Assembly (NCBI RefSeq): GCF_037095755.1
Contig: NZ_JBAWKJ010000001.1
Span: 1,677,001 to 1,741,000, forward strand
Length of the DNA: 64,000 nucleotides
Reading direction: 5' to 3'
Source of the DNA: Sphingopyxis sp. CCNWLW2
Lineage (GTDB): Bacteria > Pseudomonadota > Alphaproteobacteria > Sphingomonadales > Sphingomonadaceae
In this document: piece by piece, positions 1 to 64,000 of the stretch
Numbering within the stretch: position 1 is the first letter of the stretch
Layout of the letters: each line of letters starts with the position of its first letter
The notes under the pieces: generated by a model
What the model was told of the DNA's origin: nothing
Databases searched by the model: none
Seen by the model: only the letters and a program-made list of their open reading frames with translations
Translations under genes and position numbers: made by a program

Positions 1-576
1 CTCACCGATATTTTGGCGCAGGCCGGCGGCATCGAATCGATGGCGAACCAGCTGGGCATTCCGCCCGCGATGGCAAAACAGGGCGCCGACGCGCTGCTGC
101 CCGCGATTCTCGGCGGGTTCAAGAAACAGGCGCAATCGGGCGGCGGAGTCGAAGGCCTCGGCGGGCTGCTCGGCCAGCTGGGCGGCGGCGGCCTGCTCGA
201 CTCGGTGCTCGGACCGCAGACGACCCCGGTCGAACAGGGCAATGACGTGCTCGGCCAGATTTTCGGGTCGAAGGATGTCAGCCGCACCGTCGCCGGACAG
301 GCCGCGGCGCAGACCGGGATCGATTCGGGGATTCTCAAGCAGATGCTGCCGATGCTCGCGATGATGGCCGCAGGCTATATGGCGAAGCAGGGCGGGCAGG
401 GCAGCGAGAGCGGCGGGCTGGGCGGCATGCTCGGCAATGTGCTTGGCGGCGCGATGGGCGGCGGTGCGGCACCTTCGGCAGGCGGTCTCGGCGGTTTGGG
501 CAAGATGCTCGACATGGACGGCGACGGCAATCCGCTCGACGACATCATGGGCATGGTGAACAAGATGCGCGGCTAG
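1..576 (+). CDS. DUF937 family protein, 5' end outside window
   Basis: The frame is open from base 1, so the true start lies just upstream; 191 residues are visible. The N-terminal part (about residues 1-45, with LLPAILGGFKK) is the helical repeat typical of DUF937/YidB-like proteins. The middle is very Gly/Ala-rich and looks flexible. Near the C terminus is an acidic DMDGDGNPLDD stretch resembling a calcium-loop or dockerin-like motif, which is common in this family. There is no signal peptide or membrane segment in the visible part. The function of DUF937 proteins is poorly defined, and none is assigned here. The next gene starts 6 nt downstream, so the two are probably co-transcribed. Confidence 0.75.
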   Translation, partial: LTDILAQAGGIESMANQLGIPPAMAKQGADALLPAILGGFKKQAQSGGGVEGLGGLLGQLGGGGLLDSVLGPQTTPVEQGNDVLGQIFGSKDVSRTVAGQAAAQTGIDSGILKQMLPMLAMMAAGYMAKQGGQGSESGGLGGMLGNVLGGAMGGGAAPSAGGLGGLGKMLDMDGDGNPLDDIMGMVNKMRG

Positions 577-582
577 TCTCCC

Positions 583-981
583 GTGCTGCGCGCGCTTTCG
601 CTGTTTGCGGCCCTGTTCGGCACGGTCTGCGTGGTGATCGCGCTCGCGCATATCGCATTGGGGCCAGCGGCGATCCCCGGATCGGTGCCGGTCAATGCGA
701 CGATGGACAGCGAGGATCGCTTCTACGCGACGTTGTTCCTCGGCTATGGCGCAGCGATGATCTGGTCCAGTCGCGCGCTGGTCCAGCGGCGCGACGTTTT
801 TGGCGCGCTGCTCCTGATCTTCTTCCTTGGCGGTATCGCGCGGATCGTCTCGGCGCTCGCGGTCGGGCTGCCGAACACGCTGTTCATCGTGCTGGGCAGC
901 GTCGAATTGCTGCTGCCACCAATCCTGTGGGCGCTGCTCAAGCGAGCAGCGCCTCAGGCTGCCATCAGGCGCAGTTCCTGA
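583..981 (+). CDS. DUF4345 family integral membrane protein
   Basis: A 132-residue protein starting at GTG, 6 nt after the DUF937 stop. It contains four hydrophobic segments (about residues 3-25, 47-65, 70-92 and 97-118), with a conserved-looking loop around DSEDRFYATLFLGYG before the second one. Length and layout fit DUF4345, a family of small four-helix inner-membrane proteins of unknown role. The gene converges on the acetyltransferase on the other strand, and their 3' ends overlap by 28 bp (954-981). No catalytic residues can be named. The start is chosen because it is the first start codon after the upstream stop and precedes the first membrane helix. Confidence 0.7.
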   Translation: MLRALSLFAALFGTVCVVIALAHIALGPAAIPGSVPVNATMDSEDRFYATLFLGYGAAMIWSSRALVQRRDVFGALLLIFFLGGIARIVSALAVGLPNTLFIVLGSVELLLPPILWALLKRAAPQAAIRRSS

Positions 982-1550
982 CGGAAATCCTCGTCCACCC
1001 CGATGCGGGTTCGCATCGGGGTGACGGCGCCATCGGCATCGGCGTCGCCTTCTTCGAACAGCGCACACGCGGCCTCGCCGCCGCGCGCGACGCTGTAGCG
1101 CTGCGCGACCTTGCCGGTGGGCCTGAAGCCGAGCTTGCGCAGCACCGCACCCGACGCCGGATTGTCGAGGAAATGGCCGGCAGTGAGCTTCGGCAGGTTT
1201 ATCGCGCGCGCGATGTGGACGAGCTGGCGGCCCGCCTCGGTCGCAAAGCCGAGTCCCCAATAGGGGCGCGCGATCCAGTATCCCAATTCGGGGCGGCCCT
1301 CTTCATCGGGCTTGATGCCGCAGCCGCCGACGAGGCGCGGTGCGCCGCCGGTGCGGGCAAAGATCAGGAAACGCGGCTGGTCGGGATCGACGGGAAGGCT
1401 CAGGAACTTCTGCGCCTCCTCCTCGCCATAGGGCCAGGGTGCGGTCGCGAGATTGCGGACCACCGCCTCCTCGCCGATCGCCCGGGCCAACGCCGGGGCG
1501 TCTTCCTGCCAGCCGGGCCGCAGCAACAGTCTTTCGGTACGCGCGAACAT
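954..1550 (-). CDS. GNAT family N-acetyltransferase (RimJ/RimL-like)
   Basis: A 198-residue protein with the layout of ribosomal-protein-type GNAT enzymes: an N-terminal 'TERLLLRP' strand, a central 'ELGYWIARPYWGLGFATEA' segment matching the acetyl-CoA pyrophosphate loop (Q/RxxGxG/A-like), and a C-terminal 'NPASGAVLRKLGFRPTGK' stretch (residues about 130-147), which is the hallmark of RimJ/RimL proteins. The family moves an acetyl group from acetyl-CoA to an N-terminal or small-molecule amine; the substrate cannot be read from the sequence. The last 30 residues are an acidic tail outside the fold. It is a stand-alone gene, convergent with the DUF4345 gene. Confidence 0.8.
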   Translation of the reverse strand: MFARTERLLLRPGWQEDAPALARAIGEEAVVRNLATAPWPYGEEEAQKFLSLPVDPDQPRFLIFARTGGAPRLVGGCGIKPDEEGRPELGYWIARPYWGLGFATEAGRQLVHIARAINLPKLTAGHFLDNPASGAVLRKLGFRPTGKVAQRYSVARGGEAACALFEEGDADADGAVTPMRTRIGVDEDFRQELRLMAA

Positions 1551-1674
1551 CTTTTCAAACTCCCAATGCCTGTCGCCTTGGCGCCAGATGGTGACGCTTT
1601 GACGACATTCGATATGGAGGGAGATGGATGGCCCCGTTTTCGCGCCCGATCGTCACAAGTGACGGATTTTGGAC

Positions 1675-1709
1675 AAGAAAAAAGGGAGTACGGGGGTGAC
1701 CCGTCTCCC
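1675..1709 (-). terminator. Rho-independent terminator of rplU-rpmA
   Basis: On the minus strand, a stem formed by 1705-1709 and 1684-1688 (GGGAG/CTCCC) is extended inward by a second ACGGG/CCCGT pairing. It is followed by a T-rich run (complement of 1675-1683). It lies 80 nt past the rpmA stop codon and is the expected end of the rplU-rpmA transcript. Confidence 0.75.
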
Positions 1710-1790
1710 TCTTTTCGAACTTTGTTTCCGCTGGAGGCGGAAAGGACCGTTCCGGGTCATCCCTTGGTGGACGACCCTGGAAGATCGTCC

Positions 1791-2060
1791 TTATTCGGCG
1801 GCTTCCGCCATGGCGTCGACCGACACATATTTGCGGCCAAGCTTGCCATCGTGGAATCGGACTTGGCCGTCGGCGGTTGCGAACAGCGTGTGGTCCTTGC
1901 CCATGCCAACGTTGACACCCGGGTAAACCTTGGTGCCGCGCTGACGCACGATAATGTTGCCGCCGATCACTTCCTGACCGCCGAACTTCTTCACGCCAAG
2001 GCGGCGGCCGGCTGAGTCGCGACCGTTGCGCGAAGAACCGCCTGCTTTCTTATGTGCCAT
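1791..2060 (-). CDS. rpmA: 50S ribosomal protein L27
   Basis: An 89-residue protein beginning [16 protein letters not shown], the invariant L27 start whose N-terminal tail reaches the peptidyl-transferase centre. The remaining L27 signature (GVKKFGGQ, 'IIVRQRGTK', 'GKDHTLFA') is all present. There is no cleavable leader of the Firmicutes type. It follows rplU by 52 nt in the usual rplU-rpmA operon and is transcribed with it. Length is normal for the family. Confidence 0.98.
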
Positions 2061-2112
2061 GACTGATGCTCCTTAATTCGTTCGTTCGAGAGGCCGAGCG
2101 GCGTTGCCGCGC

Positions 2113-2592
2113 TCAGGCTTCCTTCTTGGGGGCTGCCTTCTTGGCAGCGGGCTTCTTTTCGGCGGCGGCTTCGGCCTTCGGAGCAGCAGCCTTCTTCGGC
2201 GCGGCTTCCTTGGCGGGCGCTGCAGCCTTGGCTTCGGCGGCCGGAGCGGCCTCTGCCTTCGGAGCGGCTTCCTTCTTCGGCGCGGCCTTCTTGGCATCGC
2301 CGACAGCGAGGATGCGCAGCAGCGTCAGCGACTGGCGGTGACCGTTGCGGCGGCGGTAGTTGTGCCGGCGGCGCTTCTTGAAGACGATGACCTTTTCGCC
2401 GCGCGTCTGGGCGATGATCTCGGCCGAAACGACGAGGCCGTCGGCGCTCTTCACTTCGCCGCCGTCACCGGCCAGCAGGATGTCGCCCAGCGACACGGTG
2501 TCGCCAGCTTCGCCGTCGATCTTTTCAACGGCGATCTTGTCTCCAGCGGCGACGCGATACTGCTTGCCGCCCGTGCGCACGATTGCGAACAT
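2113..2592 (-). CDS. rplU: 50S ribosomal protein L21 with long Ala/Lys/Pro tail
   Basis: Residues 1 to about 100 are a standard L21 ([14 protein letters not shown] at the start; [16 protein letters not shown] as the RNA-binding signature). L21 binds 23S rRNA in the large subunit. The protein is 159 residues, against about 103 in E. coli: the last 60 or so residues are a low-complexity tail of [13 protein letters not shown]-like units. The tail is strongly basic with interspersed Glu, resembles histone-H1-like tails, and is probably disordered. The start is preceded by a purine-rich site and a good promoter at 2682-2710. rpmA follows. Confidence 0.96.
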
Positions 2593-2681
2593 GGTCTTCC
2601 ATCCAATCAGAAACTAAAACACCCACGCTGCCAGTCACCCGCCAAAGCAGGCGATTTTTCCGGCATGCGGGAAAGTCAGCG

Positions 2682-2710
2682 CCACTAGCGAGCCAGGCGC
2701 GTGCTGTCAA
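2682..2710 (-). promoter_or_regulatory. Housekeeping promoter of rplU-rpmA
   Basis: On the minus strand there is a perfect TTGACA (2710-2705), a 17-nt spacer and TAGTGG (2687-2682). A sigma-70-type start would lie near 2675, giving a leader of about 80 nt before the rplU ATG at 2592. The same TAGTGG at 17-nt spacing appears upstream of rplS (39644-39672), which supports both calls. Confidence 0.6.
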
Positions 2711-2820
2711 CCGCCAAATCCCGTGCTTTTCATCCAAAAGCGCGGGGCTGCACCAATTATCGCGCGCGCCGCCGATTCGGTGCTTGCTGCGCCGTCGGTG
2801 CGCCCATATCAGGGGCGGCG

Positions 2821-3330
2821 ATGACGCGCGCCTTTCTTTTTGCTCCGCTGCTCCTGTCGCTGCCGGCTTGCGCCGCGACGCAGGCCAACGACGGACCCTC
2901 GCTGGCGAAGCGCGCGGTCGAGGGGCGATTCGATGTCGCACCCCCCGCGGTCGTCGTCGCGCCCCCGGGGCCGCTGCCCACCGACGTTGCCGGACGGCTT
3001 CAGCGCTGGGAATCGGATGGTGCCGCCGGCCAGCAGGCCTTCGCCGCCGAACGATCTGCGACCGCGTCGGCGGTTTCGGCGGCCGCGGGCGCGCCCGTCG
3101 CCAGCGAACGCTGGGTCGTCGCGCAGCAGGCGATCTCGCGCCTCGCGGCAGCACGCGCGCCGCTCACCGCGGCGCTCGCCGATATCGATCGCCTCTATGT
3201 CGAGCGCAGTGTCGACGAGCAGATCGACGGGCTTCCCGACATCTATGCGCTGCGCGACCGGCTCGCCGATCTGGCCTCGACGCAGGATGCGTTGCTGGAA
3301 GCGTTGAGCGCGCAGTTGCCGGGGCAGTAG
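2821..3330 (+). CDS. Putative lipoprotein of unknown function
   Basis: A 169-residue protein. The chosen ATG gives a lipoprotein signal: MTR, a hydrophobic run, then LPAC with Cys17 as the predicted lipidation site. The mature part is Ala-rich and mainly helical, and I recognise no domain. The region around residues 60-165 (AFAAERSATASAV, ISRLAAARAPLTAALADIDRLY, LPDIYALRDRLADLAS) looks like a helical bundle or coiled coil. An upstream extension of the frame exists but would bury the signal sequence, so it is rejected. The gene is followed by a palindromic repeat and converges on pspF. It has no known partner. Confidence 0.65.
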   Translation: MTRAFLFAPLLLSLPACAATQANDGPSLAKRAVEGRFDVAPPAVVVAPPGPLPTDVAGRLQRWESDGAAGQQAFAAERSATASAVSAAAGAPVASERWVVAQQAISRLAAARAPLTAALADIDRLYVERSVDEQIDGLPDIYALRDRLADLASTQDALLEALSAQLPGQ

Positions 3331-3338
3331 GTTACACC

Positions 3339-3411
3339 GTCATCCCAGCGAAAGCTGGGATCTCTGGCGCCCATAAAGGACGATGGCGGTCCCAGCTTTC
3401 GCTGGGACGAC
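3339..3411. repeat. Intergenic palindromic (REP-like) repeat
   Basis: Two arms of an inverted repeat, 3339-3360 (core CCCAGCGAAAGCTGGGA) and 3390-3411 (TCCCAGCTTTCGCTGGGA), each also palindromic by itself, are separated by 29 nt. The element fills the gap between convergent genes and could fold on either strand, so it may also act as a bidirectional transcript end. Similar elements are common between genes in sphingomonads. Confidence 0.7.
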
Positions 3412-3420
3412 GTTCGCGTG

Positions 3421-4452
3421 CTACTGATTCAGCCCGTGCTTTTTCAGCGCGTGGCGGATCTGGTCGTAGCTCAATCCCAGCGCCTCGGCCGCGACCTTCT
3501 GATTGAAGCGGCAGCGCGCCATCGTGTCGGACAAAATCTGCTTTTCATAAGCGTCGACCGCAGCGCGCAGGTCGCTGACCGGGCCGGAGGGCGGGGCGGC
3601 GGCGGTTTGCGCGGCGTCGTTCGCCGGTGCCGGGGCGGACGCCTCGGGCCGTGCGGGGACCTTGCGCGATACCGGCTGCCAGGGGCTCGCAAAAGGGTCG
3701 AAGCTCAGCGCGTCGACGGGCTTTTCGGCGTCGGCCCAGCGATAGATCGCGCGCTCGATCACGTTCCGGAGTTCGCGGACATTGCCCGGCCAGTCGTGCC
3801 CCTCCATCGCCGCGAGCGCGCGCGGGCCGAAACCCGGCCATTCGTCCCAGCCGAGCACCGCCGCCATGCGCTGTCCGAAATATTCGGCGAGCACCTCGAT
3901 ATCGCCTTCGCGCGCGCGCAGCGGGGGCAGGGTGATGACCTCGAACGACAGCCGGTCGAGCAGGTCGGCGCGGAAACGATTATCCTCGGCGAGCGCGGGC
4001 AGATGCTCGTTGGTCGCCGCGACGATGCGCACGTCGACGCGGATCGGGCGCGACGAGCCGACGCGCGTCACCTCGCCATATTCGACCGCACGCAGCAGGC
4101 GCTCCTGCGCCCCCATCGACATCGTCGCGAGTTCGTCGAGGAACAAGGTGCCGCCGTCGGCCTCCTCGAAGCGCCCCGCGCGGGTGCGCGTCGCGCCGGT
4201 AAAGGCGCCCGCCTCGTGCCCGAAGAGTTCGGACTCGATCAGCGTCTCTGGCATCGCGGCGCAGTTCATGATCACATAGGGGCGGTCCCAGCGCGTCGAC
4301 AGGCGGTGGAGGCGCTCGGCGATCAGTTCCTTGCCCGTGCCGCGCTCGCCGATCACCAGCACCGGGCGGTCGAGCGACGCCGCGAGACTCGCGCGTTCGA
4401 CCGCGTCCTGAAACGCCGCCGATTGGCCGATAAATTGGGTCTCGCGCTCCAT
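3421..4452 (-). CDS. pspF: Phage shock protein operon activator PspF (sigma-54 enhancer-binding)
   Basis: A 343-residue AAA+ activator. Visible features are Walker A GERGTGKE (about residues 35-42), the sigma-54-contacting GAFTGA loop (82-87), Walker B FLDE (104-107), the arginine-finger region 'FRADLLDRLS', and a C-terminal Fis-type helix-turn-helix (about 315-343). As in other PspF proteins there is no N-terminal receiver or sensor domain; known PspF is held inactive by PspA. ATG at 4452 is preferred (MERETQFIG); a TTG two codons upstream is possible. The gene is divergent from the psp operon, whose sigma-54 promoter it should activate by ATP hydrolysis. A Pro/Ala-rich linker of about 50 residues precedes the HTH. 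Confidence 0.93.
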   Translation of the reverse strand: MERETQFIGQSAAFQDAVERASLAASLDRPVLVIGERGTGKELIAERLHRLSTRWDRPYVIMNCAAMPETLIESELFGHEAGAFTGATRTRAGRFEEADGGTLFLDELATMSMGAQERLLRAVEYGEVTRVGSSRPIRVDVRIVAATNEHLPALAEDNRFRADLLDRLSFEVITLPPLRAREGDIEVLAEYFGQRMAAVLGWDEWPGFGPRALAAMEGHDWPGNVRELRNVIERAIYRWADAEKPVDALSFDPFASPWQPVSRKVPARPEASAPAPANDAAQTAAAPPSGPVSDLRAAVDAYEKQILSDTMARCRFNQKVAAEALGLSYDQIRHALKKHGLNQ

Positions 4453-4459
4453 TCCCAAT

Positions 4460-4488
4460 CATTGGCAAATTTTCCCGCTCATTGGCAA
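4460..4488. promoter_or_regulatory. Candidate PspF upstream activator sites
   Basis: Two direct copies of CATTGGCAA at 4460-4468 and 4480-4488 are exactly 20 bp (two helical turns) apart and about 70-95 bp upstream of the sigma-54 promoter. Position and phasing are what is expected for enhancer sites. They also sit against the pspF start, so PspF could repress its own gene. Binding is inferred. Confidence 0.45.
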
Positions 4489-4552
4489 GTCAAATCGATT
4501 GGGGGTGCGATTCCGGCGCGAATTTCGGCGGTTTTCCGTGCGTGCGCGCAAT

Positions 4553-4568
4553 TGGCACGCCCTATGCA
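4553..4568 (+). promoter_or_regulatory. Sigma-54 promoter of the psp operon
   Basis: TGGCACG-N4-ATGCA matches the -24/-12 sigma-54 consensus (TGGCACG-N4-TTGCA) at every position but one, with the invariant GG and GC at correct spacing. Transcription should start near 4580, about 50 nt before the small first gene at 4632. Confidence 0.88.
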
Positions 4569-4631
4569 TTGTTTCAGACGAACCGGCGCAAATCGCACCG
4601 GTGCAGCGAAAACTACAGGGAAGGTTGATCC

Positions 4632-4802
4632 ATGAAAACGATGTTTGCCCAGGCCGCCACTTTCGCGCTCAGCGCGGTCGGAGCGCTTGCCATCCTCGTC
4701 GGTGTGATCGACCAGCCCCAGGTCGCCGCCAGCGTCACCGGCACCCCTGCCGGCCCGCTGGTTGCCGCTGTCATGTCCCCGGCGGTCAGCGCTTTGGCCT
4801 GA
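4632..4802 (+). CDS. Small membrane peptide, first gene after the psp sigma-54 promoter
   Basis: A 56-residue frame beginning MKTMFAQAATFALSAVG. It has a single hydrophobic segment (about residues 8-26, ALSAVGALAILVGVI), then a short Pro/Ala/Val-rich tail. A purine-rich site (CAGGGAAGG) precedes the ATG. It lies immediately downstream of the sigma-54 promoter and ends just before a strong terminator-like hairpin, so it should be the most abundant product of the operon under stress. No family is recognised. It could be an inner-membrane peptide or a secreted peptide with a non-cleaved signal. Codon use (GCC, GTC, CTC) matches the neighbours, supporting a real gene. Confidence 0.6.
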   Translation: MKTMFAQAATFALSAVGALAILVGVIDQPQVAASVTGTPAGPLVAAVMSPAVSALA

Positions 4803-4808
4803 CCGGCA

Positions 4809-4859
4809 CTGGTGCCGGGGCACTCTCCCCCCTTGCCCCGCCCCGGCACCAGCTTTTTT
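4809..4859 (+). terminator. Intra-operon terminator between the small psp gene and pspA
   Basis: A 12-bp perfect stem, CTGGTGCCGGGG (4809-4820) with CCCCGGCACCAG (4841-4852), plus one more C-G pair, is followed by C and six T. It is a textbook Rho-independent terminator placed 7 nt after the small gene's stop and 55 nt before pspA. It should end most transcripts and leave pspA expressed by read-through. Confidence 0.75.
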
Positions 4860-4913
4860 CCAACGACACCCAAAAAAATACCGGGTCTCAAGATTTTCGA
4901 CAGGAGTTTCAAA

Positions 4914-5579
4914 ATGGGTATTTTTTCACGAACCCGCGACATCATCGCCGCCAACGTCACCGACCTGCTCGACCGGGCCGAGGACCCCGAAAAGATGATC
5001 CGCCAGATCATCTTCGAGATGAACGAAACGCTCGTCGAAGTTCGCGCCTCCGCCGCCCGCACGATCGCGGACCAAAAGGAAATGCGCCGCCACATCGCCA
5101 AGCTCGAAAGCCTGCAGGACAGCTGGAAGGAAAAGGCCGAACTCGCGCTGTCGAAGGACCGCGAAGACCTCGCCACCGCCGCGCTCGTCGAAAAGCAGAA
5201 GGCCGGCGACATGGCCGAGAAGCTCAAGGCCGAGATCGCCGTCCTCGACGACGCGCTGACCGGTTACGAGGCCGACATCGCCAAGCTGCAGAAGAAGCTT
5301 TCGGAAGCCCGCGCGCGCCAGTCGAGCGTCGTCAACCGCCTCGAAAGCGCCGAGAATCGCTACAAGCTGCGCGAGATGACCAACGGCGACCGCGTCGAAG
5401 ACGCCTTCTCGCGCTTCGAGATCCTCGAACGCCGCGTCGACGAAGCCGAAGGCCGCGCCGATGCGCTGAGCCTCGGTTACAAGAAGTCGCTCGACGAAGA
5501 GATCGCCGAACTGCAGGCCGCCGATAAGGTTGCCGACGAACTCGCCGCGCTGAAAGCCGCGCAGGCCAGCAAGCAGTAA
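4914..5579 (+). CDS. pspA: Phage shock protein A
   Basis: A 221-residue protein of the PspA/IM30 (ESCRT-III-like) family. It starts MGIFSRTRDIIAANV, the N-terminal amphipathic membrane-binding helix, followed by 'LLDRAEDPEKMIRQII' and long heptad-rich helices to the end. Known PspA inhibits PspF by binding its AAA+ domain and forms oligomers that support a damaged inner membrane. ATG 4914 has a CAGGAG site 8 nt upstream; longer in-frame starts run back into the terminator and are rejected. Length matches E. coli PspA (222). pspB follows after 12 nt. Confidence 0.96.
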   Translation: MGIFSRTRDIIAANVTDLLDRAEDPEKMIRQIIFEMNETLVEVRASAARTIADQKEMRRHIAKLESLQDSWKEKAELALSKDREDLATAALVEKQKAGDMAEKLKAEIAVLDDALTGYEADIAKLQKKLSEARARQSSVVNRLESAENRYKLREMTNGDRVEDAFSRFEILERRVDEAEGRADALSLGYKKSLDEEIAELQAADKVADELAALKAAQASKQ

Positions 5580-5591
5580 GGAGCCGGACCG

Positions 5592-5870
5592 ATGGAAGAG
5601 ATTATCATCGTCCCGATCGTCATCGGAACCCTCTTCCTCGGTCTGCCTTGGCTGATCCTCCACTACATCACGAAGTGGAAGCAGGCCAAGACGCTGACCG
5701 GAGAAGACGAACAGCTGCTCGACGAACTCTACGACACGGCACGAAGGCTCGAAAACCGCCTGCACACCGTCGAACGCATCATCAGCGCCGACCATCCCGA
5801 CTTCCGCCCCGCGGTACGCAGCGATGAAGAGCTGGCGCAACTCGAAAACCATACGAACCGGAGGAACTGA
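5592..5870 (+). CDS. pspB: Phage shock protein B
   Basis: A 92-residue protein. One N-terminal membrane helix (about residues 4-25, IIIVPIVIGTLFLGLPWLIL) is followed by a short basic stretch (HYITKWKQAK) and a coiled coil (40-66, with LENRLHTVERII). This is the PspB layout. PspB and PspC form the membrane sensor that frees PspF from PspA. The coiled coil carries the motif RL-x(3)-VERI-x(2)-D, which recurs in the small proteins encoded downstream. pspC starts 1 nt after the stop, so translation is probably coupled. Confidence 0.92.
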   Translation: MEEIIIVPIVIGTLFLGLPWLILHYITKWKQAKTLTGEDEQLLDELYDTARRLENRLHTVERIISADHPDFRPAVRSDEELAQLENHTNRRN

Positions 5871-5871
5871 G

Positions 5872-6252
5872 ATGTCTGCCAGCCGCACAAAATTCTACCT
5901 CGACAAGCAGAACGCCAAATGGAGCGGCGTGTGCTCGGGAATCGCGGATTATAGCGGGATCGACGTCCTCTGGGTTCGTGTCGGCGCGGTCCTCCTGACC
6001 CTGATGGGCGGCTTCCCCTGGACGCTGATCGCTTACTGGATGGTCGCCTGGATGGGCACGCCGAAACCGTTCGCGCTCTATGGTTCGAGTGAGGAAGCGA
6101 AATTCTGGCAGGGTGTGCGTAGCAACCCGACCGCATCGACCCGCGACATCAAGTCGCGCTTTCGCGACATCGACCGCCGGCTTGCTGACATCGAACAATA
6201 TTACACCAGCCACAACCGCCGCCTCGCCGACGAGATCGACGCGCTGCGCTGA
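5872..6252 (+). CDS. pspC: Phage shock protein C (PspC domain)
   Basis: A 126-residue protein with a PspC domain: an N-terminal 'KFYLDKQNAKWSGVCSGIADY' region (residues 6-26) and hydrophobic helix (about 34-58, with a conserved WTLIAYWMVAWMG). The C-terminal third is a charged coiled coil, RDIDRRLADIE, ending ADEIDALR. That ending is the same pattern as the C termini of the five small downstream proteins. PspC acts with PspB as the inner-membrane sensor. ATG 5872 is used because it follows the pspB stop directly; a longer frame would overlap pspB. Confidence 0.93.
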   Translation: MSASRTKFYLDKQNAKWSGVCSGIADYSGIDVLWVRVGAVLLTLMGGFPWTLIAYWMVAWMGTPKPFALYGSSEEAKFWQGVRSNPTASTRDIKSRFRDIDRRLADIEQYYTSHNRRLADEIDALR

Positions 6253-6290
6253 GCGGGCCGGGCGGGTCCAAGGCAACAGGGAGATAAAGA

Positions 6291-6590
6291 ATGAATTTCG
6301 GTGGCACCACTTTTGTCCTCGCCATCATCGCATTGTCGATCGGCGGCTGGATGTTCACCACCTGGATCCGCGCCAAGCACGGCTATCCCGTTGAGAATGA
6401 ATGGGGCGGCACGGTTCATCGAACCGACCCCGACGCTGATCGAAAAATCGCCCTGCTGACCGATGACAACGCCAAGCTGGCGGGGCAGGTCAGCCGGCTG
6501 GAAGAGCGGATTTCGGTGCTCGAACGCATCGCGACCGAAAACAATGGTCAGGCGGCGGAACTCGCCAGCCAGATCGACCGCCTGCGCTGA
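6291..6590 (+). CDS. PspB-like small membrane coiled-coil protein 1
   Basis: A 99-residue protein: one membrane helix (about residues 5-25), then 'TWIRAKHGYPVEN', a variable linker, and a coiled coil with EERISVLERIATE and a terminal 'SQIDRLR'. It is clearly paralogous to the next gene (shared GGW-x-FTTW-x-R-x-K-x-GYP-x-EN) and more distantly to PspB and the C terminus of PspC. It starts 38 nt after pspC, with a GGGAG site. Its function is unknown; membership in the psp operon suggests an accessory sensor or a PspA-docking subunit. Confidence 0.8.
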   Translation: MNFGGTTFVLAIIALSIGGWMFTTWIRAKHGYPVENEWGGTVHRTDPDADRKIALLTDDNAKLAGQVSRLEERISVLERIATENNGQAAELASQIDRLR

Positions 6591-6604
6591 GAGGATAGAA
6601 GACA

Positions 6605-6922
6605 ATGAATCTGGACGTCCTGAACGCCATCGCCCCCGTCATCGCCACCATCGGTTTGGCCGGGGTCGGAGGATGGGTCTTCACCACTTGGCTCCGCGTC
6701 AAGAACGGCTATCCGCTCGAAAACAGCTGGGGCAAGGCGGTTTACCCCAAGACCAGCGACGAGGCGATGGAACGCGTCAAGCTGATCAGCCAGGAAAATG
6801 CCCAGCTGCGCGCCGAACTCGGTTCGGTGAAGGATCGCCTCGCGGTGATCGAGCGCATCGTCACCGACGAAAGCCACCGGCTGAGCCACGAGATCGAAGC
6901 GCTGCGGCGCCCCTCGAACTAA
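6605..6922 (+). CDS. PspB-like small membrane coiled-coil protein 2
   Basis: A 105-residue protein, the closest relative of the preceding gene product: an N-terminal membrane helix (about residues 9-28), then 'TWLRVKNGYPLEN', then the coiled coil 'KDRLAVIERIVTDES' and a closing 'SHEIEALRR'. The gap to the preceding gene is 14 nt with a GAGGATAG ribosome site. The duplication is recent enough that the juxtamembrane motif is nearly unchanged, while the linker differs (HRTDPDAD against YPKTSDEAM). No enzyme motif is present. Confidence 0.8.
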   Translation: MNLDVLNAIAPVIATIGLAGVGGWVFTTWLRVKNGYPLENSWGKAVYPKTSDEAMERVKLISQENAQLRAELGSVKDRLAVIERIVTDESHRLSHEIEALRRPSN

Positions 6923-6945
6923 GCGCCGGACTGAGAGGAACGAAC

Positions 6946-7209
6946 ATGGAAGTCATCTTCATTCTCGCCATCGTCGTGGGGCTGCCCGTCACGCTGGCCA
7001 TCGGCTACGCCGCTTATGAGCGGACCTTGAAATTCAAGGAAAAGCAGTTCCAGGCGATCACGCACGAGACCGCCGAAAAGGCCGCGCAATATGCGGCGCA
7101 AACCGAACGGCTGGAGGCGCGCGTCCGCGTTCTCGAGCGCATCGTTACCGACAAGGGAATTGATGTCGCCGACGAGATCGAAAAGCTGCGCGACGCCCCG
7201 CTGAACTAA
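6946..7209 (+). CDS. PspB-like small membrane coiled-coil protein 3
   Basis: An 87-residue protein: an N-terminal hydrophobic helix (about residues 3-21, IFILAIVVGLPVTLAIGYA), a Lys/Gln/Glu-rich helix, then 'ARVRVLERIVTDKG' and 'ADEIEKLRD'. The N terminus (EVIFILAIVVGLPVTLAI) resembles PspB (EEIIIVPIVIGTLFLGL) more than the other copies do. ATG 6946 is preceded by GAGAGGAACG; a longer frame overlapping the previous gene is rejected. It sits 23 nt after the preceding stop in the same operon. Confidence 0.8.
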   Translation: MEVIFILAIVVGLPVTLAIGYAAYERTLKFKEKQFQAITHETAEKAAQYAAQTERLEARVRVLERIVTDKGIDVADEIEKLRDAPLN

Positions 7210-7240
7210 AAAACAAAGACATACGGAAAGGAACCTCCCC

Positions 7241-7504
7241 ATGGGCCCGTTTGAAATGGTTGTTGGCATCGTCCTGATCGTGACCATCGGCAGCATAATC
7301 CGCGCCAAGCACGGCATCCGCCGCGATCACAAGGGCGGCGAATATTTCGTCGCCACCGACAATGGCGAGACCAAGGCGCTGCAAGCCGAAATCCGCGCGC
7401 TCAAGGAGCGGATCCAGGTGCTCGAACGCATCGCGACCGATCACAACCGCGCGGTCACGCTCGATCAGGAAATCGAGAAATTGCGCGACAACAGCAAAAT
7501 CTGA
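7241..7504 (+). CDS. PspB-like small membrane coiled-coil protein 4
   Basis: An 87-residue protein: a short membrane helix (about residues 5-20), then 'IRAKHGIRRDHKGG', then a coiled coil 'KERIQVLERIATDHN' and a terminal 'DQEIEKLRD'. The RAKHG juxtamembrane motif is shared with copy 1, and the coiled coil with copies 1-3. It starts 31 nt after copy 3 with a strong GGAAAGGA ribosome site. I infer the same envelope-stress role as its neighbours; nothing in the sequence identifies a ligand. Confidence 0.8.
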   Translation: MGPFEMVVGIVLIVTIGSIIRAKHGIRRDHKGGEYFVATDNGETKALQAEIRALKERIQVLERIATDHNRAVTLDQEIEKLRDNSKI

Positions 7505-7527
7505 ATGCCGGAAAAGGAGCAACGCTC

Positions 7528-7776
7528 ATGGCTTTCATCACCCCCGACCTCACCGCCGCGGCGATCGCTCTCACCGCGCTGAGCATCGTCAGCCTGGTCG
7601 CGCTGCGCGGCTGGCGTGACTGGATCCAGCTCAAGCGCGACGAACTCGCCGCGGGCCACCACGCGCCGCTCGCGCAGGATCCGGGCGTCCCGCACGCCGG
7701 GTCGCGGATCGAGATCGCCGACCTCAAGGAACGGCTGCGCAAGCTCGAAGCCATCGCGGCGGGGGTCGACCTCTAA
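7528..7776 (+). CDS. PspB-like small membrane coiled-coil protein 5 (divergent)
   Basis: An 82-residue protein, the most diverged of the five: a membrane helix (about residues 9-27), 'LRGWRDWIQLKRDEL', a Pro/His-containing linker, and a shortened coiled coil 'ADLKERLRKLEAIAAG' that stops where the other copies continue to the EI-x-x-LR ending. It follows copy 4 by 23 nt with an AAAAGGAG site and is the last gene of the psp operon. A large hairpin follows at 7799-7852. Confidence 0.75.
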   Translation: MAFITPDLTAAAIALTALSIVSLVALRGWRDWIQLKRDELAAGHHAPLAQDPGVPHAGSRIEIADLKERLRKLEAIAAGVDL

Positions 7777-7798
7777 TCACTCCGACCCGCGCGGCACC

Positions 7799-7852
7799 GG
7801 CCCGCTCCCCTGTCAGTCGCCATCCGTCCGGCGGCTGACAGGGGAGCGGGCC
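7799..7852 (+). repeat. 18-bp perfect inverted repeat after the psp operon
   Basis: GGCCCGCTCCCCTGTCAG (7799-7816) and its exact complement (7835-7852) enclose an 18-nt loop. No T-run follows, so it is not a classical intrinsic terminator, though it could stabilise the 3' end of the psp mRNA. It lies 55 bp upstream of sufE, so it could equally fold in the sufE leader. Confidence 0.6.
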
Positions 7853-7906
7853 GATGTCGTTTCAGGCCCCTTTCAACTTGGCGCCATCTATGCGAGTGGC
7901 GCGGCC

Positions 7907-8317
7907 ATGCGCAGCCTGACCGACATCTTCGACGAATATGACTTTCTCGACGGCGACGATCGCTATCGCCTGCTGATCGACCTCGGCCGGACGCTCGAGC
8001 CGATGCCCGACGCGCTCAAGACCGACGCGACGATGGTGCGCGGCTGTTCGGCCAGCGTCTGGGTCTATCCGGTGCCGCGCGAGGACGGCCAGCTCCATTT
8101 TCTCGCCGACAGCAACGCCGCGATCACCAAAGGGATCGTCGCGCTCGTGCTTTCGGCGGTGCAGGACAAGCCCGCGGCCGAAGTGGCCGAGATGGACGTC
8201 GCGGCGGCGCTCGCCCCCTTCGACCTCACGCGCCAGCTGTCGTCGAACCGGACGCAGGGCGTCCCCAACATGATCGCGCTGGTCCAGGAGACCGCGCGGC
8301 GGATCGCCGCGGGCTGA
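7907..8317 (+). CDS. sufE: Cysteine desulfuration protein SufE
   Basis: A 136-residue protein of the SufE family. Cys47 in MVRGCSASVW is the sulfur-accepting residue, and the 'TRQLSSNRTQGVPNMI' stretch near the C terminus is typical. SufE takes persulfide sulfur from a SufS-type desulfurase and passes it to the Fe-S scaffold. No suf genes are adjacent, so sufE is stand-alone here, as is common in alphaproteobacteria. ATG 7907 is chosen at the start of the conserved region (MRSLTDIFDEYDFL); a longer upstream frame runs into the hairpin and the psp operon. Confidence 0.93.
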   Translation: MRSLTDIFDEYDFLDGDDRYRLLIDLGRTLEPMPDALKTDATMVRGCSASVWVYPVPREDGQLHFLADSNAAITKGIVALVLSAVQDKPAAEVAEMDVAAALAPFDLTRQLSSNRTQGVPNMIALVQETARRIAAG

Positions 8318-8355
8318 TTTCCCGGCGCCGCGGCCACGCCGCTTTCACCGCAATG

Positions 8356-8390
8356 AAAAAGGGCGCGGGAGTTGCCTCCCGCGCCCTTTT
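8356..8390. terminator. Bidirectional terminator between sufE and the TonB receptor gene
   Basis: An 11-bp stem GGGCGCGGGAG (8361-8371) with CTCCCGCGCCC (8376-8386) and a 4-nt loop TTGC is flanked by A5 on the left and T4 on the right. It can terminate the converging transcripts on both strands. Confidence 0.85.
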
Positions 8391-8412
8391 CTTTTGGCCG
8401 AAGCCGGATGGC

Positions 8413-11400
8413 TTAGAAGTTGACCTTCACGCCGACGCGGACGCCGTACAGCGACACGCGGTTCGTCAGAACCTCGTTCGGTGCAAGAGTGTTGGTATAC
8501 TGATACTTGGTGCAGTTCGCCCCGCTCGTCGCGGCGCAGGTGACGCGCACCAATGCCGAGTTGTACGGGAACGACACCTGACGGAGCGAACCCCAGTCGC
8601 TGTCGATCAGATTCAGCACATTCTCGACGTCCGCGAACAGCTTGAATTTCGCATTGCCAACAAAGGCCGGGATTTCCTGGCTGAAGTGCAGGTCGACCTT
8701 GAAGAAGTCGGGCGAGGTCTGGCTGTTCTTCTTGACGATCTTGCCGCGATAATTTTCGAGGCCGAGCTGGCTGATCAGATCGTTGAACGCCGCTTCGTTC
8801 TGCGCTGCGGTCACGGTTGCGCCGTTGGAAGTGTGCGAACCCCATTGGACGAGCGGATCGTTGGCACCGGTGGGAACGTAGAGCAGCATGTTGCCAAGGT
8901 TCCCGACGGTGCCGAACACCGCGCCGCGGCCACTGCTGTTGTCCAGCATGGTGACGCTGTACGGGCGGCCCGAGCGATATTCGCCGAACAGGCTGATACG
9001 CGTTTCATTGTCGCCAAAGAAGTTGCGCTTGAAGTCGGCGCCGAATTTCCACTGGTGGGTATATTCGTAGATCGACCGGCCATAGGCAGCGCGGTTCGGA
9101 TCGACGAAGGCGTTGTTGCCATAGTTCGACGACGAGGTCGACGAGGTCATCGCGCCTTCGTCCTTGACGTTCGAATAGGTGTAGCTGCCGTCGATCGAGA
9201 GGCCGAAGTCCCATGCCTTGGCGAAGCGGGCGGTCGCGAAATAGGCGCGGCCCTTTTCGCTGTTGGTCAGCTGGAGATCGCGGTTGCTCGTTGCGGCGCC
9301 GCCGATCGGACCATAGCGGGTGCGACCATCGGGCAACGTGCCGACCGGCACCGAGCGCAGGTCCGTCCACGTGTAGCCATAGATGTTCTTGTCGTACAGG
9401 AACTGGCCGCCGACGAACCAGCCGTCGCCGATTTCATAATCGGCCTGCAACGAAGCCTTCCACTTGCGCGCGACTTTCAGATTCGGATCGATATTGTCGG
9501 TCGGCGCTGCTGCCAACGAGCCGACGTTCCGCGACAGGAAGTCGGTGACGCTGGTCGGGATTGTGCCATTCGAGACGTTGGTAAGGGCGTTACAGGTCAC
9601 CGACGCCGCACAGTTGGCGTCGTTGATGTCGACCGAGTTGGTCAGCAGGCCCGTGTTCGAGAAGCTGTTCGACAGATAGACGTCGGGCGTGCCGCCCGAG
9701 AAAATGCCGACGCCGCCGCGGACGATCAGCTTGTCGGTGGCCTGCCAGTTGAAGCCGAAGCGCGGCTGCAGCACGTCGCGGCCGTTGAAGGTTTCGCGGT
9801 TGTGGAAGCCATAACGAGCCAGGAAGTTCGGGTTTAGCGGCGGCTTCACGTCGTTGCCGAACAGGTCGTAACGAACGCCGAGCGACAGCGTCAGATCGGG
9901 GGTGACCTGCCAGTCGTCCTGGATGCCCACGGTGTAGTTCTGCGTGCTGAAACGGGCCGCGGCATCATTCGGATCAAGGCTGGGCACTGCGTTGCCGTAG
10001 CGCAGGCGGTTCGCATTGCCAGCGGCGAAATCGGCGAGGCTATCGAAATAAAAATCGCCGAGCGAACGCTGCAGGAACAGGTTGTACACCGAAACGTCGG
10101 TGTAGCCCGCGAGCAGGCGGAACGAATGATCGCCGGCGTCCAGACGCGCGGTGAGGTCGAACGACAGATTTTCCGTGTTGAGGTCGTTCGACTGACGGCT
10201 GACGTCGGGGCCGAAGAACAGGCGCGTGCCGTCGCAGCTGGTTGCCGAACCCGCCGAAGCGGCGTCGGTGCAGACTTCCATCTGCGGGAACTCGCGGCCG
10301 CCGAACGGCGTCTGGTCGCGGTTATAGTCGCGATACGAGGCACGGAAGGTGGTCGAGAAAGTGTCCGACCAGGTCGAGTTCAGTTCAAAGGAGCCCGAGT
10401 TGACTTCTTCGGCCAGCTCATAGCCGTTCGACTGGAAACCCAGCGCGAAAGGCGCGGTCAGGAAGGTGTTCTGCTGGAACTGCTGCGTGCCGACGTTGCG
10501 GATATAGGTCAGCGATGCGCGCTGCGTGTCGCTGATGTTCCAGTCGAGCTTGCCGATGATCTTTTCATCTTCTTCGACCGCGTTCGGCGACAGGCCAAGC
10601 GTGTCATAGCCGTAGCGTGACTGTGCGACGCTGCTGACCTGGTCGATCACCGCCTGCGTCAGACCGGGAACCTGGTTCGCGAAGCCGTCGCCGAAACCAT
10701 CGTCGAACGGATCGCTTTCCTTAGTCTTTTCATAGGCCAGCATGAAGAACAGCTTGTCCTTGATGATCGGGCCGCTGAGGTGCGCACCATATTGCTTGCT
10801 GTCGAAGTTCAGATTGACGTTACGGCCGCGGGTGCGATCGCCGGTCAGGCTGTCGTCGGTGTAGGTGAAGAAGGCGCCGCCGTGGAACTTGTTGCCGCCC
10901 GAGCGGAGAATGACGTTGACCGCGCCGCCCTGGAAATCGCCCTCGGCGATGTCGAAGGGGGCGACCTTGACCGAGAATTGCTCGATCGCGTCGAAGGGAA
11001 CCGGGCCGCGCGAGGTCGGCAGACCGCCGTTGTTGAGACCGAAGTCGTCGCTCATCTGGACGCCGTCGACCGAGAAGCGATTGAGACGGCCGTTGTTGCC
11101 GGCGACTTCGATCGTGCGGGCGTTCGTCAGGTCGAGCGTGACCAGCGGATCGCGGCGTGCGAGGTCGCGGATGTCACGGTTGATCGAGGCGGCGCCTTCG
11201 ATCGCTTCGCGGTTGAGCGCGGTGATCGGGCCGTTCGAGGTTTCGACTGCGCCCTTGACCGACGATGCCGTCACGACGATCGCCGTGTCTTCGAGCGTGA
11301 TCGGCAGGCGGAAAGGCTGGCCGGCCTGCAGGAACAGGTCGGTGACCTGCGTGCTGTCGAAACCGTCAGCGGTCACTTCGACCGTGTAGGGGCCGCCGAC

Positions 11401-11628
11401 GCGAAGGCCGTTGGCGCCGAAATTGCCGCTGGCGTCCGTGGTCGTGCGCGACACGGTGCCCGACGGGACGTGCGTCACGGTGACGGCGGCACCGGCAACC
11501 GGACCGCTGGCCGTTTCGACGGTTCCGCGCAGCGACGAGCTGGTTTCCTGCGCGGCGGCGGGAGCGGCTAGCGCGACGCTCATGCTGAGCGCAGCGGCGC
11601 TGGCAGCCAGATAATGACGGAAATGCAT
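8413..11628 (-). CDS. TonB-dependent outer-membrane receptor, Oar-like with carboxypeptidase-regulatory domain
   Basis: A 1071-residue protein. Residues 1-27 are a signal peptide ending AAPAAAQ. About residues 32-105 form a carboxypeptidase-regulatory-like beta domain (LRGTVETASGPVAGAAVTV). A plug domain follows (to about 245, with 'RFSVDGVQMSDDF' and 'GGAVNVILRSGGNKFHG'), then a long beta-barrel ending in VGVKVNF with the terminal Phe expected of outer-membrane proteins. The Oar-type domain order suggests large or peptide-like substrates, but the ligand is unknown. ATG 11628 is chosen because it opens the signal peptide; the frame continues 76 codons upstream without function. Two TTGTGACA motifs lie about 90-110 bp upstream. 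Confidence 0.9.
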   Translation of the reverse strand: MHFRHYLAASAAALSMSVALAAPAAAQETSSSLRGTVETASGPVAGAAVTVTHVPSGTVSRTTTDASGNFGANGLRVGGPYTVEVTADGFDSTQVTDLFLQAGQPFRLPITLEDTAIVVTASSVKGAVETSNGPITALNREAIEGAASINRDIRDLARRDPLVTLDLTNARTIEVAGNNGRLNRFSVDGVQMSDDFGLNNGGLPTSRGPVPFDAIEQFSVKVAPFDIAEGDFQGGAVNVILRSGGNKFHGGAFFTYTDDSLTGDRTRGRNVNLNFDSKQYGAHLSGPIIKDKLFFMLAYEKTKESDPFDDGFGDGFANQVPGLTQAVIDQVSSVAQSRYGYDTLGLSPNAVEEDEKIIGKLDWNISDTQRASLTYIRNVGTQQFQQNTFLTAPFALGFQSNGYELAEEVNSGSFELNSTWSDTFSTTFRASYRDYNRDQTPFGGREFPQMEVCTDAASAGSATSCDGTRLFFGPDVSRQSNDLNTENLSFDLTARLDAGDHSFRLLAGYTDVSVYNLFLQRSLGDFYFDSLADFAAGNANRLRYGNAVPSLDPNDAAARFSTQNYTVGIQDDWQVTPDLTLSLGVRYDLFGNDVKPPLNPNFLARYGFHNRETFNGRDVLQPRFGFNWQATDKLIVRGGVGIFSGGTPDVYLSNSFSNTGLLTNSVDINDANCAASVTCNALTNVSNGTIPTSVTDFLSRNVGSLAAAPTDNIDPNLKVARKWKASLQADYEIGDGWFVGGQFLYDKNIYGYTWTDLRSVPVGTLPDGRTRYGPIGGAATSNRDLQLTNSEKGRAYFATARFAKAWDFGLSIDGSYTYSNVKDEGAMTSSTSSSNYGNNAFVDPNRAAYGRSIYEYTHQWKFGADFKRNFFGDNETRISLFGEYRSGRPYSVTMLDNSSGRGAVFGTVGNLGNMLLYVPTGANDPLVQWGSHTSNGATVTAAQNEAAFNDLISQLGLENYRGKIVKKNSQTSPDFFKVDLHFSQEIPAFVGNAKFKLFADVENVLNLIDSDWGSLRQVSFPYNSALVRVTCAATSGANCTKYQYTNTLAPNEVLTNRVSLYGVRVGVKVNF

Positions 11629-11719
11629 TTGGATTGTCCCCTTTGGTGGTGCATTCGGCGGGCACGCAAATGGGGCGCGCCTGACCTGCGAGCGCCCCTG
11701 AAGCCCGCATGTGGCACGA

Positions 11720-11739
11720 TTGTGACAGCAATTGTGACA
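11720..11739 (-). promoter_or_regulatory. Tandem TTGTGACA motifs upstream of the TonB receptor
   Basis: TTGTGACA occurs at 11720-11727 and again at 11732-11739, a direct repeat with 12-bp period. The reverse-complement motif occurs three times between the TPR gene and ahcY (56763, 56841, 56864). This suggests an operator for an unidentified regulator. No regulator gene is adjacent. Confidence 0.35.
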
Positions 11740-11863
11740 GTGCAAGCGGGGAGGGGAGCGCGCTTCACAAGAGGGTGAAAAAAGCGCGAATTTGCGTAAT
11801 GCGCGTGGAGTTATCCACAGGCACGAATTCGTTTTTTCGGGAAACTGTTGCTGCAATGCAACA

Positions 11864-11889
11864 TAAAAGGGCGCCCCGAAGGGCGCCCT
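11864..11889 (-). terminator. Intrinsic terminator of clpX
   Basis: A 9-bp stem AGGGCGCCC (11868-11876) / GGGCGCCCT (11881-11889) with loop CGAA, which reads TTCG on the minus strand, is followed there by TTTTATG. It lies 10 nt past the clpX stop. The UUCG tetraloop is characteristic of very stable hairpins. Confidence 0.8.
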
Positions 11890-11898
11890 ATTTGCGAC

Positions 11899-13170
11899 TC
11901 AGGCGGCGTCGCCCGCCGCTTCCTTCGCCTTGTCGGCATAGACGCGCACCGGATCCTTGCGGCCCTCGACGACATCCTTGTCGACGACGATCTCGACCAC
12001 ATCGGTCAGGTCGGGCAGGTCGAACATCGTGTCGAGCAGGATCGCCTCGACGATCGAGCGCAGCCCGCGCGCGCCGGTCTTGCGTTCGATCGCCTTCTTG
12101 GCGACCGCGATCAGCGCATCGTCGGTAAAGGTCAGCACGACCTCCTCGAGATCGAAGAGCTTGCGATACTGCTTCACCAGCGCGTTCTTGGGCTCGCCCA
12201 AAATCTTGACCAGCGCGTCGATGTCGAGATCCTCGAGCGTCGCGATGACGGGCAGGCGGCCGACGAATTCGGGGATCAGGCCGAATTTCAGCAGATCCTC
12301 GGGCTCGATATTCTTCAGCACCTCGCCCATGCGGCGCTCGTCGGGGCCGGCGACATGCGCGCCGAAGCCGATCGACTTGCCCTGCAGGCGGTCGCCGATG
12401 ATCTTTTCGAGCCCGCTGAACGCACCGCCCGCGATGAACAGGATGTTCGTCGTGTCGACCTGCAGGAATTCCTGCTGCGGATGCTTGCGCCCGCCCTGCG
12501 GCGGAACGCTCGCGGTCGTGCCTTCCATCAGCTTGAGCAGCGCCTGCTGCACGCCTTCGCCCGACACGTCGCGCGTGATCGAGGGATTCTCGGCCTTGCG
12601 GCTGATCTTGTCGATCTCGTCGATATAGACGATGCCGCGCTGCGCCTTTTCGACATTATAGTCGGACGACTGCAGCAGCTTGAGGATGATATTCTCGACA
12701 TCCTCACCGACATAGCCGGCTTCGGTCAGCGTCGTCGCATCGGCCATCGTGAAGGGCACGTCGAGGAAGCGCGCGAGCGTCTGCGCGAGCAAAGTCTTGC
12801 CGCTGCCGGTCGGGCCGACGAGCAGGATGTTCGACTTCGCGAGTTCGACATCGTCGCCGCGGCCGCTGTTCGCGAGGCGCTTGTAGTGATTGTGCACCGC
12901 GACCGACAGCACGCGCTTGGCGGTGTTCTGGCCGATCACATAGGCGTCGAGATGCTGGCAGATTTCCAGCGGGGTCGGCACCGCGCCATCCTTGCGCGCG
13001 GCGATCCCGCCCTTGATCTCTTCGCGGATGATGTCGTTGCACAGCTCGACGCATTCGTCGCAGATGAACACGGTCGGCCCGGCAATCAGCTTGCGGACTT
13101 CGTGCTGCGACTTGCCGCAGAAGGAGCAGTAAAGGGTGCTCTTGCTGTCCGAGCCACTCAATTTCGTCAT
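11899..13170 (-). CDS. clpX: ATP-dependent Clp protease ATP-binding subunit ClpX
   Basis: A 423-residue protein, normal length. The N-terminal zinc domain has Cys15, Cys18, Cys37 and Cys40. The AAA+ module has Walker A GPTGSGKT (about 119-126), the pore loop GYVGED, Walker B '[10 protein letters not shown]', and the ClpP-docking IGF loop in '[10 protein letters not shown]'. ClpX unfolds tagged proteins and feeds them to ClpP. It is transcribed after clpP with a 169-bp gap, so it may have its own promoter. That gap holds an 11-bp inverted repeat at 13226-13257. Confidence 0.98.
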
Positions 13171-13225
13171 AAAACTTCCTATGGCGGGCCCAAAAGGGGC
13201 GCTGCCGTCTTTATCCTAGTCCCCG

Positions 13226-13257
13226 GTCACCCAATTACAATATGGCAATTGGGTGAC
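13226..13257. promoter_or_regulatory. Palindrome between clpP and clpX
   Basis: GTCACCCAATT (13226-13236) and AATTGGGTGAC (13247-13257) are perfect inverted repeats around a 10-bp spacer, 55 bp upstream of clpX. There is no T-run on either side, so a protein-binding site or an mRNA processing hairpin is more likely than a terminator. Confidence 0.45.
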
Positions 13258-13339
13258 ACGGGTTCAATGTCCCGCCTAGCGCCAAGGCGCCAAGCGGACG
13301 TCAAGAAACGCGGTTACCGGTGTGTTGCCCGCCTGACGA

Positions 13340-13990
13340 TCAGGGCGTCGGACCTTCGCTCACATCCTTCGGCGCGTCGTCGCCGGGCAGGCCTGGGCGG
13401 CGGTCGAACACCTGATCGACCAGGCCGAATGCCTTGGCCTCGTCGGCCTCCAGGAACGTATCGCGGTCCATCGCTTTTTCGATCTCTTTCAGCGGCTTGC
13501 CGGTGTATTTCACATAGAGGTCGTTCATCCGCTTGCGGATGCGCAGGATTTCGCGCGCCTGAATTTCGATGTCCGACGCCATGCCGCGCGCGCCGCCCGA
13601 CGGCTGGTGGATCATCACGCGGGCGTTCGACAGCGCGACGCGCATGCCGGGTTCGCCCGCGGCGAGAAGGAAGCTGCCCATCGATGCCGCCTGACCGATA
13701 CACACAGTGCCGACGCGCGGACGGATGTACTGCATCGTGTCGTGGATCGCCATGCCCGCCGTGACGACTCCGCCCGGCGAGTTGATGTACATATAGATGT
13801 CCTTCTTCGGATTCTCCGATTCGAGGAACAAGAGCTGGGCGACGATCAGCGAGGCCATCTGGTCCTCGACCTCGCCGGTAACGAAGACGATCCGTTCGCG
13901 CAGCAGGCGCGAGAAAATGTCGAAGCTGCGTTCGCCGCGGCTCGTCTGCTCGACGACGACGGGAACAAGGGCTGCGAGCGGGTCGATCAT
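13340..13990 (-). CDS. clpP: ATP-dependent Clp protease proteolytic subunit
   Basis: A 216-residue serine peptidase. Catalytic Ser103 lies in GQAASMGS, His128 in MIHQPSG and Asp177 in MDRDTFL, matching E. coli Ser/His/Asp at 97/122/171. The oxyanion region 'INSPGG' is intact. The protein forms the double-heptamer chamber fed by ClpX or ClpA. The start [15 protein letters not shown] agrees with the usual length and short propeptide. It is the first gene of the clpP-clpX pair, where a trigger-factor gene often precedes in other lineages; here the upstream neighbour is fdxA. Confidence 0.98.
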
Positions 13991-14093
13991 TGGGAATTCG
14001 TCCTTATGTTATCGGGATGCCGCGCCGGAGAATCCGGCGGGCTGCCCCTCCATGATCCTACATCGTCGCCAAGCGGAGGTCTTTCAAGGGGGC

Positions 14094-14122
14094 AAAAAGA
14101 AGGGGCGGGAAAGTCCCGCCCC
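14094..14122 (-). terminator. Intrinsic terminator of fdxA
   Basis: A 9-bp stem GGGGCGGGA (14102-14110) / TCCCGCCCC (14114-14122) with a 3-nt loop is followed on the minus strand by a T-rich run (complement of 14094-14101). It lies 23 nt past the fdxA stop. Confidence 0.8.
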
Positions 14123-14144
14123 GTCCGGATTATCTGGTTTCGCC

Positions 14145-14483
14145 TCAGTCGCCCTCGCCGGGTTCGGGCGAAAAGAGCGTCTCGAACTTGTTCTCGACAC
14201 CCTTGAATTCGTCGGCGTCGGCGGGGGTTTCCTTCTTGACCGTGATGTTCGGCCATTCGGCGCTGAACTTGCTGTTCACTTCGAGCCACTTTTCCAGGCC
14301 GCTCTCGGTGTCGGGCAGGATCGCCTCGGCCGGGCATTCGGGTTCGCACACGCCGCAGTCGATGCATTCGTTCGGATTGATGACGAGCATATTCTCGCCC
14401 TCATAGAAACAGTCGACGGGGCACACCTCGACACAGTCCATATATTTGCACCGGACGCAGGCATCGGTGACGACATAGGTCAT
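14145..14483 (-). CDS. fdxA: Seven-iron ferredoxin FdxA
   Basis: A 112-residue ferredoxin. The N-terminal cluster region [14 protein letters not shown] (Cys9, 12, 17, 21) and the second motif [12 protein letters not shown] (Cys40, 43, 46, 50) are those of [3Fe-4S][4Fe-4S] ferredoxins. A C-terminal extension of about 50 residues, typical of alphaproteobacterial FdxA, ends in an acidic tail (SPEPGEGD). It is a soluble low-potential electron carrier; the partner is unknown. A Fur-box-like palindrome lies about 100 bp upstream, suggesting iron regulation. It is a single-gene transcript with its own terminator. Confidence 0.95.
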
Positions 14484-14585
14484 GGGCTTTCGGCTCCCTC
14501 AGATGACGGCGATCGGGCCGTCAGGCTCTCCATATGGGCTCGCCTCTATGCCGCGTGAAGGCGGTGCGTCAACGCTAAGCGACAG

Positions 14586-14603
14586 TTGCGAATCACTCTC
14601 ATT
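14586..14603 (-). promoter_or_regulatory. Fur-box-like palindrome upstream of fdxA
   Basis: TTGCGAATCACTCTCATT has the imperfect 9-1-9-like symmetry and the GCGAAT/TCTCATT halves seen in many proteobacterial Fur sites. It lies 103 bp upstream of the fdxA ATG and overlaps the stop codon of the S4 gene. A Fur or Fur-like regulator is inferred from the sequence pattern only. Confidence 0.4.
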
Positions 14604-14958
14604 GAATAGGACGATCGGGGGGCTCTGGGTGCAAAGCATTTCCATCGGCGCCGATAGCCGATTGTTCGGGCGGCAGCGCCCCGGGATCGAGCCGCTGGTA
14701 ACAGGCCTGTGCCTCGGGCGCGGGGCCGCGGCGCAGCGGCAGCGAAAGCAGGCGGATCACCTCGATCCGCTCGCCGACGGGCAGAACCAGCGTCGATCCG
14801 GCATGCACCGCGCATGACGAACGCGTGATGCGCCGCCCGTCGAGCCTTATATGCCCCGCTTCGACCATCGCCTGCGCGATGCTGCGCGAACGGGCGAAGC
14901 GCAGGAACCACAGCAGCTTGTCCAGCCGGATGCTTCCTGCGGCGCCCGGGCTCGCCAT
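14599..14958 (-). CDS. S4-domain RNA-binding protein (Hsp15/HslR-like)
   Basis: A 119-residue protein with an S4 RNA-binding fold at about residues 10-60 (SIRLDKLLWFLRFARSR, AGHIRLDGRRITRSS). It resembles Hsp15, which rescues stalled 50S subunits carrying nascent chains. The C-terminal 45 residues are Pro-rich and probably unstructured. Its ATG shares one base with the stop of the upstream helicase gene (14958), so the pair is translationally coupled. This helicase-S4 pairing suggests a role in RNA or ribosome metabolism. Confidence 0.85.
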   Translation of the reverse strand: MASPGAAGSIRLDKLLWFLRFARSRSIAQAMVEAGHIRLDGRRITRSSCAVHAGSTLVLPVGERIEVIRLLSLPLRRGPAPEAQACYQRLDPGALPPEQSAIGADGNALHPEPPDRPIQ

Positions 14959-17738
14959 CAGTCTTTGCGTGCGTCCGCAAGGAGTGCCGCAAGGCCCGCG
15001 AAGGGGCTATTGGGCGACGGGCCGCGACGCGGCTGCCGGTCGGGGCGGTCGGGGCGCGGCGGGCGCGGGGCGTCGATGCGGGGTTTGCCGGGCTTGCCGC
15101 GCTTGCCTTTCGTCTGGTGCGCAGGCGGTCGCCGCGCCTCACCGTTGGCGGTCCGAGGCGGCGCGTCGGCACTCTTGCGATGCGGATGCGATTTGCGGCG
15201 CGGGCGCTTTTCGGGCTTGCGCAGCCCCGACCAGCGCCAGCGTTGGAGCGCGGGTTCGCCGATGCTGCGGAAACCGAAGCTGCCGAGCAGCGCGCGGCGC
15301 GTCTCCTCGTCGAGCCCGAGCGAAGTGGCGAGCGCCGGGTCGATGACAAAGCCGGGCGGCGCCGCCGCGCCGACTCCCTCATGCTCGTCCTGCGCATGAT
15401 CGTCATGGTGATCGTCGCGGCCGACCAGTGGCGCGGTCGGCGGTGCCGCCGCCTGCATCCGCGCGGCATGCGCCTGCCGCGCCAGCTTTTCAGCCATGTC
15501 GATGCGCAGCCAGCCCGACGAACAGCGGCGGAAACCCGCGATCACCAGCCCCGCATGACTGCCCGCCTTTTGCAGCACCGCGCCGTGCGGCGGCAGCGCG
15601 GGAACCGGCGCGCCCTGCTGGGCCGCCATCAGCGCCGCGCGCCAGCGCACCGCCTCGGGCTTGAGCAGCAGCGGGTGGAAGAGGTCGAGCGAGCCGATGG
15701 TGAAGCCGAGCTTGCGCAGCTGCGGCCGCTCTTCGGGGGTGAGGGCATTGAGCTGGTCCTCGACCGCCGCGCGGCCGATCGTCCCGCTATTGTCGGTGAG
15801 TGCCGCGAGCAACGCGCGCACGCGCGGCGGGGTAAAGAGGTCGCCGGCCGCCTCGCCCATCGCGGCCAATGGTCCGGCGTGGCGGGCAAGCTGCGTGGCG
15901 ACGAAGCGTTGGAGGCGTTCGGAAATCGCCTGCACCTGCCCGGGTTCGAGCCGCCGCAGCGATGGGTCGACCTGGATCGCCGGCTGGACGAGCGTCGGCC
16001 CGCGCGCGAGCGTCGCAATCGCATGGCCGTGCCAGGCGAGGCGCGGCGCGGTCCCCGGCTCGGCGATCAGCGACAGCGCGCTGTCGTCGCCCTCGGCGAT
16101 CGCAGTCGCGCGGCGCGCGAGTTCGGCGCGCAGATGCTTTTCGGCCGCCGCGAGCAGCATGCGGTGGTCGCTCGCCTTGGCGACCGGGTCGACCTTGAAC
16201 TGAAATCCTTTCAGCGTGCCGATCGCCTCGCCGTCGACCGCGACGGTGCCGTCGGCGCCGACCGCGACGGGCAAGGCGGCGCCCCGCTGCCCCGCATCGC
16301 GCAGCAGCAGCGCGAGCCGCCGGTCAACGAAACGCTGCGCGAGCGCGGCGTGCAGCGCGTCGGACAGGCGCGATTCGAGCGCCTGCGTTTGCTCGGTCCA
16401 ACCCGCCGCGCCCGCGATCCAGTCGCCGCGCTGCGCAATAAAGCAGAGCGTGCGCACCGCGGCGATGCGGCTCGCGAGCTGGTCGATATCGCCCTCGACA
16501 TCGTTGAGTCGCGCGAGGCGGCGCGCGAACCAGTCGGCATCGATCATCCCGTCGCCGCTCGTGCGCCATTGCCACAGCTTAAACACCGTGCGGCTATGGT
16601 GCTCGGCGCCCAGTTGCTCGAAATCGGGGAGGCCGCAGACGTCCCACAGGCGTTGGACGGCATCGAAATCGCCGCTGCGCGCGCGCACCTCCATGTCGCC
16701 CGCGAGATGCTTGAGCACCGCGATATCGACCGCCTCGGGCGCGGCGCGCAGCATCGGCTGGCTCGGCGGCTGGGCGAGGTCGGACAGCAATTGGTCGAGC
16801 GAGCCGAAGCCCGGGGTCGGGTTGCGCCAGAACAGGCTCGCGAGCGGCGGGAAATGATGCCCCTCGATCGCGTGGATTTCCTCGGGCGTGAAGCCGCCCT
16901 GCGGCAGCCCGACGGTGCCGAAGCCGCCGTCCTGCTGGTGGCGCCCGGCGCGCCCCGCGATCTGCGCCATCTCCGAAACCGTCAGGCGGCGAAGGCGCCG
17001 CCCGTCAAATTTCTGCAAGGAAGCAAAGGCGACATGCTGGACGTCGAGGTTGAGCCCCATGCCGATCGCATCGGTCGCGACGAGATAATCGACCTCGCCC
17101 GCCTCGAACATCGCGACCTGCGCATTGCGCGTCTTGGGGCTGAGTGCCCCCATCACCACCGCGGCGCCGCCCGAAAAGCGGCGCAGCATTTCGGCGATCG
17201 CGTAGACTTCCTCGGCCGAGAAGGCGACGATAGCCGAGCGTTTGGGAAGGCGCGACAGCTTCGACGAACCCGCATAGCTCAAGGTCGAGAAGCGCGGCCG
17301 GGTGATGATCTCGGCCTCGGGCACCAGCCCCTTGACCAGCCCGCGGATGCTCGCCGAGCCGAGGATCATCGTTTCCTCGCGCCCGCGCGCGCGCAGCAGC
17401 CGGTCGGTGAAGACATGCCCGCGTTCGGGATCGGCGCCGAGCTGCGCCTCGTCGATCCCGACGAAGGCGACGTCGCGTTCGACGGGCAGCGCTTCCATCG
17501 TGCCGAGCAAATAGCGCGCATCGGGGGGCAGGATTCGCTCTTCGCCGGTGATCAGTCCGACCTGCGCGGCGCCCTTGATCGCGACGACACGGTCGTAAAC
17601 CTCGCGCGCGAGCAGGCGCAGCGGAAAGCCGATCATGCCGCTCGAATGGGCGGTCAGGCGCTCGACCGCCAAATGGGTTTTGCCGGTGTTGGTGGGGCCA
17701 AGGACAGCCTTGACCGGCTGGGAGGAGGGTGACGTCAT
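14958..17738 (-). CDS. SUV3-like DEAD/DExH RNA helicase
   Basis: A 926-residue superfamily II helicase. It has Walker A GPTNTGKT (residues 14-21), motif II DEAQ (in GIDEAQLG), 'GSASIRGL' (motif III-like), and motifs V and VI 'ATDAIGMGLNLD' and 'QIAGRAGR', followed by the helical SUV3 region. The last 150 residues or so are Arg/Lys/Pro-rich with 'KRGKPGKP' and 'RPDRPDRQPRR' and are probably a disordered RNA-binding tail. ATG 17738 (MTSPSSQPVKAV) is chosen because homology begins right there; a longer frame with 42 extra codons covers AT-rich promoter-like sequence. It is first in an operon with the S4 gene. Confidence 0.85.
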   Translation of the reverse strand: MTSPSSQPVKAVLGPTNTGKTHLAVERLTAHSSGMIGFPLRLLAREVYDRVVAIKGAAQVGLITGEERILPPDARYLLGTMEALPVERDVAFVGIDEAQLGADPERGHVFTDRLLRARGREETMILGSASIRGLVKGLVPEAEIITRPRFSTLSYAGSSKLSRLPKRSAIVAFSAEEVYAIAEMLRRFSGGAAVVMGALSPKTRNAQVAMFEAGEVDYLVATDAIGMGLNLDVQHVAFASLQKFDGRRLRRLTVSEMAQIAGRAGRHQQDGGFGTVGLPQGGFTPEEIHAIEGHHFPPLASLFWRNPTPGFGSLDQLLSDLAQPPSQPMLRAAPEAVDIAVLKHLAGDMEVRARSGDFDAVQRLWDVCGLPDFEQLGAEHHSRTVFKLWQWRTSGDGMIDADWFARRLARLNDVEGDIDQLASRIAAVRTLCFIAQRGDWIAGAAGWTEQTQALESRLSDALHAALAQRFVDRRLALLLRDAGQRGAALPVAVGADGTVAVDGEAIGTLKGFQFKVDPVAKASDHRMLLAAAEKHLRAELARRATAIAEGDDSALSLIAEPGTAPRLAWHGHAIATLARGPTLVQPAIQVDPSLRRLEPGQVQAISERLQRFVATQLARHAGPLAAMGEAAGDLFTPPRVRALLAALTDNSGTIGRAAVEDQLNALTPEERPQLRKLGFTIGSLDLFHPLLLKPEAVRWRAALMAAQQGAPVPALPPHGAVLQKAGSHAGLVIAGFRRCSSGWLRIDMAEKLARQAHAARMQAAAPPTAPLVGRDDHHDDHAQDEHEGVGAAAPPGFVIDPALATSLGLDEETRRALLGSFGFRSIGEPALQRWRWSGLRKPEKRPRRKSHPHRKSADAPPRTANGEARRPPAHQTKGKRGKPGKPRIDAPRPPRPDRPDRQPRRGPSPNSPFAGLAALLADARKD

Positions 17739-17983
17739 TTTCTTGACCGCCAAGCTGGCATGCGCAAGGTCCGCGCGCAACAGCCGATCTTCGAAAGGAA
17801 GGGTGGAGGCCGATTTTTTCCACACTGTTGCATAATATCCCGGGCCCGCCACGCCTTGCCGCAATGCACCGCGGCAATTCCGCCATTAAATTGACTTTAA
17901 CGACCTTTCTTTACAGACAATGGCTCGAAAACATCATTCGGCAGCCGGGTAAAAGGGAGGCTGGCCGAGCGGGGGTCCGAAAT

Positions 17984-19558
17984 TTGTTTCAGCGTCACGA
18001 ACCCATCGCGGGGATGTCCGGCAACGCGGCCGCCCTCACGATGTCGCAAGCGATCCCGCTGCGGCGTGCCGATTCCGATGCCGAACCGCAGCTCGGCTGG
18101 CGTGACCGGCTCGCGCAGCTCGACCTTGTTCCCGACCTTGGCGACAATATCGGTTCGGGCGAATGGTGGCGCGGTCTTGCGACATTAACCCTGCTGTGCG
18201 GAACCGCGATCGCGACCTTCCCGGGCATCCAGCCGCTTCAAGTCGGCGGAACCCCCGCGCTCGATGCCGCCGATTTCAACGAAGCGCGCGCGCAGATGAT
18301 CGTGCCATTGGCATTCGGCGGCGACACCGGCCGTCATATGGCGGCGACCGACGCGGTCCGCCCGCTGACGCAAACCCCCGAACGCCCGCAGATCGAACTC
18401 ACCGCCACCCTCGGCAGCGGCGACAGCTTCGCGCGCCTGCTCGAACGCTCGGGCGTCGGCAGCAGCGAGGCGCAGACGCTGGCAAATCAGGTGTCGGGCG
18501 CGGTGCCGCTCGCCGATATCGCGCCGGGCACGCGCATCGACCTGATCCTCGGCCGCCGCGCCGCGCGCACGATGCCGCGCCCGGTCGAGGCGCTCGCGAT
18601 GCGCGCACGCTTCGACCTGCGTATCGAGATGGAGCGGCAGGGCGGCCAACTTGTGATGCGGCGCATCCCGATCGCGGTCGACGCGACCCCGCTGCGGATT
18701 CGCGGAAGGGTGGGCGACAGCCTCTATCGTTCGGCGCGCGCCGCCGGCGCGCCGCCGCAGGCGATCCAGTCGTACCTGCGCGTCGTCGGCAAACAGATTT
18801 CGGTCGGCAGCGACATTCGCGCCGGCGACGAGTTCGACATCATCGTCGATTACCGCCGCGCTGAAACGGGCGAGACCGAGACGGGCAAATTGCTCTACGC
18901 CGGGCTGATCCGCGGCGGAAAATCGAAACTCTCGATGCTCGAATGGAATGTCGACGGCCGGACGCAGTGGTTCGAGGCGTCGGGCGTCGGCGAACAGCGC
19001 GGCGGCATGGCGCGGCCGACGAATGGCCGCGTGACCTCGACCTTCGGCATGCGCCGTCACCCGATCCTCGGCTACAAGCGCATGCACAGCGGCATGGATT
19101 TCGGCGGCGGCTATGGCGCGCCGATCTATGCGGTCACCGACGGCGTCGTGACGATCGCCGGGCGCCACGGCGGTTACGGCAATTTCGTCAAGCTCAACCA
19201 CGGCAACGGCCTCGGCACCGGTTACGGCCATATGAGCCGCATCGCGGTGCGCTCCGGCCAGCGCGTGCGTCGCGGGCAGGTGATCGGCTATATCGGCTCG
19301 ACCGGCCTCTCGACCGGCCCGCACCTCCATTACGAGCTGTATCGGAACGGCCGCGCGGTGAACCCGTCGTCGGTGACCTTCGTCACCCGCGCTTTGCTCG
19401 AGGGCAAGGCGCTCGCCGACTTCCGCGCGCGCATCCGCTCGTTGACCTCGATCGCGCCGGGCGCCGCGCTCACCCCGATCGCACCGAAACAGGTCGAGGG
19501 GCCGAAGCTCGGCAGCCTTGCCGATGTCGCGTCGAAACGGGCTGGCGAAGGGATCTGA
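17984..19558 (+). CDS. M23 family murein endopeptidase, membrane-anchored
   Basis: About 524 residues. A cytoplasmic N terminus is followed by one membrane helix (near residues 60-78, GLATLTLLCGTAIATF), a large periplasmic region with OapA/LysM-like repeats, and a C-terminal peptidase M23 domain. His368 and Asp372 lie in HSGMD, and His447/His449 in HLHYE; these zinc-binding residues are all present, so it should be an active LytM-type enzyme cutting peptidoglycan cross-links. The start is uncertain: TTG 17984 (residues FQRHEPIAG follow) fits the position of a promoter-like AT-rich segment at about 17885-17925. ATG 18015 or an upstream ATG at 17867 are alternatives. Confidence 0.82.
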   Translation: MFQRHEPIAGMSGNAAALTMSQAIPLRRADSDAEPQLGWRDRLAQLDLVPDLGDNIGSGEWWRGLATLTLLCGTAIATFPGIQPLQVGGTPALDAADFNEARAQMIVPLAFGGDTGRHMAATDAVRPLTQTPERPQIELTATLGSGDSFARLLERSGVGSSEAQTLANQVSGAVPLADIAPGTRIDLILGRRAARTMPRPVEALAMRARFDLRIEMERQGGQLVMRRIPIAVDATPLRIRGRVGDSLYRSARAAGAPPQAIQSYLRVVGKQISVGSDIRAGDEFDIIVDYRRAETGETETGKLLYAGLIRGGKSKLSMLEWNVDGRTQWFEASGVGEQRGGMARPTNGRVTSTFGMRRHPILGYKRMHSGMDFGGGYGAPIYAVTDGVVTIAGRHGGYGNFVKLNHGNGLGTGYGHMSRIAVRSGQRVRRGQVIGYIGSTGLSTGPHLHYELYRNGRAVNPSSVTFVTRALLEGKALADFRARIRSLTSIAPGAALTPIAPKQVEGPKLGSLADVASKRAGEGI

Positions 19559-19618
19559 CCCCGCACTAAAGCGGCAATATCCATTTGCCCCGCGGCCAAG
19601 CGCCGCTATGCACCCCGG

Positions 19619-20617
19619 ATGACCCAAGCCGCTTTTCCCGACCTGCGCCTGCGCCGCACCCGCCGCACCGGCTGGAGCCGCGCGATGGTGCGCGAAACCC
19701 AGCTTTCGCCCTCGAACCTCATCTGGCCGCTCTTCGTCGCCGACGGATCGGGCACCGAGGAACCGATCGCGAGCCTGCCCGGCGTATCGCGCTGGTCGGT
19801 CGATCTGCTCGTCGAGCGCGCGAAAGACGCGGTCGCCGCAGGCATCCCGTGTCTTGCGCTCTTTCCCTATACGCAGCCCGACCGGCGCAGCGAGGATGGC
19901 GGCGAAGCGCTCAATCCCGACAACCTCATGTGCCGCGCCACCGCCGCGATCAAGCAGGCGCTCGGCGACGATATCGGCGTCCTCACCGACGTCGCGCTCG
20001 ATCCCTATACCAGCCACGGGCAGGACGGGCTGATCGACGATACGGGCTATGTGCTCAACGACGAAACGGTCGAAGTGCTCGTCGGACAGGCGCTCAATCA
20101 GGCGCGCGCGGGCGCCGACATCATCGCACCCAGCGACATGATGGACGGCCGCATCGGCGCGATCCGGCAGGCGCTCGAGGCCGAGGGTTTCGGCCATGTC
20201 CAGATTATGAGCTACGCCGCCAAATATGCCTCGGCCTTCTATGGCCCGTTCCGCGACGCGGTCGGCTCGCGCGGGCTGCTCAAGGGCGACAAGAAGACCT
20301 ATCAGATGGATCCCGCGAACGCTGAGGAAGCCTTGCGCGAAGTCGCACAGGACCTCGCCGAGGGCGCCGACAGCGTGATGGTCAAGCCCGGGCTGCCCTA
20401 TCTCGACATCGTCCGCGCGGTGAAGGATAATTTTGCCGTGCCCGTCTACGCATACCAGGTGTCGGGCGAATATGCGATGATCGAGGCCTCGGCGGCGGTG
20501 GGCGCGGGCGACCGCGATGCGCTCGTCCTCGAAACTCTGCTCGCCTTCCGCCGCGCGGGGGCGTCGGGGGTGCTCAGCTATCACGCGCTCCATGCGGCAC
20601 GGCTGCTTAACGCATGA
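19619..20617 (+). CDS. hemB: Porphobilinogen synthase (delta-aminolevulinic acid dehydratase)
   Basis: A 332-residue protein that condenses two 5-aminolevulinate molecules to porphobilinogen in haem synthesis. The Schiff-base lysines are Lys202 (SYAAKYASAFYG) and Lys256 (VMVKPGLPYLD). The metal segment reads DVALDPYTSHGQ, with Asp instead of the three zinc-binding Cys, so this is the magnesium-type enzyme, as in many alphaproteobacteria. ATG 19619 sits at the start of the conserved N terminus. Its stop overlaps the next ATG by 4 bp (ATGA), coupling it to a GNAT gene. Confidence 0.97.
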   Translation: MTQAAFPDLRLRRTRRTGWSRAMVRETQLSPSNLIWPLFVADGSGTEEPIASLPGVSRWSVDLLVERAKDAVAAGIPCLALFPYTQPDRRSEDGGEALNPDNLMCRATAAIKQALGDDIGVLTDVALDPYTSHGQDGLIDDTGYVLNDETVEVLVGQALNQARAGADIIAPSDMMDGRIGAIRQALEAEGFGHVQIMSYAAKYASAFYGPFRDAVGSRGLLKGDKKTYQMDPANAEEALREVAQDLAEGADSVMVKPGLPYLDIVRAVKDNFAVPVYAYQVSGEYAMIEASAAVGAGDRDALVLETLLAFRRAGASGVLSYHALHAARLLNA

Positions 20618-21156
20618 TCGTGACCGAGCGGCTGGTGATGCGATCGTGGCGCGACGAAGATGTCGCGCCCTTTCAGGCGATCTGTAGCGATCCGGAGGTC
20701 ATGGCGACTCTCGGCGCCCCGCTCGACATGGATGCGACGCAGGCGCTCATCGAACGGGTCAAGGCGCGGGAAGCTGAGCATGGGTATACTTTCTGGGCGC
20801 TCGAGCGGCGTGACGATGCGCGGCTGATCGGCTGGTGCGGCGTCATCCGCGGCGACATGGCGCCGGTAGCGGATAAGGTCGAGATCGGCTGGCGGCTCGC
20901 GAGCGACTGTTGGGGCGCCGGTTTCGCTAGCGAGGCCGCGCGCGGCGCGGCCGCGTGGAGCTTCGCGAACCTGCCCGACGATGAAATCCTGGCGATCACT
21001 TGGCAGGGCAATGTCCGCAGCCGGGCGGTGATGGAACGGCTCGGCATGCAATATTGCGCCGACCTCGGCTTTGACCATCCCAAGCTCGCGGCCGACAATC
21101 CCTTGCGGCCGCACGTGACCTATTCGCTGTCGCGCTCGGCATGGAAAATCGCATGA
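20614..21156 (+). CDS. GNAT family N-acetyltransferase (RimJ/RimL-like)
   Basis: A 180-residue protein: the N-terminal 'TERLVMRSWRDEDV' strand, a central 'GWRLASDCWGAGFASEAA' acetyl-CoA loop (about residues 92-109), and the C-terminal 'GNVRSRAVMERLGMQY' helix. It belongs to the same subgroup as the enzyme at 954-1550 but is not a close copy. The substrate is unknown. It is linked to hemB and to the next gene by 4-bp overlaps, so it is expressed with them, although no common pathway is obvious. Confidence 0.82.
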   Translation: MIVTERLVMRSWRDEDVAPFQAICSDPEVMATLGAPLDMDATQALIERVKAREAEHGYTFWALERRDDARLIGWCGVIRGDMAPVADKVEIGWRLASDCWGAGFASEAARGAAAWSFANLPDDEILAITWQGNVRSRAVMERLGMQYCADLGFDHPKLAADNPLRPHVTYSLSRSAWKIA

Positions 21157-23405
21157 CCGCGTCCTCCTCGCCGCGACGCTGGCTGTTCGTGCTGACGATC
21201 CTCGTCGGCAGCTTCCTGCTTTTCCTCGTCCAGCCGATGGTCGCGCGCATGGTGCTGCCCAAGCTGGGCGGCGCGCCGGCGGTGTGGAACAGCGCGATGC
21301 TCGTCTATCAGGCGCTGCTGCTCGGCGGTTACGCCTATGCGCACTGGCTCGGGCGGTTCACTGTGCGGCGTCAGGCGATCATCCACCTCGCGCTATTTCT
21401 CGTTGCCGCGCTGTGGCTCCCGATCGGCATCGCGCAGATCGCGGCCCCGGGTCCCGGGCAGGAGGCGCTGTGGGTGCCCCTGCTCCTGCTCGCGTCGATC
21501 GGCCCCGTCTTCTTCGTCGTTTCGGCGCAGGCGCCGCTGATGCAGCGCTGGTTCGCCGCCGATACGCGCGCGGGCGATCCCTATTATCTTTATGCCGCCT
21601 CGAACCTCGGCAGCTTCGCCGGCCTCATCAGCTATCCGGCGCTCGTCGAGCCGACAATGCCGCTCGCGGCGCAAAGCTGGGGCTGGACCGCAGGCTATGC
21701 GCTGCTCGTGCTGCTCGTCGCCGGAGCCGCGGCGGCGCGCTGGCACGGCGGCGCCGAGGCGCATGCCGCCGTCACCGACGAACCGCGGCCGAGCCTGCGC
21801 CGCCAGCTCCACTGGCTGCTGATCGCGGCGGTGCCGTCGGGGCTGATGCTGTCGACGACGACGCACCTCACCACCGACATCGTCGCGATGCCCTTGCTCT
21901 GGGTGCTCCCGCTCGGCCTCTATCTCTTGAGCTTCGTGATCGCCTTTTCGACGATGGAGCGGCCGACGCAGATCATCACGCTGATTACGCCGGTCGTGCT
22001 GCTCGCGGTCGGCGGGCTCGGGCTGCTGAGCTCGGGTGGCGGGTCGATGATGGTCGCGCTCGCCAGCCTCGCGATGCTGTTCGTCGTCGCGACCGCGCTG
22101 CACGGCTATCTCTATCATCTCCGTCCCGCTGCGCAGCATCTGACGCTCTTCTATCTCATCATGTCGGCGGGCGGCGTGCTCGGCGGGCTGTTCGCGGCGC
22201 TGTTCGCGCCGCTGATCTTCGACTGGGTCTATGAACATCCGCTGCTGATCCTCGCCGCTGCGATGCTGCTGCCGCTCCCGGCGCTATTGCCGTGGGACAA
22301 ATGGCTCGGGCTCGAAGCGAAAACCGCGCGGATCACCGCCGCCGTGCTCGTCGCCATCGCCGCCTTTGGCGCCTGGCATATGGTCGGCGACTGGACCGGC
22401 CGGCTCGACAGCGCGACGACGTCGTGGGGCATCGCGATCTTCGTCATCGGCATGCTCGTCATCGGCTGGCGCTGGGCCTATGTGCCCGTGCTCGCGCTGC
22501 TGATGATCGGCGTCGGCGGCTGGGACACGATCCAGGAAAGCTTCACCGGCGCGCGCGTGCGCAGCTATTTCGGCGTCTACACCGTCACCGATTATCCCTC
22601 GTCGAACCAGCGCCGCCTCGCGCATGGCACCACGCTCCACGGACTTCAGCGTACCGACGCCGCGCACCGGCGCGATCCGACGACCTATTATGGCCATCAA
22701 TCCGGCGTCGGGCTGACGCTCGACAAGGCGGCGGCGCTCGCCGGACCGAATGCGTCGATCGGCATTGTCGGGCTGGGGGCAGGGACGCTCGCCTGTTACC
22801 GCAAGTCTGGCCAGCGCTGGACGATCTTCGAGATCGATCCGGTGATGGTCGACATCGCGCGCGATCCGTCGAAATTCACCTTCCTGACCGATTGCGCGGG
22901 CGACACGCCGATCGTCATCGGCGACGCGCGGCTCCAGCTTGCCAACCAGCCCGCGGGCCACTTCGACGTGATCGTCATCGACGCCTTCTCGTCCGACGCG
23001 ATCCCGCTGCACCTGCTGACCGAAGAGGCGATCGGCATTTATGCGCGCGCGCTGAAGCCCGATGGTATATTGCTCATCCATATCTCGAACCGCTTCTTCG
23101 ATCTGGAGCCGGTGCTGGCGGCGGAGGCGAAGGCGCGCGGCTGGACGAGCGCGATCCGCATGGACCCGGGCCCGGTCGGCGACGAATATGGCGACCTCAC
23201 CGGATCGAACTGGGTCGCGCTGACCGCGACGCCGCAGCGGATGCGGCAATTGACCGGCGGGATCAGACCGCGCAAGGATTCGCGCGACCTCGACACTTGG
23301 GTGCCGCTCGAAGTGCGCCCGAATTTCGAGCGCTGGACCGACGATTATGCCTCGACGCTGCCGGTCCTGATCTGGAAGAATCTCATTGGAGGCCGCGACG
23401 AATGA
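21153..23405 (+). CDS. Fused membrane (MFS-like) and spermidine-synthase-like protein
   Basis: A 750-residue protein. The first 460 or so residues form about 12 hydrophobic helices (beginning FVLTILVGSFLLFLVQPMVARMVLP). The C-terminal part is a Rossmann methyltransferase-like fold: GIVGLGAGTLACY (SAM-type glycine loop), 'TIFEIDPVMVDIA', and 'FDVIVIDAFSSDAIPLHLLT', which matches the gate region of spermidine synthases. Such fused proteins are widespread, and their reaction has not been settled. ATG 21153 overlaps the preceding stop (ATGA); an ATG four codons earlier is possible. The gene is followed by a carbonic anhydrase gene with another ATGA overlap. Confidence 0.85.
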   Translation: MTASSSPRRWLFVLTILVGSFLLFLVQPMVARMVLPKLGGAPAVWNSAMLVYQALLLGGYAYAHWLGRFTVRRQAIIHLALFLVAALWLPIGIAQIAAPGPGQEALWVPLLLLASIGPVFFVVSAQAPLMQRWFAADTRAGDPYYLYAASNLGSFAGLISYPALVEPTMPLAAQSWGWTAGYALLVLLVAGAAAARWHGGAEAHAAVTDEPRPSLRRQLHWLLIAAVPSGLMLSTTTHLTTDIVAMPLLWVLPLGLYLLSFVIAFSTMERPTQIITLITPVVLLAVGGLGLLSSGGGSMMVALASLAMLFVVATALHGYLYHLRPAAQHLTLFYLIMSAGGVLGGLFAALFAPLIFDWVYEHPLLILAAAMLLPLPALLPWDKWLGLEAKTARITAAVLVAIAAFGAWHMVGDWTGRLDSATTSWGIAIFVIGMLVIGWRWAYVPVLALLMIGVGGWDTIQESFTGARVRSYFGVYTVTDYPSSNQRRLAHGTTLHGLQRTDAAHRRDPTTYYGHQSGVGLTLDKAAALAGPNASIGIVGLGAGTLACYRKSGQRWTIFEIDPVMVDIARDPSKFTFLTDCAGDTPIVIGDARLQLANQPAGHFDVIVIDAFSSDAIPLHLLTEEAIGIYARALKPDGILLIHISNRFFDLEPVLAAEAKARGWTSAIRMDPGPVGDEYGDLTGSNWVALTATPQRMRQLTGGIRPRKDSRDLDTWVPLEVRPNFERWTDDYASTLPVLIWKNLIGGRDE

Positions 23406-23953
23406 CCGACATCAGCATCATCAGCGTCAATGGCAAGACGCCGCGGATCGACCCCAGCGCCTTCATCGCGCCGGGATGCCGCATCATCGGCGATGTCACG
23501 ATCGGCCCCGACGTCAGCATCTGGTATAATTGCGTGCTCCGCGCCGACGTCAGCCGCATCGTCGTCGGCGCGCGCTCGAACATCCAGGACGGCAGCATCG
23601 TTCATTGCGATGGCCCGATGCCGCACCGCCCCGAAGGCTTTCCGACGATCATCGGCGAGGATGTGCTGATCGGCCATCTCGCGATGGTGCACGGCTGTAC
23701 GCTCGCCGACCGCGCGTTCGTGGGTCTCAAGGCGACGGTGATGAATGGATGCCGCATCGGCAGCGACGCGATGCTCGCCGCGGGCGCGCTGCTGACCGAG
23801 AATAAGGAAATTCCGGATCGCGAGCTCTGGGCCGGATCGCCCGCGCGCCGCGTGCGCGAGATCGACGATGCGCAGGCCGCGGGCATGCAGCTGGGCGTGG
23901 CGCATTATGTGATGAACGGCCGCATGCACAAGGCGGCGATCGAACAAGGCTAA
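23402..23953 (+). CDS. Gamma-carbonic anhydrase family protein
   Basis: A 183-residue left-handed beta-helix protein with hexapeptide repeats (IIGDVTIG, GPDVSIWYNCVLRAD, GEDVLIGHLAMVHGC). The three zinc-ligand histidines of gamma-carbonic anhydrases are present: 'SIVHCDG', 'LIGHLA' and 'MVHGC'. Many family members (YrdA, CaiE-like) bind zinc without proven CO2 hydration, so activity is uncertain. Its ATG overlaps the preceding gene by 4 bp, ending the hemB chain. A palindromic repeat follows. Confidence 0.9.
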   Translation: MTDISIISVNGKTPRIDPSAFIAPGCRIIGDVTIGPDVSIWYNCVLRADVSRIVVGARSNIQDGSIVHCDGPMPHRPEGFPTIIGEDVLIGHLAMVHGCTLADRAFVGLKATVMNGCRIGSDAMLAAGALLTENKEIPDRELWAGSPARRVREIDDAQAAGMQLGVAHYVMNGRMHKAAIEQG

Positions 23954-23960
23954 ATCAAAA

Positions 23961-24044
23961 TCCGTTCGTATCGAGCGAAGTCGGGATGCCCCTCGGCTTG
24001 GCGCTATGGCGATGGGTGTCTCGACTTCGCTCGACACGAACGGG
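23961..24044. repeat. Intergenic palindromic repeat (sphingomonad REP-like)
   Basis: The arms 23961-23985 (CGTTCGTATCGAGCGAAGTCG) and 24019-24044 (CGACTTCGCTCGACACGAACG) are inverted repeats with one internal mismatch, separated by about 33 nt. Short palindromes with the core TCGAGCGAAGTCGA are frequent between sphingomonad genes. It lies between convergent genes, next to a terminator. Confidence 0.7.
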
Positions 24045-24083
24045 AAACGAAAAAGGGCGCTCCGGTTTCCCGAAGCGCCCTTT
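24044..24083 (-). terminator. Intrinsic terminator of the PuuD-like gene
   Basis: The stem AAAGGGCGCT (24052-24061) / AGCGCCCTTT (24074-24083) is followed on the minus strand by a T-run (complement of the A-rich 24045-24054). It begins 21 nt past the stop at 24105. Confidence 0.75.
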
Positions 24084-24104
24084 CGTCAAGCGTCGCCAGT
24101 CGGC

Positions 24105-24677
24105 TTAGCTGAAGTTCACCATCGCATAGAGCATCGGGATCGACAGCAAAGTGTTGGTCCGCGAAAAGATCATCGCGGTCTTCGCGGCCTTCGCCTTGGT
24201 CGCATCGTCTGCCTCGACGATACCCAGTGCCTTTTTCTGGTTCGGCCAGATCAGGAACCACACGTTGAACGCCATGATGAGCCCCAGCCACATGCCGACG
24301 CCGATCAGCTTGTACGGGTCCTGAAGGCCCAGCGCGGGCGCCAGATATTTGGCGTGGCCCGCGATCGCGAGGCCGAGCAGCACGGTGACGAGCGCCGCCC
24401 AGCGGAACCAGAACAGCGCGGCGGGCGCGATATGCTTGCCGACGGCGGGTTTCAGTTCGGCCGGGATCTTCGGCATCGTCGGAATCTGGACGAAGTTGAA
24501 ATAGTAGAGCAGGCCGATCCACAGCACGCCGAAGAAGGTGTGCAGCCAGCGCATGATAGCATTGCCCGCGGCGACCCCGTCCTCGAAATTCTGGCCATTG
24601 AGGCACAGCATCAGGACGATCGCGAGCACGAGGCCCGCGCCGAGCACGGCGTGCAGGTTTCCGAAAAATTTATCCAT
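24105..24677 (-). CDS. PuuD/urate-oxidase-N-terminal-like membrane protein
   Basis: A 190-residue membrane protein with four to five helices (about residues 5-26, 43-66, 84-106, 123-146 and 168-186), including 'MRWLHTFFGVLWIGLLYYFNF' and 'AFNVWFLIWPNQKKAL'. This matches the membrane domain (DUF989/Urate_ox_N) fused to cytochrome c in urate hydroxylase PuuD, but no cytochrome domain or CXXCH is present, so a role in urate oxidation is not supported. Conserved His residues in helices hint at haem binding. It is a single-gene transcript with its own terminator. Confidence 0.7.
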   Translation of the reverse strand: MDKFFGNLHAVLGAGLVLAIVLMLCLNGQNFEDGVAAGNAIMRWLHTFFGVLWIGLLYYFNFVQIPTMPKIPAELKPAVGKHIAPAALFWFRWAALVTVLLGLAIAGHAKYLAPALGLQDPYKLIGVGMWLGLIMAFNVWFLIWPNQKKALGIVEADDATKAKAAKTAMIFSRTNTLLSIPMLYAMVNFS

Positions 24678-24758
24678 GGCAGTTCCCCCTGTTTATCGCG
24701 GCGCCGCGTGCGACCCGGAGCCGGTGACGCAGCTATGCCAGCGCGGCGGGGAAATGCA

Positions 24759-25448
24759 TCAACTTTTGTCGGTTCCGGCCTCTTCGGGAACGGCGAGGCC
24801 GTTCTTCAGCATCACCGGGACCTGGCTGAAAGTGAAGAGGAAGGAGAGGGCGGTGACGCCCCAGACCTTGATCGTCAGCCACAGGTCGAAGCTCATCTGC
24901 TTCGTCTGGATCAGCTCGTACATTACATGGTTGGCGATACCGAGCGCGGCAAAGAAAATCCCCCAGTTGCGCGACAGCAGCAGCCAGCCGCGGTCGGTGA
25001 GCCCCTCGAGCGCCGATTGCAGCAGATATTTGAGCATCGGCTTCTTGAACCAGTAACCGCCGAGCAGCAGCGCCGCGAAAGCGCCATAGATGATCGTCGG
25101 CTTCATCACGATGAAGCGCTCGTCGTGGAACCAGATGGTCAGCGCGCCGAAGCCGAGGACGAGGATGCTCGACATCCACAGCATCGGCGAAATCTTGCCG
25201 AGCTTCCATTTCGACACGACCATCGCGACGACGATCGCGACCATGAAGGCGACGGTGCCCTTGATCGCCGCGGTCGTCGCCGCGAATGCGCCTTCGCCTC
25301 CGGAAGAGAATTTATAGGCGAGGAAGAAGACCAGCAAAGGCCCGAAATCGATCACGAAGTTGAGCCAGCCATGTTTCGCCGGCGGGGGAGCCGGGACCGC
25401 CTCGGGGCCACCCGGCAGCTGGTCGATCTGGTCGAGCTGATCGCTCAT
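24759..25448 (-). CDS. yciB: Inner membrane septation protein YciB/IspZ
   Basis: A 229-residue protein. A cytoplasmic Pro-rich N terminus of about 28 residues is followed by five or six membrane helices with the family signature 'NFVIDFGPLLVFFLAYKF' and 'KPTIIYGAFAALLLGGYWF'. YciB (intracellular septation protein A) is an inner-membrane protein linked to cell-envelope synthesis and division. Its start overlaps the ftsY stop by 4 bp, so it is the last gene of the dapF-mtaB-ftsY-yciB operon. Confidence 0.92.
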   Translation of the reverse strand: MSDQLDQIDQLPGGPEAVPAPPPAKHGWLNFVIDFGPLLVFFLAYKFSSGGEGAFAATTAAIKGTVAFMVAIVVAMVVSKWKLGKISPMLWMSSILVLGFGALTIWFHDERFIVMKPTIIYGAFAALLLGGYWFKKPMLKYLLQSALEGLTDRGWLLLSRNWGIFFAALGIANHVMYELIQTKQMSFDLWLTIKVWGVTALSFLFTFSQVPVMLKNGLAVPEEAGTDKS

Positions 25449-26371
25449 CGGATATTTCCTGCAATAATTCCCGCGATCTCGTCGGCATCGAACGGGCGAA
25501 GGTCGTCGATGGTTTCACCGATCCCGATCGCGTGGATCGGAAGCCCGTGGCGCTCGGCGGCGGAGACGAGCACGCCGCCGCGCGCGGTGCCGTCGAGCTT
25601 GGTCATCACGAGGCCGGTGACGCCCGCGACCTCGCGGAACACGTCGATCTGCGACAGCGCATTCTGCCCCGTCGTCGCGTCGAGCACGAGCACGACATCG
25701 TGCGGCGCGGCGGGGTTGAGGCGGCCGAGCACGCGCTTGATCTTGGCGAGCTCGTCCATCAGCTCGCGCTTGTTCTGGAGGCGCCCGGCGGTGTCGACGA
25801 TCAGCACGTCGATGCCGGTCGCGGTCGCCTGTTTGACCGCATCGAACACGATGCCGGCGCTGTCGCCGCCCTCGGGCCCCGCCATGATCGGCACGCCGAG
25901 CCGTTCGGCCCAGACCTTGAGCTGGCCGATCGCGGCGGCGCGGAAGGTGTCGCCCGCGACGAGCATCACGCCATAATCCTGTTCCTGGAACAGGTGCGCG
26001 AGCTTGGCGATCGTCGTCGTCTTGCCCGACCCGTTGACCCCGATCACGAGGATGACCTGCGGGCGCGGAAAGGCGTCGATGTCGAGCGGTTCGGCGACGG
26101 GGCGCAGCACGGCCGCAATCTCTTCGGCGACGACCTTGCGCAATTCCTCGGTGCCGTTCGCGGCGATGTCGCGGCGCTCGGCGAGGCGGCTCCGGATGCG
26201 CTCGGCCATCGCGGGACCAAGGTCGGCGGTGATCAGCGCCTCCTCGATGCGGTCGAGATCATCCTCGTCGAGCCGCGCCTTGCCGGTCAGTCCGGCGAGA
26301 TTTTCGCCGAGCCGTTCCGACGTGCGGCGAAATCCGCCGAGCAGCCGTTCGCTCCAGCTTTGGCCGGTCAT
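25445..26371 (-). CDS. ftsY: Signal recognition particle receptor FtsY
   Basis: A 308-residue SRP GTPase made of the N and G domains only: GVNGSGKTT (G1), 'DTFRAAAIGQL' (G2), 'DTAGRLQNK' (G3), 'TKLDGTARGG' (G4) and the closing 'GIGETIDDLRPFDADEIAGII'. The long acidic A domain of E. coli FtsY is missing, as in many alphaproteobacteria. It docks SRP-ribosome complexes, through Ffh (encoded at 30459-31907), at the inner membrane. It overlaps mtaB and yciB by 4 bp on each side. Confidence 0.97.
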   Translation of the reverse strand: MTGQSWSERLLGGFRRTSERLGENLAGLTGKARLDEDDLDRIEEALITADLGPAMAERIRSRLAERRDIAANGTEELRKVVAEEIAAVLRPVAEPLDIDAFPRPQVILVIGVNGSGKTTTIAKLAHLFQEQDYGVMLVAGDTFRAAAIGQLKVWAERLGVPIMAGPEGGDSAGIVFDAVKQATATGIDVLIVDTAGRLQNKRELMDELAKIKRVLGRLNPAAPHDVVLVLDATTGQNALSQIDVFREVAGVTGLVMTKLDGTARGGVLVSAAERHGLPIHAIGIGETIDDLRPFDADEIAGIIAGNIR

Positions 26372-27702
26372 GCCGCGATATCCTTTGCTTGCGTGGGGAT
26401 GGCGATCATCCGGTCGCCGTCGCGTGCGGTCAGGCGCACGTCAATGATGGTGCCGGGCGCCGCGGGTGCGGTCAGCGCCACGGCGGCGAAATTTTCGGCA
26501 TGGCCGCTGACGCTGTCGCGCTCGACGAGCATCGATACGGTGCGGCCGACCTGTGTATCGAGCCAGTCCTGACGTCGCCGCGCATTGGCCTCGCGCAGGA
26601 TCGCCGCGCGCTCGCGTGCGATCGTGCGCCCGACCTGCGGCATCCGCGCGGCGGGCGTCCCGGCGCGCGGGCTGTACGGAAAGATATGCCCGAAGACGAT
26701 GTCGCAATCGTCGATCAGCGCCAGCGAGTTCGCGAACATCGCGTCATCCTCGGTCGGAAAGCCCGCGATCAGGTCGGCGCCGATCGCGATCTCGGCGCGC
26801 GCGGCCTTCAATCGCTCGATCAGGCGCACCGCGTCGGCGCGGCGATGGCGGCGCTTCATGCGCGTCAGCACCATATCGTCGCCGGCCTGCAGCGACAGAT
26901 GGACATGCGGCATCACGCGCACCTCCTGCGTGAGCAGGGCGAATAGCGCGTCGTCGATCCGGTCCGGGTCGAGCGACGAGAGGCGGAGGCGCTCGACCGG
27001 CAGCGCCAGCAACGCCTCGACCAGCGCGGCCAATGTCGTGCCGCTGTCGTCGCCATAGCTGGCGAGGTCGACCCCGGTCAGGATGATTTCGCGCTGCCCG
27101 CGGTCGAGTGCGGTTTGCGCGGAGGCAACCACGGCATCGACGCTCGCCGACCGCGCCGTGCCGCGCGCGAGCACCGTCGCGCAAAAGGTGCAGCTGTGCG
27201 AGCAGCCTGTCTGGACGCCAAGGAACGCGCGGGCATGGTCGGCGCCGGAGAGGGCGGGGGCATAGGAACGAGAAGCGTGCCCCTGCGAAGGCAGGGGCCC
27301 ATCTCCCGCCGGTTCGAGTTGGAGCCCACCGGAGATGGGTCGTGTCGGGAGGCACGTGACTCCCGACACCCTTCGCGGGGACGCGGCGTTTTGATAGCTC
27401 TCAGCCAAACCCTTCGCATCATTGGACACCACCCGCGCGCCCATCGCCTGGAATGCATCTCGCTCCAGCTCCGCCGCGCATCCGGTGACCACGACCTCGG
27501 CGCCCGGCCGCTCGCGCAGCGCGCGCCGCACCGCCTGCCGCGCCTGCCGCACCGCCTCGTCGGTCACCGCGCAGCTGTTGAAGACGATCGTATCGCGCAC
27601 GCCCGCGGCGCGCACGGCCGCGCGAACCCCTTCGCCCTCGGCGATGTTCAGCCGGCAACCGAAATTGACGACCTCTTGCCGGTCGACGAGGGAAGCGCTC
27701 AT
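26368..27702 (-). CDS. mtaB: tRNA t6A37 methylthiotransferase MtaB with repeat-encoded insertion
   Basis: A 444-residue radical SAM methylthiotransferase that makes ms2t6A at tRNA position 37. The auxiliary cluster cysteines are Cys17 (GCRLN), Cys44 (NSCAV) and Cys75 (TGCAAE); the radical SAM cysteines are Cys167, 171 and 174 (GCSHSCTFC). A C-terminal TRAM-like region covers about 375-440. Between the two domains, residues 112-142 are encoded by three consecutive DNA hairpins (27279-27368) that look like a mobile palindromic repeat read in frame. This makes the gap between the third auxiliary Cys and the SAM motif about 30 residues longer than usual. Overlaps dapF and ftsY by 4 bp each. Confidence 0.93.
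   Translation of the reverse strand: MSASLVDRQEVVNFGCRLNIAEGEGVRAAVRAAGVRDTIVFNSCAVTDEAVRQARQAVRRALRERPGAEVVVTGCAAELERDAFQAMGARVVSNDAKGLAESYQNAASPRRVSGVTCLPTRPISGGLQLEPAGDGPLPSQGHASRSYAPALSGADHARAFLGVQTGCSHSCTFCATVLARGTARSASVDAVVASAQTALDRGQREIILTGVDLASYGDDSGTTLAALVEALLALPVERLRLSSLDPDRIDDALFALLTQEVRVMPHVHLSLQAGDDMVLTRMKRRHRRADAVRLIERLKAARAEIAIGADLIAGFPTEDDAMFANSLALIDDCDIVFGHIFPYSPRAGTPAARMPQVGRTIARERAAILREANARRRQDWLDTQVGRTVSMLVERDSVSGHAENFAAVALTAPAAPGTIIDVRLTARDGDRMIAIPTQAKDIAA
27279..27368. repeat. Palindromic repeat inserted in frame inside mtaB
   Basis: Three hairpins in 90 bp: GCCCCTGC (27279-27286)/GCAGGGGC (27291-27298); CCCATCTCC (27298-27306)/GGAGATGGG (27331-27339); TGTCGGGAG (27343-27351)/CTCCCGACA (27360-27368). 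They have the look of intergenic REP/BIME elements, yet here the 90 bp add exactly 30 codons without a stop. Confidence 0.75.
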
Positions 27703-28505
27703 CCGAACTGCGCCCAGTCGGTCTCGCCCTCATAGACGCGCGTCGCGGCGCCGCTCATCACGATCGGCTCGCCGGGCGCCCAGCGGATGACGAGGTCGCC
27801 GCCGGGCAGCGACACCGTCACCGGCGACTGGACGAGTCCCGCGCGGATCGCGGCAACCGCGGTCGCGCACGCGCCGGTGCCGCACGCCTGCGTCAGCCCG
27901 ACGCCGCGTTCCCAGACGCGCAGTTGCAGCTGGTTCTCGCCGTCGAGGCTCGCGACATTGACGTTGACGCGTTCGGGAAACAGCGGGTCGGTCTCGATCC
28001 GCGGGCCGAGTTCGTCGAGCGCGACGGCGTCGGCCTCGGGCACAAAGAAAACGATGTGCGGATTGCCGACATTGACCCCGGCGCCATGCTCCAGCTCGTC
28101 CCACGCGACGGGCATGTCGCGCGTGTCCATCGGCATCGCGAGCGGGATATGCTCCCAGTCGAATTCGGGTTCGCCCAGCACGACCTCGGCACCGCCGTCG
28201 GCAGGGGTGACGCGCAGCATGCCGCCCAGCGTCTCGATCACCGCGGGCTTGCCGATCAGCGTCGCGACGCAGCGCGTCGCATTGCCGCACGCCTCGACCT
28301 CGCCGCCGTCGGCGTTGAAGATGCGCATTTTCACGTCCGCGCTGGCCGAGGGTTCGAGCAGGATCAGCTGGTCGCACCCGATGCCGTGACGGCGGTCGGC
28401 GATCGCATGCGCGCGCGCCGGCGTCATTTCGACGCCATGCTCGCGCGCGTCGATCACGACAAAGTCGTTGCCGAGGCCGTGCATCTTGGTGAAGCGGTCT
28501 GCCAT
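27699..28505 (-). CDS. dapF: Diaminopimelate epimerase
   Basis: A 268-residue enzyme that interconverts LL- and meso-diaminopimelate for peptidoglycan and lysine synthesis. The two catalytic cysteines are Cys73 (EACGNATRC) and Cys208 (TQACGTGACA). The start MADRFTKMHGLGNDFVV is the conserved N terminus. It is the first gene of a four-gene overlapping operon with mtaB, ftsY and yciB, an arrangement found in many alphaproteobacteria. Length is typical. Confidence 0.97.
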   Translation of the reverse strand: MADRFTKMHGLGNDFVVIDAREHGVEMTPARAHAIADRRHGIGCDQLILLEPSASADVKMRIFNADGGEVEACGNATRCVATLIGKPAVIETLGGMLRVTPADGGAEVVLGEPEFDWEHIPLAMPMDTRDMPVAWDELEHGAGVNVGNPHIVFFVPEADAVALDELGPRIETDPLFPERVNVNVASLDGENQLQLRVWERGVGLTQACGTGACATAVAAIRAGLVQSPVTVSLPGGDLVIRWAPGEPIVMSGAATRVYEGETDWAQFG

Positions 28506-28556
28506 AGTCCGCGCATGTAAGGGCGCGCGGGCGCGAAGTCTAGCGATGCGGCGGGA

Positions 28557-30188
28557 TCAGGCCGTCTTGCGCAGCGGCGCGTCCTCGCTGGCGTCGGGGC
28601 CGGCGGGCGGCGCCATCGGCGTGCGCAGCAGGCCGCGGTCGGCGAGCAGCCGTTCGGTGTCGGCCGCTGACGCGGCGCGGCCGAAATACCAACCCTGCCC
28701 CTTTGAACAGCCGAGGCGTGTCAGTTCGATCGCGGTCGCCTCATCCTCGACGCCCTCGGCGGTGATCGGCATGGCGAGGCTTTCGCCGAGCCGCACGATC
28801 GCGACGACGATCGCCTGTGCATCGGGACTGCCGCGCATCGCGGCGACGAAACTGCGGTCGATCTTGATCCGGTCGAACGGCAGCGCGCGCAGGTGCGACA
28901 GCGAACTATAGCCGGTGCCGAAATCGTCGAGGCTCAAGGACACGCCCTGATTCTTGAGGCTGGTGACGATCGATCGCACCAGCGGCAGATTCTCGAACAA
29001 AGAGCTTTCGGTGATCTCGACCTCGAGCTGCGCGGCCGGGAATCCGACCTCGACGAGCAGCTTGGTGAGCTTCTGGCTGAACCACGGGTCTTTCAGCTGC
29101 TGCGGCGAGATGTTGACCGCGAGCATGATCGTCGGATCCCAGCGCTTGGCGACCTCCATCGCCTCGCGGATCACCTGCAGCGACAATTCGCCGATCAGTC
29201 CGCTTTCCTCGGCGACCGGGATGAAGCGTTCGGGCGGGATCATGCCATATTCGGGCGATTCCCACCGCATCAGCATTTCGAAGCCGATCAGGCGCCCGCT
29301 GGCGATGTCGACCTGCGGTTCGAAATGCGGGACGAATTCGCCGCGCGGCATGCCGTCGCGGATGCCGGTTTCAATCTGGTTGCGGACCTGTACCGCCATC
29401 TCCATCCCGGCCTCGAACCAGCAGAAGCGGTTCCGGCCCTCGTCCTTGCAATGATACATCGCGATGTCGGCCTGGCGGACCATGGTTTCCATCGTGACGC
29501 TGGCATCGCTGGCGAGCGAGATGCCGAGCGACGCGCCGACCCGGATCTGCTGCGCGTCGTGCGTGACGCTATTGTCGAGCGCCATGACGAGTTCGGCGGC
29601 GAGTGCATCGACGTCGGCGCGCGCCGCGGGTTCGAACACCAGCATCGCGACGAATTCGTCGCCGCCGAGCCGCGCCTTGGTGGCGTTGGGCGGCAACACG
29701 GCCGAGATGCGCTCGGCGGCGACCTGCAGCACGCGGTCGCCCGCGGCATGGCCGTGGATGTCGTTGACGGTCTTGAAATGGTCGAGATCGAGCAGGAACA
29801 ACGCGACCTGACGCTTTTCGGCGATCGCACTCGCGATCTGGCGCTGCCCCGTCGCGAGCAGCGCCCGGCGATTGAGGAAGCCCGTCAGCGGGTCGGTGTC
29901 GGCGAGGTAGCGCGCGCGCTGCTCGGCCTCGGTACGCTCGAGGATTTCGCGATTGAGATCCTTGTAGCGGCGCCAGCCGAACAGGATCAGCGCGACATTG
30001 AGAATCACCGCCGTCGCCAGCGCGCGGTCGGGGCCGCCGCCGATGCCGATCAGCGCGCGAACGGCCGCCTGCATCACATTGCTGCCCGTCCCCACGAACA
30101 ACAGGATCGCGGCGACGACGATGCCGCCGGCTATGATGTCGCGTTTGGCGCCCTCGCTGCGGTCGAATGGCTTCGGCGTCGATGTCAT
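28557..30188 (-). CDS. Membrane-bound GGDEF-EAL cyclic-di-GMP protein
   Basis: A 543-residue protein. Two membrane helices (about residues 21-40 and 54-72) are followed by a GGDEF domain (about 98-260, active-site motif LGGDEF) and an EAL domain (about 275-525). The GGDEF half has no RxxD inhibitory site upstream of the active motif. In the EAL half the EAL triad reads EML, but the metal and catalytic residues are kept: the Asn in 'VNISPQQL', Glu in 'ITESS', 'DDFGTGYS', Lys in 'IKIDRSF' and 'AEGVED'. So both synthesis and breakdown of c-di-GMP look possible. There is no PAS or receiver domain. ATG 30188 is used; a GTG five codons earlier is possible. Confidence 0.88.
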   Translation of the reverse strand: MTSTPKPFDRSEGAKRDIIAGGIVVAAILLFVGTGSNVMQAAVRALIGIGGGPDRALATAVILNVALILFGWRRYKDLNREILERTEAEQRARYLADTDPLTGFLNRRALLATGQRQIASAIAEKRQVALFLLDLDHFKTVNDIHGHAAGDRVLQVAAERISAVLPPNATKARLGGDEFVAMLVFEPAARADVDALAAELVMALDNSVTHDAQQIRVGASLGISLASDASVTMETMVRQADIAMYHCKDEGRNRFCWFEAGMEMAVQVRNQIETGIRDGMPRGEFVPHFEPQVDIASGRLIGFEMLMRWESPEYGMIPPERFIPVAEESGLIGELSLQVIREAMEVAKRWDPTIMLAVNISPQQLKDPWFSQKLTKLLVEVGFPAAQLEVEITESSLFENLPLVRSIVTSLKNQGVSLSLDDFGTGYSSLSHLRALPFDRIKIDRSFVAAMRGSPDAQAIVVAIVRLGESLAMPITAEGVEDEATAIELTRLGCSKGQGWYFGRAASAADTERLLADRGLLRTPMAPPAGPDASEDAPLRKTA

Positions 30189-30290
30189 ATGAATTTGTCC
30201 CACCCTTATGGGCTCTATGGGGGCAAAGCGGTGAAATTTGGGTTAAGTGCGCCGCCGACGCGTCGTTCACGCGCGCATGGCCACCGCGAC

Positions 30291-30319
30291 TTGCCTTTGA
30301 CGCCGCTTTTGCGTAAAGG
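30291..30319 (+). promoter_or_regulatory. Candidate promoter of ffh-rpsP-rimM
   Basis: TTGCCT (30291-30296), a 17-nt spacer and TAAAGG (30314-30319). A start near 30327 leaves a leader of about 130 nt before the ffh GTG at 30459. The 270-bp gap between the GGDEF-EAL gene and ffh otherwise shows no gene. Confidence 0.4.
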
Positions 30320-30458
30320 CCGCCGCGTCCACGCGCATTTTGCGTTCGGGCATATCGACATCCGCGACGGAAACACTGTCCACGGATACCGCTGGTTGGC
30401 GAGGTTTCGCTCACCGGCGTGTTTTGCGTTGCGGGCGTTGTAGGCAAGGATTTTGGCT

Positions 30459-31907
30459 GTGTTCGATAGTCTGAGCAATCGGCTTGGCGATGTTTTCGGG
30501 AAGCTCCGCGGCCGCGGCGCGCTGACCGAGGCCGACGTGCGCGCGGCGATGCGCGAAGTGCGAATCGCCCTGCTTGAGGCCGACGTCGCGCTGCCCGTCG
30601 TGCGCAGCTTCGTCGACCAGGTCACCGAACTCGCGATCGGCCAGAATGTCCTGCGCTCGGTCACGCCGGGGCAGCAGGTCGTCAAGATCGTCAGCGACGC
30701 GCTGACCGAAATGCTCGGCTCCGAAACCGCCGAGCTCGAAATCGCCGTCACCCCGCCCGCCGTCATTATGATGGTCGGTCTGCAGGGCTCGGGTAAAACG
30801 ACGACCACCGCGAAGATCGCGAAGCGGCTCAAGGAAAAAGAGCGCAAGAAGGTGCTGATGGCGTCGCTCGACGTCAATCGCCCCGCCGCGCAGGAACAGC
30901 TCGCCGTCCTCGGTCAGCAGATCGACGTCGCGACCCTGCCGATCGTCGCGGGGCAGCAGCCGGTCGAAATCGCGCAGCGCGCGCTGCAGGCCGCGAAGCT
31001 CCAGGGCTATGACGTCCTGATGCTCGACACAGCGGGCCGTCTCCACGTCGACCAGCAATTGATGGACGAGATGCAGGCGGTGTCGCGTACGGCGAACCCC
31101 GCCGAAACCTTGCTCGTCGTCGACAGCCTGACGGGTCAGGACGCGGTGCAGGTCGCGCAGCGCTTCACCGATCAGGTGCCGCTCACCGGCGTTGTGCTTA
31201 CCCGCATGGACGGCGACGCGCGCGGCGGTGCCGCGCTCTCGATGCGCGCCGTCACCGGCAAGCCGATCAAATTCGCGGGCACGGGCGAAAAGCTCGACGG
31301 GCTCGAACTCTTCCAGCCGTCGCGCATCGCGGGCCGCATCCTCGGCATGGGCGACGTTGTCAGCCTCGTCGAGCGTGCCGCCGAGACGATCCAGGCCGAA
31401 GAGGCCGAGGCGATGGCGGCGAAGATGGCCAAGGGCATCTTCGACCTCAACGACCTCCGCACGCAATTGAACCAGATGCGCCGCATGGGCGGCCTCGGCG
31501 CGCTCGCGGGCATGATCCCCGGGATCAAGAAGGCGCAGGCGCAGATGGCGGCGGGCGCTGCCGACGACAAGATGCTCATCCACTTCGACGCGATCATGGG
31601 CTCGATGACTCCGAAAGAGCGCGCGAAGCCCGAAATCCTGACCGCGAAGCGCAAGATCCGCATCGCCAACGGGTCGGGCACAACGGTGCAGCAGGTCAAC
31701 AAGGTGCTGAAGATGCACCAGGAAATGGCCAGCGCGATGAAGAAGATCCGCAAGATGGGCGGGCTCAAGGGGCTCGGCGCGCTGTTCGGCAAGGGCGGCG
31801 GCATTCCCGGAATGGGCGGCATGGGCGGCGGCGGTGGTCTCCCCGGCCTTGGCGGGGGCGGATCGATCCCGCCCGAGCTCGCTAATCTGATGAATAAAAA
31901 GAAATAA
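30459..31907 (+). CDS. ffh: Signal recognition particle protein Ffh
   Basis: A 482-residue SRP54 GTPase. It has an N domain, a G domain with GLQGSGKTT, 'DVNRPAAQEQL', 'DTAGRLHVD' and 'TRMDGDARGG', and the Met-rich M domain (from about 300) that binds 4.5S RNA and signal peptides. It ends in a Gly/Met-rich tail. GTG 30459 (FDSLSNRLGDVF follows) is chosen because AAGGA lies 8 nt upstream and SRP54 proteins begin MFDSL; a TTG two codons earlier is less likely. It is followed by rpsP after 40 nt. Confidence 0.97.
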   Translation: MFDSLSNRLGDVFGKLRGRGALTEADVRAAMREVRIALLEADVALPVVRSFVDQVTELAIGQNVLRSVTPGQQVVKIVSDALTEMLGSETAELEIAVTPPAVIMMVGLQGSGKTTTTAKIAKRLKEKERKKVLMASLDVNRPAAQEQLAVLGQQIDVATLPIVAGQQPVEIAQRALQAAKLQGYDVLMLDTAGRLHVDQQLMDEMQAVSRTANPAETLLVVDSLTGQDAVQVAQRFTDQVPLTGVVLTRMDGDARGGAALSMRAVTGKPIKFAGTGEKLDGLELFQPSRIAGRILGMGDVVSLVERAAETIQAEEAEAMAAKMAKGIFDLNDLRTQLNQMRRMGGLGALAGMIPGIKKAQAQMAAGAADDKMLIHFDAIMGSMTPKERAKPEILTAKRKIRIANGSGTTVQQVNKVLKMHQEMASAMKKIRKMGGLKGLGALFGKGGGIPGMGGMGGGGGLPGLGGGGSIPPELANLMNKKK

Positions 31908-31947
31908 TCGACCCGACTTTAAACGTTAAACTCTGAAGGAAAATATC

Positions 31948-32595
31948 ATGGCAACCTCCATTCGCCTCGCACGCGGCGGTTCGAAAAAGCGTCCTTACTA
32001 CAAGATCGTCGTCGCCGATTCGCGCAGCCCGCGCGACGGCCGCTTCATCGAGCGTATCGGCAGCTACAACCCGCTGCTCGCCAAGGACAATCCCGAGCGC
32101 GTGAAGCTCGACGCCGACCGTGCGAAGCATTGGGTTTCGGTTGGCGCGCAGCCGACCGACCGCGTCGCCCGCTTCCTCGACGCTGCGGGCGTCCTCGAGC
32201 GCGCTGCCCGCAACAACCCGAACAAGGGTGTTCCCGGCGAAAAGGCCAAGGAACGCGCCGAAGAAAAGGCCCAGAAGCTGGCTGACGCCGAAGAAGCCGC
32301 AGCCGCAGCTGCCGCCGCTCCGGCCCCGGAACCCGAAGTCGAAGCTCCGGCTGAAGAAGCTGCCGCTCCCGAAGCCGCTGAATCGGATGCAACCGGTTCG
32401 GTGAAGAGCGAAGAAACCGCCGAAGCCGTTGCCGAAGCCGTCGCCGACGAAACCCCGGCTGACGCGACCGCCGAAGACGCGACCGCGATCGCCGAAGAAG
32501 TCGCCGAAGGCGGCCCGGTTGCCGAAGCCGAAGAAGCTCCGGCCGCTGAAGAAGCGCCCGCTGCTGAAGCTGGCGAAGAAAAGGCCGAAGGCTAA
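31948..32595 (+). CDS. rpsP: 30S ribosomal protein S16 with long acidic tail
   Basis: The first 85 residues or so are a standard S16 ([26 protein letters not shown]; '[10 protein letters not shown]'; '[12 protein letters not shown]'). The full protein is 215 residues, more than twice the usual length: a lysine-containing stretch ([18 protein letters not shown]) leads into about 110 residues composed almost only of Ala, Glu, Pro, Val, Asp and Thr, strongly acidic and presumably disordered. It binds 16S rRNA early in 30S assembly. The tail keeps the frame and GC3 pattern of the gene. rimM starts 3 nt after the stop. Confidence 0.96.
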
Positions 32596-32598
32596 GTC

Positions 32599-33093
32599 TT
32601 GGCCGACGCGTCGCGCCCCGTCACCCTCGCCGCCATCGCCGGCGCGCACGGGGTGCGGGGCGAGGTGCGTCTCAAATTATTTGGCGAAGGCGCGGAGTCT
32701 CTCCGCGCCTTTTCCGTTTTCGACGCGGGCGACCGCAAGCTTACGTTGAAATCGGTGCGCCCCGCCAATCAGGGCGCGGTCGCGACCTTTGCCGAAATCA
32801 CCGACCGCAGCGGCGCCGAAGCGCTGCGCGGCACCGTGCTCACCGTCCCGCGCTCGGCGCTGCCGCCCCTGGGCGAGGGCGAATATTACCACCACGACCT
32901 GCTCGGCCTGCCGTGCGTGTCGACCGATGGCACGGCGATCGGCCATGTCGCCGCGATCGACAATTTCGGCGCGGGCGACATCCTCGAAATCGAAAAGCCC
33001 GACCGCAAGCGCTTCATGGTGCCGATGACCGCACAGGCGGTGCCGGCATGGACCGACGAGGTCGTGACCGTGAACGCGGCGTTCGTCGAATAG
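32599..33093 (+). CDS. rimM: 16S rRNA processing protein RimM
   Basis: A 164-residue protein: an N-terminal RimM barrel ('AAIAGAHGVRGEVRLKLF', residues about 10-27) and a C-terminal PRC-barrel domain ('YYHHDLLGLPCVSTDG' to 'RFMVPMTAQAVPAW'). It helps mature the 30S head region. It starts with TTG 3 nt after the rpsP stop, and no better start exists. The usual next gene, trmD, lies 4.4 kb downstream, so this operon is split here. Confidence 0.94.
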   Translation: MADASRPVTLAAIAGAHGVRGEVRLKLFGEGAESLRAFSVFDAGDRKLTLKSVRPANQGAVATFAEITDRSGAEALRGTVLTVPRSALPPLGEGEYYHHDLLGLPCVSTDGTAIGHVAAIDNFGAGDILEIEKPDRKRFMVPMTAQAVPAWTDEVVTVNAAFVE

Positions 33094-33151
33094 CCGATTG
33101 TCCTGACCCGCCAGTCTGATAGCCCCGTCGCAAATGACCGGGGAGATTGTC

Positions 33152-34669
33152 ATGCGCTGGAAATCGGGTTTCGCTTTTGCTCTCATGCTTACAGGCGCGG
33201 TTCCCGCCACGGCGCAGGAAACGGCCCCCAAAACCCTCGACCAACTCGCCCCCGAAATCGACGCGCTTTTCGCCAAATTTCAGGCCGAACAGCATGTTCC
33301 GGGCGTCGTCTATGGCGTCGTCAAAGACGGCAAGCTCGCCTACGTGAAGGGCCTCGGCGTCCAGAATATCACCGACAAAGGTGCGGTGACCCCCGACAGC
33401 CTGTTCCGCATCGCCTCGATGACCAAGGCGTTCACCGCGCTCTCGATCCTGAAGCTGCGCGACGACGGCAAGCTCCGCCTCGACGACCTTGCCGAACAAT
33501 ATGTGCCCGAGATGAAGGGCTGGACCTATCCGACCAAGGACAGTCCGCGCATCCGCATTCGCGACCTGCTCCAGCATGTCGGCGGCTTCGTCACCGACGA
33601 TCCGTGGGGCGACCGCCAGCAGGTGCTGCCGCAGGAGGATTTTACCCGGATGATCGCGGCGGGGGTGCCGTTCAGCCGCGTGCCGCAGAGCCAACATGAA
33701 TATTCAAACTTCGGCTATGCCTTGCTCGGCCGGATCGTCGCCAATGCTTCGGGCATGCCGTACACGGCCTATGTCCAGCGGACGATCCTGACCCCGCTCG
33801 GCATGACGAGCAGCGGCTTCGACGCGCCGAAAGCCCCGAAAGCGCGCTACGCGCTCGGCTATCGCTGGGAAAACGATCGCTGGGCCGCCGAGCCCGAGAT
33901 GGTCGACGGCGCATTCAACGCGATGGGCGGGTTGCAGGTCAGCGCGAACGACTATGCCAAATGGGTTGCCTTCCTGCTCTCCGCCTGGCCCGCGCGCGAC
34001 GATGCCGACACCGGGCCGGTCAAGCGCGCAACGGTGCGCGAAATGGCGCAGGGGCTGAACTTCACCGCGGTGGTCAATCGGACCGGCACGAGCGGCGCCG
34101 CCGCGTGCAAGCTGTCGAGCGCCTACGGCATGGGCTGGCGCGTCGCGCAGGATTGCGACCTCGGCCTGACGCTCGCGCACGGCGGCGGTTATCCGGGTTA
34201 TGGCAGCCATGTCATGCTGATGCCCGATCACGGCATCGGGGTCTTCGCGCTGTCGAACCGCACCTATGCCGGACCGTCAGGCCCCGCGTGGGACACCGCG
34301 GTCGCTATGGACAAGGCAGGGCTGCTCGAAACGCGCGCGGTGCCGGTGTCACCGGCGGTGGCGGACGCCTATGCGGCGGCCAGGGCGGCTTATGCTGCCG
34401 GCGACCTCGGCCCGCTGCAGGGCAAGCTCGCGATGAACTTCCTGCTCGACCGCTCGGCGGATAATTGGAAGGCCGAATTTACGAAGCTGAAGGCCGAGGT
34501 GGGGGCGTGCCCGACCGACGAACCGCTCGCGCCGACCGGCGCGATGTCGACCGCCTTCCGCCTTAACTGCGCGAAGGGCAAACTCGACGGGCAATTGCTG
34601 CTCGCGCCGACGGCGCCCGTCACGATCCAGGCACTGCGGTTCCGCGTCGTGCCGCCCGAGGCGCGCTGA
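33152..34669 (+). CDS. Serine hydrolase, beta-lactamase/class C family
   Basis: A 505-residue exported protein. Signal peptide residues 1-22 end PATAQ. The class C/DD-peptidase motifs are present: SMTK (Ser89, Lys92), YSN (in 'HEYSNFGYALLGR') and HGG (in 'LTLAHGGGYPGYGS'). A C-terminal extension of about 130 residues lies outside the fold. Family members include DD-peptidases, esterases and true beta-lactamases, and the sequence does not separate these. ATG 33152 follows a GGGGAG site and opens the signal peptide. It is inserted between rimM and trmD. Confidence 0.85.
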   Translation: MRWKSGFAFALMLTGAVPATAQETAPKTLDQLAPEIDALFAKFQAEQHVPGVVYGVVKDGKLAYVKGLGVQNITDKGAVTPDSLFRIASMTKAFTALSILKLRDDGKLRLDDLAEQYVPEMKGWTYPTKDSPRIRIRDLLQHVGGFVTDDPWGDRQQVLPQEDFTRMIAAGVPFSRVPQSQHEYSNFGYALLGRIVANASGMPYTAYVQRTILTPLGMTSSGFDAPKAPKARYALGYRWENDRWAAEPEMVDGAFNAMGGLQVSANDYAKWVAFLLSAWPARDDADTGPVKRATVREMAQGLNFTAVVNRTGTSGAAACKLSSAYGMGWRVAQDCDLGLTLAHGGGYPGYGSHVMLMPDHGIGVFALSNRTYAGPSGPAWDTAVAMDKAGLLETRAVPVSPAVADAYAAARAAYAAGDLGPLQGKLAMNFLLDRSADNWKAEFTKLKAEVGACPTDEPLAPTGAMSTAFRLNCAKGKLDGQLLLAPTAPVTIQALRFRVVPPEAR

Positions 34670-34750
34670 TGTCGACGGGGTGAGGCCTTAGCAAGGGACG
34701 GCCCCACCCCGTTTCGCCCTGGACCTTTGAGAGGGGAGGGCAGGGGAAAT

Positions 34751-34951
34751 TTATCGCACCCGGCGCGGGCGGATGCCGCAGCGCGCGGCGGCGCGGGTGA
34801 AGACGCTGTCTTCGCCGGGCGCGCTCGGCAGGGCGATCCATTCGCCGAGGCGGCGGAACGGGGTCGCGAGCCAGTGGAGGCCGCGGGCGATATCGGCGCT
34901 GAAATGATCATGACCGTCATTCCAAACGCGCATGAACTGCTCGTCTTTCAT
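34751..34951 (-). CDS. Small protein of unknown function, divergent from lysR
   Basis: A 66-residue protein starting MKDEQFMRVWNDGHDHFSAD, with 'ARGLHWLATPFRRLGEW' in the middle and an Arg-rich end. It has no signal peptide. A strong AGGAGA ribosome site lies 6 nt before the ATG, which supports a real gene. It faces the LysR-family gene, with a 19-bp palindrome (35028-35046) in the shared 101-bp region, so it is a likely target of that regulator. I do not recognise the family. Confidence 0.6.
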   Translation of the reverse strand: MKDEQFMRVWNDGHDHFSADIARGLHWLATPFRRLGEWIALPSAPGEDSVFTRAAARCGIRPRRVR

Positions 34952-35027
34952 CGTTCATCTCCTTTCGCTTGATGTTGCCTAGATGCACCTCTCGGCATCG
35001 CTCCGCCAACAAAAGGCGTAGACCATA

Positions 35028-35046
35028 TTATAAGCTGAGCTTATAA
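35028..35046. promoter_or_regulatory. Palindromic operator between the 66-residue gene and lysR
   Basis: TTATAAGC-TGA-GCTTATAA is a perfect 8-bp inverted repeat with a 3-bp centre and fits the T-N11-A pattern of LysR-type sites. It ends 6 bp before the LysR ATG and overlaps its ribosome site, so autorepression is likely. Confidence 0.6.
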
Positions 35047-35052
35047 GGTGGC

Positions 35053-35976
35053 ATGTCCCGCCTGCCGCCCCTCGCCGCCGTGCGCACCTTCGAAGCCGCT
35101 GGCCGTTTGCAGAATTTCTCGCGCGCCGCCGAGGAGCTGGGGTTGACGCAGGCCGCAGTCAGTTATCAAATCCGCCAATTGGAGGACCGACTCGGCCGCG
35201 CGCTCTTCGTGCGGGAGAAAGGCCGCGTGCGCCTCTCCGAAACCGGGCAGCGGCTGCTCCCCGCGATCAGCAACGCCTTCGCGACGATGGGCGACGCCTT
35301 CGCCGCGCTCGGCAGCGACGAGGCGGACGTGTTGACGATCAACGCCGCGACCAGCTTCGGCGGCACTTGGCTCAGCGCGCGCATCGGCAGCTTCCAGCTC
35401 CAATATCCCGAACTCGCGGTGCGCATGGCGATGAGCAACGATCTGATCGACTTCGATGCTTCGAACGTCGACGTCGCGATCCGCATCGGCAAGGGGGTGT
35501 GGCCCGGGCTGCGTGCCGATTTCCTGATGCGCCAATATCTCGCGCCGATCGCTTCGCCGGCCTTTATCGAAGAACATGACATTCGCGAGCCCGCCGACCT
35601 GCTCCGCGTCCAGCGGCTCGCGCCGAACGACAGCTGGTGGGCCGAATGGTTCGCCTTGGCCGGCGTGGCGAGGCCGCCGGCGTCGACCCGGCGCGGGATC
35701 GAACTCGACAGCCAGTTGCAGGAAGGCAGCGCGGTACAGGCGGGCTTCGGCGTCGCGATGATGACCCCGCTCTATTGGCAGGGCGAGCTCGCGAGCGGGC
35801 GGCTGGTCCAGCCCTTCGACACGCTCTATGTTTCGGCCTCGTCGGGCATGTGGCTCGTCCACCGCGACAACCGTGTCGGCGTGCGCAAGATCGAGCGCTT
35901 CCGCGAATGGCTGCACGCCGAAATCGACAAGGATCGCCACCTGCTGTCCGACGCGCTATTGAAGCCGCCGTCATGA
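35053..35976 (+). CDS. LysR-family transcriptional regulator (GcvA-like)
   Basis: A 307-residue protein. A winged HTH covers residues 1-65 (LAAVRTFEAAGRLQNFSRAA, 'LTQAAVSYQIRQLED'); the periplasmic-binding-like effector domain covers about 92-300 ('DVAIRIGKGVWPGLRADFL'). The subgroup resembles GcvA and beta-lactamase-type regulators (AmpR relatives). It is close to a serine-hydrolase gene (33152-34669), but the small divergent gene lies between them. The palindrome at 35028-35046 is its probable binding site. Confidence 0.88.
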   Translation: MSRLPPLAAVRTFEAAGRLQNFSRAAEELGLTQAAVSYQIRQLEDRLGRALFVREKGRVRLSETGQRLLPAISNAFATMGDAFAALGSDEADVLTINAATSFGGTWLSARIGSFQLQYPELAVRMAMSNDLIDFDASNVDVAIRIGKGVWPGLRADFLMRQYLAPIASPAFIEEHDIREPADLLRVQRLAPNDSWWAEWFALAGVARPPASTRRGIELDSQLQEGSAVQAGFGVAMMTPLYWQGELASGRLVQPFDTLYVSASSGMWLVHRDNRVGVRKIERFREWLHAEIDKDRHLLSDALLKPPS

Positions 35977-35989
35977 TCTTCGCCGACCA

Positions 35990-36343
35990 GTGGGACCGAG
36001 GACGCGTCAAGGAGTCGGGGCAATCGAGATTTCTGTCGAACTAGCCAGCATCAGGGGGCCTGTCCTGCTGACCTTCTGGGCCGCTGCCCTGCTTGTCGTA
36101 ACATCGGTCTTGTTTCGTTTGAGCGAGCGGCGATATCGGATGGCACGGTCCCTCGTGGCCGTTGTCGCGACGATTTTTGTCGTCCTTGTGCCGCTGGCAC
36201 TATTCAAGCCCGACAATAGCACGGCCATCCATTGGGATCGCCTCGCGCTGGTCATCGGTGGCGCATTCGCCGTTTCATGGACCATGTGCCAAATTCTTGC
36301 CCGCAAAAGCAGAAGTCACGCTGTCGGCAAATTGTTCGATTGA
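35990..36343 (+). CDS. Small membrane protein of unknown function
   Basis: Up to 117 residues, with three hydrophobic segments (about residues 25-45, 53-73 and 84-104: LLTFWAAALLVVTSVLF, LVAVVATIFVVLVPLALF, LALVIGGAFAVSWTM). The start is unclear: GTG 35990 opens the frame 13 nt after lysR, but an AAGGAG site at about 36009 would serve a later start with no standard codon. GC content is lower than in the neighbours. No family is recognised. Confidence 0.5.
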   Translation: MGPRTRQGVGAIEISVELASIRGPVLLTFWAAALLVVTSVLFRLSERRYRMARSLVAVVATIFVVLVPLALFKPDNSTAIHWDRLALVIGGAFAVSWTMCQILARKSRSHAVGKLFD

Positions 36344-36350
36344 ATTTGTT

Positions 36351-36935
36351 TTACCGCCTCGCGCGGCGCTTCAACATGCTTGGCGCGCGGCGATAGACCT
36401 GCTGGAACGCGGCGTTGAACGACCGCACGCTGCCAAAGCCTGCCGCCAGCGCGATGTCGGTCATGCCCAGGTCGGTGGTATCGATCAGTCGCTTCGCGCG
36501 CTGGATGCGCGCCGTGCGCGCGGCGGCCAGCGGTGTGGTGTCGAGATGGCGGCGGAACAGCCGCGTCAGGTGGCGGGCGCCGATGCCGAGCCGCCCGGCC
36601 AGCGCCTCGACGTCTGCCTGATCGAGCGCACCCTCCTCGATCAGCCGCAGCGCGCGATCGACGGTCGCGCGGGTGCCGTTCCACGCCGGCGAGCGCGGTG
36701 CCGTCTCCGGCCGGCAGCGAAGGCAGGGGCGAAAGCCCGCGCGCTCGGCCGCCGCGGCGCTGCGATAATAGCTGACGTTGCGCGAGAGCGGCTGGCGCAC
36801 CGGGCAGACCGGACGGCAATAGATGCCGGTCGATTTGACCGCGATGAAGATAATTCCGTCATAGGCCGGATCGCGCGCATAGCGCACCCGTTCGCACAGC
36901 GCGAAATCGAGGTCGGGTTCGTCGGGCGGCGTCAT
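36351..36935 (-). CDS. Ada-like methylphosphotriester-sensing AraC regulator
   Basis: A 194-residue protein. The N-terminal Ada zinc domain has Cys40, Cys44, Cys71 and Cys74 (GIYCRPVCPVR and FRPCLRCRP); the first Cys would accept methyl groups from DNA phosphotriesters. The C-terminal AraC HTH spans about 95-190 ('AALAGRLGIGARHLTRLF', 'DIALAAGFGSVRSFNAAF'). The alkylguanine transferase domain of full Ada is absent, so this is the AdaA type. It should activate alkylation-repair genes, none of which is adjacent. Confidence 0.9.
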   Translation of the reverse strand: MTPPDEPDLDFALCERVRYARDPAYDGIIFIAVKSTGIYCRPVCPVRQPLSRNVSYYRSAAAAERAGFRPCLRCRPETAPRSPAWNGTRATVDRALRLIEEGALDQADVEALAGRLGIGARHLTRLFRRHLDTTPLAAARTARIQRAKRLIDTTDLGMTDIALAAGFGSVRSFNAAFQQVYRRAPSMLKRRARR

Positions 36936-37060
36936 GCGCTCTTTATACGGGAATCGGCCGCGCTTGTCCGGGGGTGTCGGTGACCGCGTCCGATTCCTGC
37001 CAGCGATGGTGCGGCGGCGCCGCTATCATCGGCGGCATAGCCAGAGCAGGAGCAAGCCCG

Positions 37061-37471
37061 ATGGCCTCGATCCACCACGAAATCTTCATTGCCGCCGACC
37101 CCGACACGATCTGGGACGCCGCGCGCGACGTCGGCCGGCTCCACGACCGGCTCGTCCCCGGGTTCGTCGCCGCTACCGAAATGCTCGAAGGCGACGGCGC
37201 GCCGGTACGCCGCGTCACCTTTGCGAACGGCGCGGTGGCCGACGAAACGATCGTCTCGGTCGACGATGACCGCCGCCGCCTCGTCTGGGCGATCAAGGCG
37301 TTCGATCATCATAATGGCGTGCTCGAAGTCGCCGGGGCCGAAGGTGGCGCGCGGGTGCGCTGGACCGCCGACCTCCTGCCCGACGCGCTCGCGCAGCAAG
37401 TCGCACCGATGATGGCGCAGGGGCTGGCGCGCATGAAGGCGCATATGGAACGCGTGCGCGTCGACAGCTGA
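37061..37471 (+). CDS. SRPBCC-fold (polyketide cyclase/Bet v1-like) protein
   Basis: A 136-residue protein with the START/Bet v1 hydrophobic-pocket layout: '[20 protein letters not shown]' (first strand and helix), a beta sheet through '[21 protein letters not shown]', and a long C-terminal helix ([20 protein letters not shown]). The ligand is unknown. ATG 37061 has GCAGGAGCA upstream; earlier in-frame codons are out of the fold. It lies 38 bp upstream of trmD on the same strand. Confidence 0.78.
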
Positions 37472-37509
37472 CGCTTGCCAAGCGGGGTCGGTGGGCGGCA
37501 TGGGGATAT

Positions 37510-38220
37510 ATGCCCTTCAACGCCGTCCCCCTGACGCTTTACCCCGACATGTTCCCCGGCCCGCTGGGGCACAGCATGGCGGGGCGCGCGCTCGAAAGCG
37601 GGACCTGGCACTGCGCGCCGGTGCAGATCCGCGATTTCGCGACCGACAAGCATCGCACCGTCGACGATACGCCCGCGGGCGGCGGCGCGGGCATGGTGCT
37701 CAAGGCCGATGTGCTGGGCGCGGCGATCGACCATGCGGTGGCGGCGCATCCAGGCCTTCCGATCCTCGCGATGACCCCGCGCGGCACCCCGATCACGCAG
37801 GCGCGCGTGCGCCAGCTTTCGGCCGGCCCCGGCGCGATCATCCTCTGCGGCCGCTTCGAGGGATTCGACGAACGCATCTTCGACGCAAGGCCGATCGAAG
37901 AGGTGTCGATGGGCGACATCATCCTGTCGGGCGGCGAGATGGGGGCGCTGTTGCTGCTCGACGCTTGCATTCGGCTGCTTCCCGGCGTCATGGGCGCCTC
38001 CGCCAGCGGCGACGATGAATCGTTCGAGCAAGGCCTGCTCGAATATCCGCACTATACCCGGCCGGTCAGCTGGGAAGGGCGCGATATTCCCGACGTGCTG
38101 CGGTCGGGCGATCACAAGAAGATCGCGGCGTGGCGCCGGGAGCAGGCCGAAAGCGATACGAAGGCGCGGCGCCCCGATCTGTGGGCCGCCTATTCTGCCG
38201 GACGCTCCGGCGGCCGATAG
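37510..38220 (+). CDS. trmD: tRNA (guanine-37-N1)-methyltransferase
   Basis: A 236-residue SPOUT-fold enzyme that methylates G37 of tRNAs using SAM. The trefoil-knot region is visible ('[14 protein letters not shown]', '[20 protein letters not shown]') with the catalytic Asp in '[16 protein letters not shown]'. It normally follows rimM directly; here it is 4.4 kb away. Its last 31 bp overlap the 3' end of the opposite-strand sulfatase-like gene (38190-39563). Confidence 0.97.
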
Positions 38221-39563
38221 CGCAGCAGCACCCAAGGCACCTTCGTGCTGTCGAACATCATCCGGCTTTTCTGCTGGGTGAAGGGCGGCATATGATCGCC
38301 GACGATCAATATGTCGGTCGGCGGGAAATCGGGCCGGCTTGCCATCGTGGCGAGCGCAGCCGCAGTGTCGTCCCAGATCGCGAAGAGGCGGCAGACCGGC
38401 GGATAGTCTCCGTCGAGCATAGGGCCGAGCTGGCGGCAATTCTCGGTGCGCAACTGGGCGTTGGCGACCACCGGCAGGTGCGAATTGAGCGTCAGCCAGT
38501 AAATGAACTGCGGCTGCTTCGCCGCGGCGAGGTCGCGGCCGATCAGGCGCGGGATGTCGCGGTCGCACGCGCCGGGAAAGACATTCGGGCAATGCCCCGC
38601 GCCCTGCGCCTCGATCGCGTCGCGAAAACTCATCCGCTCGAACCCGATGAGCGGGTACCATCGGTCGCGGTCGAAGAATGTCGGGGAAAAGCCGTGATAG
38701 GCATGCGTCCCATATCCGCGCCGTGCGAGCGTCGCGGGCAGGCAATCGGGCTCGGCCGCGACGATCTCCCTATAATCGCCCCAACGCTGGCACAGCTCGC
38801 GAATCTCGCCCTTGGTCGTCGAATTGTAAAAGGTCGTGCTGCCCTGGCTGATCTCGAAACGCTCGGCGAGTTCGGGGCGCGTCCAGATGGCGTCGAGCCG
38901 TGTGCGCAGCGCGGGCTCGGTGGGCAGCCCCATCGCCTCGACCACGACGATCATCACATGCCTTTTGCCATCGGCGAGCTTCAGAAAGCCGGTCTGCTGC
39001 GTCGCCGAGGTGAAGGGGGCGTCGGCGGGCGCCAGGCGGTTATAGGCGGTGGACCCGTCGCGCGCCCGTACATAGTCGGCGGTTGCCAGCGTATAGGTCA
39101 GCGCCGCGGCGGCGGCCATCCATTGCAGTCCGCGCAGATTGTTCGGCCGGCGAAGCTGCCGCGCGGCGATCGCCAGCACGAGGATCAGCAGCGCCCCGCC
39201 GACCATATATTCGGGCGAGGCGGCGGGGCGGAGGTCGAGCACCAGCGCGATAACCGACAAGATCATGCTGACGTGCATGTTGAACATGCTCGCGATGAAA
39301 ACGAGCGTCAGATAGGTGAGGAGGCCGAAAAAGGCCGAAAGGCGGATCCAGTATCCGAACCAGCTCGCGACGAAGCCGACCGCGGCGCACAGCCAGATTT
39401 CAGGCGCGCGCATCGGTCCGCCCATGATGGTGATCGGCAGGAAGGGCAGGTTGGGCAGCAGCATCCAGCACAGCGCCCAGTTGAGGAACGCCGCCAGCCC
39501 GGCGCCGTCGGCGGGCGCAAAAGCGCGGCTCGCGAGCGGCTTTATGGCGGTCATCTGCAGCAT
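38190..39563 (-). CDS. Sulfatase/alkaline-phosphatase-fold membrane enzyme (LtaS/EptA-like)
   Basis: A 457-residue protein. An N-terminal block of about four or five membrane helices (residues 20-165) is followed by a sulfatase-like domain: 'VVVEAMGLP' (metal-binding strand), '[10 protein letters not shown]' (likely nucleophile Thr), '[12 protein letters not shown]', '[11 protein letters not shown]' and '[11 protein letters not shown]' (metal Asp-His). This is the layout of phosphoethanolamine or phosphoglycerol transferases of the envelope. The exact donor and acceptor are unknown. Its 3' end overlaps trmD by 31 bp in convergent orientation. Confidence 0.8.
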
Positions 39564-39643
39564 CGGGGCCCTCCGCTGCCGTCCATGGCGGATTTTGGTT
39601 AATGGCCGTTTAAATCCGCCGCGCTGGTTTCCTGCCGAGACCC

Positions 39644-39672
39644 TTGCATTTCGTACCTTTCCGGCGTAGTGG
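39644..39672 (+). promoter_or_regulatory. Candidate rplS promoter
   Basis: TTGCAT (39644-39649), a 17-nt spacer and TAGTGG (39667-39672), with the same -10 as the rplU promoter. The start near 39680 gives a leader of about 215 nt. The 333-bp gap 39564-39896 holds no gene that I can support. It contains a hairpin (CCCCG-ACCGG / CCGGA-CGGGG at 39735-39758) that could have a leader role. Confidence 0.5.
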
Positions 39673-39896
39673 CCGCGGCTTCGAGTGGAACCGGGCGAAT
39701 CGCATTGCTTGCGCGCGCCCGTCGTCCGCTTATCCCCGACCGGTCATCCGGACGGGGCGCAGGGTTCCCGAAGTGCTGCGATCGGGGGACTTTGCCGACA
39801 GATACGGTTACGCAGGCCGGACCTTTGGGAGCGTCATGTCGATGCTCGGGACCGACCTGCCTCTGGCGCGCGGCGAAAAGAAAAGGACTAGAGGAC

Positions 39897-40274
39897 ATGA
39901 ACCTCATCCAGACGATCGAAGCCGAAGAAATCGCCAAAGCGGCGAAGACCATTCCGACCTTCCGTCCCGGCGACACGCTGAAAGTCGGCGTGAAGGTGGT
40001 CGAAGGCGAACGCACCCGCGTCCAGAATTTCGAAGGCGTGTGCATCGCACGCTCGAACAAGGGCATGGGCTCCAACTTCACCGTGCGCAAAATGTCGTTC
40101 GGCGAAGGTGTCGAGCGCGTGTTCCCGCTCTATTCGCCCAACATCGACTCGATTACCGTCATCCGCAAGGGTGCCGTGCGTCGTGCGAAGCTTTACTATC
40201 TTCGTGGCCGCACTGGTAAATCGGCGCGTATTGCGGAGCGCCGCGAATACCGGTCGGAAGCCGGCGAAGGCTAA
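39897..40274 (+). CDS. rplS: 50S ribosomal protein L19
   Basis: A 125-residue L19: [20 protein letters not shown], '[16 protein letters not shown]', '[11 protein letters not shown]', '[15 protein letters not shown]' and '[18 protein letters not shown]'. It lies at the 30S-50S interface. A GAGGA site lies 2-6 nt upstream of ATG 39897. It is not adjacent to trmD as usual, but has its own promoter and terminator, with the sulfatase-like gene between them on the other strand. Confidence 0.97.
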
Positions 40275-40311
40275 GGAGAGCTTCTCCTCTACAAAGCCGA
40301 AACAGCTTTCA

Positions 40312-40352
40312 AAAACGACCGGTTCCGCCAACAGGCAGAGCCGGTCGTTTTC
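40312..40352 (+). terminator. Intrinsic terminator of rplS
   Basis: An 11-bp stem AAAACGACCGG (40312-40322) / CCGGTCGTTTT (40341-40351) followed by CTTTT. It lies 38 nt past the rplS stop. Confidence 0.85.
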
Positions 40353-40372
40353 TTTTGGGCAAAGCGAATTTC

Positions 40373-40984
40373 ATGCATCAGTCCGTCCTCCCGTTCCAGC
40401 CGACGCGGCGCGCCTTCCTTGGCGCGGTGCTCGCATTCGGCGTGTCGGGCGAAGCGACGGCGCTCACCAATGCGCAGCGCGTCGTGGCGGCGGCGCGGCG
40501 GCAGGTTGGTGTCACGCTGTCCTATGACCCGGCCTACACCGTGCTTCGCTTTCCGAACGGCGATGTCGACCGCGCGAAGGGCGTTTGCACCGACGTCGTG
40601 ATCCGCGCGTTTCGCGATGCGCTCGGCCAGGACCTCCAGGCCCTTGTAAACGCCGACATGAAAGCCAATTTTGCGGCCTATCCCAAAAACTGGGGGCTCG
40701 GCCGCCCCGACCGCAATATCGACCATCGCCGTGTGCCCAACCTCGCGACCTATTGGCGGCGGCAGGGCGCATCCTTACCCGTCACAACCAATCCCGCCGA
40801 CTGGCGCCCGGGCGACATCTTCACCGCGATGGTGAACGGCAAGTTGCCGCACACCGGCATCGTGTCCGACCGCAAGGATACGACCGGCGTGCCGCTCGTC
40901 CTCCACAATATCGGTGGCGGCACGCGCGAGGAGGATGCGCTGTTCGACCATAAGCTGACCGGCCATTTCCGCTGGAAAGTCTGA
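40373..40984 (+). CDS. DUF1287 family protein, probable Tat substrate
   Basis: A 203-residue protein. The N terminus PTRRAFLGAVLAFGVSG carries a twin-arginine motif and a hydrophobic segment, so export by Tat is likely. The mature part is the DUF1287 (YijF) fold, a cysteine-peptidase-like domain: 'GVCTDVVIRAFRDAL' (candidate Cys), 'NIDHRRVPNLATYWRR' and 'LPHTGIVSDRK' (candidate His). The enzyme activity of the family has not been established to my knowledge. It lies between rplS and asd on the same strand. Confidence 0.8.
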   Translation: MHQSVLPFQPTRRAFLGAVLAFGVSGEATALTNAQRVVAAARRQVGVTLSYDPAYTVLRFPNGDVDRAKGVCTDVVIRAFRDALGQDLQALVNADMKANFAAYPKNWGLGRPDRNIDHRRVPNLATYWRRQGASLPVTTNPADWRPGDIFTAMVNGKLPHTGIVSDRKDTTGVPLVLHNIGGGTREEDALFDHKLTGHFRWKV

Positions 40985-41031
40985 ATTATCGTAACGTTTT
41001 CAACCAAGTTCTTGCCTTGAGGAGTGAGTAA

Positions 41032-42057
41032 ATGGGTTATCGTATCGTAGTCGCCGGAGCCACGGGCAATGTCGGGCGCGAAGTGCTCGCCATTCTCGCC
41101 GAGCGCGAATTTCCCTACGACGAACTGGCGGCGGTCGCATCGTCGCGCAGCCAGGGCGACGAGATCGAAATCGGCGATACCGGTAAAACCGTGAAGTGCC
41201 AGAATATCGAGAATTTCGACTGGGCCGGCTGGGACATGGCGATTTTCGCGATCGGCAGCGACGCGACCGCAATCCACGCGCCCAAGGCCGCCGCGGCGGG
41301 CTGCGTCGTGATCGATAACAGCTCGCTTTACCGCATGGACCCCGACGTGCCGCTGATCGTGCCCGAGGTGAACCCCGACGCGATCGACGGCTATACCAAG
41401 CGCAACATCATCGCGAACCCGAACTGCTCGACCGCGCAGATGGTCGTCGCGCTGAAGCCGCTGCACGACGCCGCCAAGATCAAGCGCGTCGTCGTCTCGA
41501 CCTATCAGTCGGTGTCGGGCGCGGGCAAGGCGGGCATGGACGAGCTCTGGAACCAGACGCGCCAGATCTTCGTCGGCGACGAAAAGGACGTGCAGAAGTT
41601 CACCAAGCAGATCGCCTTCAACGTCATCCCGCACATCGACAAGTTCCTCGACGACGGCTCGACCAAGGAAGAGTGGAAGATGGTCGTCGAAACGAAGAAG
41701 ATCCTCGATCCCAAGATCAAGGTCACCGCGACCTGCGTCCGCGTGCCGGTGTTTGTCGGCCACTCCGAGGCGATCAACATCGAGATGGAGGATGAACTGT
41801 CGGCCGAGGACGCGCAGCGCATCCTCCGCGAAGCGCCCGGCGTCGTGCTCCACGACAAGCGCGAGGACGGCGGCTACATCACCCCCGTCGAATGCGTCGG
41901 CGATTTCGCGACCTTCGTGTCGCGCGTGCGCGAAGACCCGACGGTCGAAAACGGCCTCAACCTCTGGTGCGTCAGTGATAACCTCCGCAAGGGCGCGGCG
42001 CTGAACGCAGTGCAGATCGCCGAACTGCTCGGCCGCCGCCACCTCAAGAAGGGCTGA
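41032..42057 (+). CDS. asd: Aspartate-semialdehyde dehydrogenase
   Basis: A 341-residue enzyme that reduces aspartyl phosphate to aspartate semialdehyde for lysine, methionine, threonine and DAP synthesis. The N-terminal NADP loop is VAGATGNVG (residues 7-15). Catalytic Cys132 lies in NPNCSTAQ; the substrate-binding region 'VSTYQSVSGAGKAGMDEL' and the His in 'VPVFVGHSEAINIEM' are present. A TGAGGAG ribosome site precedes ATG 41032. A large palindromic repeat follows. Confidence 0.97.
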   Translation: MGYRIVVAGATGNVGREVLAILAEREFPYDELAAVASSRSQGDEIEIGDTGKTVKCQNIENFDWAGWDMAIFAIGSDATAIHAPKAAAAGCVVIDNSSLYRMDPDVPLIVPEVNPDAIDGYTKRNIIANPNCSTAQMVVALKPLHDAAKIKRVVVSTYQSVSGAGKAGMDELWNQTRQIFVGDEKDVQKFTKQIAFNVIPHIDKFLDDGSTKEEWKMVVETKKILDPKIKVTATCVRVPVFVGHSEAINIEMEDELSAEDAQRILREAPGVVLHDKREDGGYITPVECVGDFATFVSRVREDPTVENGLNLWCVSDNLRKGAALNAVQIAELLGRRHLKKG

Positions 42058-42062
42058 ATCCA

Positions 42063-42197
42063 GATCCTCCCTGTCGCGCAGCGATGGGGAGGGGGACCGC
42101 CGCGAAGCGGTGGTGGAGGGGTTGCGACGTCGCGTCACTACCCCTCCGTCAGCGCTTCGCGCTGCCACCTCCCCATGCCTGCGGCACAGGGAGGATC
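42063..42197. repeat. Large imperfect palindromic repeat downstream of asd
   Basis: The ends GATCCTCCCTGT (42063-42074) and ACAGGGAGGATC (42186-42197) are perfect inverted repeats. Further complementary pieces lie inside (GATGGGGAGG with CCTCCCCAT; CGCGAAGCGG and CAGCGCTTCGCGCTG hairpins). The 135-bp unit has the form of a miniature palindromic (BIME/MITE-like) element. It ends 40 bp before the next start codon. Confidence 0.75.
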
Positions 42198-42236
42198 GCC
42201 GTGGCGATGGCGAAGCATTCAAGCTATGCCGCTGGC

Positions 42237-43016
42237 ATGACCAGCCCCTGCGCCTTTACCCACGCCCTCTGCCGCGCCCCCGCCCCATCGGCGGTGAGCG
42301 GCATCCGTGCCAACGGCGGCCCTGACCCCGACTTCGCCGGCCTTGCTGCCGAACATGCCGCCTATGTAGGGGCGCTCCGCGAACTCGGCCTCGCCGTCGA
42401 AGTCCTGCCGCCGCTCGATGACTTTCCCGACGCGCTGTTCACCGAAGATGTCGCGCTGACCTTTCCCGAGGGCGCGATCCTGCTCCGCCCCGGTGCTCCG
42501 AGCCGCGCGGGCGAAGTCGCGCATATCCGCGAGGCGCTCGCGGCGCGCCACGCCACTTTGCTCGAAATGACCGGCCCCGGCCATGTCGACGGCGGCGATG
42601 TGCTGCGTCTTGCCGACCGCGTGATCATCGGCCTGTCCGACCGCACCGACCGCGCGGGTGCCACCGAACTCGCGGCTTTGCTCGAACGGCTGGGTTATCG
42701 CGCCCAGATCGCGGTAACGCCCGCGGGCGTGCTCCATTTCAAGACCGGCTGCAGCCTGATCGACGAAAGCACGATCCTCGCCGTACCCGCGATGCGCGAT
42801 TGTCCCGAATTTGCGGGCCTCGAAGTCGTGCTGACCCCGCCCGGCGAAGAGGGTGCGGCGAATATCCTCCGCGTGCGCGATACCGTCCTCGTCGGCACGC
42901 GCTGGCTGGCGACGCAGGCGATGCTGGCGGCGCGCGGCGTGCCTTTCCGCCCGCTGCCGACCGACCAGATCGCGCGCATCGACGCCGGGCTCAGCTGTAT
43001 GTCGCTTCGCTGGTGA
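42237..43016 (+). CDS. Arginine-deiminase-superfamily amidinohydrolase (DDAH-like)
   Basis: A 259-residue protein with the pentein fold of dimethylargininases. It contains 'FTHALCRAPAPS' at the start, 'PDALFTEDVAL' (acidic substrate-binding residues near 65-71), 'GPGHVDGGDVL', His167 (GVLHFKTGC) and the catalytic Cys254 near the C terminus (GLSCMSLR). The family hydrolyses methylated arginines to citrulline and alkylamine. ATG 42237 is used since homology starts there; the preceding frame is palindromic repeat sequence. Stand-alone gene. Confidence 0.87.
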   Translation: MTSPCAFTHALCRAPAPSAVSGIRANGGPDPDFAGLAAEHAAYVGALRELGLAVEVLPPLDDFPDALFTEDVALTFPEGAILLRPGAPSRAGEVAHIREALAARHATLLEMTGPGHVDGGDVLRLADRVIIGLSDRTDRAGATELAALLERLGYRAQIAVTPAGVLHFKTGCSLIDESTILAVPAMRDCPEFAGLEVVLTPPGEEGAANILRVRDTVLVGTRWLATQAMLAARGVPFRPLPTDQIARIDAGLSCMSLRW

Positions 43017-43158
43017 CGCATCGAAAATCGCTGTCCTACAATATCTTGCTAGATTAGGTCCTCGGCATGATGCAAGCACCGATGCCGCGCCCGACACCTG
43101 CATTTGCGAGTGAAGTTAGGCAGTTTTCCGCCATTTCTGCCTTGGCGGGTTTCGGTCG

Positions 43159-43788
43159 ATGACGACTGCTCCGGCGCGCCCCGAAGCGCAAAGGCCGCTG
43201 ATCGGCCTGCTCCTTGCGCTCCTCCTTCTCGCGCAGATCGACCAGCCCTATCCCGAGGTTGCGCTGCTCCAGCATATCCCGACGATGCTGCTGATCGTTG
43301 CGGCGCCCTGGTTGCTCCGCCGCTGGCCGCTATCGACGCCAGCCGTCGCGTGCATCGCGCTCTTCATGGCGCTCCACACGCTCGGCGGCCGCTACGCCTA
43401 CAGCAATGTCCCTTATGACGAATGGGTTCGCGCGCTGACCGGCACCAGCCTCTCCGACGCCTTCGGATGGACGCGCAACCATTATGACCGGCTCGTCCAT
43501 TTCGCCTTCGGCGCGCTGTCGGTCATCCCCGTCGCCGAAATCGCGCGGCGCTGGGGCGGCCTCGGCCCGCGCGGTGCGGCCTTAACCGTGCTTGGTTGGG
43601 TGCTGGCCATCTCGAGCCTCTACGAAATCTTCGAATGGCTGCTCACCATCGTCGCGGCGGGCGAAACCGCCGACCGCTACAATGGCCAGCAGGGCGATAT
43701 CTGGGACGCGCAAAAGGATATGGCGCTCGCGCTGCTGGGTGCGATAGGGGTGATGGCGATGGGGCCGATCATCGGGAACAGGAGATAG
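43159..43788 (+). CDS. DUF2238 family membrane protein
   Basis: A 209-residue protein with about six hydrophobic segments. The central signature 'HTLGGRYAYSNVPY', 'NHYDRLVHFAFGAL' and 'EIFEWLLTIV', and the C-terminal 'GQQGDIWDAQKDMALALLG', are characteristic of DUF2238 (YjdF-like). Conserved His, Asp and Glu in the helices hint at a metal or haem ligand, but no function is known. It is followed 2 nt later by a lipoprotein gene. Confidence 0.85.
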   Translation: MTTAPARPEAQRPLIGLLLALLLLAQIDQPYPEVALLQHIPTMLLIVAAPWLLRRWPLSTPAVACIALFMALHTLGGRYAYSNVPYDEWVRALTGTSLSDAFGWTRNHYDRLVHFAFGALSVIPVAEIARRWGGLGPRGAALTVLGWVLAISSLYEIFEWLLTIVAAGETADRYNGQQGDIWDAQKDMALALLGAIGVMAMGPIIGNRR

Positions 43789-43790
43789 GC

Positions 43791-44396
43791 ATGCGCAAGT
43801 TCACGACCCTCGCGATGGTGGCGCTGCTCGCCGCGTGCAAACCCGCCGCCGACAAAGCCCCCGTCGACGCCGATCCTGTCGCCCCGGCGGTGCCCGAGGC
43901 GAAGGCCGACGGCCCCGCCGCGGCGACCACGGCGGTCAGCCTCGACGGCGAGGGACTGCGCTTCGTCGACACGAACAGCGGCAAGACCAGCCTGCTTGCC
44001 TTCGGCGTCCCGCGCGCACAGGCCGAAACCGCGCTCGCCAATGTTGCGGGCAAGGAGGATGACCGCAGCACCAACGAGGAATGCGGCGCGGGCGCGATGG
44101 AATTCACCCGCTACGACGCGATGACGCTCAATTTCCAGGGCGGAAAATTCGCCGGCTGGTTCCTCGGCAACGAACCCGGCGCCGACAGCTATTCGACGAT
44201 GAGCGGCATCGCCATCGGCACGACGCGCGCCAAGGCAAAGGAATCGGTCTCGATCGTCGACCTCGAGGACAGCACGCTGGGCGAGGAGTTCAGCATCGGC
44301 ACCGGCGACAATCTCATCGGCGGCATGTTCGCGGCGCCCGGCGATGCGGCAAAGATCGACGCGTTGTTCGCCGGCACCAACTGTTTCTTCCGCTGA
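43791..44396 (+). CDS. Putative lipoprotein of unknown function
   Basis: A 201-residue protein. The signal peptide has lipobox LLAAC with predicted lipidated Cys16, then an Ala/Pro/Asp-rich linker (about 20-50), then a beta-rich domain ('VSLDGEGLRFVDTNSGKTSLLAFG', 'MTLNFQGGKFAGWFLG', 'GIAIGTTRAKAKESV') with two Cys (in 'NEECGAGAM' and 'GTNCFF') that may pair. No family name can be given. It is coupled to its neighbours by gaps of 2 and 1 nt. Confidence 0.75.
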   Translation: MRKFTTLAMVALLAACKPAADKAPVDADPVAPAVPEAKADGPAAATTAVSLDGEGLRFVDTNSGKTSLLAFGVPRAQAETALANVAGKEDDRSTNEECGAGAMEFTRYDAMTLNFQGGKFAGWFLGNEPGADSYSTMSGIAIGTTRAKAKESVSIVDLEDSTLGEEFSIGTGDNLIGGMFAAPGDAAKIDALFAGTNCFFR

Positions 44397-44397
44397 T

Positions 44398-44853
44398 ATG
44401 ACGCGGGAAATCACCGGCGGCTGCCGCTGCGGCCAACTGCGTTACAGCTTCAAGCAGGACGGGCCGCTCCTCAACTATTGCTGCCACTGCCTCGACTGCC
44501 AGAAATCGACCGCGAGCGCCTTTGCCGATCAGTTGATTGTATCGACCGACGCGTTGACACTGACAGGGCGAAGCGTGACCTTTTCGACCGAGCGCCCGTC
44601 GGGCGGAACGACGAACAACCAGCATTGCCCCGACTGTTTCAGCCGCGTGTGCAACGCGAACACCGTCTATCCCGCGATGACGATCGTCCGCGCCGGGACG
44701 CTCGACGATCCATCGGAGCTCGAACCCTTCGCGCATATCTGGGTGAAGCGAAAGCGCGGATGGATAGCGATCGCAGAAGGCGTGCCGACCTTCGACGAAA
44801 GTCCCGATCCGATGGAGTTCATGCGTTTTGCAACCGCGCGGCGCGGCGCCTGA
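44398..44853 (+). CDS. GFA/Mss4-like zinc protein (DUF636)
   Basis: A 151-residue protein of the GFA family (related to glutathione-dependent formaldehyde-activating enzyme). Zinc-binding Cys pairs are visible: GGCRCGQLRYS, 'NYCCHCLDCQKSTAS' and 'HCPDCFSRVC'. The enzyme activity of this subgroup is not established. It starts 1 nt after the lipoprotein stop, so the three genes 43159-44853 form one transcript. It converges on emrB with a 4-bp gap. Confidence 0.88.
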   Translation: MTREITGGCRCGQLRYSFKQDGPLLNYCCHCLDCQKSTASAFADQLIVSTDALTLTGRSVTFSTERPSGGTTNNQHCPDCFSRVCNANTVYPAMTIVRAGTLDDPSELEPFAHIWVKRKRGWIAIAEGVPTFDESPDPMEFMRFATARRGA

Positions 44854-44857
44854 TCTG

Positions 44858-46447
44858 TCAGTGCCCCATATCCGCCGCCGAGGCCTTCGGCCCGCCCGGT
44901 TTGGGTGGGCGTAGCAACAGCACCAGCGGCACCGACGCCAGCGTCACCCACATCATCGCCCAGAAATCGTCGATATAGGCGACCATCGCTGCCTGCCGGT
45001 TGATCTCGGCATTGACCATCGCCAGCGCCGCATCGCCCGCGATGCCGAAGCGGTCAGCGGTCGACGGGTCGAGCAGGCTGACCGAGCTGTTGGTGACATG
45101 CGCGGCCAGATCCTCGTGGCTCCGCTGGATGTTCGACCCGAGCAGCGTGGTGACGATCGAGATGCCGACCGAGGCGCCGAGGCTGCGGAACAGGTTGAGC
45201 AGGCTCGACCCGTCGGTGCGATATTGCGGCTCGATCGTCGCGAACGCCATCGTGTTCAAGGGAATGAAGATCAGCCCCATGCCGAGCCCTTGCACCAGCC
45301 CGCTGACGATCACCGGCTGCATTCCCATCATCAGCGACCAATGGCTCATCTGCCAGAGCGAGTAAGCCGCGATGAGCAGGCCGGTTCCGACCAGCCACCG
45401 CGCGTCGATCTTGCCGAGCAATTGGCCCGCGACCCACATGCTGGCGAGGATGCCGATCCCGCGCAGCGCGAGCACGATGCCGGTGTCGATCACCGGCCAG
45501 CCGAACAGATTCTGCAGCATTGGCGGCAGCAGCGCCATCGACGCGAACATCACGACGCCGATCACGACCATGAAACCCATCGCGGTGACGAGATTGCGGT
45601 CGGCGAGCATCGCGCGGCTGAACAAGGGCGCGCGCGCCGTGAACATATGGACGACGAACATCCACAGGCAGGAGACGGCGACGCCCAGTTCGATCCAGAT
45701 TTCGATGCTCTCGAACCAGTCCTGATGCGCGCCGCGGTCGAGCATCAGCTGGAGCGCGGCAAGCCCCAGCGCGAGCATCGAGAAACCGAACAGGTCGAAC
45801 CGCCGCGTGACGCTTTTTGTCTTGGGCAGCAGCGCCCACATCATCGCGAGCGTGATCAGCCCGACGGGCAGGTTGACGTAAAAGACCCAGCGCCAGTTGA
45901 CGCTTTCGGTCAGCCAGCCGCCCAATATCGGCCCCAGGATCGGCCCGATCATAATCCCCATGCCCCAGATCGACATCGCGCGCGCATGGCGCTCGGGCGG
46001 GTTGATGTCGAGCATCACCGACTGCGACAGCGGGCCGATAAAGGCGGCGCTGACCCCCTGCAGGAAGCGGAAGGCGACCATCTGCTCGAGCGTCTGCGCG
46101 GCGCCGCACGCCATCGACGCGACGATGAAGCCCGCGACCGCGGCGATGAACAATTCGCGTCGCCCGATGCGGTCGGCGAGCCAGCCGGTGATCGGCATCG
46201 CGACCGCCGAGGCGAGGATATAGCTCGTCAGCACCCACGTCACCGTCTCGCTCGTCGCGCCGAGTGCCGACTGCATGTGCGGGATCGCGACATTGGCGAT
46301 CGTCGTGTCGAGGATCTGCATGATCGACGCGCCCATGACCGCGACGGTCAGCAGCCCGCGATAGCGCACGCGTTCGTGCAGCGGGATCGACTCGTCATCA
46401 GGGAGCGCCGCGGCCGACGGCCGACGGGGAAGGGCGTTGCTCGCCAC
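44858..46447 (-). CDS. emrB: EmrB/QacA (DHA2) family drug efflux transporter
   Basis: A 529-residue, 14-helix major facilitator protein. Motif A is 'GWLADRIGRREL' and motif C 'GPILGPILGGWLTE'; the N terminus leads into 'TVAVMGASIMQILDTTIANVA', the DHA2 signature with the membrane-embedded Asp. It exports toxic compounds together with the EmrA adaptor encoded 6 nt upstream. It is the last gene of the marR-emrA-emrB operon. Confidence 0.93.
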   Translation of the reverse strand: MASNALPRRPSAAALPDDESIPLHERVRYRGLLTVAVMGASIMQILDTTIANVAIPHMQSALGATSETVTWVLTSYILASAVAMPITGWLADRIGRRELFIAAVAGFIVASMACGAAQTLEQMVAFRFLQGVSAAFIGPLSQSVMLDINPPERHARAMSIWGMGIMIGPILGPILGGWLTESVNWRWVFYVNLPVGLITLAMMWALLPKTKSVTRRFDLFGFSMLALGLAALQLMLDRGAHQDWFESIEIWIELGVAVSCLWMFVVHMFTARAPLFSRAMLADRNLVTAMGFMVVIGVVMFASMALLPPMLQNLFGWPVIDTGIVLALRGIGILASMWVAGQLLGKIDARWLVGTGLLIAAYSLWQMSHWSLMMGMQPVIVSGLVQGLGMGLIFIPLNTMAFATIEPQYRTDGSSLLNLFRSLGASVGISIVTTLLGSNIQRSHEDLAAHVTNSSVSLLDPSTADRFGIAGDAALAMVNAEINRQAAMVAYIDDFWAMMWVTLASVPLVLLLRPPKPGGPKASAADMGH

Positions 46448-46453
46448 CGGACG

Positions 46454-47554
46454 TTACTTCGTAAACACCCGCACGTCCGCCGACAGCCCCGCGATCATGT
46501 CGCGCGCGGGCTTTTCGTCGAAGGCGATGCGTACCGGCACGCGCTGCGTCACCTTGACCCAGTTGCCCGTGGCATTCTGCGCCGGCAGCACCGAAAATTC
46601 GCTGCCCGTGCCCGCACCGATCGTCAGCACATGGCCGCGCACCTTCACCCCCGGATAGGCGTCGAAGCTGATTTCGGCGCGCTGGCCGACGCGCATGTCG
46701 GCGAGGTCGGTTTCCTTGAAATTGGCCTCGACCCACGGATGCGCGGTATCGACCAGCGTCACCGCGGGAAGCCCCGCGACCATCATCTGGCCGACCTGCA
46801 GCCGGTCCGACTGCGCGATACGGCCGGCACTCGGCGCGCGAACCGTCGTGCGGCCCATGTTCACCTGCGCCTGCGAGCGCTGGACGCGCGCCGCCTCGAC
46901 CTGCGGGTTGATCCCGCTCGACGGGCCGGCGGCGAGCTTGGTGCGCGCTTCGGCGGCGGCCGCCTCGGCTTGACGTACGCTCTCTCGCGCCTGCTGGAGC
47001 GCGTGGCGTGACGCGTCATAGGCGGCCCTCGTTGTGAAGCCCTTTTCCATCAGTGCCGCCTGCCGGTCGAAGGTCACCTGCGCGAACTTCACATCCTCGC
47101 GCGCCGCAGCGATGTCGACATTCGACGTGTTCGCGCTCGCCGACAGATTGCCGACCTCGACCTCGGCCGCGTCGATCGCGGCGGTCGCCTGCGCGACGGT
47201 CAGCGCATAGGGTTCGCCATCGATGCGGAACAGCAGCTGGCCCTTCGCGACCTGCTGGCCATCGCGCACCGCAACCTCGGTAATCCGCCCGCCGACTTCG
47301 GCGGCGACCGACACCTTGTCCATCTGGACATAGGCATTGTCGGTCGACACCGACCCGCCGCTCGTCAGCCACCAGCCGGCGCCGCCCGCGATCAACGCGA
47401 AGGGCAGGCCGAACATCAGGATGCGCGTGCGCCAGCTCGCCTTGGACGCATTCTCGGTTTCGAGTGCCGGGCTCGGCAAGGGGTCGGCCTTTGGCGCCGC
47501 CTTGGGCGGGGTGGCGTTTTCGGCCTTCGGGCGAGAGGGGGAGAGCTGGTCCAT
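46454..47554 (-). CDS. emrA: HlyD/EmrA membrane fusion protein
   Basis: A 366-residue periplasmic adaptor. It has a cytoplasmic Pro-rich N terminus (about 35 residues), one membrane helix ('ILMFGLPFALIAGGAGWWL'), a biotinyl-lipoyl-like domain ('NAYVQMDKVSVAAEVGGRI'), a coiled-coil hairpin (about 115-200), and a beta-barrel with 'APSAGRIAQSDRLQVGQMV'-like sequence. It links EmrB to an outer-membrane channel. ATG 47554 overlaps the marR stop by one base-triplet (ATGA), so it is translated with it. Confidence 0.93.
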   Translation of the reverse strand: MDQLSPSRPKAENATPPKAAPKADPLPSPALETENASKASWRTRILMFGLPFALIAGGAGWWLTSGGSVSTDNAYVQMDKVSVAAEVGGRITEVAVRDGQQVAKGQLLFRIDGEPYALTVAQATAAIDAAEVEVGNLSASANTSNVDIAAAREDVKFAQVTFDRQAALMEKGFTTRAAYDASRHALQQARESVRQAEAAAAEARTKLAAGPSSGINPQVEAARVQRSQAQVNMGRTTVRAPSAGRIAQSDRLQVGQMMVAGLPAVTLVDTAHPWVEANFKETDLADMRVGQRAEISFDAYPGVKVRGHVLTIGAGTGSEFSVLPAQNATGNWVKVTQRVPVRIAFDEKPARDMIAGLSADVRVFTK

Positions 47555-48000
47555 CAGGCGATTTCTTCTTCTTTTTGGCAAATGCGGCGGGAGAGGTTGG
47601 CGCGGACGCGTTCGACGAGATCGATGAGCTGGTCGCGCTCGGTTGCGCTCAGCCCTTCGGTCGCCTCGGCGGTTAGCGCGTCAGCCATCTCGCGCATTCC
47701 GCCGAGCAGCTCGCCGGCGCGTGGGGTCAGATAGAGCTGCCAGGCGCGGCGGTCGGCGGGGTCGGCGCGGCGCTCGACCAGTCCGGCCTCGACCAGCCGG
47801 TCGACCATGCGCGACAAGGTGATCGGTTCGACCTCGATCAGCTCGGCGAGCGGTCCCTGCCTTATGCCTTCGTGCCGCTTCAGATAGGTGATGAGGCGCC
47901 ATTGCAGCGCGGTGATGCCGCTATCGCGCGTGCGCGCGTTGAACGAACGCCGGAACAGGCGCGCGGTATCGTTGAGCAGGAATCCGATCGTTTCACTCAT
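47554..48000 (-). CDS. MarR-family repressor of emrAB
   Basis: A 148-residue winged-helix protein: 'ALQWRLITYLKRHEGIRQGPLAELIEVEPITLSRMVDRLVEAGLV' contains the recognition helix (split here by position about 33-77), and 'ERRADPADRRAWQLYLTP' is the wing. MarR proteins lose DNA affinity on binding aromatic ligands or drugs. It heads the marR-emrA-emrB operon. The promoter just upstream contains a perfect palindrome in its spacer, and the -10 box lies only 7 bp from the ATG, so a leaderless transcript is predicted. Confidence 0.92.
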   Translation of the reverse strand: MSETIGFLLNDTARLFRRSFNARTRDSGITALQWRLITYLKRHEGIRQGPLAELIEVEPITLSRMVDRLVEAGLVERRADPADRRAWQLYLTPRAGELLGGMREMADALTAEATEGLSATERDQLIDLVERVRANLSRRICQKEEEIA

Positions 48001-48007
48001 GGACTAG

Positions 48008-48036
48008 GATATAATAGCAATTGCTACTATTTTCAA
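48008..48036 (-). promoter_or_regulatory. marR-emrAB promoter with operator in the spacer
   Basis: On the minus strand TTGAAA (48036-48031), a 17-nt spacer and TATATC (48013-48008). The spacer holds the perfect palindrome TAGCAATTGCTA (48015-48026), the natural MarR site. The -10 box ends 7 bp before the ATG at 48000 and no ribosome site is present. Confidence 0.7.
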
Positions 48037-48126
48037 CGTCCGGATTTTGCAGCCAACAATCTCGAATCTGGTGTAAATTTTCTTTACACTGCTTGCGCCG
48101 AGCGCGTTTTTCGGCAGGATGACGTT

Positions 48127-48774
48127 ATGAGTTTGACCGCAGACCTCTTCTGGTCCTTTCGCTCGCCGTACAGCTACCTCGCTATCGGCCGTTATCGCGC
48201 GCTCGCCGCCAGCCACGATCTGACGATCAACCTGCGCCCGGTCTATCCGCTTGCGATCCGCCAGCCCGACTTCTTCGAGCGCAACCATCCCAATTGGCTA
48301 AGCTATACGGTGCGCGACATGATCCGGGTCGCGCAGTTTCATGGCATCCCCTTTGGCCCCCCGCGCCCCGATCCGATCGTGCAGGACATCGCGACCCGCG
48401 CGATCGCGGCCGAGCAACCTTATATCTATCGCCTGACGCGGCTCGGGCAGGCGGCGTCGCGGCGCGGCAAGGGACTTGGTTTTGCGCATGAAGCGGCACA
48501 GCTCATCTGGGGCGGGGCGCAGGACTGGCACCTCGGCGATCATCTGGCGGGCGCTGCGAAACGCGCCGGCCTCGACCTCTCCGAGCTCGACGCCGAAGCG
48601 GTGAGTGAGGCCGAACTGCTCGATAACGAGATTGCGGCGAACCAGGTCGCGCTCGAGATTGCCGGCCATTGGGGCGTGCCGACTCTGGTATTCGACGGCG
48701 AGCCCTTCTTCGGGCAGGACCGGATCGAAATGGCGAAATGGCGCATGGAGCAAAAGGGCTTGCGCCCGCGCTGA
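48127..48774 (+). CDS. DsbA-fold isomerase, 2-hydroxychromene-2-carboxylate isomerase family
   Basis: A 215-residue thioredoxin-like protein without CXXC; instead 'FWSFRSPYSYLAIGRY' (residues 8-23) holds the Ser that replaces the redox Cys in HCCA isomerases (kappa-class GST relatives). The C-terminal 'GVPTLVFDGEPFFGQDRIEMAKW' is the cis-Pro and helix region. These enzymes need glutathione and act in aromatic breakdown, but the true substrate here is unknown. It is divergent from marR across 126 bp; the next gene follows after 44 bp. Confidence 0.87.
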   Translation: MSLTADLFWSFRSPYSYLAIGRYRALAASHDLTINLRPVYPLAIRQPDFFERNHPNWLSYTVRDMIRVAQFHGIPFGPPRPDPIVQDIATRAIAAEQPYIYRLTRLGQAASRRGKGLGFAHEAAQLIWGGAQDWHLGDHLAGAAKRAGLDLSELDAEAVSEAELLDNEIAANQVALEIAGHWGVPTLVFDGEPFFGQDRIEMAKWRMEQKGLRPR

Positions 48775-48818
48775 TCGGCGCTTGCCGAACCGGGCGCGAT
48801 GGGCGCATAGCGCGGCGC

Positions 48819-49571
48819 ATGACGAACGAACCCCAATATTTCGAAGCGCGCGACGGCGTGCGGCTGGCGTGGCGCGAGATGGGTGAAGGACGCCCTCTCT
48901 TTTTGCTTCACGGCCTGTTTTCGAGCGGCGAGGTCAACTGGATCAAGTTCGGCACCGCCGCGCGCGTGGCATCCGAAGGATATCGCGTGATCATGCCCGA
49001 CCTGCGCGTCCACGGGTCGAGCGACGCGCCGCACGAGGAGGAGTTTTATCCGCCCGACGTGCTCGTGCACGACCTCGAGGATCTGGTGGCGCATCTCGGC
49101 CTGACCGATTTTGACCTCGGCGGCTTTTCGCTCGGCGCGCGCACCAGCGCGCGCGCGGTGGTCGCGGGGATGCTGCCACGCCGGCTGATCCTCGGCGGGA
49201 TGGGGTTGGCGGGGCTTGCCGGCTGGCAGCGGCGCGGCAAATTCTTCAGGCGCGTCATCGCCGAATATGAAACGGCAAAGCGCGGCGACGACACCTGGCT
49301 GTCGATCCAGTTTATGAAGACGATGAAGGTCGACCGCATCGCGGCGGGGCATCTGCTCGACAGCTTCACCGACACGACCCCCGAAATGCTCGCGGCGCTG
49401 ACGATGCCGACGCTCGTCGTGTGCGGCGCGCAGGATCAGGACAATGGATCGGCCGAGGAGCTGGTTGCGGCGCTCGCCGACGCCAGGCTCGCGACGATCC
49501 CCGGCACGCATATGACGAGCGTCACCCAGCCCGAGCTGGGCGAGGCGATCGCCGCCTTTCTCGCGGCTTGA
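48819..49571 (+). CDS. Alpha/beta-fold hydrolase
   Basis: A 250-residue protein with the oxyanion motif 'LLHGLFSSG', the nucleophile Ser104 (GGFSLGART), an acid near 'VVCGAQDQDNG' and the His in 'PGTHMTSV'. A cap region lies around 130-190. This is the esterase/lyase-type alpha/beta hydrolase fold; no substrate can be predicted. ATG 48819 opens just before the first strand (PQYFEARDGVRLAW). No strong ribosome site is visible, but no other start fits better. Confidence 0.87.
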   Translation: MTNEPQYFEARDGVRLAWREMGEGRPLFLLHGLFSSGEVNWIKFGTAARVASEGYRVIMPDLRVHGSSDAPHEEEFYPPDVLVHDLEDLVAHLGLTDFDLGGFSLGARTSARAVVAGMLPRRLILGGMGLAGLAGWQRRGKFFRRVIAEYETAKRGDDTWLSIQFMKTMKVDRIAAGHLLDSFTDTTPEMLAALTMPTLVVCGAQDQDNGSAEELVAALADARLATIPGTHMTSVTQPELGEAIAAFLAA

Positions 49572-49646
49572 CCGGACTCGCGCCAAGCGCCTAGCTGTTC
49601 GCATGCGCCGTAGAGCGCTGCGATAACTTTCCAGAGGACGCACCCC

Positions 49647-51473
49647 ATGAAAGCCATGATTTCGACGCTGTCGCTTGCCCTGTCGCTCGCGGTGGCGACC
49701 CCCGCTTTTGCCCAAACCGCGGCGACGGCCGCACCCACGGCAGCCGACGCCGACGCCTTTATCGCGTCGGTCGAAAAGGACCTGTTCGACTATACGGTCG
49801 AGGCGAGCCAGGTGAACTGGGTCAACAGCACTTACCTGACCGAAGATACCGATGCGATGGCGTCGCGGATCAACGCGGTGGGCACCGAAAAATCGGTCAA
49901 ATATGCGCTCGAAGCCGCCAAATATAAGGATGTGGCGGGGCTCAGCGCCGACACGAAGCGCAAGCTCGACATATTGCGCACCGGCATCGTGCTGCCCGCG
50001 CCGACGACCCCGGGCGCCGCGGCCGAGCTTAACACGATCGCGACCGACCTGCAGTCGCAGTACGGCAAGGGCCGCGGCACGCTGGACGGCAAGGAAATCT
50101 CGGGCTCGGACATCGAGGCCGCGATGGGCGACCTCAAGCACACGCCGGCGCAATTCGCCGAAATGTGGACGAGCTGGCACGACAAGGTCGGCGCGCCGAT
50201 GAAGGATGATTATGCCAAGCTGGTCGGCATCGCGAACGCCGGCGCGAAGGAGCTGGGTTTCGCCGACACGGGCGCGATGTGGCGTTCGGGGTACGACATG
50301 CCACCCGAGGAATTCGCCAAGGTCACCGAGAAGATCTGGCAGGACATGAAGCCGCTATACGTCGCGCTCCACACCTATGTCCGCTGGAAGCTGAACGAGA
50401 AATATGGCGACGCGGTGCAGGCCAAGACCGGTCCGATCCGCGCCGACCTGCTCGGCAATATGTGGGCGCAGGAATGGGGCAATATCTACCCGCTCGTCGC
50501 GCCCGCGGGGACCGGCGACCTCGGCTATGACATCGGCGACCTGTTGACCGCGCAGGGCAAGACCCCGCTCAACATGGTCAAGGCGGGCGAGAATTTCTAT
50601 TCGTCGCTTGGGCTGGCGCCGCTGCCCGAAACCTTCTGGAAGCGCAGCCAGTTTCTGAAGCCCGCCGACCGCGAAGTCGTCTGCCATGCCTCGGCGTGGG
50701 ATGTCGACAATAAGGACGATATCCGCATCAAGATGTGCATCAAGGTGAACGGCGACGATTTCATCACGATCCACCACGAGCTTGGCCACAATTATTATCA
50801 GCGCGCGTACAACAAGCAGCCGTTCCTGTACCTCAACGGCGCGAACGACGGCTTCCACGAGGCGATCGGCGATTTCGTCGCGCTGTCGATCACGCCGCAA
50901 TATCTCGTCGACATCGGGCTGCTCGACAAGGCGAAGGTGCCGAGCGCCGACAAGGACATCGGCCTGCTGCTGCGTCAGGCGATGGACAAGGTCGCCTTCC
51001 TGCCCTTCGGCCTGCTCGTCGACCGCTGGCGCTGGGGCGTCTTCGACGGGTCGATCCAGCCCGCCGATTACAACAAGAAATGGACCGAGCTGCGCACGCA
51101 ATATCAGGGTATCGTCCCGCCGGGCGCGCGGCCGGCGAATGCGTTCGACGCGGGCGCGAAGTTCCACATTCCGGGCAACACGCCCTACACGCGCTATTTC
51201 CTCGCGCGCGTGCTGCAGTTCCAATTCTATCAGGCGGCGTGCAAGCAGGCCGGGTGGAAGGGGCCGCTCCATCGCTGCTCCTTCTATGGCAACAAGCAGG
51301 TCGGCGCGAAGCTGAACGCGATGCTCGAAATGGGCGCGTCGAAGCCCTGGCCCGATGCGCTGCAGGCCTTCACCGGCAGCCGCGAAATGTCGGGCAAGGC
51401 GATGGCCGATTATTTCGCGCCGCTGAAGACATGGCTCGACGCGCAGAACAAGGGCAAGCCGCAGGGCTGGTGA
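49647..51473 (+). CDS. M2 family metallopeptidase (peptidyl-dipeptidase, ACE-like)
   Basis: A 608-residue secreted zinc peptidase. The signal peptide (residues 1-23) ends AFAQ. The zinc site is HELGH (377-381) with third ligand Glu405 (HEAIGDF), and the substrate-binding 'YYQRAYNKQPFLYLNGAN' is intact. Bacterial homologues of angiotensin-converting enzyme remove C-terminal dipeptides in the periplasm. Length is typical. It is a single gene with a strong terminator at 51498-51528. Confidence 0.95.
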   Translation: MKAMISTLSLALSLAVATPAFAQTAATAAPTAADADAFIASVEKDLFDYTVEASQVNWVNSTYLTEDTDAMASRINAVGTEKSVKYALEAAKYKDVAGLSADTKRKLDILRTGIVLPAPTTPGAAAELNTIATDLQSQYGKGRGTLDGKEISGSDIEAAMGDLKHTPAQFAEMWTSWHDKVGAPMKDDYAKLVGIANAGAKELGFADTGAMWRSGYDMPPEEFAKVTEKIWQDMKPLYVALHTYVRWKLNEKYGDAVQAKTGPIRADLLGNMWAQEWGNIYPLVAPAGTGDLGYDIGDLLTAQGKTPLNMVKAGENFYSSLGLAPLPETFWKRSQFLKPADREVVCHASAWDVDNKDDIRIKMCIKVNGDDFITIHHELGHNYYQRAYNKQPFLYLNGANDGFHEAIGDFVALSITPQYLVDIGLLDKAKVPSADKDIGLLLRQAMDKVAFLPFGLLVDRWRWGVFDGSIQPADYNKKWTELRTQYQGIVPPGARPANAFDAGAKFHIPGNTPYTRYFLARVLQFQFYQAACKQAGWKGPLHRCSFYGNKQVGAKLNAMLEMGASKPWPDALQAFTGSREMSGKAMADYFAPLKTWLDAQNKGKPQGW

Positions 51474-51497
51474 GCCGAGCGATCGACGACAAGCAGA

Positions 51498-51528
51498 AAG
51501 GCCGGGGCGGCGACGCCCCGGCCTTTTT
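51498..51528 (+). terminator. Intrinsic terminator of the M2 peptidase gene
   Basis: An 11-bp stem AAGGCCGGGGC (51498-51508) / GCCCCGGCCTT (51515-51525) followed by TTT. The last T is also the first base of the arsR stop triplet on the other strand. Confidence 0.85.
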
Positions 51529-51854
51529 CATTGCGCCTCGACCGACTGTTTGAACCGCGCGAGCCGTGCGCTCGCGGCGGCGGCGTGCGGGCCGATCCAG
51601 CGGTCGTGGATATCCTGGATCGGCACCGCGTTGAGATGGTTCCAGCGCTCGCGCCCGCGGCGCTCCGCGATCACCAGCCCCGCATCCTCCAGCACCTTCA
51701 GATGTTGCATCACCGTGCAGCGGTCGATGTCGGCGAAATGGCCGCACAGCGCGCCGGTCGTCAGCGGCTGGTCCTTCAGGTCGTCGAGAATCTGGCGCCG
51801 GATCGGCGAGGCGAGCGCCTTGAACGTCGCGTCGAACTGGTCGTGAATTGACAT
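51528..51854 (-). CDS. ArsR-family transcriptional regulator
   Basis: A 108-residue winged-helix protein: 'DATFKALASPIRRQILDDL' (residues 8-26), recognition region 'DIDRCTVMQHLKVLEDAGLV' and wing 'IAERRGRERWNHLN'. There are no metal-binding Cys pairs, so it belongs to the SRPBCC-linked ArsR group rather than the arsenic type. Divergent from the AHSA1-type gene, the usual partner of this group. Its ATG touches a perfect palindrome, the likely operator. ATG 51854 is used; a long upstream frame is spurious. Confidence 0.88.
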   Translation of the reverse strand: MSIHDQFDATFKALASPIRRQILDDLKDQPLTTGALCGHFADIDRCTVMQHLKVLEDAGLVIAERRGRERWNHLNAVPIQDIHDRWIGPHAAAASARLARFKQSVEAQ

Positions 51855-51871
51855 GTTATATAAATATAACA
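51854..51871. promoter_or_regulatory. ArsR operator palindrome
   Basis: TGTTATAT-AA-ATATAACA is a perfect 8-bp inverted repeat in the 48-bp gap between arsR and the AHSA1-type gene. It includes the first base of the arsR ATG and would block both divergent promoters when bound. Confidence 0.65.
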
Positions 51872-51902
51872 TAAAAGGATGTGACTCAAGCGGAGAATAG
51901 AC

Positions 51903-52385
51903 ATGGAACTGAAATTCAGGGTCGCGGCGCGGATCGCGAAACCGGTGGCCGAGGTGTTCGAGGCGGTCGCCGATCCGAAGACATTGTCCGAATATTTCAC
52001 CACCGGCGGCGCCGACGGCCGGCTCGAGACCGGCGCGACGGTGACGTGGGATTTCGCCGATTTCCCTGGCGCCTTTCCGGTCTATGTGACCGAAGTGGTC
52101 AAGGACGAGAAGATCGTCCTCGAATGGCAGGCGAGCGAAGGCGAGCCTCACAATGTCGAGGGCGCCGAGCAGAAGGACAGCGATTATCGCACCAAGGTGA
52201 CGATGCGCTTCAAGGGGCTCGACGACGGACGCACTTTGGTCGAGATCGCCGAGGAAGGCTGGCGCGAAAATCAGGGTGCGCTCAGCGCCTCCTACGGCAA
52301 TTGCCAGGGGTGGGCGCAGATGCTCTGCGCGCTCAAGGCGTGGCTGGAGCATGGCATCAACTTGCGCGAGGGCATGTATAAATAG
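51903..52385 (+). CDS. AHSA1/SRPBCC domain protein
   Basis: A 160-residue Bet v1-like protein of the AHSA1 group: 'ARIAKPVAEVFEAVADPKTLSEYFTT' (first strand and helix), 'GATVTWDFADFPGAFPVYV' and 'HGINLREGMYK' at the end. Family members bind small hydrophobic ligands or help chaperones; the ligand is unknown. It is paired with the divergent arsR, with which it probably forms a ligand-responsive unit. The ribosome site is GCGGAG. Confidence 0.87.
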   Translation: MELKFRVAARIAKPVAEVFEAVADPKTLSEYFTTGGADGRLETGATVTWDFADFPGAFPVYVTEVVKDEKIVLEWQASEGEPHNVEGAEQKDSDYRTKVTMRFKGLDDGRTLVEIAEEGWRENQGALSASYGNCQGWAQMLCALKAWLEHGINLREGMYK

Positions 52386-52562
52386 GCGGTGGCCATGAAC
52401 ACGAAACTCGACCGCAACGGAAAGCAGACCGCGATTTAAGCACGCGGTTCGACCGTCTTTACCTATGAAATTACTTGCTTTAGTTGCCTCCTCCCGGTTT
52501 GACGACCTTCCGGGAAATTGTCTCGGCACGGTTCGGGGCGGGCAGTATATTGCGGGGGCTTG

Positions 52563-53534
52563 ATGGCGAGATTTTGTTTTCGGGGAGCGGCCGTTGCGCC
52601 GCTGCTCGTATCGTTGGCGGCGTGTGGCGGTGGGGGCGGCGATACCGGAGGGGGCAGTCCCCCGGTCGTCGTTGCACCGGCCCCCACGCCAACCCCTACT
52701 CCGGCCCCGACACCCACTCCGACCTCGATGCAATACGCCGATCCCTTCGCGTTCGATCGCGAACGCTTTTTCGAGTCGGCGCTGGTCGAGGTTCGGTACG
52801 AAGAAGTCTACGACGACAACTCGCCGAGATTTTATAGTTTTGTGAGTTCCACCGGCAGAATCAACACGGCGCCCGGCGCGGCGGTGCTGACCTGGCATCC
52901 TGAAAAGAGCGGTTCGGTGCGGCTCGACAATGTGACGACCTCCTATGATTCCACCTCGCTAACCGCGCAAACGGCGGACGGTTTCCGTTTCATCCGTACG
53001 ATGCCTAGCGAACAGCATATCTATGGCTGGGGGCGCTCAAGCCAATTGCGGAACGTCGCCGTCGCCTATCAGGAAAAGCGGTGGGCCGGTTTCTTCGATA
53101 ATGGTCCGCGACGAGGTATCGAAACTACGCAATATTTCCTTGCCGGACAGCGGACCCCCGCGACTGATATGCCGACCGCCGGTGTCTTGTCTTACCAGGG
53201 CGCCAGCTCTTCGAGCCGCAGCGACCCGATCGTTCTGGGGCGAGACAGCCGGTGGTATCTGTCCGGGCAACAGACGCTCTCGGTCGATCTGACGACGGGG
53301 CGCGCGACCGGAAGCTGGACCGCAAACAACGGCCTGCGCTTTGAGCTGAACGGCGTGGTGCAGGGCGACAACAGTCTCCGCATTAACGGCACGATGGCAG
53401 CGGCGGACGGGAGCTTCAGCGGCCGGTTCATCGGTTTCTTCTATGGCCCCCAGGCGAGGGAAGTCGGAATATTGTTTCTTCTGGAGAGCCACAATTTTGC
53501 GACGGATGGATTCTTCGTCGGCGCGCGCCGCTGA
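52563..53534 (+). CDS. TbpB-like surface lipoprotein
   Basis: A 323-residue lipoprotein. The signal peptide has lipobox SLAAC (Cys21), then Gly-rich and Pro/Thr-rich spacers (about 22-56, including repeated PTPTP units) that hold the domain off the membrane. The C-terminal 100 residues form an eight-stranded-barrel pattern like transferrin-binding-protein B lobes: 'TGRATGSWTANNGLRFEL', 'GSFSGRFIGFFYGPQAREVG' and 'FATDGFFVGARR'. The ligand is unknown, and no SLAM-type translocon or TonB receptor is adjacent. ATG 52563 is chosen for the signal peptide. Confidence 0.72.
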   Translation: MARFCFRGAAVAPLLVSLAACGGGGGDTGGGSPPVVVAPAPTPTPTPAPTPTPTSMQYADPFAFDRERFFESALVEVRYEEVYDDNSPRFYSFVSSTGRINTAPGAAVLTWHPEKSGSVRLDNVTTSYDSTSLTAQTADGFRFIRTMPSEQHIYGWGRSSQLRNVAVAYQEKRWAGFFDNGPRRGIETTQYFLAGQRTPATDMPTAGVLSYQGASSSSRSDPIVLGRDSRWYLSGQQTLSVDLTTGRATGSWTANNGLRFELNGVVQGDNSLRINGTMAAADGSFSGRFIGFFYGPQAREVGILFLLESHNFATDGFFVGARR

Positions 53535-53554
53535 TATCCGACGATCGGATTCGT

Positions 53555-55036
53555 TTACCGAAAGGGCGGCTCGTTGAATGCGCGCAGTTTGCGGCTGTGG
53601 AGCTTGGCGCCCTCGTCGCGCATCGTCTCGCACGCGCGGATGCCGATCTGGAGATGCGCGGCGATCGCTTCCTCATAGAAGCGGTTCGCCTGTCCGGGCA
53701 GTTTGAGTTCACCGTGGAGCGGCTTGTCGCTGACGCAGAGCAAGGTGCCGTAGGGGACGCGGAAGCGATAGCCTTGCGCCGCGATCGTCGCCGACTCCAT
53801 GTCGATGCCGATCGCGCGCGATTGCGAGAAGCGCAGCGCGCTGTCGGTGTAGCGCAGCTCCCAGTTGCGGTCGTCGGTGGTGACGACGGTGCCGGTGCGC
53901 ATGCGTTTCTTGAGGTCGGCGCCGGTGGCGCCCGACACCGTTTCGGCGGCGGTCGCGAGCGCGACCTGCACTTCGGCGATCGGCGGGATCGGGATGGCGA
54001 CCGGCAGCACCGCGTCGAGGATATGGTCGTCGCGGAGGTATGCGTGCGCGAGCACATAATCGCCGATGCGCTGGCTGGGGCGCAGCCCGCCGCAGTGACC
54101 GATCATCAGCCACGCCTCGGGACGGAGCACCGCGAGATGGTCGCAGATCGTCTTGGCGTTCGAGGGGCCGACGCCGATGTTGACGAGCGTGATGCCGCCG
54201 CCGTCGGGGGCAATGAGGTGATAGGCGGGCATCTGGTGCCGCCGCCAGGCGCTGTCGGCGACGAGCGCGCTGGCGTTGACGCCCGGCTGGTCGACATAGA
54301 GCCCCGCGGCGCCGGCGAGCGCGGTGTAGCGGCCCTGACCGACCTGCGCCCCTGCCCAGGCGACGAATTCGTCGACGTAGCGATGATAGTTGGTGAACAG
54401 GATATAGCGCTGGAAATGCTCGGGGGCGGTGCCGGTATAGTGGCGGAGGCGCGCGAGGCTGAAATCGGTACGCAGCGCGTCGAACAGCGCGAGCGGCTGC
54501 GCCGCGGCCGGGTCTTGGCCGAAGAGGCCGTCGGCGAGTTCGTCGCCGATATCGGCCAATTCGGTGGTCGGAAAATGGCGCGCGAGTTCGAGCGGCGTGA
54601 CCCCGCCCATGTCCGACCCGTCGCTGGCGTCGAGCACATAGGGGAAGGGGATCTGCTGTCCGGTGCGCGTGACTTCGAGCGTGATGTCATAGTGGCGCGC
54701 GAGGAGCATGAGCTGTTCGCGGAGGTAATCGGCGAACAGGTCGGGGCGCGTCACCGTGGTGACGAACTCGCCCGCGCGTTCGAAGCGGCCGAAGGAGAGA
54801 TTATGCCCCTTCTGTCCCTCGCGCTGTTCGCCGGTGGTGACGAGGCGGATCGCGGGATAGTCGAACAGGCCCGTCGCCGCGGCGTCGGCCGGCGGCAGCG
54901 TGCGGTCGCGGACATAGGCGGCGATCGCCGATATGAGATTGGAGACCGACGTGCGGAACGCGGTTTGAAGTTCGGCGATGATCTCGTCGACGAGCGCGGT
55001 GGGGTCGGTGGTTTCTTGCGATGAATTGGATGTCAT
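53555..55036 (-). CDS. amn: AMP nucleosidase
   Basis: A 493-residue protein, normal length. It has the AMN N-terminal regulatory domain and a C-terminal nucleoside-phosphorylase fold: 'LVNIGVGPSNAKTICDHLAVLRPEAWLMIGHCGGLR', seen in pieces at about 280-320, and the ribose-binding 'IGIDMESATIAAQGYRF' with the catalytic acid in 'LLCVSDKPLHGELK'. It splits AMP into adenine and ribose 5-phosphate. Single gene, convergent with the TbpB-like gene (20-bp gap). Confidence 0.95.
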   Translation of the reverse strand: MTSNSSQETTDPTALVDEIIAELQTAFRTSVSNLISAIAAYVRDRTLPPADAAATGLFDYPAIRLVTTGEQREGQKGHNLSFGRFERAGEFVTTVTRPDLFADYLREQLMLLARHYDITLEVTRTGQQIPFPYVLDASDGSDMGGVTPLELARHFPTTELADIGDELADGLFGQDPAAAQPLALFDALRTDFSLARLRHYTGTAPEHFQRYILFTNYHRYVDEFVAWAGAQVGQGRYTALAGAAGLYVDQPGVNASALVADSAWRRHQMPAYHLIAPDGGGITLVNIGVGPSNAKTICDHLAVLRPEAWLMIGHCGGLRPSQRIGDYVLAHAYLRDDHILDAVLPVAIPIPPIAEVQVALATAAETVSGATGADLKKRMRTGTVVTTDDRNWELRYTDSALRFSQSRAIGIDMESATIAAQGYRFRVPYGTLLCVSDKPLHGELKLPGQANRFYEEAIAAHLQIGIRACETMRDEGAKLHSRKLRAFNEPPFR

Positions 55037-55063
55037 CGCGTCGCTGTTGCATGAAAATGTGAC

Positions 55064-55101
55064 AAAAGGGAAGGGGGCAGCCCGATGGCTGCCCCCTTCC
55101 C
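55064..55101 (-). terminator. Intrinsic terminator of the peroxiredoxin gene
   Basis: A 15-bp stem GGGAAGGGGGCAGCC (55068-55082) / GGCTGCCCCCTTCCC (55087-55101) with a 4-nt loop is followed on the minus strand by TTTTGTC. It lies 8 nt past the stop codon. Confidence 0.88.
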
Positions 55102-55108
55102 GAATTGC

Positions 55109-55591
55109 TTATAGCTGTTCGAGCATATGGTCGGCGCTCGACACCTTGAATTCGCCGGGGGCTTCGACGTTGAGCTGTTCGACGACGCCGTCGTTGACGA
55201 TCATCGAGAAGCGCTGGCCGCGCTTGCCCATGCCGAACGCCTTGCCGTCCATGGTGAGGCCGACGGCTTCGGCGAAATCGCCATTGCCGTCGGCGAGCAT
55301 CGTCACCGCGGAACCGGCATTCGCATTCTTGCCCCACGCGCCCATCACGAAGGCGTCGTTGACCGCGGTGCAGACGATTTCGTCGACGCCCTTGGCCTTC
55401 AGTTCCTCGGCCTTGTCGACGAAGCCCGGCAGGTGCTTGGCCGAGCAGGTCGGGGTGAAGGCGCCGGGGACCGAGAAGAGCGCGACCTTGCGGCCCTTGA
55501 AATAATCGGCGGTGCTGACCTGTTCGGGGCCGTTTTCGGTGACCTTTACGAAGGTGGCGTCGGGCAGCTTGTCTCCGGTCTGGATCGTCAT
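55109..55591 (-). CDS. Peroxiredoxin (Prx5/AhpC-TSA type)
   Basis: A 160-residue protein with the peroxidatic Cys49 in PGAFTPTCS, Thr46 and the Arg in 'GKRGQRFSM'. It fits the Prx5/hybrid peroxiredoxin group that reduces peroxides with thiol donors. There is no glutaredoxin fusion. ATG 55591 is chosen because AAAGGA lies 8 nt upstream; an ATG three codons earlier overlaps that site. It is divergent from the YqgE gene. Confidence 0.92.
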   Translation of the reverse strand: MTIQTGDKLPDATFVKVTENGPEQVSTADYFKGRKVALFSVPGAFTPTCSAKHLPGFVDKAEELKAKGVDEIVCTAVNDAFVMGAWGKNANAGSAVTMLADGNGDFAEAVGLTMDGKAFGMGKRGQRFSMIVNDGVVEQLNVEAPGEFKVSSADHMLEQL

Positions 55592-55721
55592 GGTCGGCAT
55601 CCTTTCATTGAGGGGATTTGGTGGCGTGACATTGGGTGAGCCGGTCGCCAAGTCAAGCGCGCCCGGGACCCGTTGTTCGAAAAGCTGGACCGCGCCGCCG
55701 CGACGCGGCATGATGGCGCCC

Positions 55722-56285
55722 ATGAGCACAGACCCCACCTGGTTCACCGGCCAGCTGCTGCTTGCGCTGCCGGGCATCGGCGATCCCCGTTTCGAACATT
55801 CGGTGATCGCGATGATCAGCCATGACGAAGAGGGCGCGATGGGGATCGGCATCGACGATCCGATCGATGGCATGACCGTCGGCGCGGTGCTCGACCAGCT
55901 CGAAATCGCGCACGACGTTCCGCTCGACCAACCCGTTTTTCTCGGCGGACCGGTCGAGCCGTCGCGCGGCTTCGTCCTCCACAGCCTCGACTGGGGCGGG
56001 CAGGAGGCGGTGCAGGTCGGCGATCGCTGGATGGTGTCGAGCTCGCACGATATATTGCGCGCGATCGGCGAGGGGCGCGGCCCTTCGCGCTGGCTGGTGG
56101 CGCTCGGTTATGCGGGCTGGTCGCCGGGGCAGCTCGAAGGCGAGATGGTTCGCCACGGCTGGCATGTCACGCCCGGCAGCGACGGCCTGTTGTTCGAAAC
56201 GCCGCCCGCCGAACGATGGCAGGCGGCGTTTGCCGAAGCGGGAGTGGACGCCCGCTTGCTGACCACCGAAGGCGGCGAGGCTTAG
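55722..56285 (+). CDS. UPF0301/YqgE-AlgH family protein
   Basis: A 187-residue protein with the full family signature: 'FTGQLLLALPGIGDPRFEHSVI' (residues 8-29), 'GAMGIGIDDPI', 'VFLGGPVEPSRGFVLHS' and 'ALGYAGWSPGQLEGEM'. The function is unknown apart from genetic links to alginate regulation in Pseudomonas. An ATG four codons upstream (55710) is an alternative start. Its 3' end overlaps the convergent TPR gene by 4 bp. Confidence 0.9.
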   Translation: MSTDPTWFTGQLLLALPGIGDPRFEHSVIAMISHDEEGAMGIGIDDPIDGMTVGAVLDQLEIAHDVPLDQPVFLGGPVEPSRGFVLHSLDWGGQEAVQVGDRWMVSSSHDILRAIGEGRGPSRWLVALGYAGWSPGQLEGEMVRHGWHVTPGSDGLLFETPPAERWQAAFAEAGVDARLLTTEGGEA

Positions 56286-56680
56286 CGCGCGAGCGCGAGC
56301 AGCGGACGGCCCTGATCGAGGTTGGCGCGTGCGGTGCGCGCGGCCCAGCGCGAATCGACATAGCGGCCATCGGCGAGTTCGAGATCATAGCGGATCGGGC
56401 TGCCGATCGCGTTGTCGTAGGCGGCGGCGGCTTCGGCGGTGCGACCCAGACGAGCGTAAGCGGTGCCAAGATTGATCAGTCGCGACGGGTCGCGCGCGTC
56501 GAGGCCGGTGTCGCCGGTCAGCTTTTCGACCGCGGCGCGATTTTCACCGGCCTTGAGCTCGGCATAAGCGACCGGAAGTACCTCCGAATCGGCTTGCGGC
56601 GCGGTAACGACGACGATCGATTGCGCCGCAGCAGGGCTCGCAAAGGCCAGCGCGAAGAGCGGCAGCAGAATTTTTTTCAT
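56282..56680 (-). CDS. Small exported TPR-like protein
   Basis: A 132-residue protein: a signal peptide ending SPAAAQ (residues 1-20), then 'VAYAELKAGENRAAVEKL', 'DPSRLINLGTAYARLGRTAEAAAAYDNAIG', here cut to the TPR core at about 63-90, and a C-terminal segment around 'YVDSRWAARTARANLDQG'. One to two TPR repeats are visible, so it is probably a periplasmic interaction protein. No partner is known. Three TTGTCACAA motifs lie 80-195 bp upstream of its start. Confidence 0.78.
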   Translation of the reverse strand: MKKILLPLFALAFASPAAAQSIVVVTAPQADSEVLPVAYAELKAGENRAAVEKLTGDTGLDARDPSRLINLGTAYARLGRTAEAAAAYDNAIGSPIRYDLELADGRYVDSRWAARTARANLDQGRPLLALAR

Positions 56681-56751
56681 CTTTCGTATCTCCCCGAAAA
56701 CTTTCGCCGATTTTCTCGCGTGCTGGGCAAAAAGTCAATATTTCCGGGGGT

Positions 56752-56984
56752 TTGTAACACTGTTGTCACAATAGCGAATTAAGCTAATCGCAAGGCGCAT
56801 TATAAGTCAGGATTTTCAGAATCTTGGCGATCTCGACTCGTTGTCACAAAATCGTGGCCGCGATTGTCACAATTGCGTCCGCTAAAAATTATTTTCGTGA
56901 GGTCGGTGCTTTTGCGCCGCCGATTCGTGCGTCCGGCATCCGGGTGGGCGGTGTCGATATTGCGATATAAAGAAAAGTTTATAT
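56752..56984. promoter_or_regulatory. Regulatory region between the TPR gene and ahcY
   Basis: The 403-bp gap 56681-57083 holds no gene that I can support. It contains TTGTCACAAT (56763-56772), TTGTCACAAA (56841-56850) and TTGTCACAAT (56864-56873), plus a related TTGTAACA (56752). It also contains an AT-rich palindrome ATATAAA-GAAAAG-TTTATAT (56965-56984) about 100 bp before ahcY. The first group may act on the TPR gene, and the palindrome on ahcY. Confidence 0.4.
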
Positions 56985-57083
56985 TTGATCGGTGGCGGCG
57001 TTTCGGCTAGGGCGCCGGGCATAATTACCTGACTTTTCGTGGCCGCTCGCCTGCGGCCGAACTCGCCTACAGGAGACTTAACC

Positions 57084-58499
<1,416 letters not shown>

Positions 58500-58671
58500 T
58501 CGGTCGAGGGCCTCGCCCTCGTCGTAACGATAGAAAACTGTGGACGGCGCGCCCATCGGACGATGCGGCGCGCCGATCCGTAATGACATGCGATTGAAAC
58601 ATGACTCTATCGCCTTTAGGGCTGGCGATCATGCGCGCGGGACATCCGGACAAGCGAGGAAATAAGACGGG

Positions 58672-61035
58672 ATGAGCGGATCGCTTTCCCCGGCCTTTTT
58701 GTTCGCCCTCGGTCTGTTCGCCGCGCTCTGGCTGCTCGCCGGATTGTGGGCGACCGTGCGCGGGATCGCGATGCAGCGGCGAGCGGCGTTTGTCGCGGGG
58801 CAGGCCGAACGGCTCGCGAGCCTGGTCGAAGCGTCACCCCAATTGCCCGTGATCGTCCGCGCCGACTGGCGGATCGAGGCGAGCGAGCGGCTCGGCCGCT
58901 GGCTGGGGCTCGAACGCGGGCCGCGCAACTTCGACGAACTGCGCGGGCTGGGCAGCGGGCTCGACGCCGCGGGCCATGATGCGCTGCGGCAGGCGATCCT
59001 CGGCGCGCAGCGCGGCGCGAAGCCCTTTACGCTCAGCCTCAAGCCCGAAGGCGGCGACCGGGCGATCATCATCCACGGTGCCGCGGCGCCGAACGCGGTC
59101 GGCGGAGCGGGCGGGGTACTGCTCTGGCTGAGCGACGCGACCGACGGGCAGCGGGCGCTGGCGCACGCGCGCAGCGAGCGCGACGAGGCGATGGCGGCGT
59201 TCGAGGCCTTGTCGGGGCTGATCGAGGCGGCGCCTTTCCCGATGTGGTTCCGCGACACCGACCTTCATCTCGCGCTCGTCAACACCGCCTATGTCCGCGC
59301 GGTCGAGGCGAAGAGCGCGGTCGCGGTGATCGATGGCGCGGTCGAGCTGTGCGAAACCGTTGCCGGCGTCAGCGCCGCCGAAGCCGCCGACGAAGCGCGC
59401 ATCGCGGGATCGGCGCAGGTCCGCACGATCCCGGTGACGATCGAGGGCGAGCGCCGCATCATGCGCGTCGTCGACGTGCCGCTGGCGCCCCAAGGCGGCC
59501 GCGTGATCGGGATTGCGGGCTATGCGATCGACATTCAGGAACTCGAAACCGAGCGCGGCGCGCACCGCCGCTTCGTCGATACCCAGCGCGAGCTGCTCGA
59601 CCGGTTGTCGGCGGCGGTCGCGCAATTCGGTCCCGACCAGGGGCTCAATTTCGCCAATCTGCCGTTCCGCCGCCTGTTCGGCATCGAGTCCGACGATGTC
59701 GCCGAGGCGTTGCCGTTCGCGCGGCTGCTCGACGCGTGGCGCGAACGCGGGCGGACGCCCGAGGTGCGCAACTATCCCGAATGGCGGCAGGTCCATGTCG
59801 ACTGGTTCGCGCAGGCGGGGGCGAGCGAAGAGGATTGGCTGCTCCGCGACGGCACGCACCTCCATGTCGTCGCGCAGCCGACCCCCGATGGCGGGCTGCT
59901 GCTGATCGCCGAGGACAAGACCGAGCAGGTGCAACTGGCGGGCGCGCGCGACACGTTGCTGCGCGTGCGCACCGCGACCTTCGACAATCTGTTCGAGGCG
60001 GTGGCGGTCTTCGCTCCCGACGGTCGGCTGCATCTGTGGAACCAGCGCTTCCGCCGCCTGTGGGGCATCGACGAGGGGACGCTCGCGGCGCACCCGCGCG
60101 TCGATGCGCTGATGGGCGGGCTAGCCGACCGCCTCGCCAAACCGAACCAGATCAGCATCGTGCAGGAAGTGATCCGTGCCGCGACATTGGAACGCCAGCA
60201 GCGCGTTGGCGAGGTCCGCTTCGCCGACGGGCGCCATTTCGATTTCGCGTCGATCCCGCTGCCCGACGGCAATGCCTTGCTCATCATGCTCGACATCACC
60301 GCGAGCCGGAAGATGGAGGGTGCGCTCCGCGACCGCAACGAGGCGCTCGAGGCCGCCGACAAGGCGAAGACCGCCTTCCTGTCGCGGATGAGCTATGAAC
60401 TCCGCACGCCGCTGACCTCGATCGGCGGCTTCGGCGAGATGCTGCAGGCGGGCTATGCCGGCAAGCTCGGCGATCAGCAGCGCGTCTATATCGATGCGAT
60501 CATGGATTCGGTCGCGGTACTCTCCCGCCAGATCGACAATGTGCTCGACCTCGCGCAGGGCGAGGCGGGAACGCTCGCGGTCGAGCGTGCGCCGGTCGAT
60601 ATCGGCGCGCTGCTCGAGGGCGCGCTCGCCAAGGCCAAACCCTTTGCCGACGGCGAGAAGGTCGAACTTGTCGGCAACATATCGGCGAACCTCGGCAGCA
60701 TCGACGGCGACGCGCCGCGGCTGTCGCGCCTCGTCGCGGGGCTGCTCGACAATGCGGTGCGCTTCACCGCGCCGTCGCGCAAGTCGGGCGCGCGCGTGCT
60801 GCTCCACGCCGACGGCGATGCGTGCGGCGTCGACATCATCGTGTCGGATAATGGGCCGGGCATGCCCGAGGCGGCCGCGGCGGTGGCCAAGGGGCAGCAG
60901 GCGGGGACCGCCACCGGCGGCATCGGCCTCGCGCTCGCGCGCCAACTCGTCGCGGCGCATGGCGGGACGATGGAAGTCGTGAGCGAGCAAGGCCAGGGCA
61001 CGCTCGTGCGGATCAGTCTGCCGCGCGCCGCATGA
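58672..61035 (+). CDS. divL: DivL-type non-canonical histidine kinase (Tyr in place of His)
   Basis: A 787-residue protein: an N-terminal membrane helix (about residues 8-30), three or four PAS-like domains (about 50-560), then a kinase module. In the dimerisation helix the phospho-acceptor position is Tyr575 (RMSYELRTPL), where ordinary kinases have His. ATP-binding boxes are kept: 'GLLDNAVRF' (N), 'DNGPGMP' (G1) and 'GGIGLALARQL' (G2). This combination, the length (Caulobacter DivL is 769) and the tsaE gene downstream identify DivL, which in Caulobacter senses DivK and controls CckA instead of phosphorylating a partner. The operon continues with a 4-bp overlap. Confidence 0.88.
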   Translation: MSGSLSPAFLFALGLFAALWLLAGLWATVRGIAMQRRAAFVAGQAERLASLVEASPQLPVIVRADWRIEASERLGRWLGLERGPRNFDELRGLGSGLDAAGHDALRQAILGAQRGAKPFTLSLKPEGGDRAIIIHGAAAPNAVGGAGGVLLWLSDATDGQRALAHARSERDEAMAAFEALSGLIEAAPFPMWFRDTDLHLALVNTAYVRAVEAKSAVAVIDGAVELCETVAGVSAAEAADEARIAGSAQVRTIPVTIEGERRIMRVVDVPLAPQGGRVIGIAGYAIDIQELETERGAHRRFVDTQRELLDRLSAAVAQFGPDQGLNFANLPFRRLFGIESDDVAEALPFARLLDAWRERGRTPEVRNYPEWRQVHVDWFAQAGASEEDWLLRDGTHLHVVAQPTPDGGLLLIAEDKTEQVQLAGARDTLLRVRTATFDNLFEAVAVFAPDGRLHLWNQRFRRLWGIDEGTLAAHPRVDALMGGLADRLAKPNQISIVQEVIRAATLERQQRVGEVRFADGRHFDFASIPLPDGNALLIMLDITASRKMEGALRDRNEALEAADKAKTAFLSRMSYELRTPLTSIGGFGEMLQAGYAGKLGDQQRVYIDAIMDSVAVLSRQIDNVLDLAQGEAGTLAVERAPVDIGALLEGALAKAKPFADGEKVELVGNISANLGSIDGDAPRLSRLVAGLLDNAVRFTAPSRKSGARVLLHADGDACGVDIIVSDNGPGMPEAAAAVAKGQQAGTATGGIGLALARQLVAAHGGTMEVVSEQGQGTLVRISLPRAA

Positions 61036-61484
61036 CGGTTTTTACGAGCAACTACGGCTTGGACGATGCCGAGCGGATCGGCGCCGCGATCGGGACGGCG
61101 CTGATCGCGGGCGATGTCGTGCTGCTGTCGGGCGATCTCGGCGCGGGCAAGACGACGCTGGCGCGCGCGATGCTGAAGGCGCGCGGGCTCGCGGGCGAGG
61201 CGCCGAGCCCGACCTTTGCGATCGTTCAGCCCTATGCGCCGCCCGAGGTCGATCTGCCGATCGCACATGTCGATCTCTATCGCATCGAGGACAGCGACGA
61301 GCTGATCGAGCTTGGTCTCGACGACTATCGCTATGACGGCGCGCTGCTGATCGAATGGCCCGAACGGCTGGGCGGCGAAGGCTGGCCGGACGCGCTGCTG
61401 CTCACGATTTCGGGTGAGGGCGACGCGCGCGTCTTGACAGCGTCGGTGCCGCCCGCTTGGGGAGCAAGATGGCCGCTCCGATGA
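61032..61484 (+). CDS. tsaE: tRNA t6A37 threonylcarbamoyltransferase subunit TsaE
   Basis: A 150-residue ATPase with Walker A GDLGAGKTT (residues 34-42), 'SPTFAIVQPY' and 'HVDLYRIEDSDEL', the TsaE signature. It powers the TsaBDE complex that makes t6A at tRNA position 37, the substrate later thiomethylated by MtaB (26368-27702). It overlaps divL by 4 bp and the kinase gene amgK by 16 bp. Confidence 0.95.
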   Translation: MTVFTSNYGLDDAERIGAAIGTALIAGDVVLLSGDLGAGKTTLARAMLKARGLAGEAPSPTFAIVQPYAPPEVDLPIAHVDLYRIEDSDELIELGLDDYRYDGALLIEWPERLGGEGWPDALLLTISGEGDARVLTASVPPAWGARWPLR

Positions 61485-62452
61485 TTCCGCCCGCCCATGC
61501 CCCGGCGTTCCTTGCCGCGCATGGCTGGGGCGACGCCCAGATTTTGCCGCTCGCCGGCGACGCGTCTTTCCGCCGCTATTTCCGGATCGTCGACGGCGAC
61601 CGGCAGGCGGTACTGATGGACGCCCCGCCGCCGCACGAGGACCCGCGGCCGTTCATCGCGGTTGCCGAATTCCTGTGCGAACAGGGGCTGACCGCGCCGA
61701 CGATCCTCGCGCGCGATCTGGAACAGGGCCTGCTGCTGATCGACGATTTCGGCGATGTGCGGCTGCGCGAAACGGTCGACGAGGCGCCGCACACCGAAGC
61801 GGATTATTATGCCGGGGTCACCGACCTGCTCGTCCACCTTCACGCGCGGCCGCCGATGGCCGGGCTGCCGGTGCACGGGCTCGATCAATGGCTCGATGAG
61901 GTGATGCTGTTCAGCGACTGGTATTGCCCGGCCTTCGATATCGAGGTCGATCGCGACGCGTTTCGCGCCGCATGGGCCGAGGTGCTGACGCCCGTCGAGC
62001 AGGACGGCCTGCCACGCGTCACGGTGCTGCGCGATTATCATGCCGAAAATATCATGCTGGTGCCCGGCAAGGACGGCATCGCGCATTACGGCCTGCTCGA
62101 TTTCCAGGACGCGCTTGTTGGCCATCCCGCCTATGACCTCGCCTCGGTGCTCGAAGACGCGCGGCGCGACGTGAGCCCGGCGGTCGAGGCCGCGATGCTT
62201 GCGCGCTATCAGGCGGAGACCGGGCAGGACATCGAAGCCGCCTATTGGGCGCTCGCCGCGCAGCGCAATACGCGCATCCTCGGCGTCTTCGTGCGGCTGT
62301 GGAAACGCGACAACAAGCCGCATTACAAAAGCTTCCAGCCGCGCATGTGGGGCCTGCTCGAACGCGATCTTTCGCATCCGGCGCTTGTCCCCGTTCGGCA
62401 ATGGTTCGACGCCAATGTGCCGCCCTCGAAACGGGCGGAGATTTGGCTGTGA
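61469..62452 (+). CDS. amgK: MurNAc/GlcNAc anomeric kinase AmgK (aminoglycoside-phosphotransferase fold)
   Basis: A 327-residue kinase: an N-terminal lobe with 'LAGDASFRRYFRIV', the catalytic loop 'LRDYHAENIMLV' and the metal segment 'LLDFQDALVGHPAYDLAS'. AmgK phosphorylates the anomeric hydroxyl of recycled MurNAc, the step before MurU. ATG 61469 has GGGGAG 4 nt before it; ATG 61481 (ATGA overlap) is an alternative. The gene pair amgK-murU defines the anabolic peptidoglycan-recycling route that bypasses fosfomycin. Confidence 0.9.
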   Translation: MAAPMIPPAHAPAFLAAHGWGDAQILPLAGDASFRRYFRIVDGDRQAVLMDAPPPHEDPRPFIAVAEFLCEQGLTAPTILARDLEQGLLLIDDFGDVRLRETVDEAPHTEADYYAGVTDLLVHLHARPPMAGLPVHGLDQWLDEVMLFSDWYCPAFDIEVDRDAFRAAWAEVLTPVEQDGLPRVTVLRDYHAENIMLVPGKDGIAHYGLLDFQDALVGHPAYDLASVLEDARRDVSPAVEAAMLARYQAETGQDIEAAYWALAAQRNTRILGVFVRLWKRDNKPHYKSFQPRMWGLLERDLSHPALVPVRQWFDANVPPSKRAEIWL

Positions 62453-63168
62453 GCGTGAAGATCGAAAGCGCGATGGTGATGGCGGCGGGGATCGGCAAGC
62501 GGATGCGCCCGCTCACCGCGACGCGTCCGAAACCGCTGGTGCGCGTCGCGGGCAAGGCGCTGATCGATCACAGCCTCGACCGGATCGAAGCGGCGGGGGT
62601 CGAGCATGTCGTCGTCAACGTCCATTATCTCGCCGACGCATTGGAAGCGCATCTCGCTGCGCAAAAGCGGCGCTTCAGCATAGCGATTTCGGACGAGCGC
62701 GACCTGCTGCTCGAAACCGGCGGCGGGATGGTCAAGGCGCTGCCGCAGCTTACGGGCGATCCGATCCTGATCGTCAACAGCGACAATATCTGGACCGACG
62801 GGCCCGAGGACAGCATCCGGCACCTTGCACGCCACTGGGACGGCGAGCGGATGGACGCGCTGCTGCTGCTGATCCGGCAGGCAAGCGCGACGGGGCACGG
62901 CGGGCGCGGCGATTTCCATATGGATGGCGACGGCAAGCTGTCGCGCCGCAAGCCGGGCCGGATCGCGCCCTTTGTCTATACCGGCATTCAGCTGATCTCG
63001 CCGCGCCTGCTCGCGGGCGCGCCCGAGGGGGCGTTTTCGACCAACATTTTGTGGGACCGCGCGATTGCGGCGGGGCGGCTCTATGGTCTGTCGCATATGG
63101 GGCAGTGGTTCGACGTCGGCACCCCGGCGAGCATCGCGCCGACCGAAGCCGCGCTGACGGATGGCTGA
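62449..63168 (+). CDS. murU: N-acetylmuramate-1-phosphate uridylyltransferase MurU
   Basis: A 239-residue nucleotidyltransferase: 'MVMAAGIGKRMRPLTATRPKPLV' begins with the GXGXRM nucleotide-binding loop, and 'ILIVNSDNIWTDG' holds the metal Asp. It converts MurNAc-1-phosphate to UDP-MurNAc, feeding cell-wall precursor synthesis. It starts at GTG in a 4-bp GTGA overlap with amgK; its stop overlaps addB by 8 bp. Confidence 0.9.
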   Translation: MSVKIESAMVMAAGIGKRMRPLTATRPKPLVRVAGKALIDHSLDRIEAAGVEHVVVNVHYLADALEAHLAAQKRRFSIAISDERDLLLETGGGMVKALPQLTGDPILIVNSDNIWTDGPEDSIRHLARHWDGERMDALLLLIRQASATGHGGRGDFHMDGDGKLSRRKPGRIAPFVYTGIQLISPRLLAGAPEGAFSTNILWDRAIAAGRLYGLSHMGQWFDVGTPASIAPTEAALTDG

Positions 63169-64000
63169 CGCCAAACCCACCGTCTTTTCCATTCCCGTCC
63201 AGCGGGCCTTCGCCGATGCGCTCGCCGCCGGATTGATCGCCCGCTACGCCGACGGTGCGCTGGGGCTCGCACAGGGCCTGATTATATTGCCAAGCAATCG
63301 TGCGCGGAGCGCGGTGCAGGCGGCGTTCGTGCGCGCGGGCGGCAACGGACTGCTGATGCCGCGGCTCGCGGTGATCGGCGACGCCGACCTCGATGAAAGC
63401 GTCGCGCTCGCGCTCGACCCGATCGACGAGAGCGACGCCATTCCGCCCGCGATCGACGCGCTGAAGCGGCGGCTGATGCTCGCGGGGCTGATCGAGAAAC
63501 ATAATCCTGCCGGCGAAGACCCGATCACCGGCGCCGCGGCATTCCAGCTTGCCGAGGGGCTGGGGCGCGTGATCGATCAGCTTCATTATGAAGAGATCGC
63601 GCCCGCGCGGCTCGCCGATATCGAAAGCGCGCTCGGCGACCTTGCCGGGCATTGGCAGGCATCGTGGCGGCGGCTGTCTTTGCTCGTCGATCAGTGGCCG
63701 AAGCTGCTCGCCGCGACGGGGCATATCGACCGTGCCGATCGCCGCAACCGCCTGCTCGGTCGCGTGACCAAGGGTTGGCGCGTCGCGCCGCCCGCGCGCT
63801 TCGTGGTGGCGGCCGGTGTCACGACGGCCGCGCCTGCGATCGCGCGGCTGCTGCGCACCGTCGCCGATCTGGCCGAGGGGATGGTCGTGCTGCCGGGACT
63901 CGACCTCGGCATGGCGGGCGAGGAATGGGACGCGCTGGGGCCGGTGAAAGCCGACCCTGACAAGCCGGGTGAGCGCGCGCTCGAGACGCACCCGCAATAT
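63161..64000 (+). CDS. addB: Double-strand break repair protein AddB, 3' end outside window
   Basis: 280 residues are visible and the frame is open to the last base. The start MADAKPTVFSIPVQRAFADAL is the typical AddB N terminus, followed by 'LIILPSNRARSAVQAAFV' (degenerate Walker A region of the inactivated helicase fold), 'LKRRLMLAGLIEK' and 'FVVAAGVTTAAPAIARLLRTVA'. AddB, with AddA, resects broken DNA ends for RecA loading. The nuclease domain with its Fe-S cluster lies beyond the window. It overlaps murU by 8 bp, so it belongs to the divL operon. Confidence 0.92.
   Translation, partial: MADAKPTVFSIPVQRAFADALAAGLIARYADGALGLAQGLIILPSNRARSAVQAAFVRAGGNGLLMPRLAVIGDADLDESVALALDPIDESDAIPPAIDALKRRLMLAGLIEKHNPAGEDPITGAAAFQLAEGLGRVIDQLHYEEIAPARLADIESALGDLAGHWQASWRRLSLLVDQWPKLLAATGHIDRADRRNRLLGRVTKGWRVAPPARFVVAAGVTTAAPAIARLLRTVADLAEGMVVLPGLDLGMAGEEWDALGPVKADPDKPGERALETHPQY

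Follow-up and report, generated by a model that had tools for sequence, protein, structure and literature searches.

A family-wide array of small PspB- and PspC-tail-like genes in the psp operon of Sphingomonadaceae

Introduction

In the phage shock protein (Psp) systems that have been studied, binding of PspA by the tail of PspC on stress frees PspF. To our knowledge there is no settled account of stress sensing by PspB and PspC or of how the signal reaches PspA. For Escherichia coli, the available text of one study reports that the C-terminal leucine-zipper region of PspC is required for PspA binding, that a PspB–PspA contact went undetected by two-hybrid analysis and that the PspB–PspC contact maps to the membrane region, with neither zipper needed; that study places the tail of PspC in a putative periplasmic domain and allows two topologies (PMC3068692). 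On these two-hybrid results, PspA binding is not a known property of the PspB-type module. In the accessible part of a later source, PspB and PspC form a complex, the C-terminal cytoplasmic domain of PspC binds PspA in the on state, and PspBC suffice to counteract secretin toxicity (PMC5596341).

Variation in the number of PspB genes has a precedent. A 2024 survey mentions PspB duplicates in psp operons, for example AOL22920.1, and notes a PspC that carries a divergent PspB as a C-terminal fusion; its available text describes no array of three to seven genes and no orthologous groups, and the word part 'sphingo' occurs zero times in the main text (PMC11237479). In its accessible part, PMC5443232 offers a table of prophages in which one column is PspC, and nothing on an array, and a partial literature search joining psp terms with sphingomonad names found no account of one. 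Here we describe such an array in Sphingomonadaceae and weigh what its products might do.

Results

The window, the whole 64-kb stretch of DNA analysed, comes from a Sphingopyxis-like genome and carries five open reading frames (ORFs), c1–c5 (6291–7776), downstream of pspABC. An earlier note on this DNA had claimed five small genes at this place, encoding proteins of 82–105 residues with an N-terminal membrane helix, which ORF reading and hydropathy confirm; the range it gave for the array, 5592–7776, covers c1–c5 and also takes in pspB and pspC. The gene for PspF, the sigma-54 activator of the psp operon, is divergent (3421–4452, reverse strand; NCBIfam TIGR02974, 475.3 bits against a cut-off of 443.55), and everything that follows lies on the forward strand. 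A sigma-54-type −24/−12 promoter, TTGGCACGCCCTATGCAT (4552–4569), was read from the sequence and from pattern counts in relatives. Behind the promoter come orf56 (4632–4802), a small one-helix ORF, and then pspA (4914–5579; TIGR02977, 270.8 bits, over the cut-off), pspB (5592–5870; PF06667, 97.9 bits; TIGR02976, 91.2 bits; motif scan) and pspC (5872–6252; TIGR02978, 118.7 bits). Small ORFs similar to orf56 stand upstream of pspA in relatives: across 79 loci, 55 ORFs of 45–75 amino acids were listed a short way before pspA, a count that does not establish one per locus.

The five further genes, here called satellites, are c1 (6291–6590, 99 amino acids), linked by hhalign to the PspC tail or PspB; c2 (6605–6922, 105 amino acids), to the PspC tail; c3 (6946–7209) and c4 (7241–7504), both of 87 amino acids, to PspB of other families; and the divergent c5 (7528–7776, 82 amino acids, ending in DLKERLRKLEAIAAGVDL), to c3 and c4. 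Each ORF is preceded by a Shine–Dalgarno-like sequence. Between c5 and the conserved downstream neighbour sufE (7907–8317; PF02657, 112.5 bits) lies a long hairpin (7791–7860; minimum free energy −83.7 kcal/mol, z −7.58, equalled by 0 of 200 shuffles) with an uninterrupted 24-pair stem, including one G–U pair, and an 8-nt loop; a T run is absent, and the hairpin is a possible transcript end. The gap between c5 and sufE has a median of 138 bp over 66 loci, and sufE is probably a unit separate from the psp operon.

The same layout recurs in relatives. The features of a PspF/sigma-54 regulon, a −24/−12 promoter upstream and a divergent pspF, are present, and among the 74 of 80 loci in which both pspF and pspA were called, a strict sigma-54 pattern occurs in 66 of the pspF–pspA intergenic regions, against 1 of 1,480 mononucleotide shuffles, and in none of the operon bodies. 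Gaps between called neighbouring genes have medians of −1 to 38 bp, excepting pairs split by a missed pspB. Genes were called with a home-made program (codon scores plus Shine–Dalgarno) that misses some, such as c4 of genome G077; it called pspB in 18 of 20 loci of other families and in 75 of the 80 loci fetched through c2, where it called pspC in all 80 and pspA in 79.

We then compared the proteins themselves. With all six reading frames of the 64 kb translated, the motif [RK][LIV]xV[LI]ERIxT[DE] is found exactly four times, one copy in each of c1–c4, just as the earlier note had it; a relaxed form occurs six times, in PspB and c1–c5, in agreement with the degenerate copy that had been read in c5. 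Thirty mononucleotide shuffles of the window yielded neither form. In PspB the shared motif, RLHTVERI, begins at 5757, and the C-terminal tail of PspC bears the shared module (RRLADIEQYYTS...RLADEIDALR), ending in ADEIDALR as had been stated. The ends of c1–c4 follow L-x-x-[EQ]I-[ED]-x-LR, which is PspC-like and not PspB-like. That copies 1–4 terminate in this LR pattern is exact for c1 alone, which has the IDxLR terminus; c2–c4 extend four to five residues past LR.

Hydropathy gives each of c1–c5 a single strongly hydrophobic 19-residue stretch near the N terminus, and each protein has one predicted membrane helix and a helical, presumably cytoplasmic, part; c1 also carries a juxtamembrane motif, GYPxE-x-x-WG. 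Mean pairwise identity is 0.585 in the module and 0.465 in the tail, compared with 0.207 in the membrane helix, and the helical module is therefore the conserved part. Median dN/dS values of 0.17–0.34 across c1–c5 indicate purifying selection. AlphaFold monomers contain helices only, at 3–33 and 51–101 in c2 (mean pLDDT 74.8, pTM 0.32) and continuously from 2 to 83 in c3 (mean pLDDT 77.6, pTM 0.31); with pTM near 0.3, these models were set aside as evidence. Searches of the PDB found no chain at E up to 1 with the PspB of the window; a satellite profile retrieved nothing but nonspecific helical chains, none better than E 0.012.

Profile–profile comparison with PspB and the PspC C terminus, a check that the earlier note had proposed, revealed a relation for c1–c4. 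With the best PspB or PspC-tail partner, hhalign gave 90–96%, whereas controls with c1–c4 reached at most 35% (DivIC, 24 sequences) and 6% (AtpF, 13 sequences used out of 30 fetched). Values against the PspC tail were 79–95% within the family (c2 94.7%, c1 89.8%) and 64–79% for other families. Against PspB of other families they were 85.9% for c1, 45% for c2, 95.7% for c3 and 91.9% for c4; against the PspB of Sphingomonadaceae itself they were 32.7%, 68%, 81% and 26.5%, respectively, and with the query reversed (PspB) c1 gave 69% and c4 64%. In each of 16 comparisons of c1–c4 with PspB or the PspC tail, none of 50 heptad-preserving shuffles matched the true score, over a shared stretch that is short (about 22–45 residues) and helical, the kind of segment in which false homology arises most readily. 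The shuffles, with the DivIC and AtpF controls, led us to discount a coiled-coil artefact; a reservation is that c1 and c4 score no better with the PspB of their own family than with DivIC (34.8% and 31.5%).

In Pfam and NCBIfam, all of c1–c5 fall short of the curated cut-offs for PspB and PspC. PF06667 scores 12.8 bits for c1, 17.7 for c3 and 13.2 for c4 against a cut-off of 25.6, with c2 and c5 unlisted, and for c1, c2 and c4 the best Pfam match below threshold is not PspB but another helical family. Also below cut-off are matches of c3 to TIGR02978 (E 3.3e-5) and of c4 to TIGR02976 (E 3.2e-4), as well as a weak match of c4 to FtsL (15.9 bits against a cut-off of 50). The membrane domain of PspC, PF04024, has no match in c1–c5. 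Among relatives, two downstream copies exceed the Pfam PspB cut-off (32.8 bits in G113 and 36.5 bits in G082). A small tree, with 48 columns, poorly resolved and with PspC inside on a long branch, clusters c1–c4 with solitary relatives, away from PspB. This grouping and the PspC-tail-like ends argue that c1–c4 are not plain copies of PspB, and simple PspB duplication was set aside, the poor resolution of the tree notwithstanding; 'PspB-like', the label first given to the copies, holds for the module relation and not for the ends or the tree. For c5, hhalign gave 94% to c3 and 85–90% to c4. Shuffled columns reach its score against PspB or PspC in 4–15 of 50 cases (PspB of other families 12, of its own family 6), and c5 as a direct relative of PspB is unsupported by this test. 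By these comparisons, PspB, the PspC tail and c1–c4 look like variants of one module, and c5 would be a distant member, placed only through c3 and c4. The claim that all seven proteins look like one module is thus supported for six, on profiles, shuffles and the blind search described below, and indirectly for c5.

The array is family-wide in Sphingomonadaceae, and its genes are tied to psp there. Satellite matches below 1e-10 occur in 231 of 249 genomes of the family, and two more of the 233 matching genomes have only 3.9e-4 and 4.5e-7; the PspC tail can be among the matches counted, as it is in G000, so that these counts are not exact copy numbers. At 1e-6, c2 was found in 187 of the 249. 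Extra small membrane proteins are usual in the psp operons of the sphingomonads examined, most often three to seven per operon. They fall into five orthologous groups (2 of 204 ORFs lie outside) with near-constant gene order and close spacing behind a conserved sigma-54-type promoter; among 40 loci, c1 is present in 33, c2 in 35, c3 in 39, c4 in 37 and c5 in 37. The satellites lie inside the pspABC operon in all 40 of these family loci, which were mostly picked since PspB or c2 was already known there, and pspC was called in 39. Satellite matches are lacking in 16 genomes of the family; 13 of these have no PspA or PspB match either, and a few are incomplete. Two genomes depart from the pattern: G077 retains c3 and c4 with PspB and the PspC tail absent, and G183 has pspABC–sufE with no satellite, which counts against our preferred reading. 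A search with c2 returned 7,144 protein clusters at 0.001, in which other satellites can be included; among the 120 listed, none has a Pfam domain, and the names, where given, are 'hypothetical' or 'uncharacterized' in all but one case.

Beyond the family, we searched 385 alphaproteobacterial genomes with a profile of 28 c1–c4-type sequences from which PspB and PspC had been left out. Outside the family, 12 genomes matched in this blind search, 6 of them at psp loci; four of these psp matches are PspB itself and two, from one genus, are an extra gene in the operon. The profile also matched the tail of PspC in the genome from which the window comes (E 4.3e-4). Extra copies within psp operons occur in two further lineages (L268/L273 and L116/L118/L119), and the c4 type occurs outside Sphingomonadaceae too. 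Relatives unlinked to psp are found in Hyphomonas, in two genomes of the same order and in Gammaproteobacteria: a Hyphomonas-type pair lies about 81 kb from pspB, L336–L340 have no psp genes nearby, and relatives of L338 come from Thalassotalea, Colwellia and Pseudoalteromonas. Three solitary examples score 50–69 bits against the c3 and c4 profiles. Several solitary relatives are named 'Phage shock protein B' or 'C' in UniRef or JGI, others FtsB, FtsL, MotE or nitrite reductase, and for two of them Pfam ranks DivIC first, above PspB and below cut-off. The gene-neighbourhood survey that had been suggested therefore finds linkage to psp within Sphingomonadaceae and several unlinked relatives outside it. 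Loss of any profile relation to PspB, or of linkage to psp in most relatives, is what the earlier note had set against its own reading; within Sphingomonadaceae we find neither, because c1–c4 share the module and the genes are psp-linked.

Discussion

We favour, with a probability of roughly 0.55, the reading that c1–c5 are extra subunits of the Psp complex that offer PspB/PspC-tail helices for docking. PspA, PspB, PspC and the satellites would be produced from one PspF/sigma-54 operon, and the satellites would co-assemble with PspB and PspC as added subunits of the inner-membrane complex, each anchored by its single N-terminal helix and holding a helix of the PspB/PspC-tail type in the cytoplasm. 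The non-identical modules may pair with one another, with the PspC tail or with PspA, and we propose that additional pairing modules would enlarge or tune the membrane dock. Gene content, the module relation of c1–c4, linkage, operon arrangement and purifying selection are directly supported; we infer the topology, co-assembly, PspA or PspC binding and tuning of the satellites. This suggests a modular, larger sensing or docking complex.

A bolder version, which we hold only tentatively, is that the PspB/PspC-tail module has a third lineage, the satellites, which would be interchangeable one-helix subunits, hetero-oligomeric and able to replace PspB and the PspC tail, as the arrangement in G077 suggests. 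If so, the system of Sphingomonadaceae would be a combinatorial membrane sensor, with up to seven or so different membrane helices converging on a single docking surface for PspA, and solitary members would be wired to other inputs in Gammaproteobacteria.

PspB-like satellites might instead bind the PspC tail and keep the system off, more copies raising the induction threshold. Such silencing would fit the closeness of c3 and c4 to PspB of other families, the retention of satellites in G077 with PspB gone, and the title of a 2016 paper, cited in PMC5596341, on PspB–PspC cytoplasmic domain interactions that silence the response; c2 and, slightly, c1 are, however, closer to the PspC tail than to PspB, and the ends of c1–c4 are PspC-like, and we consider this role unlikely. 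We are equally doubtful that the satellites are effectors and not sensors, PspF-induced membrane proteins that shield the inner membrane directly, much as PspBC guard against mislocalised secretins, with copies for different damage. Their position at the end of a PspF-type operon, with no strict sigma-54 site in the operon bodies, implies that they should accumulate on induction, the available text of PMC5596341 has PspBC alone counteracting secretin toxicity, and the membrane helices are a variable part; yet what is conserved is the helical module common to the PspC tail, not the membrane helix.

It is improbable that the satellites belong to a general family of small membrane coiled-coil proteins, lodged in the psp operon by chance and acting elsewhere. 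The solitary or paired relatives away from psp would be expected of such a family, but in Sphingomonadaceae linkage to psp is near-complete and absence is shared with psp, the two further lineages carry extra copies in psp operons, and several of the solitary proteins themselves bear Psp names. Finally, convergence among small ORFs of similar composition, with no homology to PspB or PspC, would agree with the shortness of the helical segment, the missed curated cut-offs and the DivIC-level scores of c1 and c4 against the family's PspB, but is made very improbable by the heptad-preserving shuffles, the higher scores of PspB of other families and of the PspC tail than of the controls, the blind recovery of psp loci and purifying selection.

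The array also has practical interest: its natural variants of one module, which combine conserved docking-type residues with varied membrane helices, lend themselves to telling sensing and docking apart. The clusters found with c2 are mostly unnamed and Pfam-free among the 120 listed, and a sizeable unannotated stress-response part of an environmentally important family can thus now be named and tested.

Among known systems, PspB (PF06667/TIGR02976) resembles the satellites as a small protein with one N-terminal membrane helix, encoded in the psp operon, and with a helix bearing an LExR-x2-x-hERI-type motif, to which c3 and c4 align best; it differs in its P-D-[WF]-R-like end, which gives way to a PspC-like tail in c1–c4 and is lost in c5, and all five satellites of the window fall under its curated cut-offs. 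The tail of PspC (TIGR02978, last 40–60 positions) shares the R-h-x-x-h-E-x3-[TS]-...-L-x-x-EI-x-x-LR type of ending, but the satellites have no PF04024 and carry the module alone on one membrane helix. FtsL and FtsB (DivIC) are similar in size and architecture, with one helix and a coiled coil, yet score at most 35% with c1–c4. The solitary proteins of Hyphomonas, Thalassotalea and Pseudoalteromonas have one membrane helix and a KERVRVLEKIVTD-type module, and differ in lying away from psp genes where their neighbourhood was examined. The PspB duplicate AOL22920.1 is presumably from Erythrobacter litoralis. In the available text of the 2024 survey, such duplicates and the PspB-ended PspC offer likenesses in extra PspB genes in pspABC operons and in module sharing, so that the earlier judgement that this is not a described Psp architecture holds only in part (PMC11237479). 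Set beside that text, the array is a large, lineage-wide variant of the PspB duplication and the PspB-like PspC end already mentioned there.

Satellites c1–c4 carry a module shared with PspB and the PspC tail

In the window, pspF, on the reverse strand, diverges from orf56-pspA-pspB-pspC-c1-c2-c3-c4-c5, which a long hairpin and sufE follow. The five satellites c1–c5 (6291–7776, forward strand), predicted one-helix proteins encoded 3′ of pspABC, have 99, 105, 87, 87 and 82 residues; c2 has a 100% identical counterpart in two records, one of them Sphingopyxis sp. Root154. The hERI-type motif that the earlier note had read in c1–c4 was recovered there, with exactly four occurrences in a six-frame translation of the 64 kb. 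A relaxed form picked out c1–c4, PspB and c5 and no other place in that translation, and neither form occurred in 30 mononucleotide shuffles of the window.

Single-sequence scans against NCBIfam and Pfam are suggestive only of a relation to PspB or PspC: c3 matched the PspC tail in TIGR02978 (E 3.3e-5) and c4 matched the PspB model TIGR02976 (E 3.2e-4), both below the curated cut-offs, c5 had no match, and the top sub-threshold Pfam matches of c1, c2 and c4 were other helical families. For profile comparisons, genes were called in 60 psp loci. Of these, 40 belong to the window's family, Sphingomonadaceae, and were selected through a known PspB or c2 match; the remaining 20 come from further families of the order. 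The 40 family loci hold 204 small open reading frames (ORFs) 3′ of pspC, 202 of which fall into five groups seeded by c1–c5, present in 33, 35, 39, 37 and 37 loci, respectively.

In local hhalign comparisons of the group profiles, c1–c4 matched one another at 98–99.9%. Taken in order, c1–c4 scored 86, 45, 96 and 92% against PspB from other families, 33, 68, 81 and 27% against the family's own PspB (69, 76, 81 and 64% with PspB as the query), and 90, 95, 79 and 80% against the family's PspC tail. The controls, drawn from 24 genomes, gave 35, 7, 20 and 32% for DivIC and at most 6% for AtpF. By these percentages, c1 and c4 score no higher with their own family's PspB than with DivIC, but higher with the PspC tail and with PspB from outside the family. 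Direct matches between PspB and the PspC tail are slight (0.5–5.5% in four hhalign comparisons), so that the satellites form a bridge between them. When PspB or PspC columns were permuted within heptad positions (50 shuffles per comparison), the real score was reached by 0 of 50 shuffles in every one of the 16 c1–c4 comparisons, and by 4–15 of 50 for c5, which matched only c3 (94%) and c4 (85–90%). The kinship with PspB and PspC proposed earlier for all five proteins is thus supported for c1–c4, and for c5 only indirectly, through c3 and c4.

The array is a regular part of the psp operon in the family

With c2 alone as the query, 187 of the 249 genomes of the family gave a match at 1e-6. A1, a profile of 28 c1–c4-type sequences (4 of them window proteins, 22 taken from nine loci of the family and 2 from loci in another family of the order) that contains no PspB and no PspC, matched 233 of 249 at 0.001, with a best E below 1e-10 in 231. 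Among the 16 genomes without an A1 match, 13 lack PspB and PspA matches (some are incomplete drafts), one has pspB at a contig end (G221), one reads pspABC-c5-sufE (G204) and one reads pspABC-sufE, without satellites (G183). Low-copy members have c4 only (G151, G161) or c4-c5 (G158, G210).

The earlier note had placed these genes downstream of pspABC, and the neighbourhoods in relatives agree: among the best 80 of 116 c2 relatives in genome contigs, pspC was called in 80 loci, pspA in 79, pspB in 75 and sufE in 71. These loci come mostly from Sphingopyxis, with Sphingomonas, Novosphingobium, Sphingobium, Citromicrobium, Qipengyuania, Aurantiacibacter and others. They carry five satellites in 57 cases, six in 13, four in 6, seven in 2 and three in 2, and the order c1-c2-c3-c4-c5 is found in 50 of 80. 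One sphingomonad-type array (L248) lies in a record titled Arthrobacter sp. TPD3018, a genome that is probably mislabelled.

In 74 of the 80 loci, pspF and pspA were both called, in order, and 66 of these 74 have a strict −24/−12 (sigma-54-type) pattern in the region separating the two genes. The strict pattern turned up in 1 of 1,480 mononucleotide shuffles and in none of the 74 operon bodies (about 2.9 kb each); a looser pattern, frequent by chance expectation, is found in 75 of 79. From pspA through c5, the listed neighbour pairs are separated by median gaps of −1 to 38 bp (pairs with a missed pspB left out), with stop–start overlaps in some loci. Between the sigma-54 site and pspA lies orf56 (4632–4802, forward strand), a 56-residue one-helix or signal-peptide-like ORF. 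Because ORFs of like size and pattern recur at this position in other family members, the operon may begin with an unnamed small protein. The hairpin between c5 and sufE (7791–7860; minimum free energy −83.7 kcal/mol, z −7.58, no T run) has a stem of 24 unbroken pairs, one of them G-U, capped by an 8-nt loop and accompanied by flanking pairs; it is possibly a terminator or other element.

Across 44–47 Sphingopyxis-type loci per gene (pairs with dS 0.2–1.5), median dN/dS is 0.06–0.08 for pspA, pspB and pspC, 0.11 for sufE and 0.17–0.34 for c1–c5, which indicates purifying selection on the satellites, weaker than on the core psp genes. In A1, mean pairwise identity is highest for the motif (0.585), followed by the tail (0.465), the membrane helix (0.207) and the part in between (0.164). 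An alignment of 27 c2 sequences has 24 invariant columns, among them GYPL and WG following the membrane helix.

Relatives outside the family and away from psp

In the 20 loci from other families of the order, pspB was called in 18. One of these carries a second pspB 3′ of pspC, and in three a PspC-domain-only gene accompanies a c3/c4-like satellite. Loci L116, L118 and L119, from another family of the order, run pspABC, a PspC-domain-only gene of 51–78 residues, a c3/c4-like satellite and a gene of 180–183 residues, alike in all three.

In a blind test over 385 alphaproteobacterial genomes, A1 matched 17 at 0.001, 5 from the window's family and 12 others. In 6 of these 12 the match lies in a psp locus, four times at PspB and twice, within a single genus, at an additional gene flanked by a short and a full PspC; one genome, G537, carries its matches away from psp; in five, matches fall in longer frames or are unresolved, without psp genes. 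A1 also matched the PspC tail in the window's own genome (E 4.3e-4). Loci L268 and L273 represent the psp operon of another alphaproteobacterial genus, with the order pspA, pspB, short PspC, satellite, full PspC in L268.

Among 398 genomes from across the phylum, 57 gave an A1 match; 28 of the 57 lie outside the class, with a best E below 1e-7 in 21 of the 28. Surroundings were inspected for three of the 28 (L338–L340) and for L336, L337 and L341, and no psp gene was called within about 1.5 kb; L339 and L341 each have two adjacent copies. Genomes G028 and G034 (L336, L337) carry pspB elsewhere on the same contig. In G537, a distance of about 81 kb separates pspB from the two clear satellites. 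These two satellites have their close relatives among Hyphomonas proteins, where UniRef names one cluster or more 'Phage shock protein B' and one cluster, P0182, bears PF06667. At L264/L281 and L341, a Hyphomonas-type satellite pair of 76 and 64 residues lies downstream of genes that we take to resemble CoaBC and dUTPase; in G537 this pair stands at a distance from psp. Close relatives of the L338 protein, from Thalassotalea, Colwellia, Thalassomonas and Pseudoalteromonas, are mostly unnamed or 'hypothetical', with several named 'Phage shock protein B' or 'C' and a few 'FtsL' or 'nitrite reductase'. Nine solitary-type sequences all scored below the NCBIfam cut-off (top 40.7 bits versus 51.7), and for two of them Pfam places DivIC over PspB, both below cut-off. 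In a 48-column tree of low resolution, solitary proteins and satellites cluster away from PspB.

Genome G077 presents a natural experiment. Its psp locus (L314, 1622–2410) encodes PspA, a PspC of 88 residues that ends short of the tail, and the satellites c3 and c4. A search of the genome for PspB gave no match, which leaves the module at this locus on satellites only. Replacement of PspB and the PspC tail by satellites is here a lead rather than proof, as this is one genome, the sole representative of its genus in the set examined.

Comparison with known Psp systems

Extra PspB genes in psp operons, and a PspC joined to a divergent C-terminal PspB, are already mentioned in PMC11237479. Psp domains have been surveyed by profile models (PMC9239133), and the string 'sphingo' is absent from the main texts of both papers. 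Searches joining psp terms with sphingomonad names listed, judged by title or abstract, nothing on an array of this kind. Within the reach of these searches, what is new is how large and regular the array is, how nearly universal it is among the sampled members of the family, its five orthologous groups and PspC-like ending, and the occurrence of solitary relatives and of a locus that lacks PspB.

In Escherichia coli, PspB and PspC interact through their membrane regions, a PspB–PspA contact was not detected in the work reported, and the PspC C-terminal leucine-zipper region, placed in a putative periplasmic domain with two possible topologies, is required for PspA binding and psp induction (PMC3068692). 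The Yersinia PspB and PspC assemble into a complex, PspBC give protection against mislocalised secretins, and the C-terminal cytoplasmic domain of PspC binds PspA in the on state (PMC5596341). PspA is a candidate partner of the satellites because c1–c4 end like PspC. Their effect could be activation, silencing or direct protection, and these rival readings overlap with the main one, co-assembly with PspBC. The satellites bear this kind of module on separate, predicted membrane anchors of their own, from which we infer that they may co-assemble with PspBC and would provide additional sites where PspA or the PspC tail could dock.
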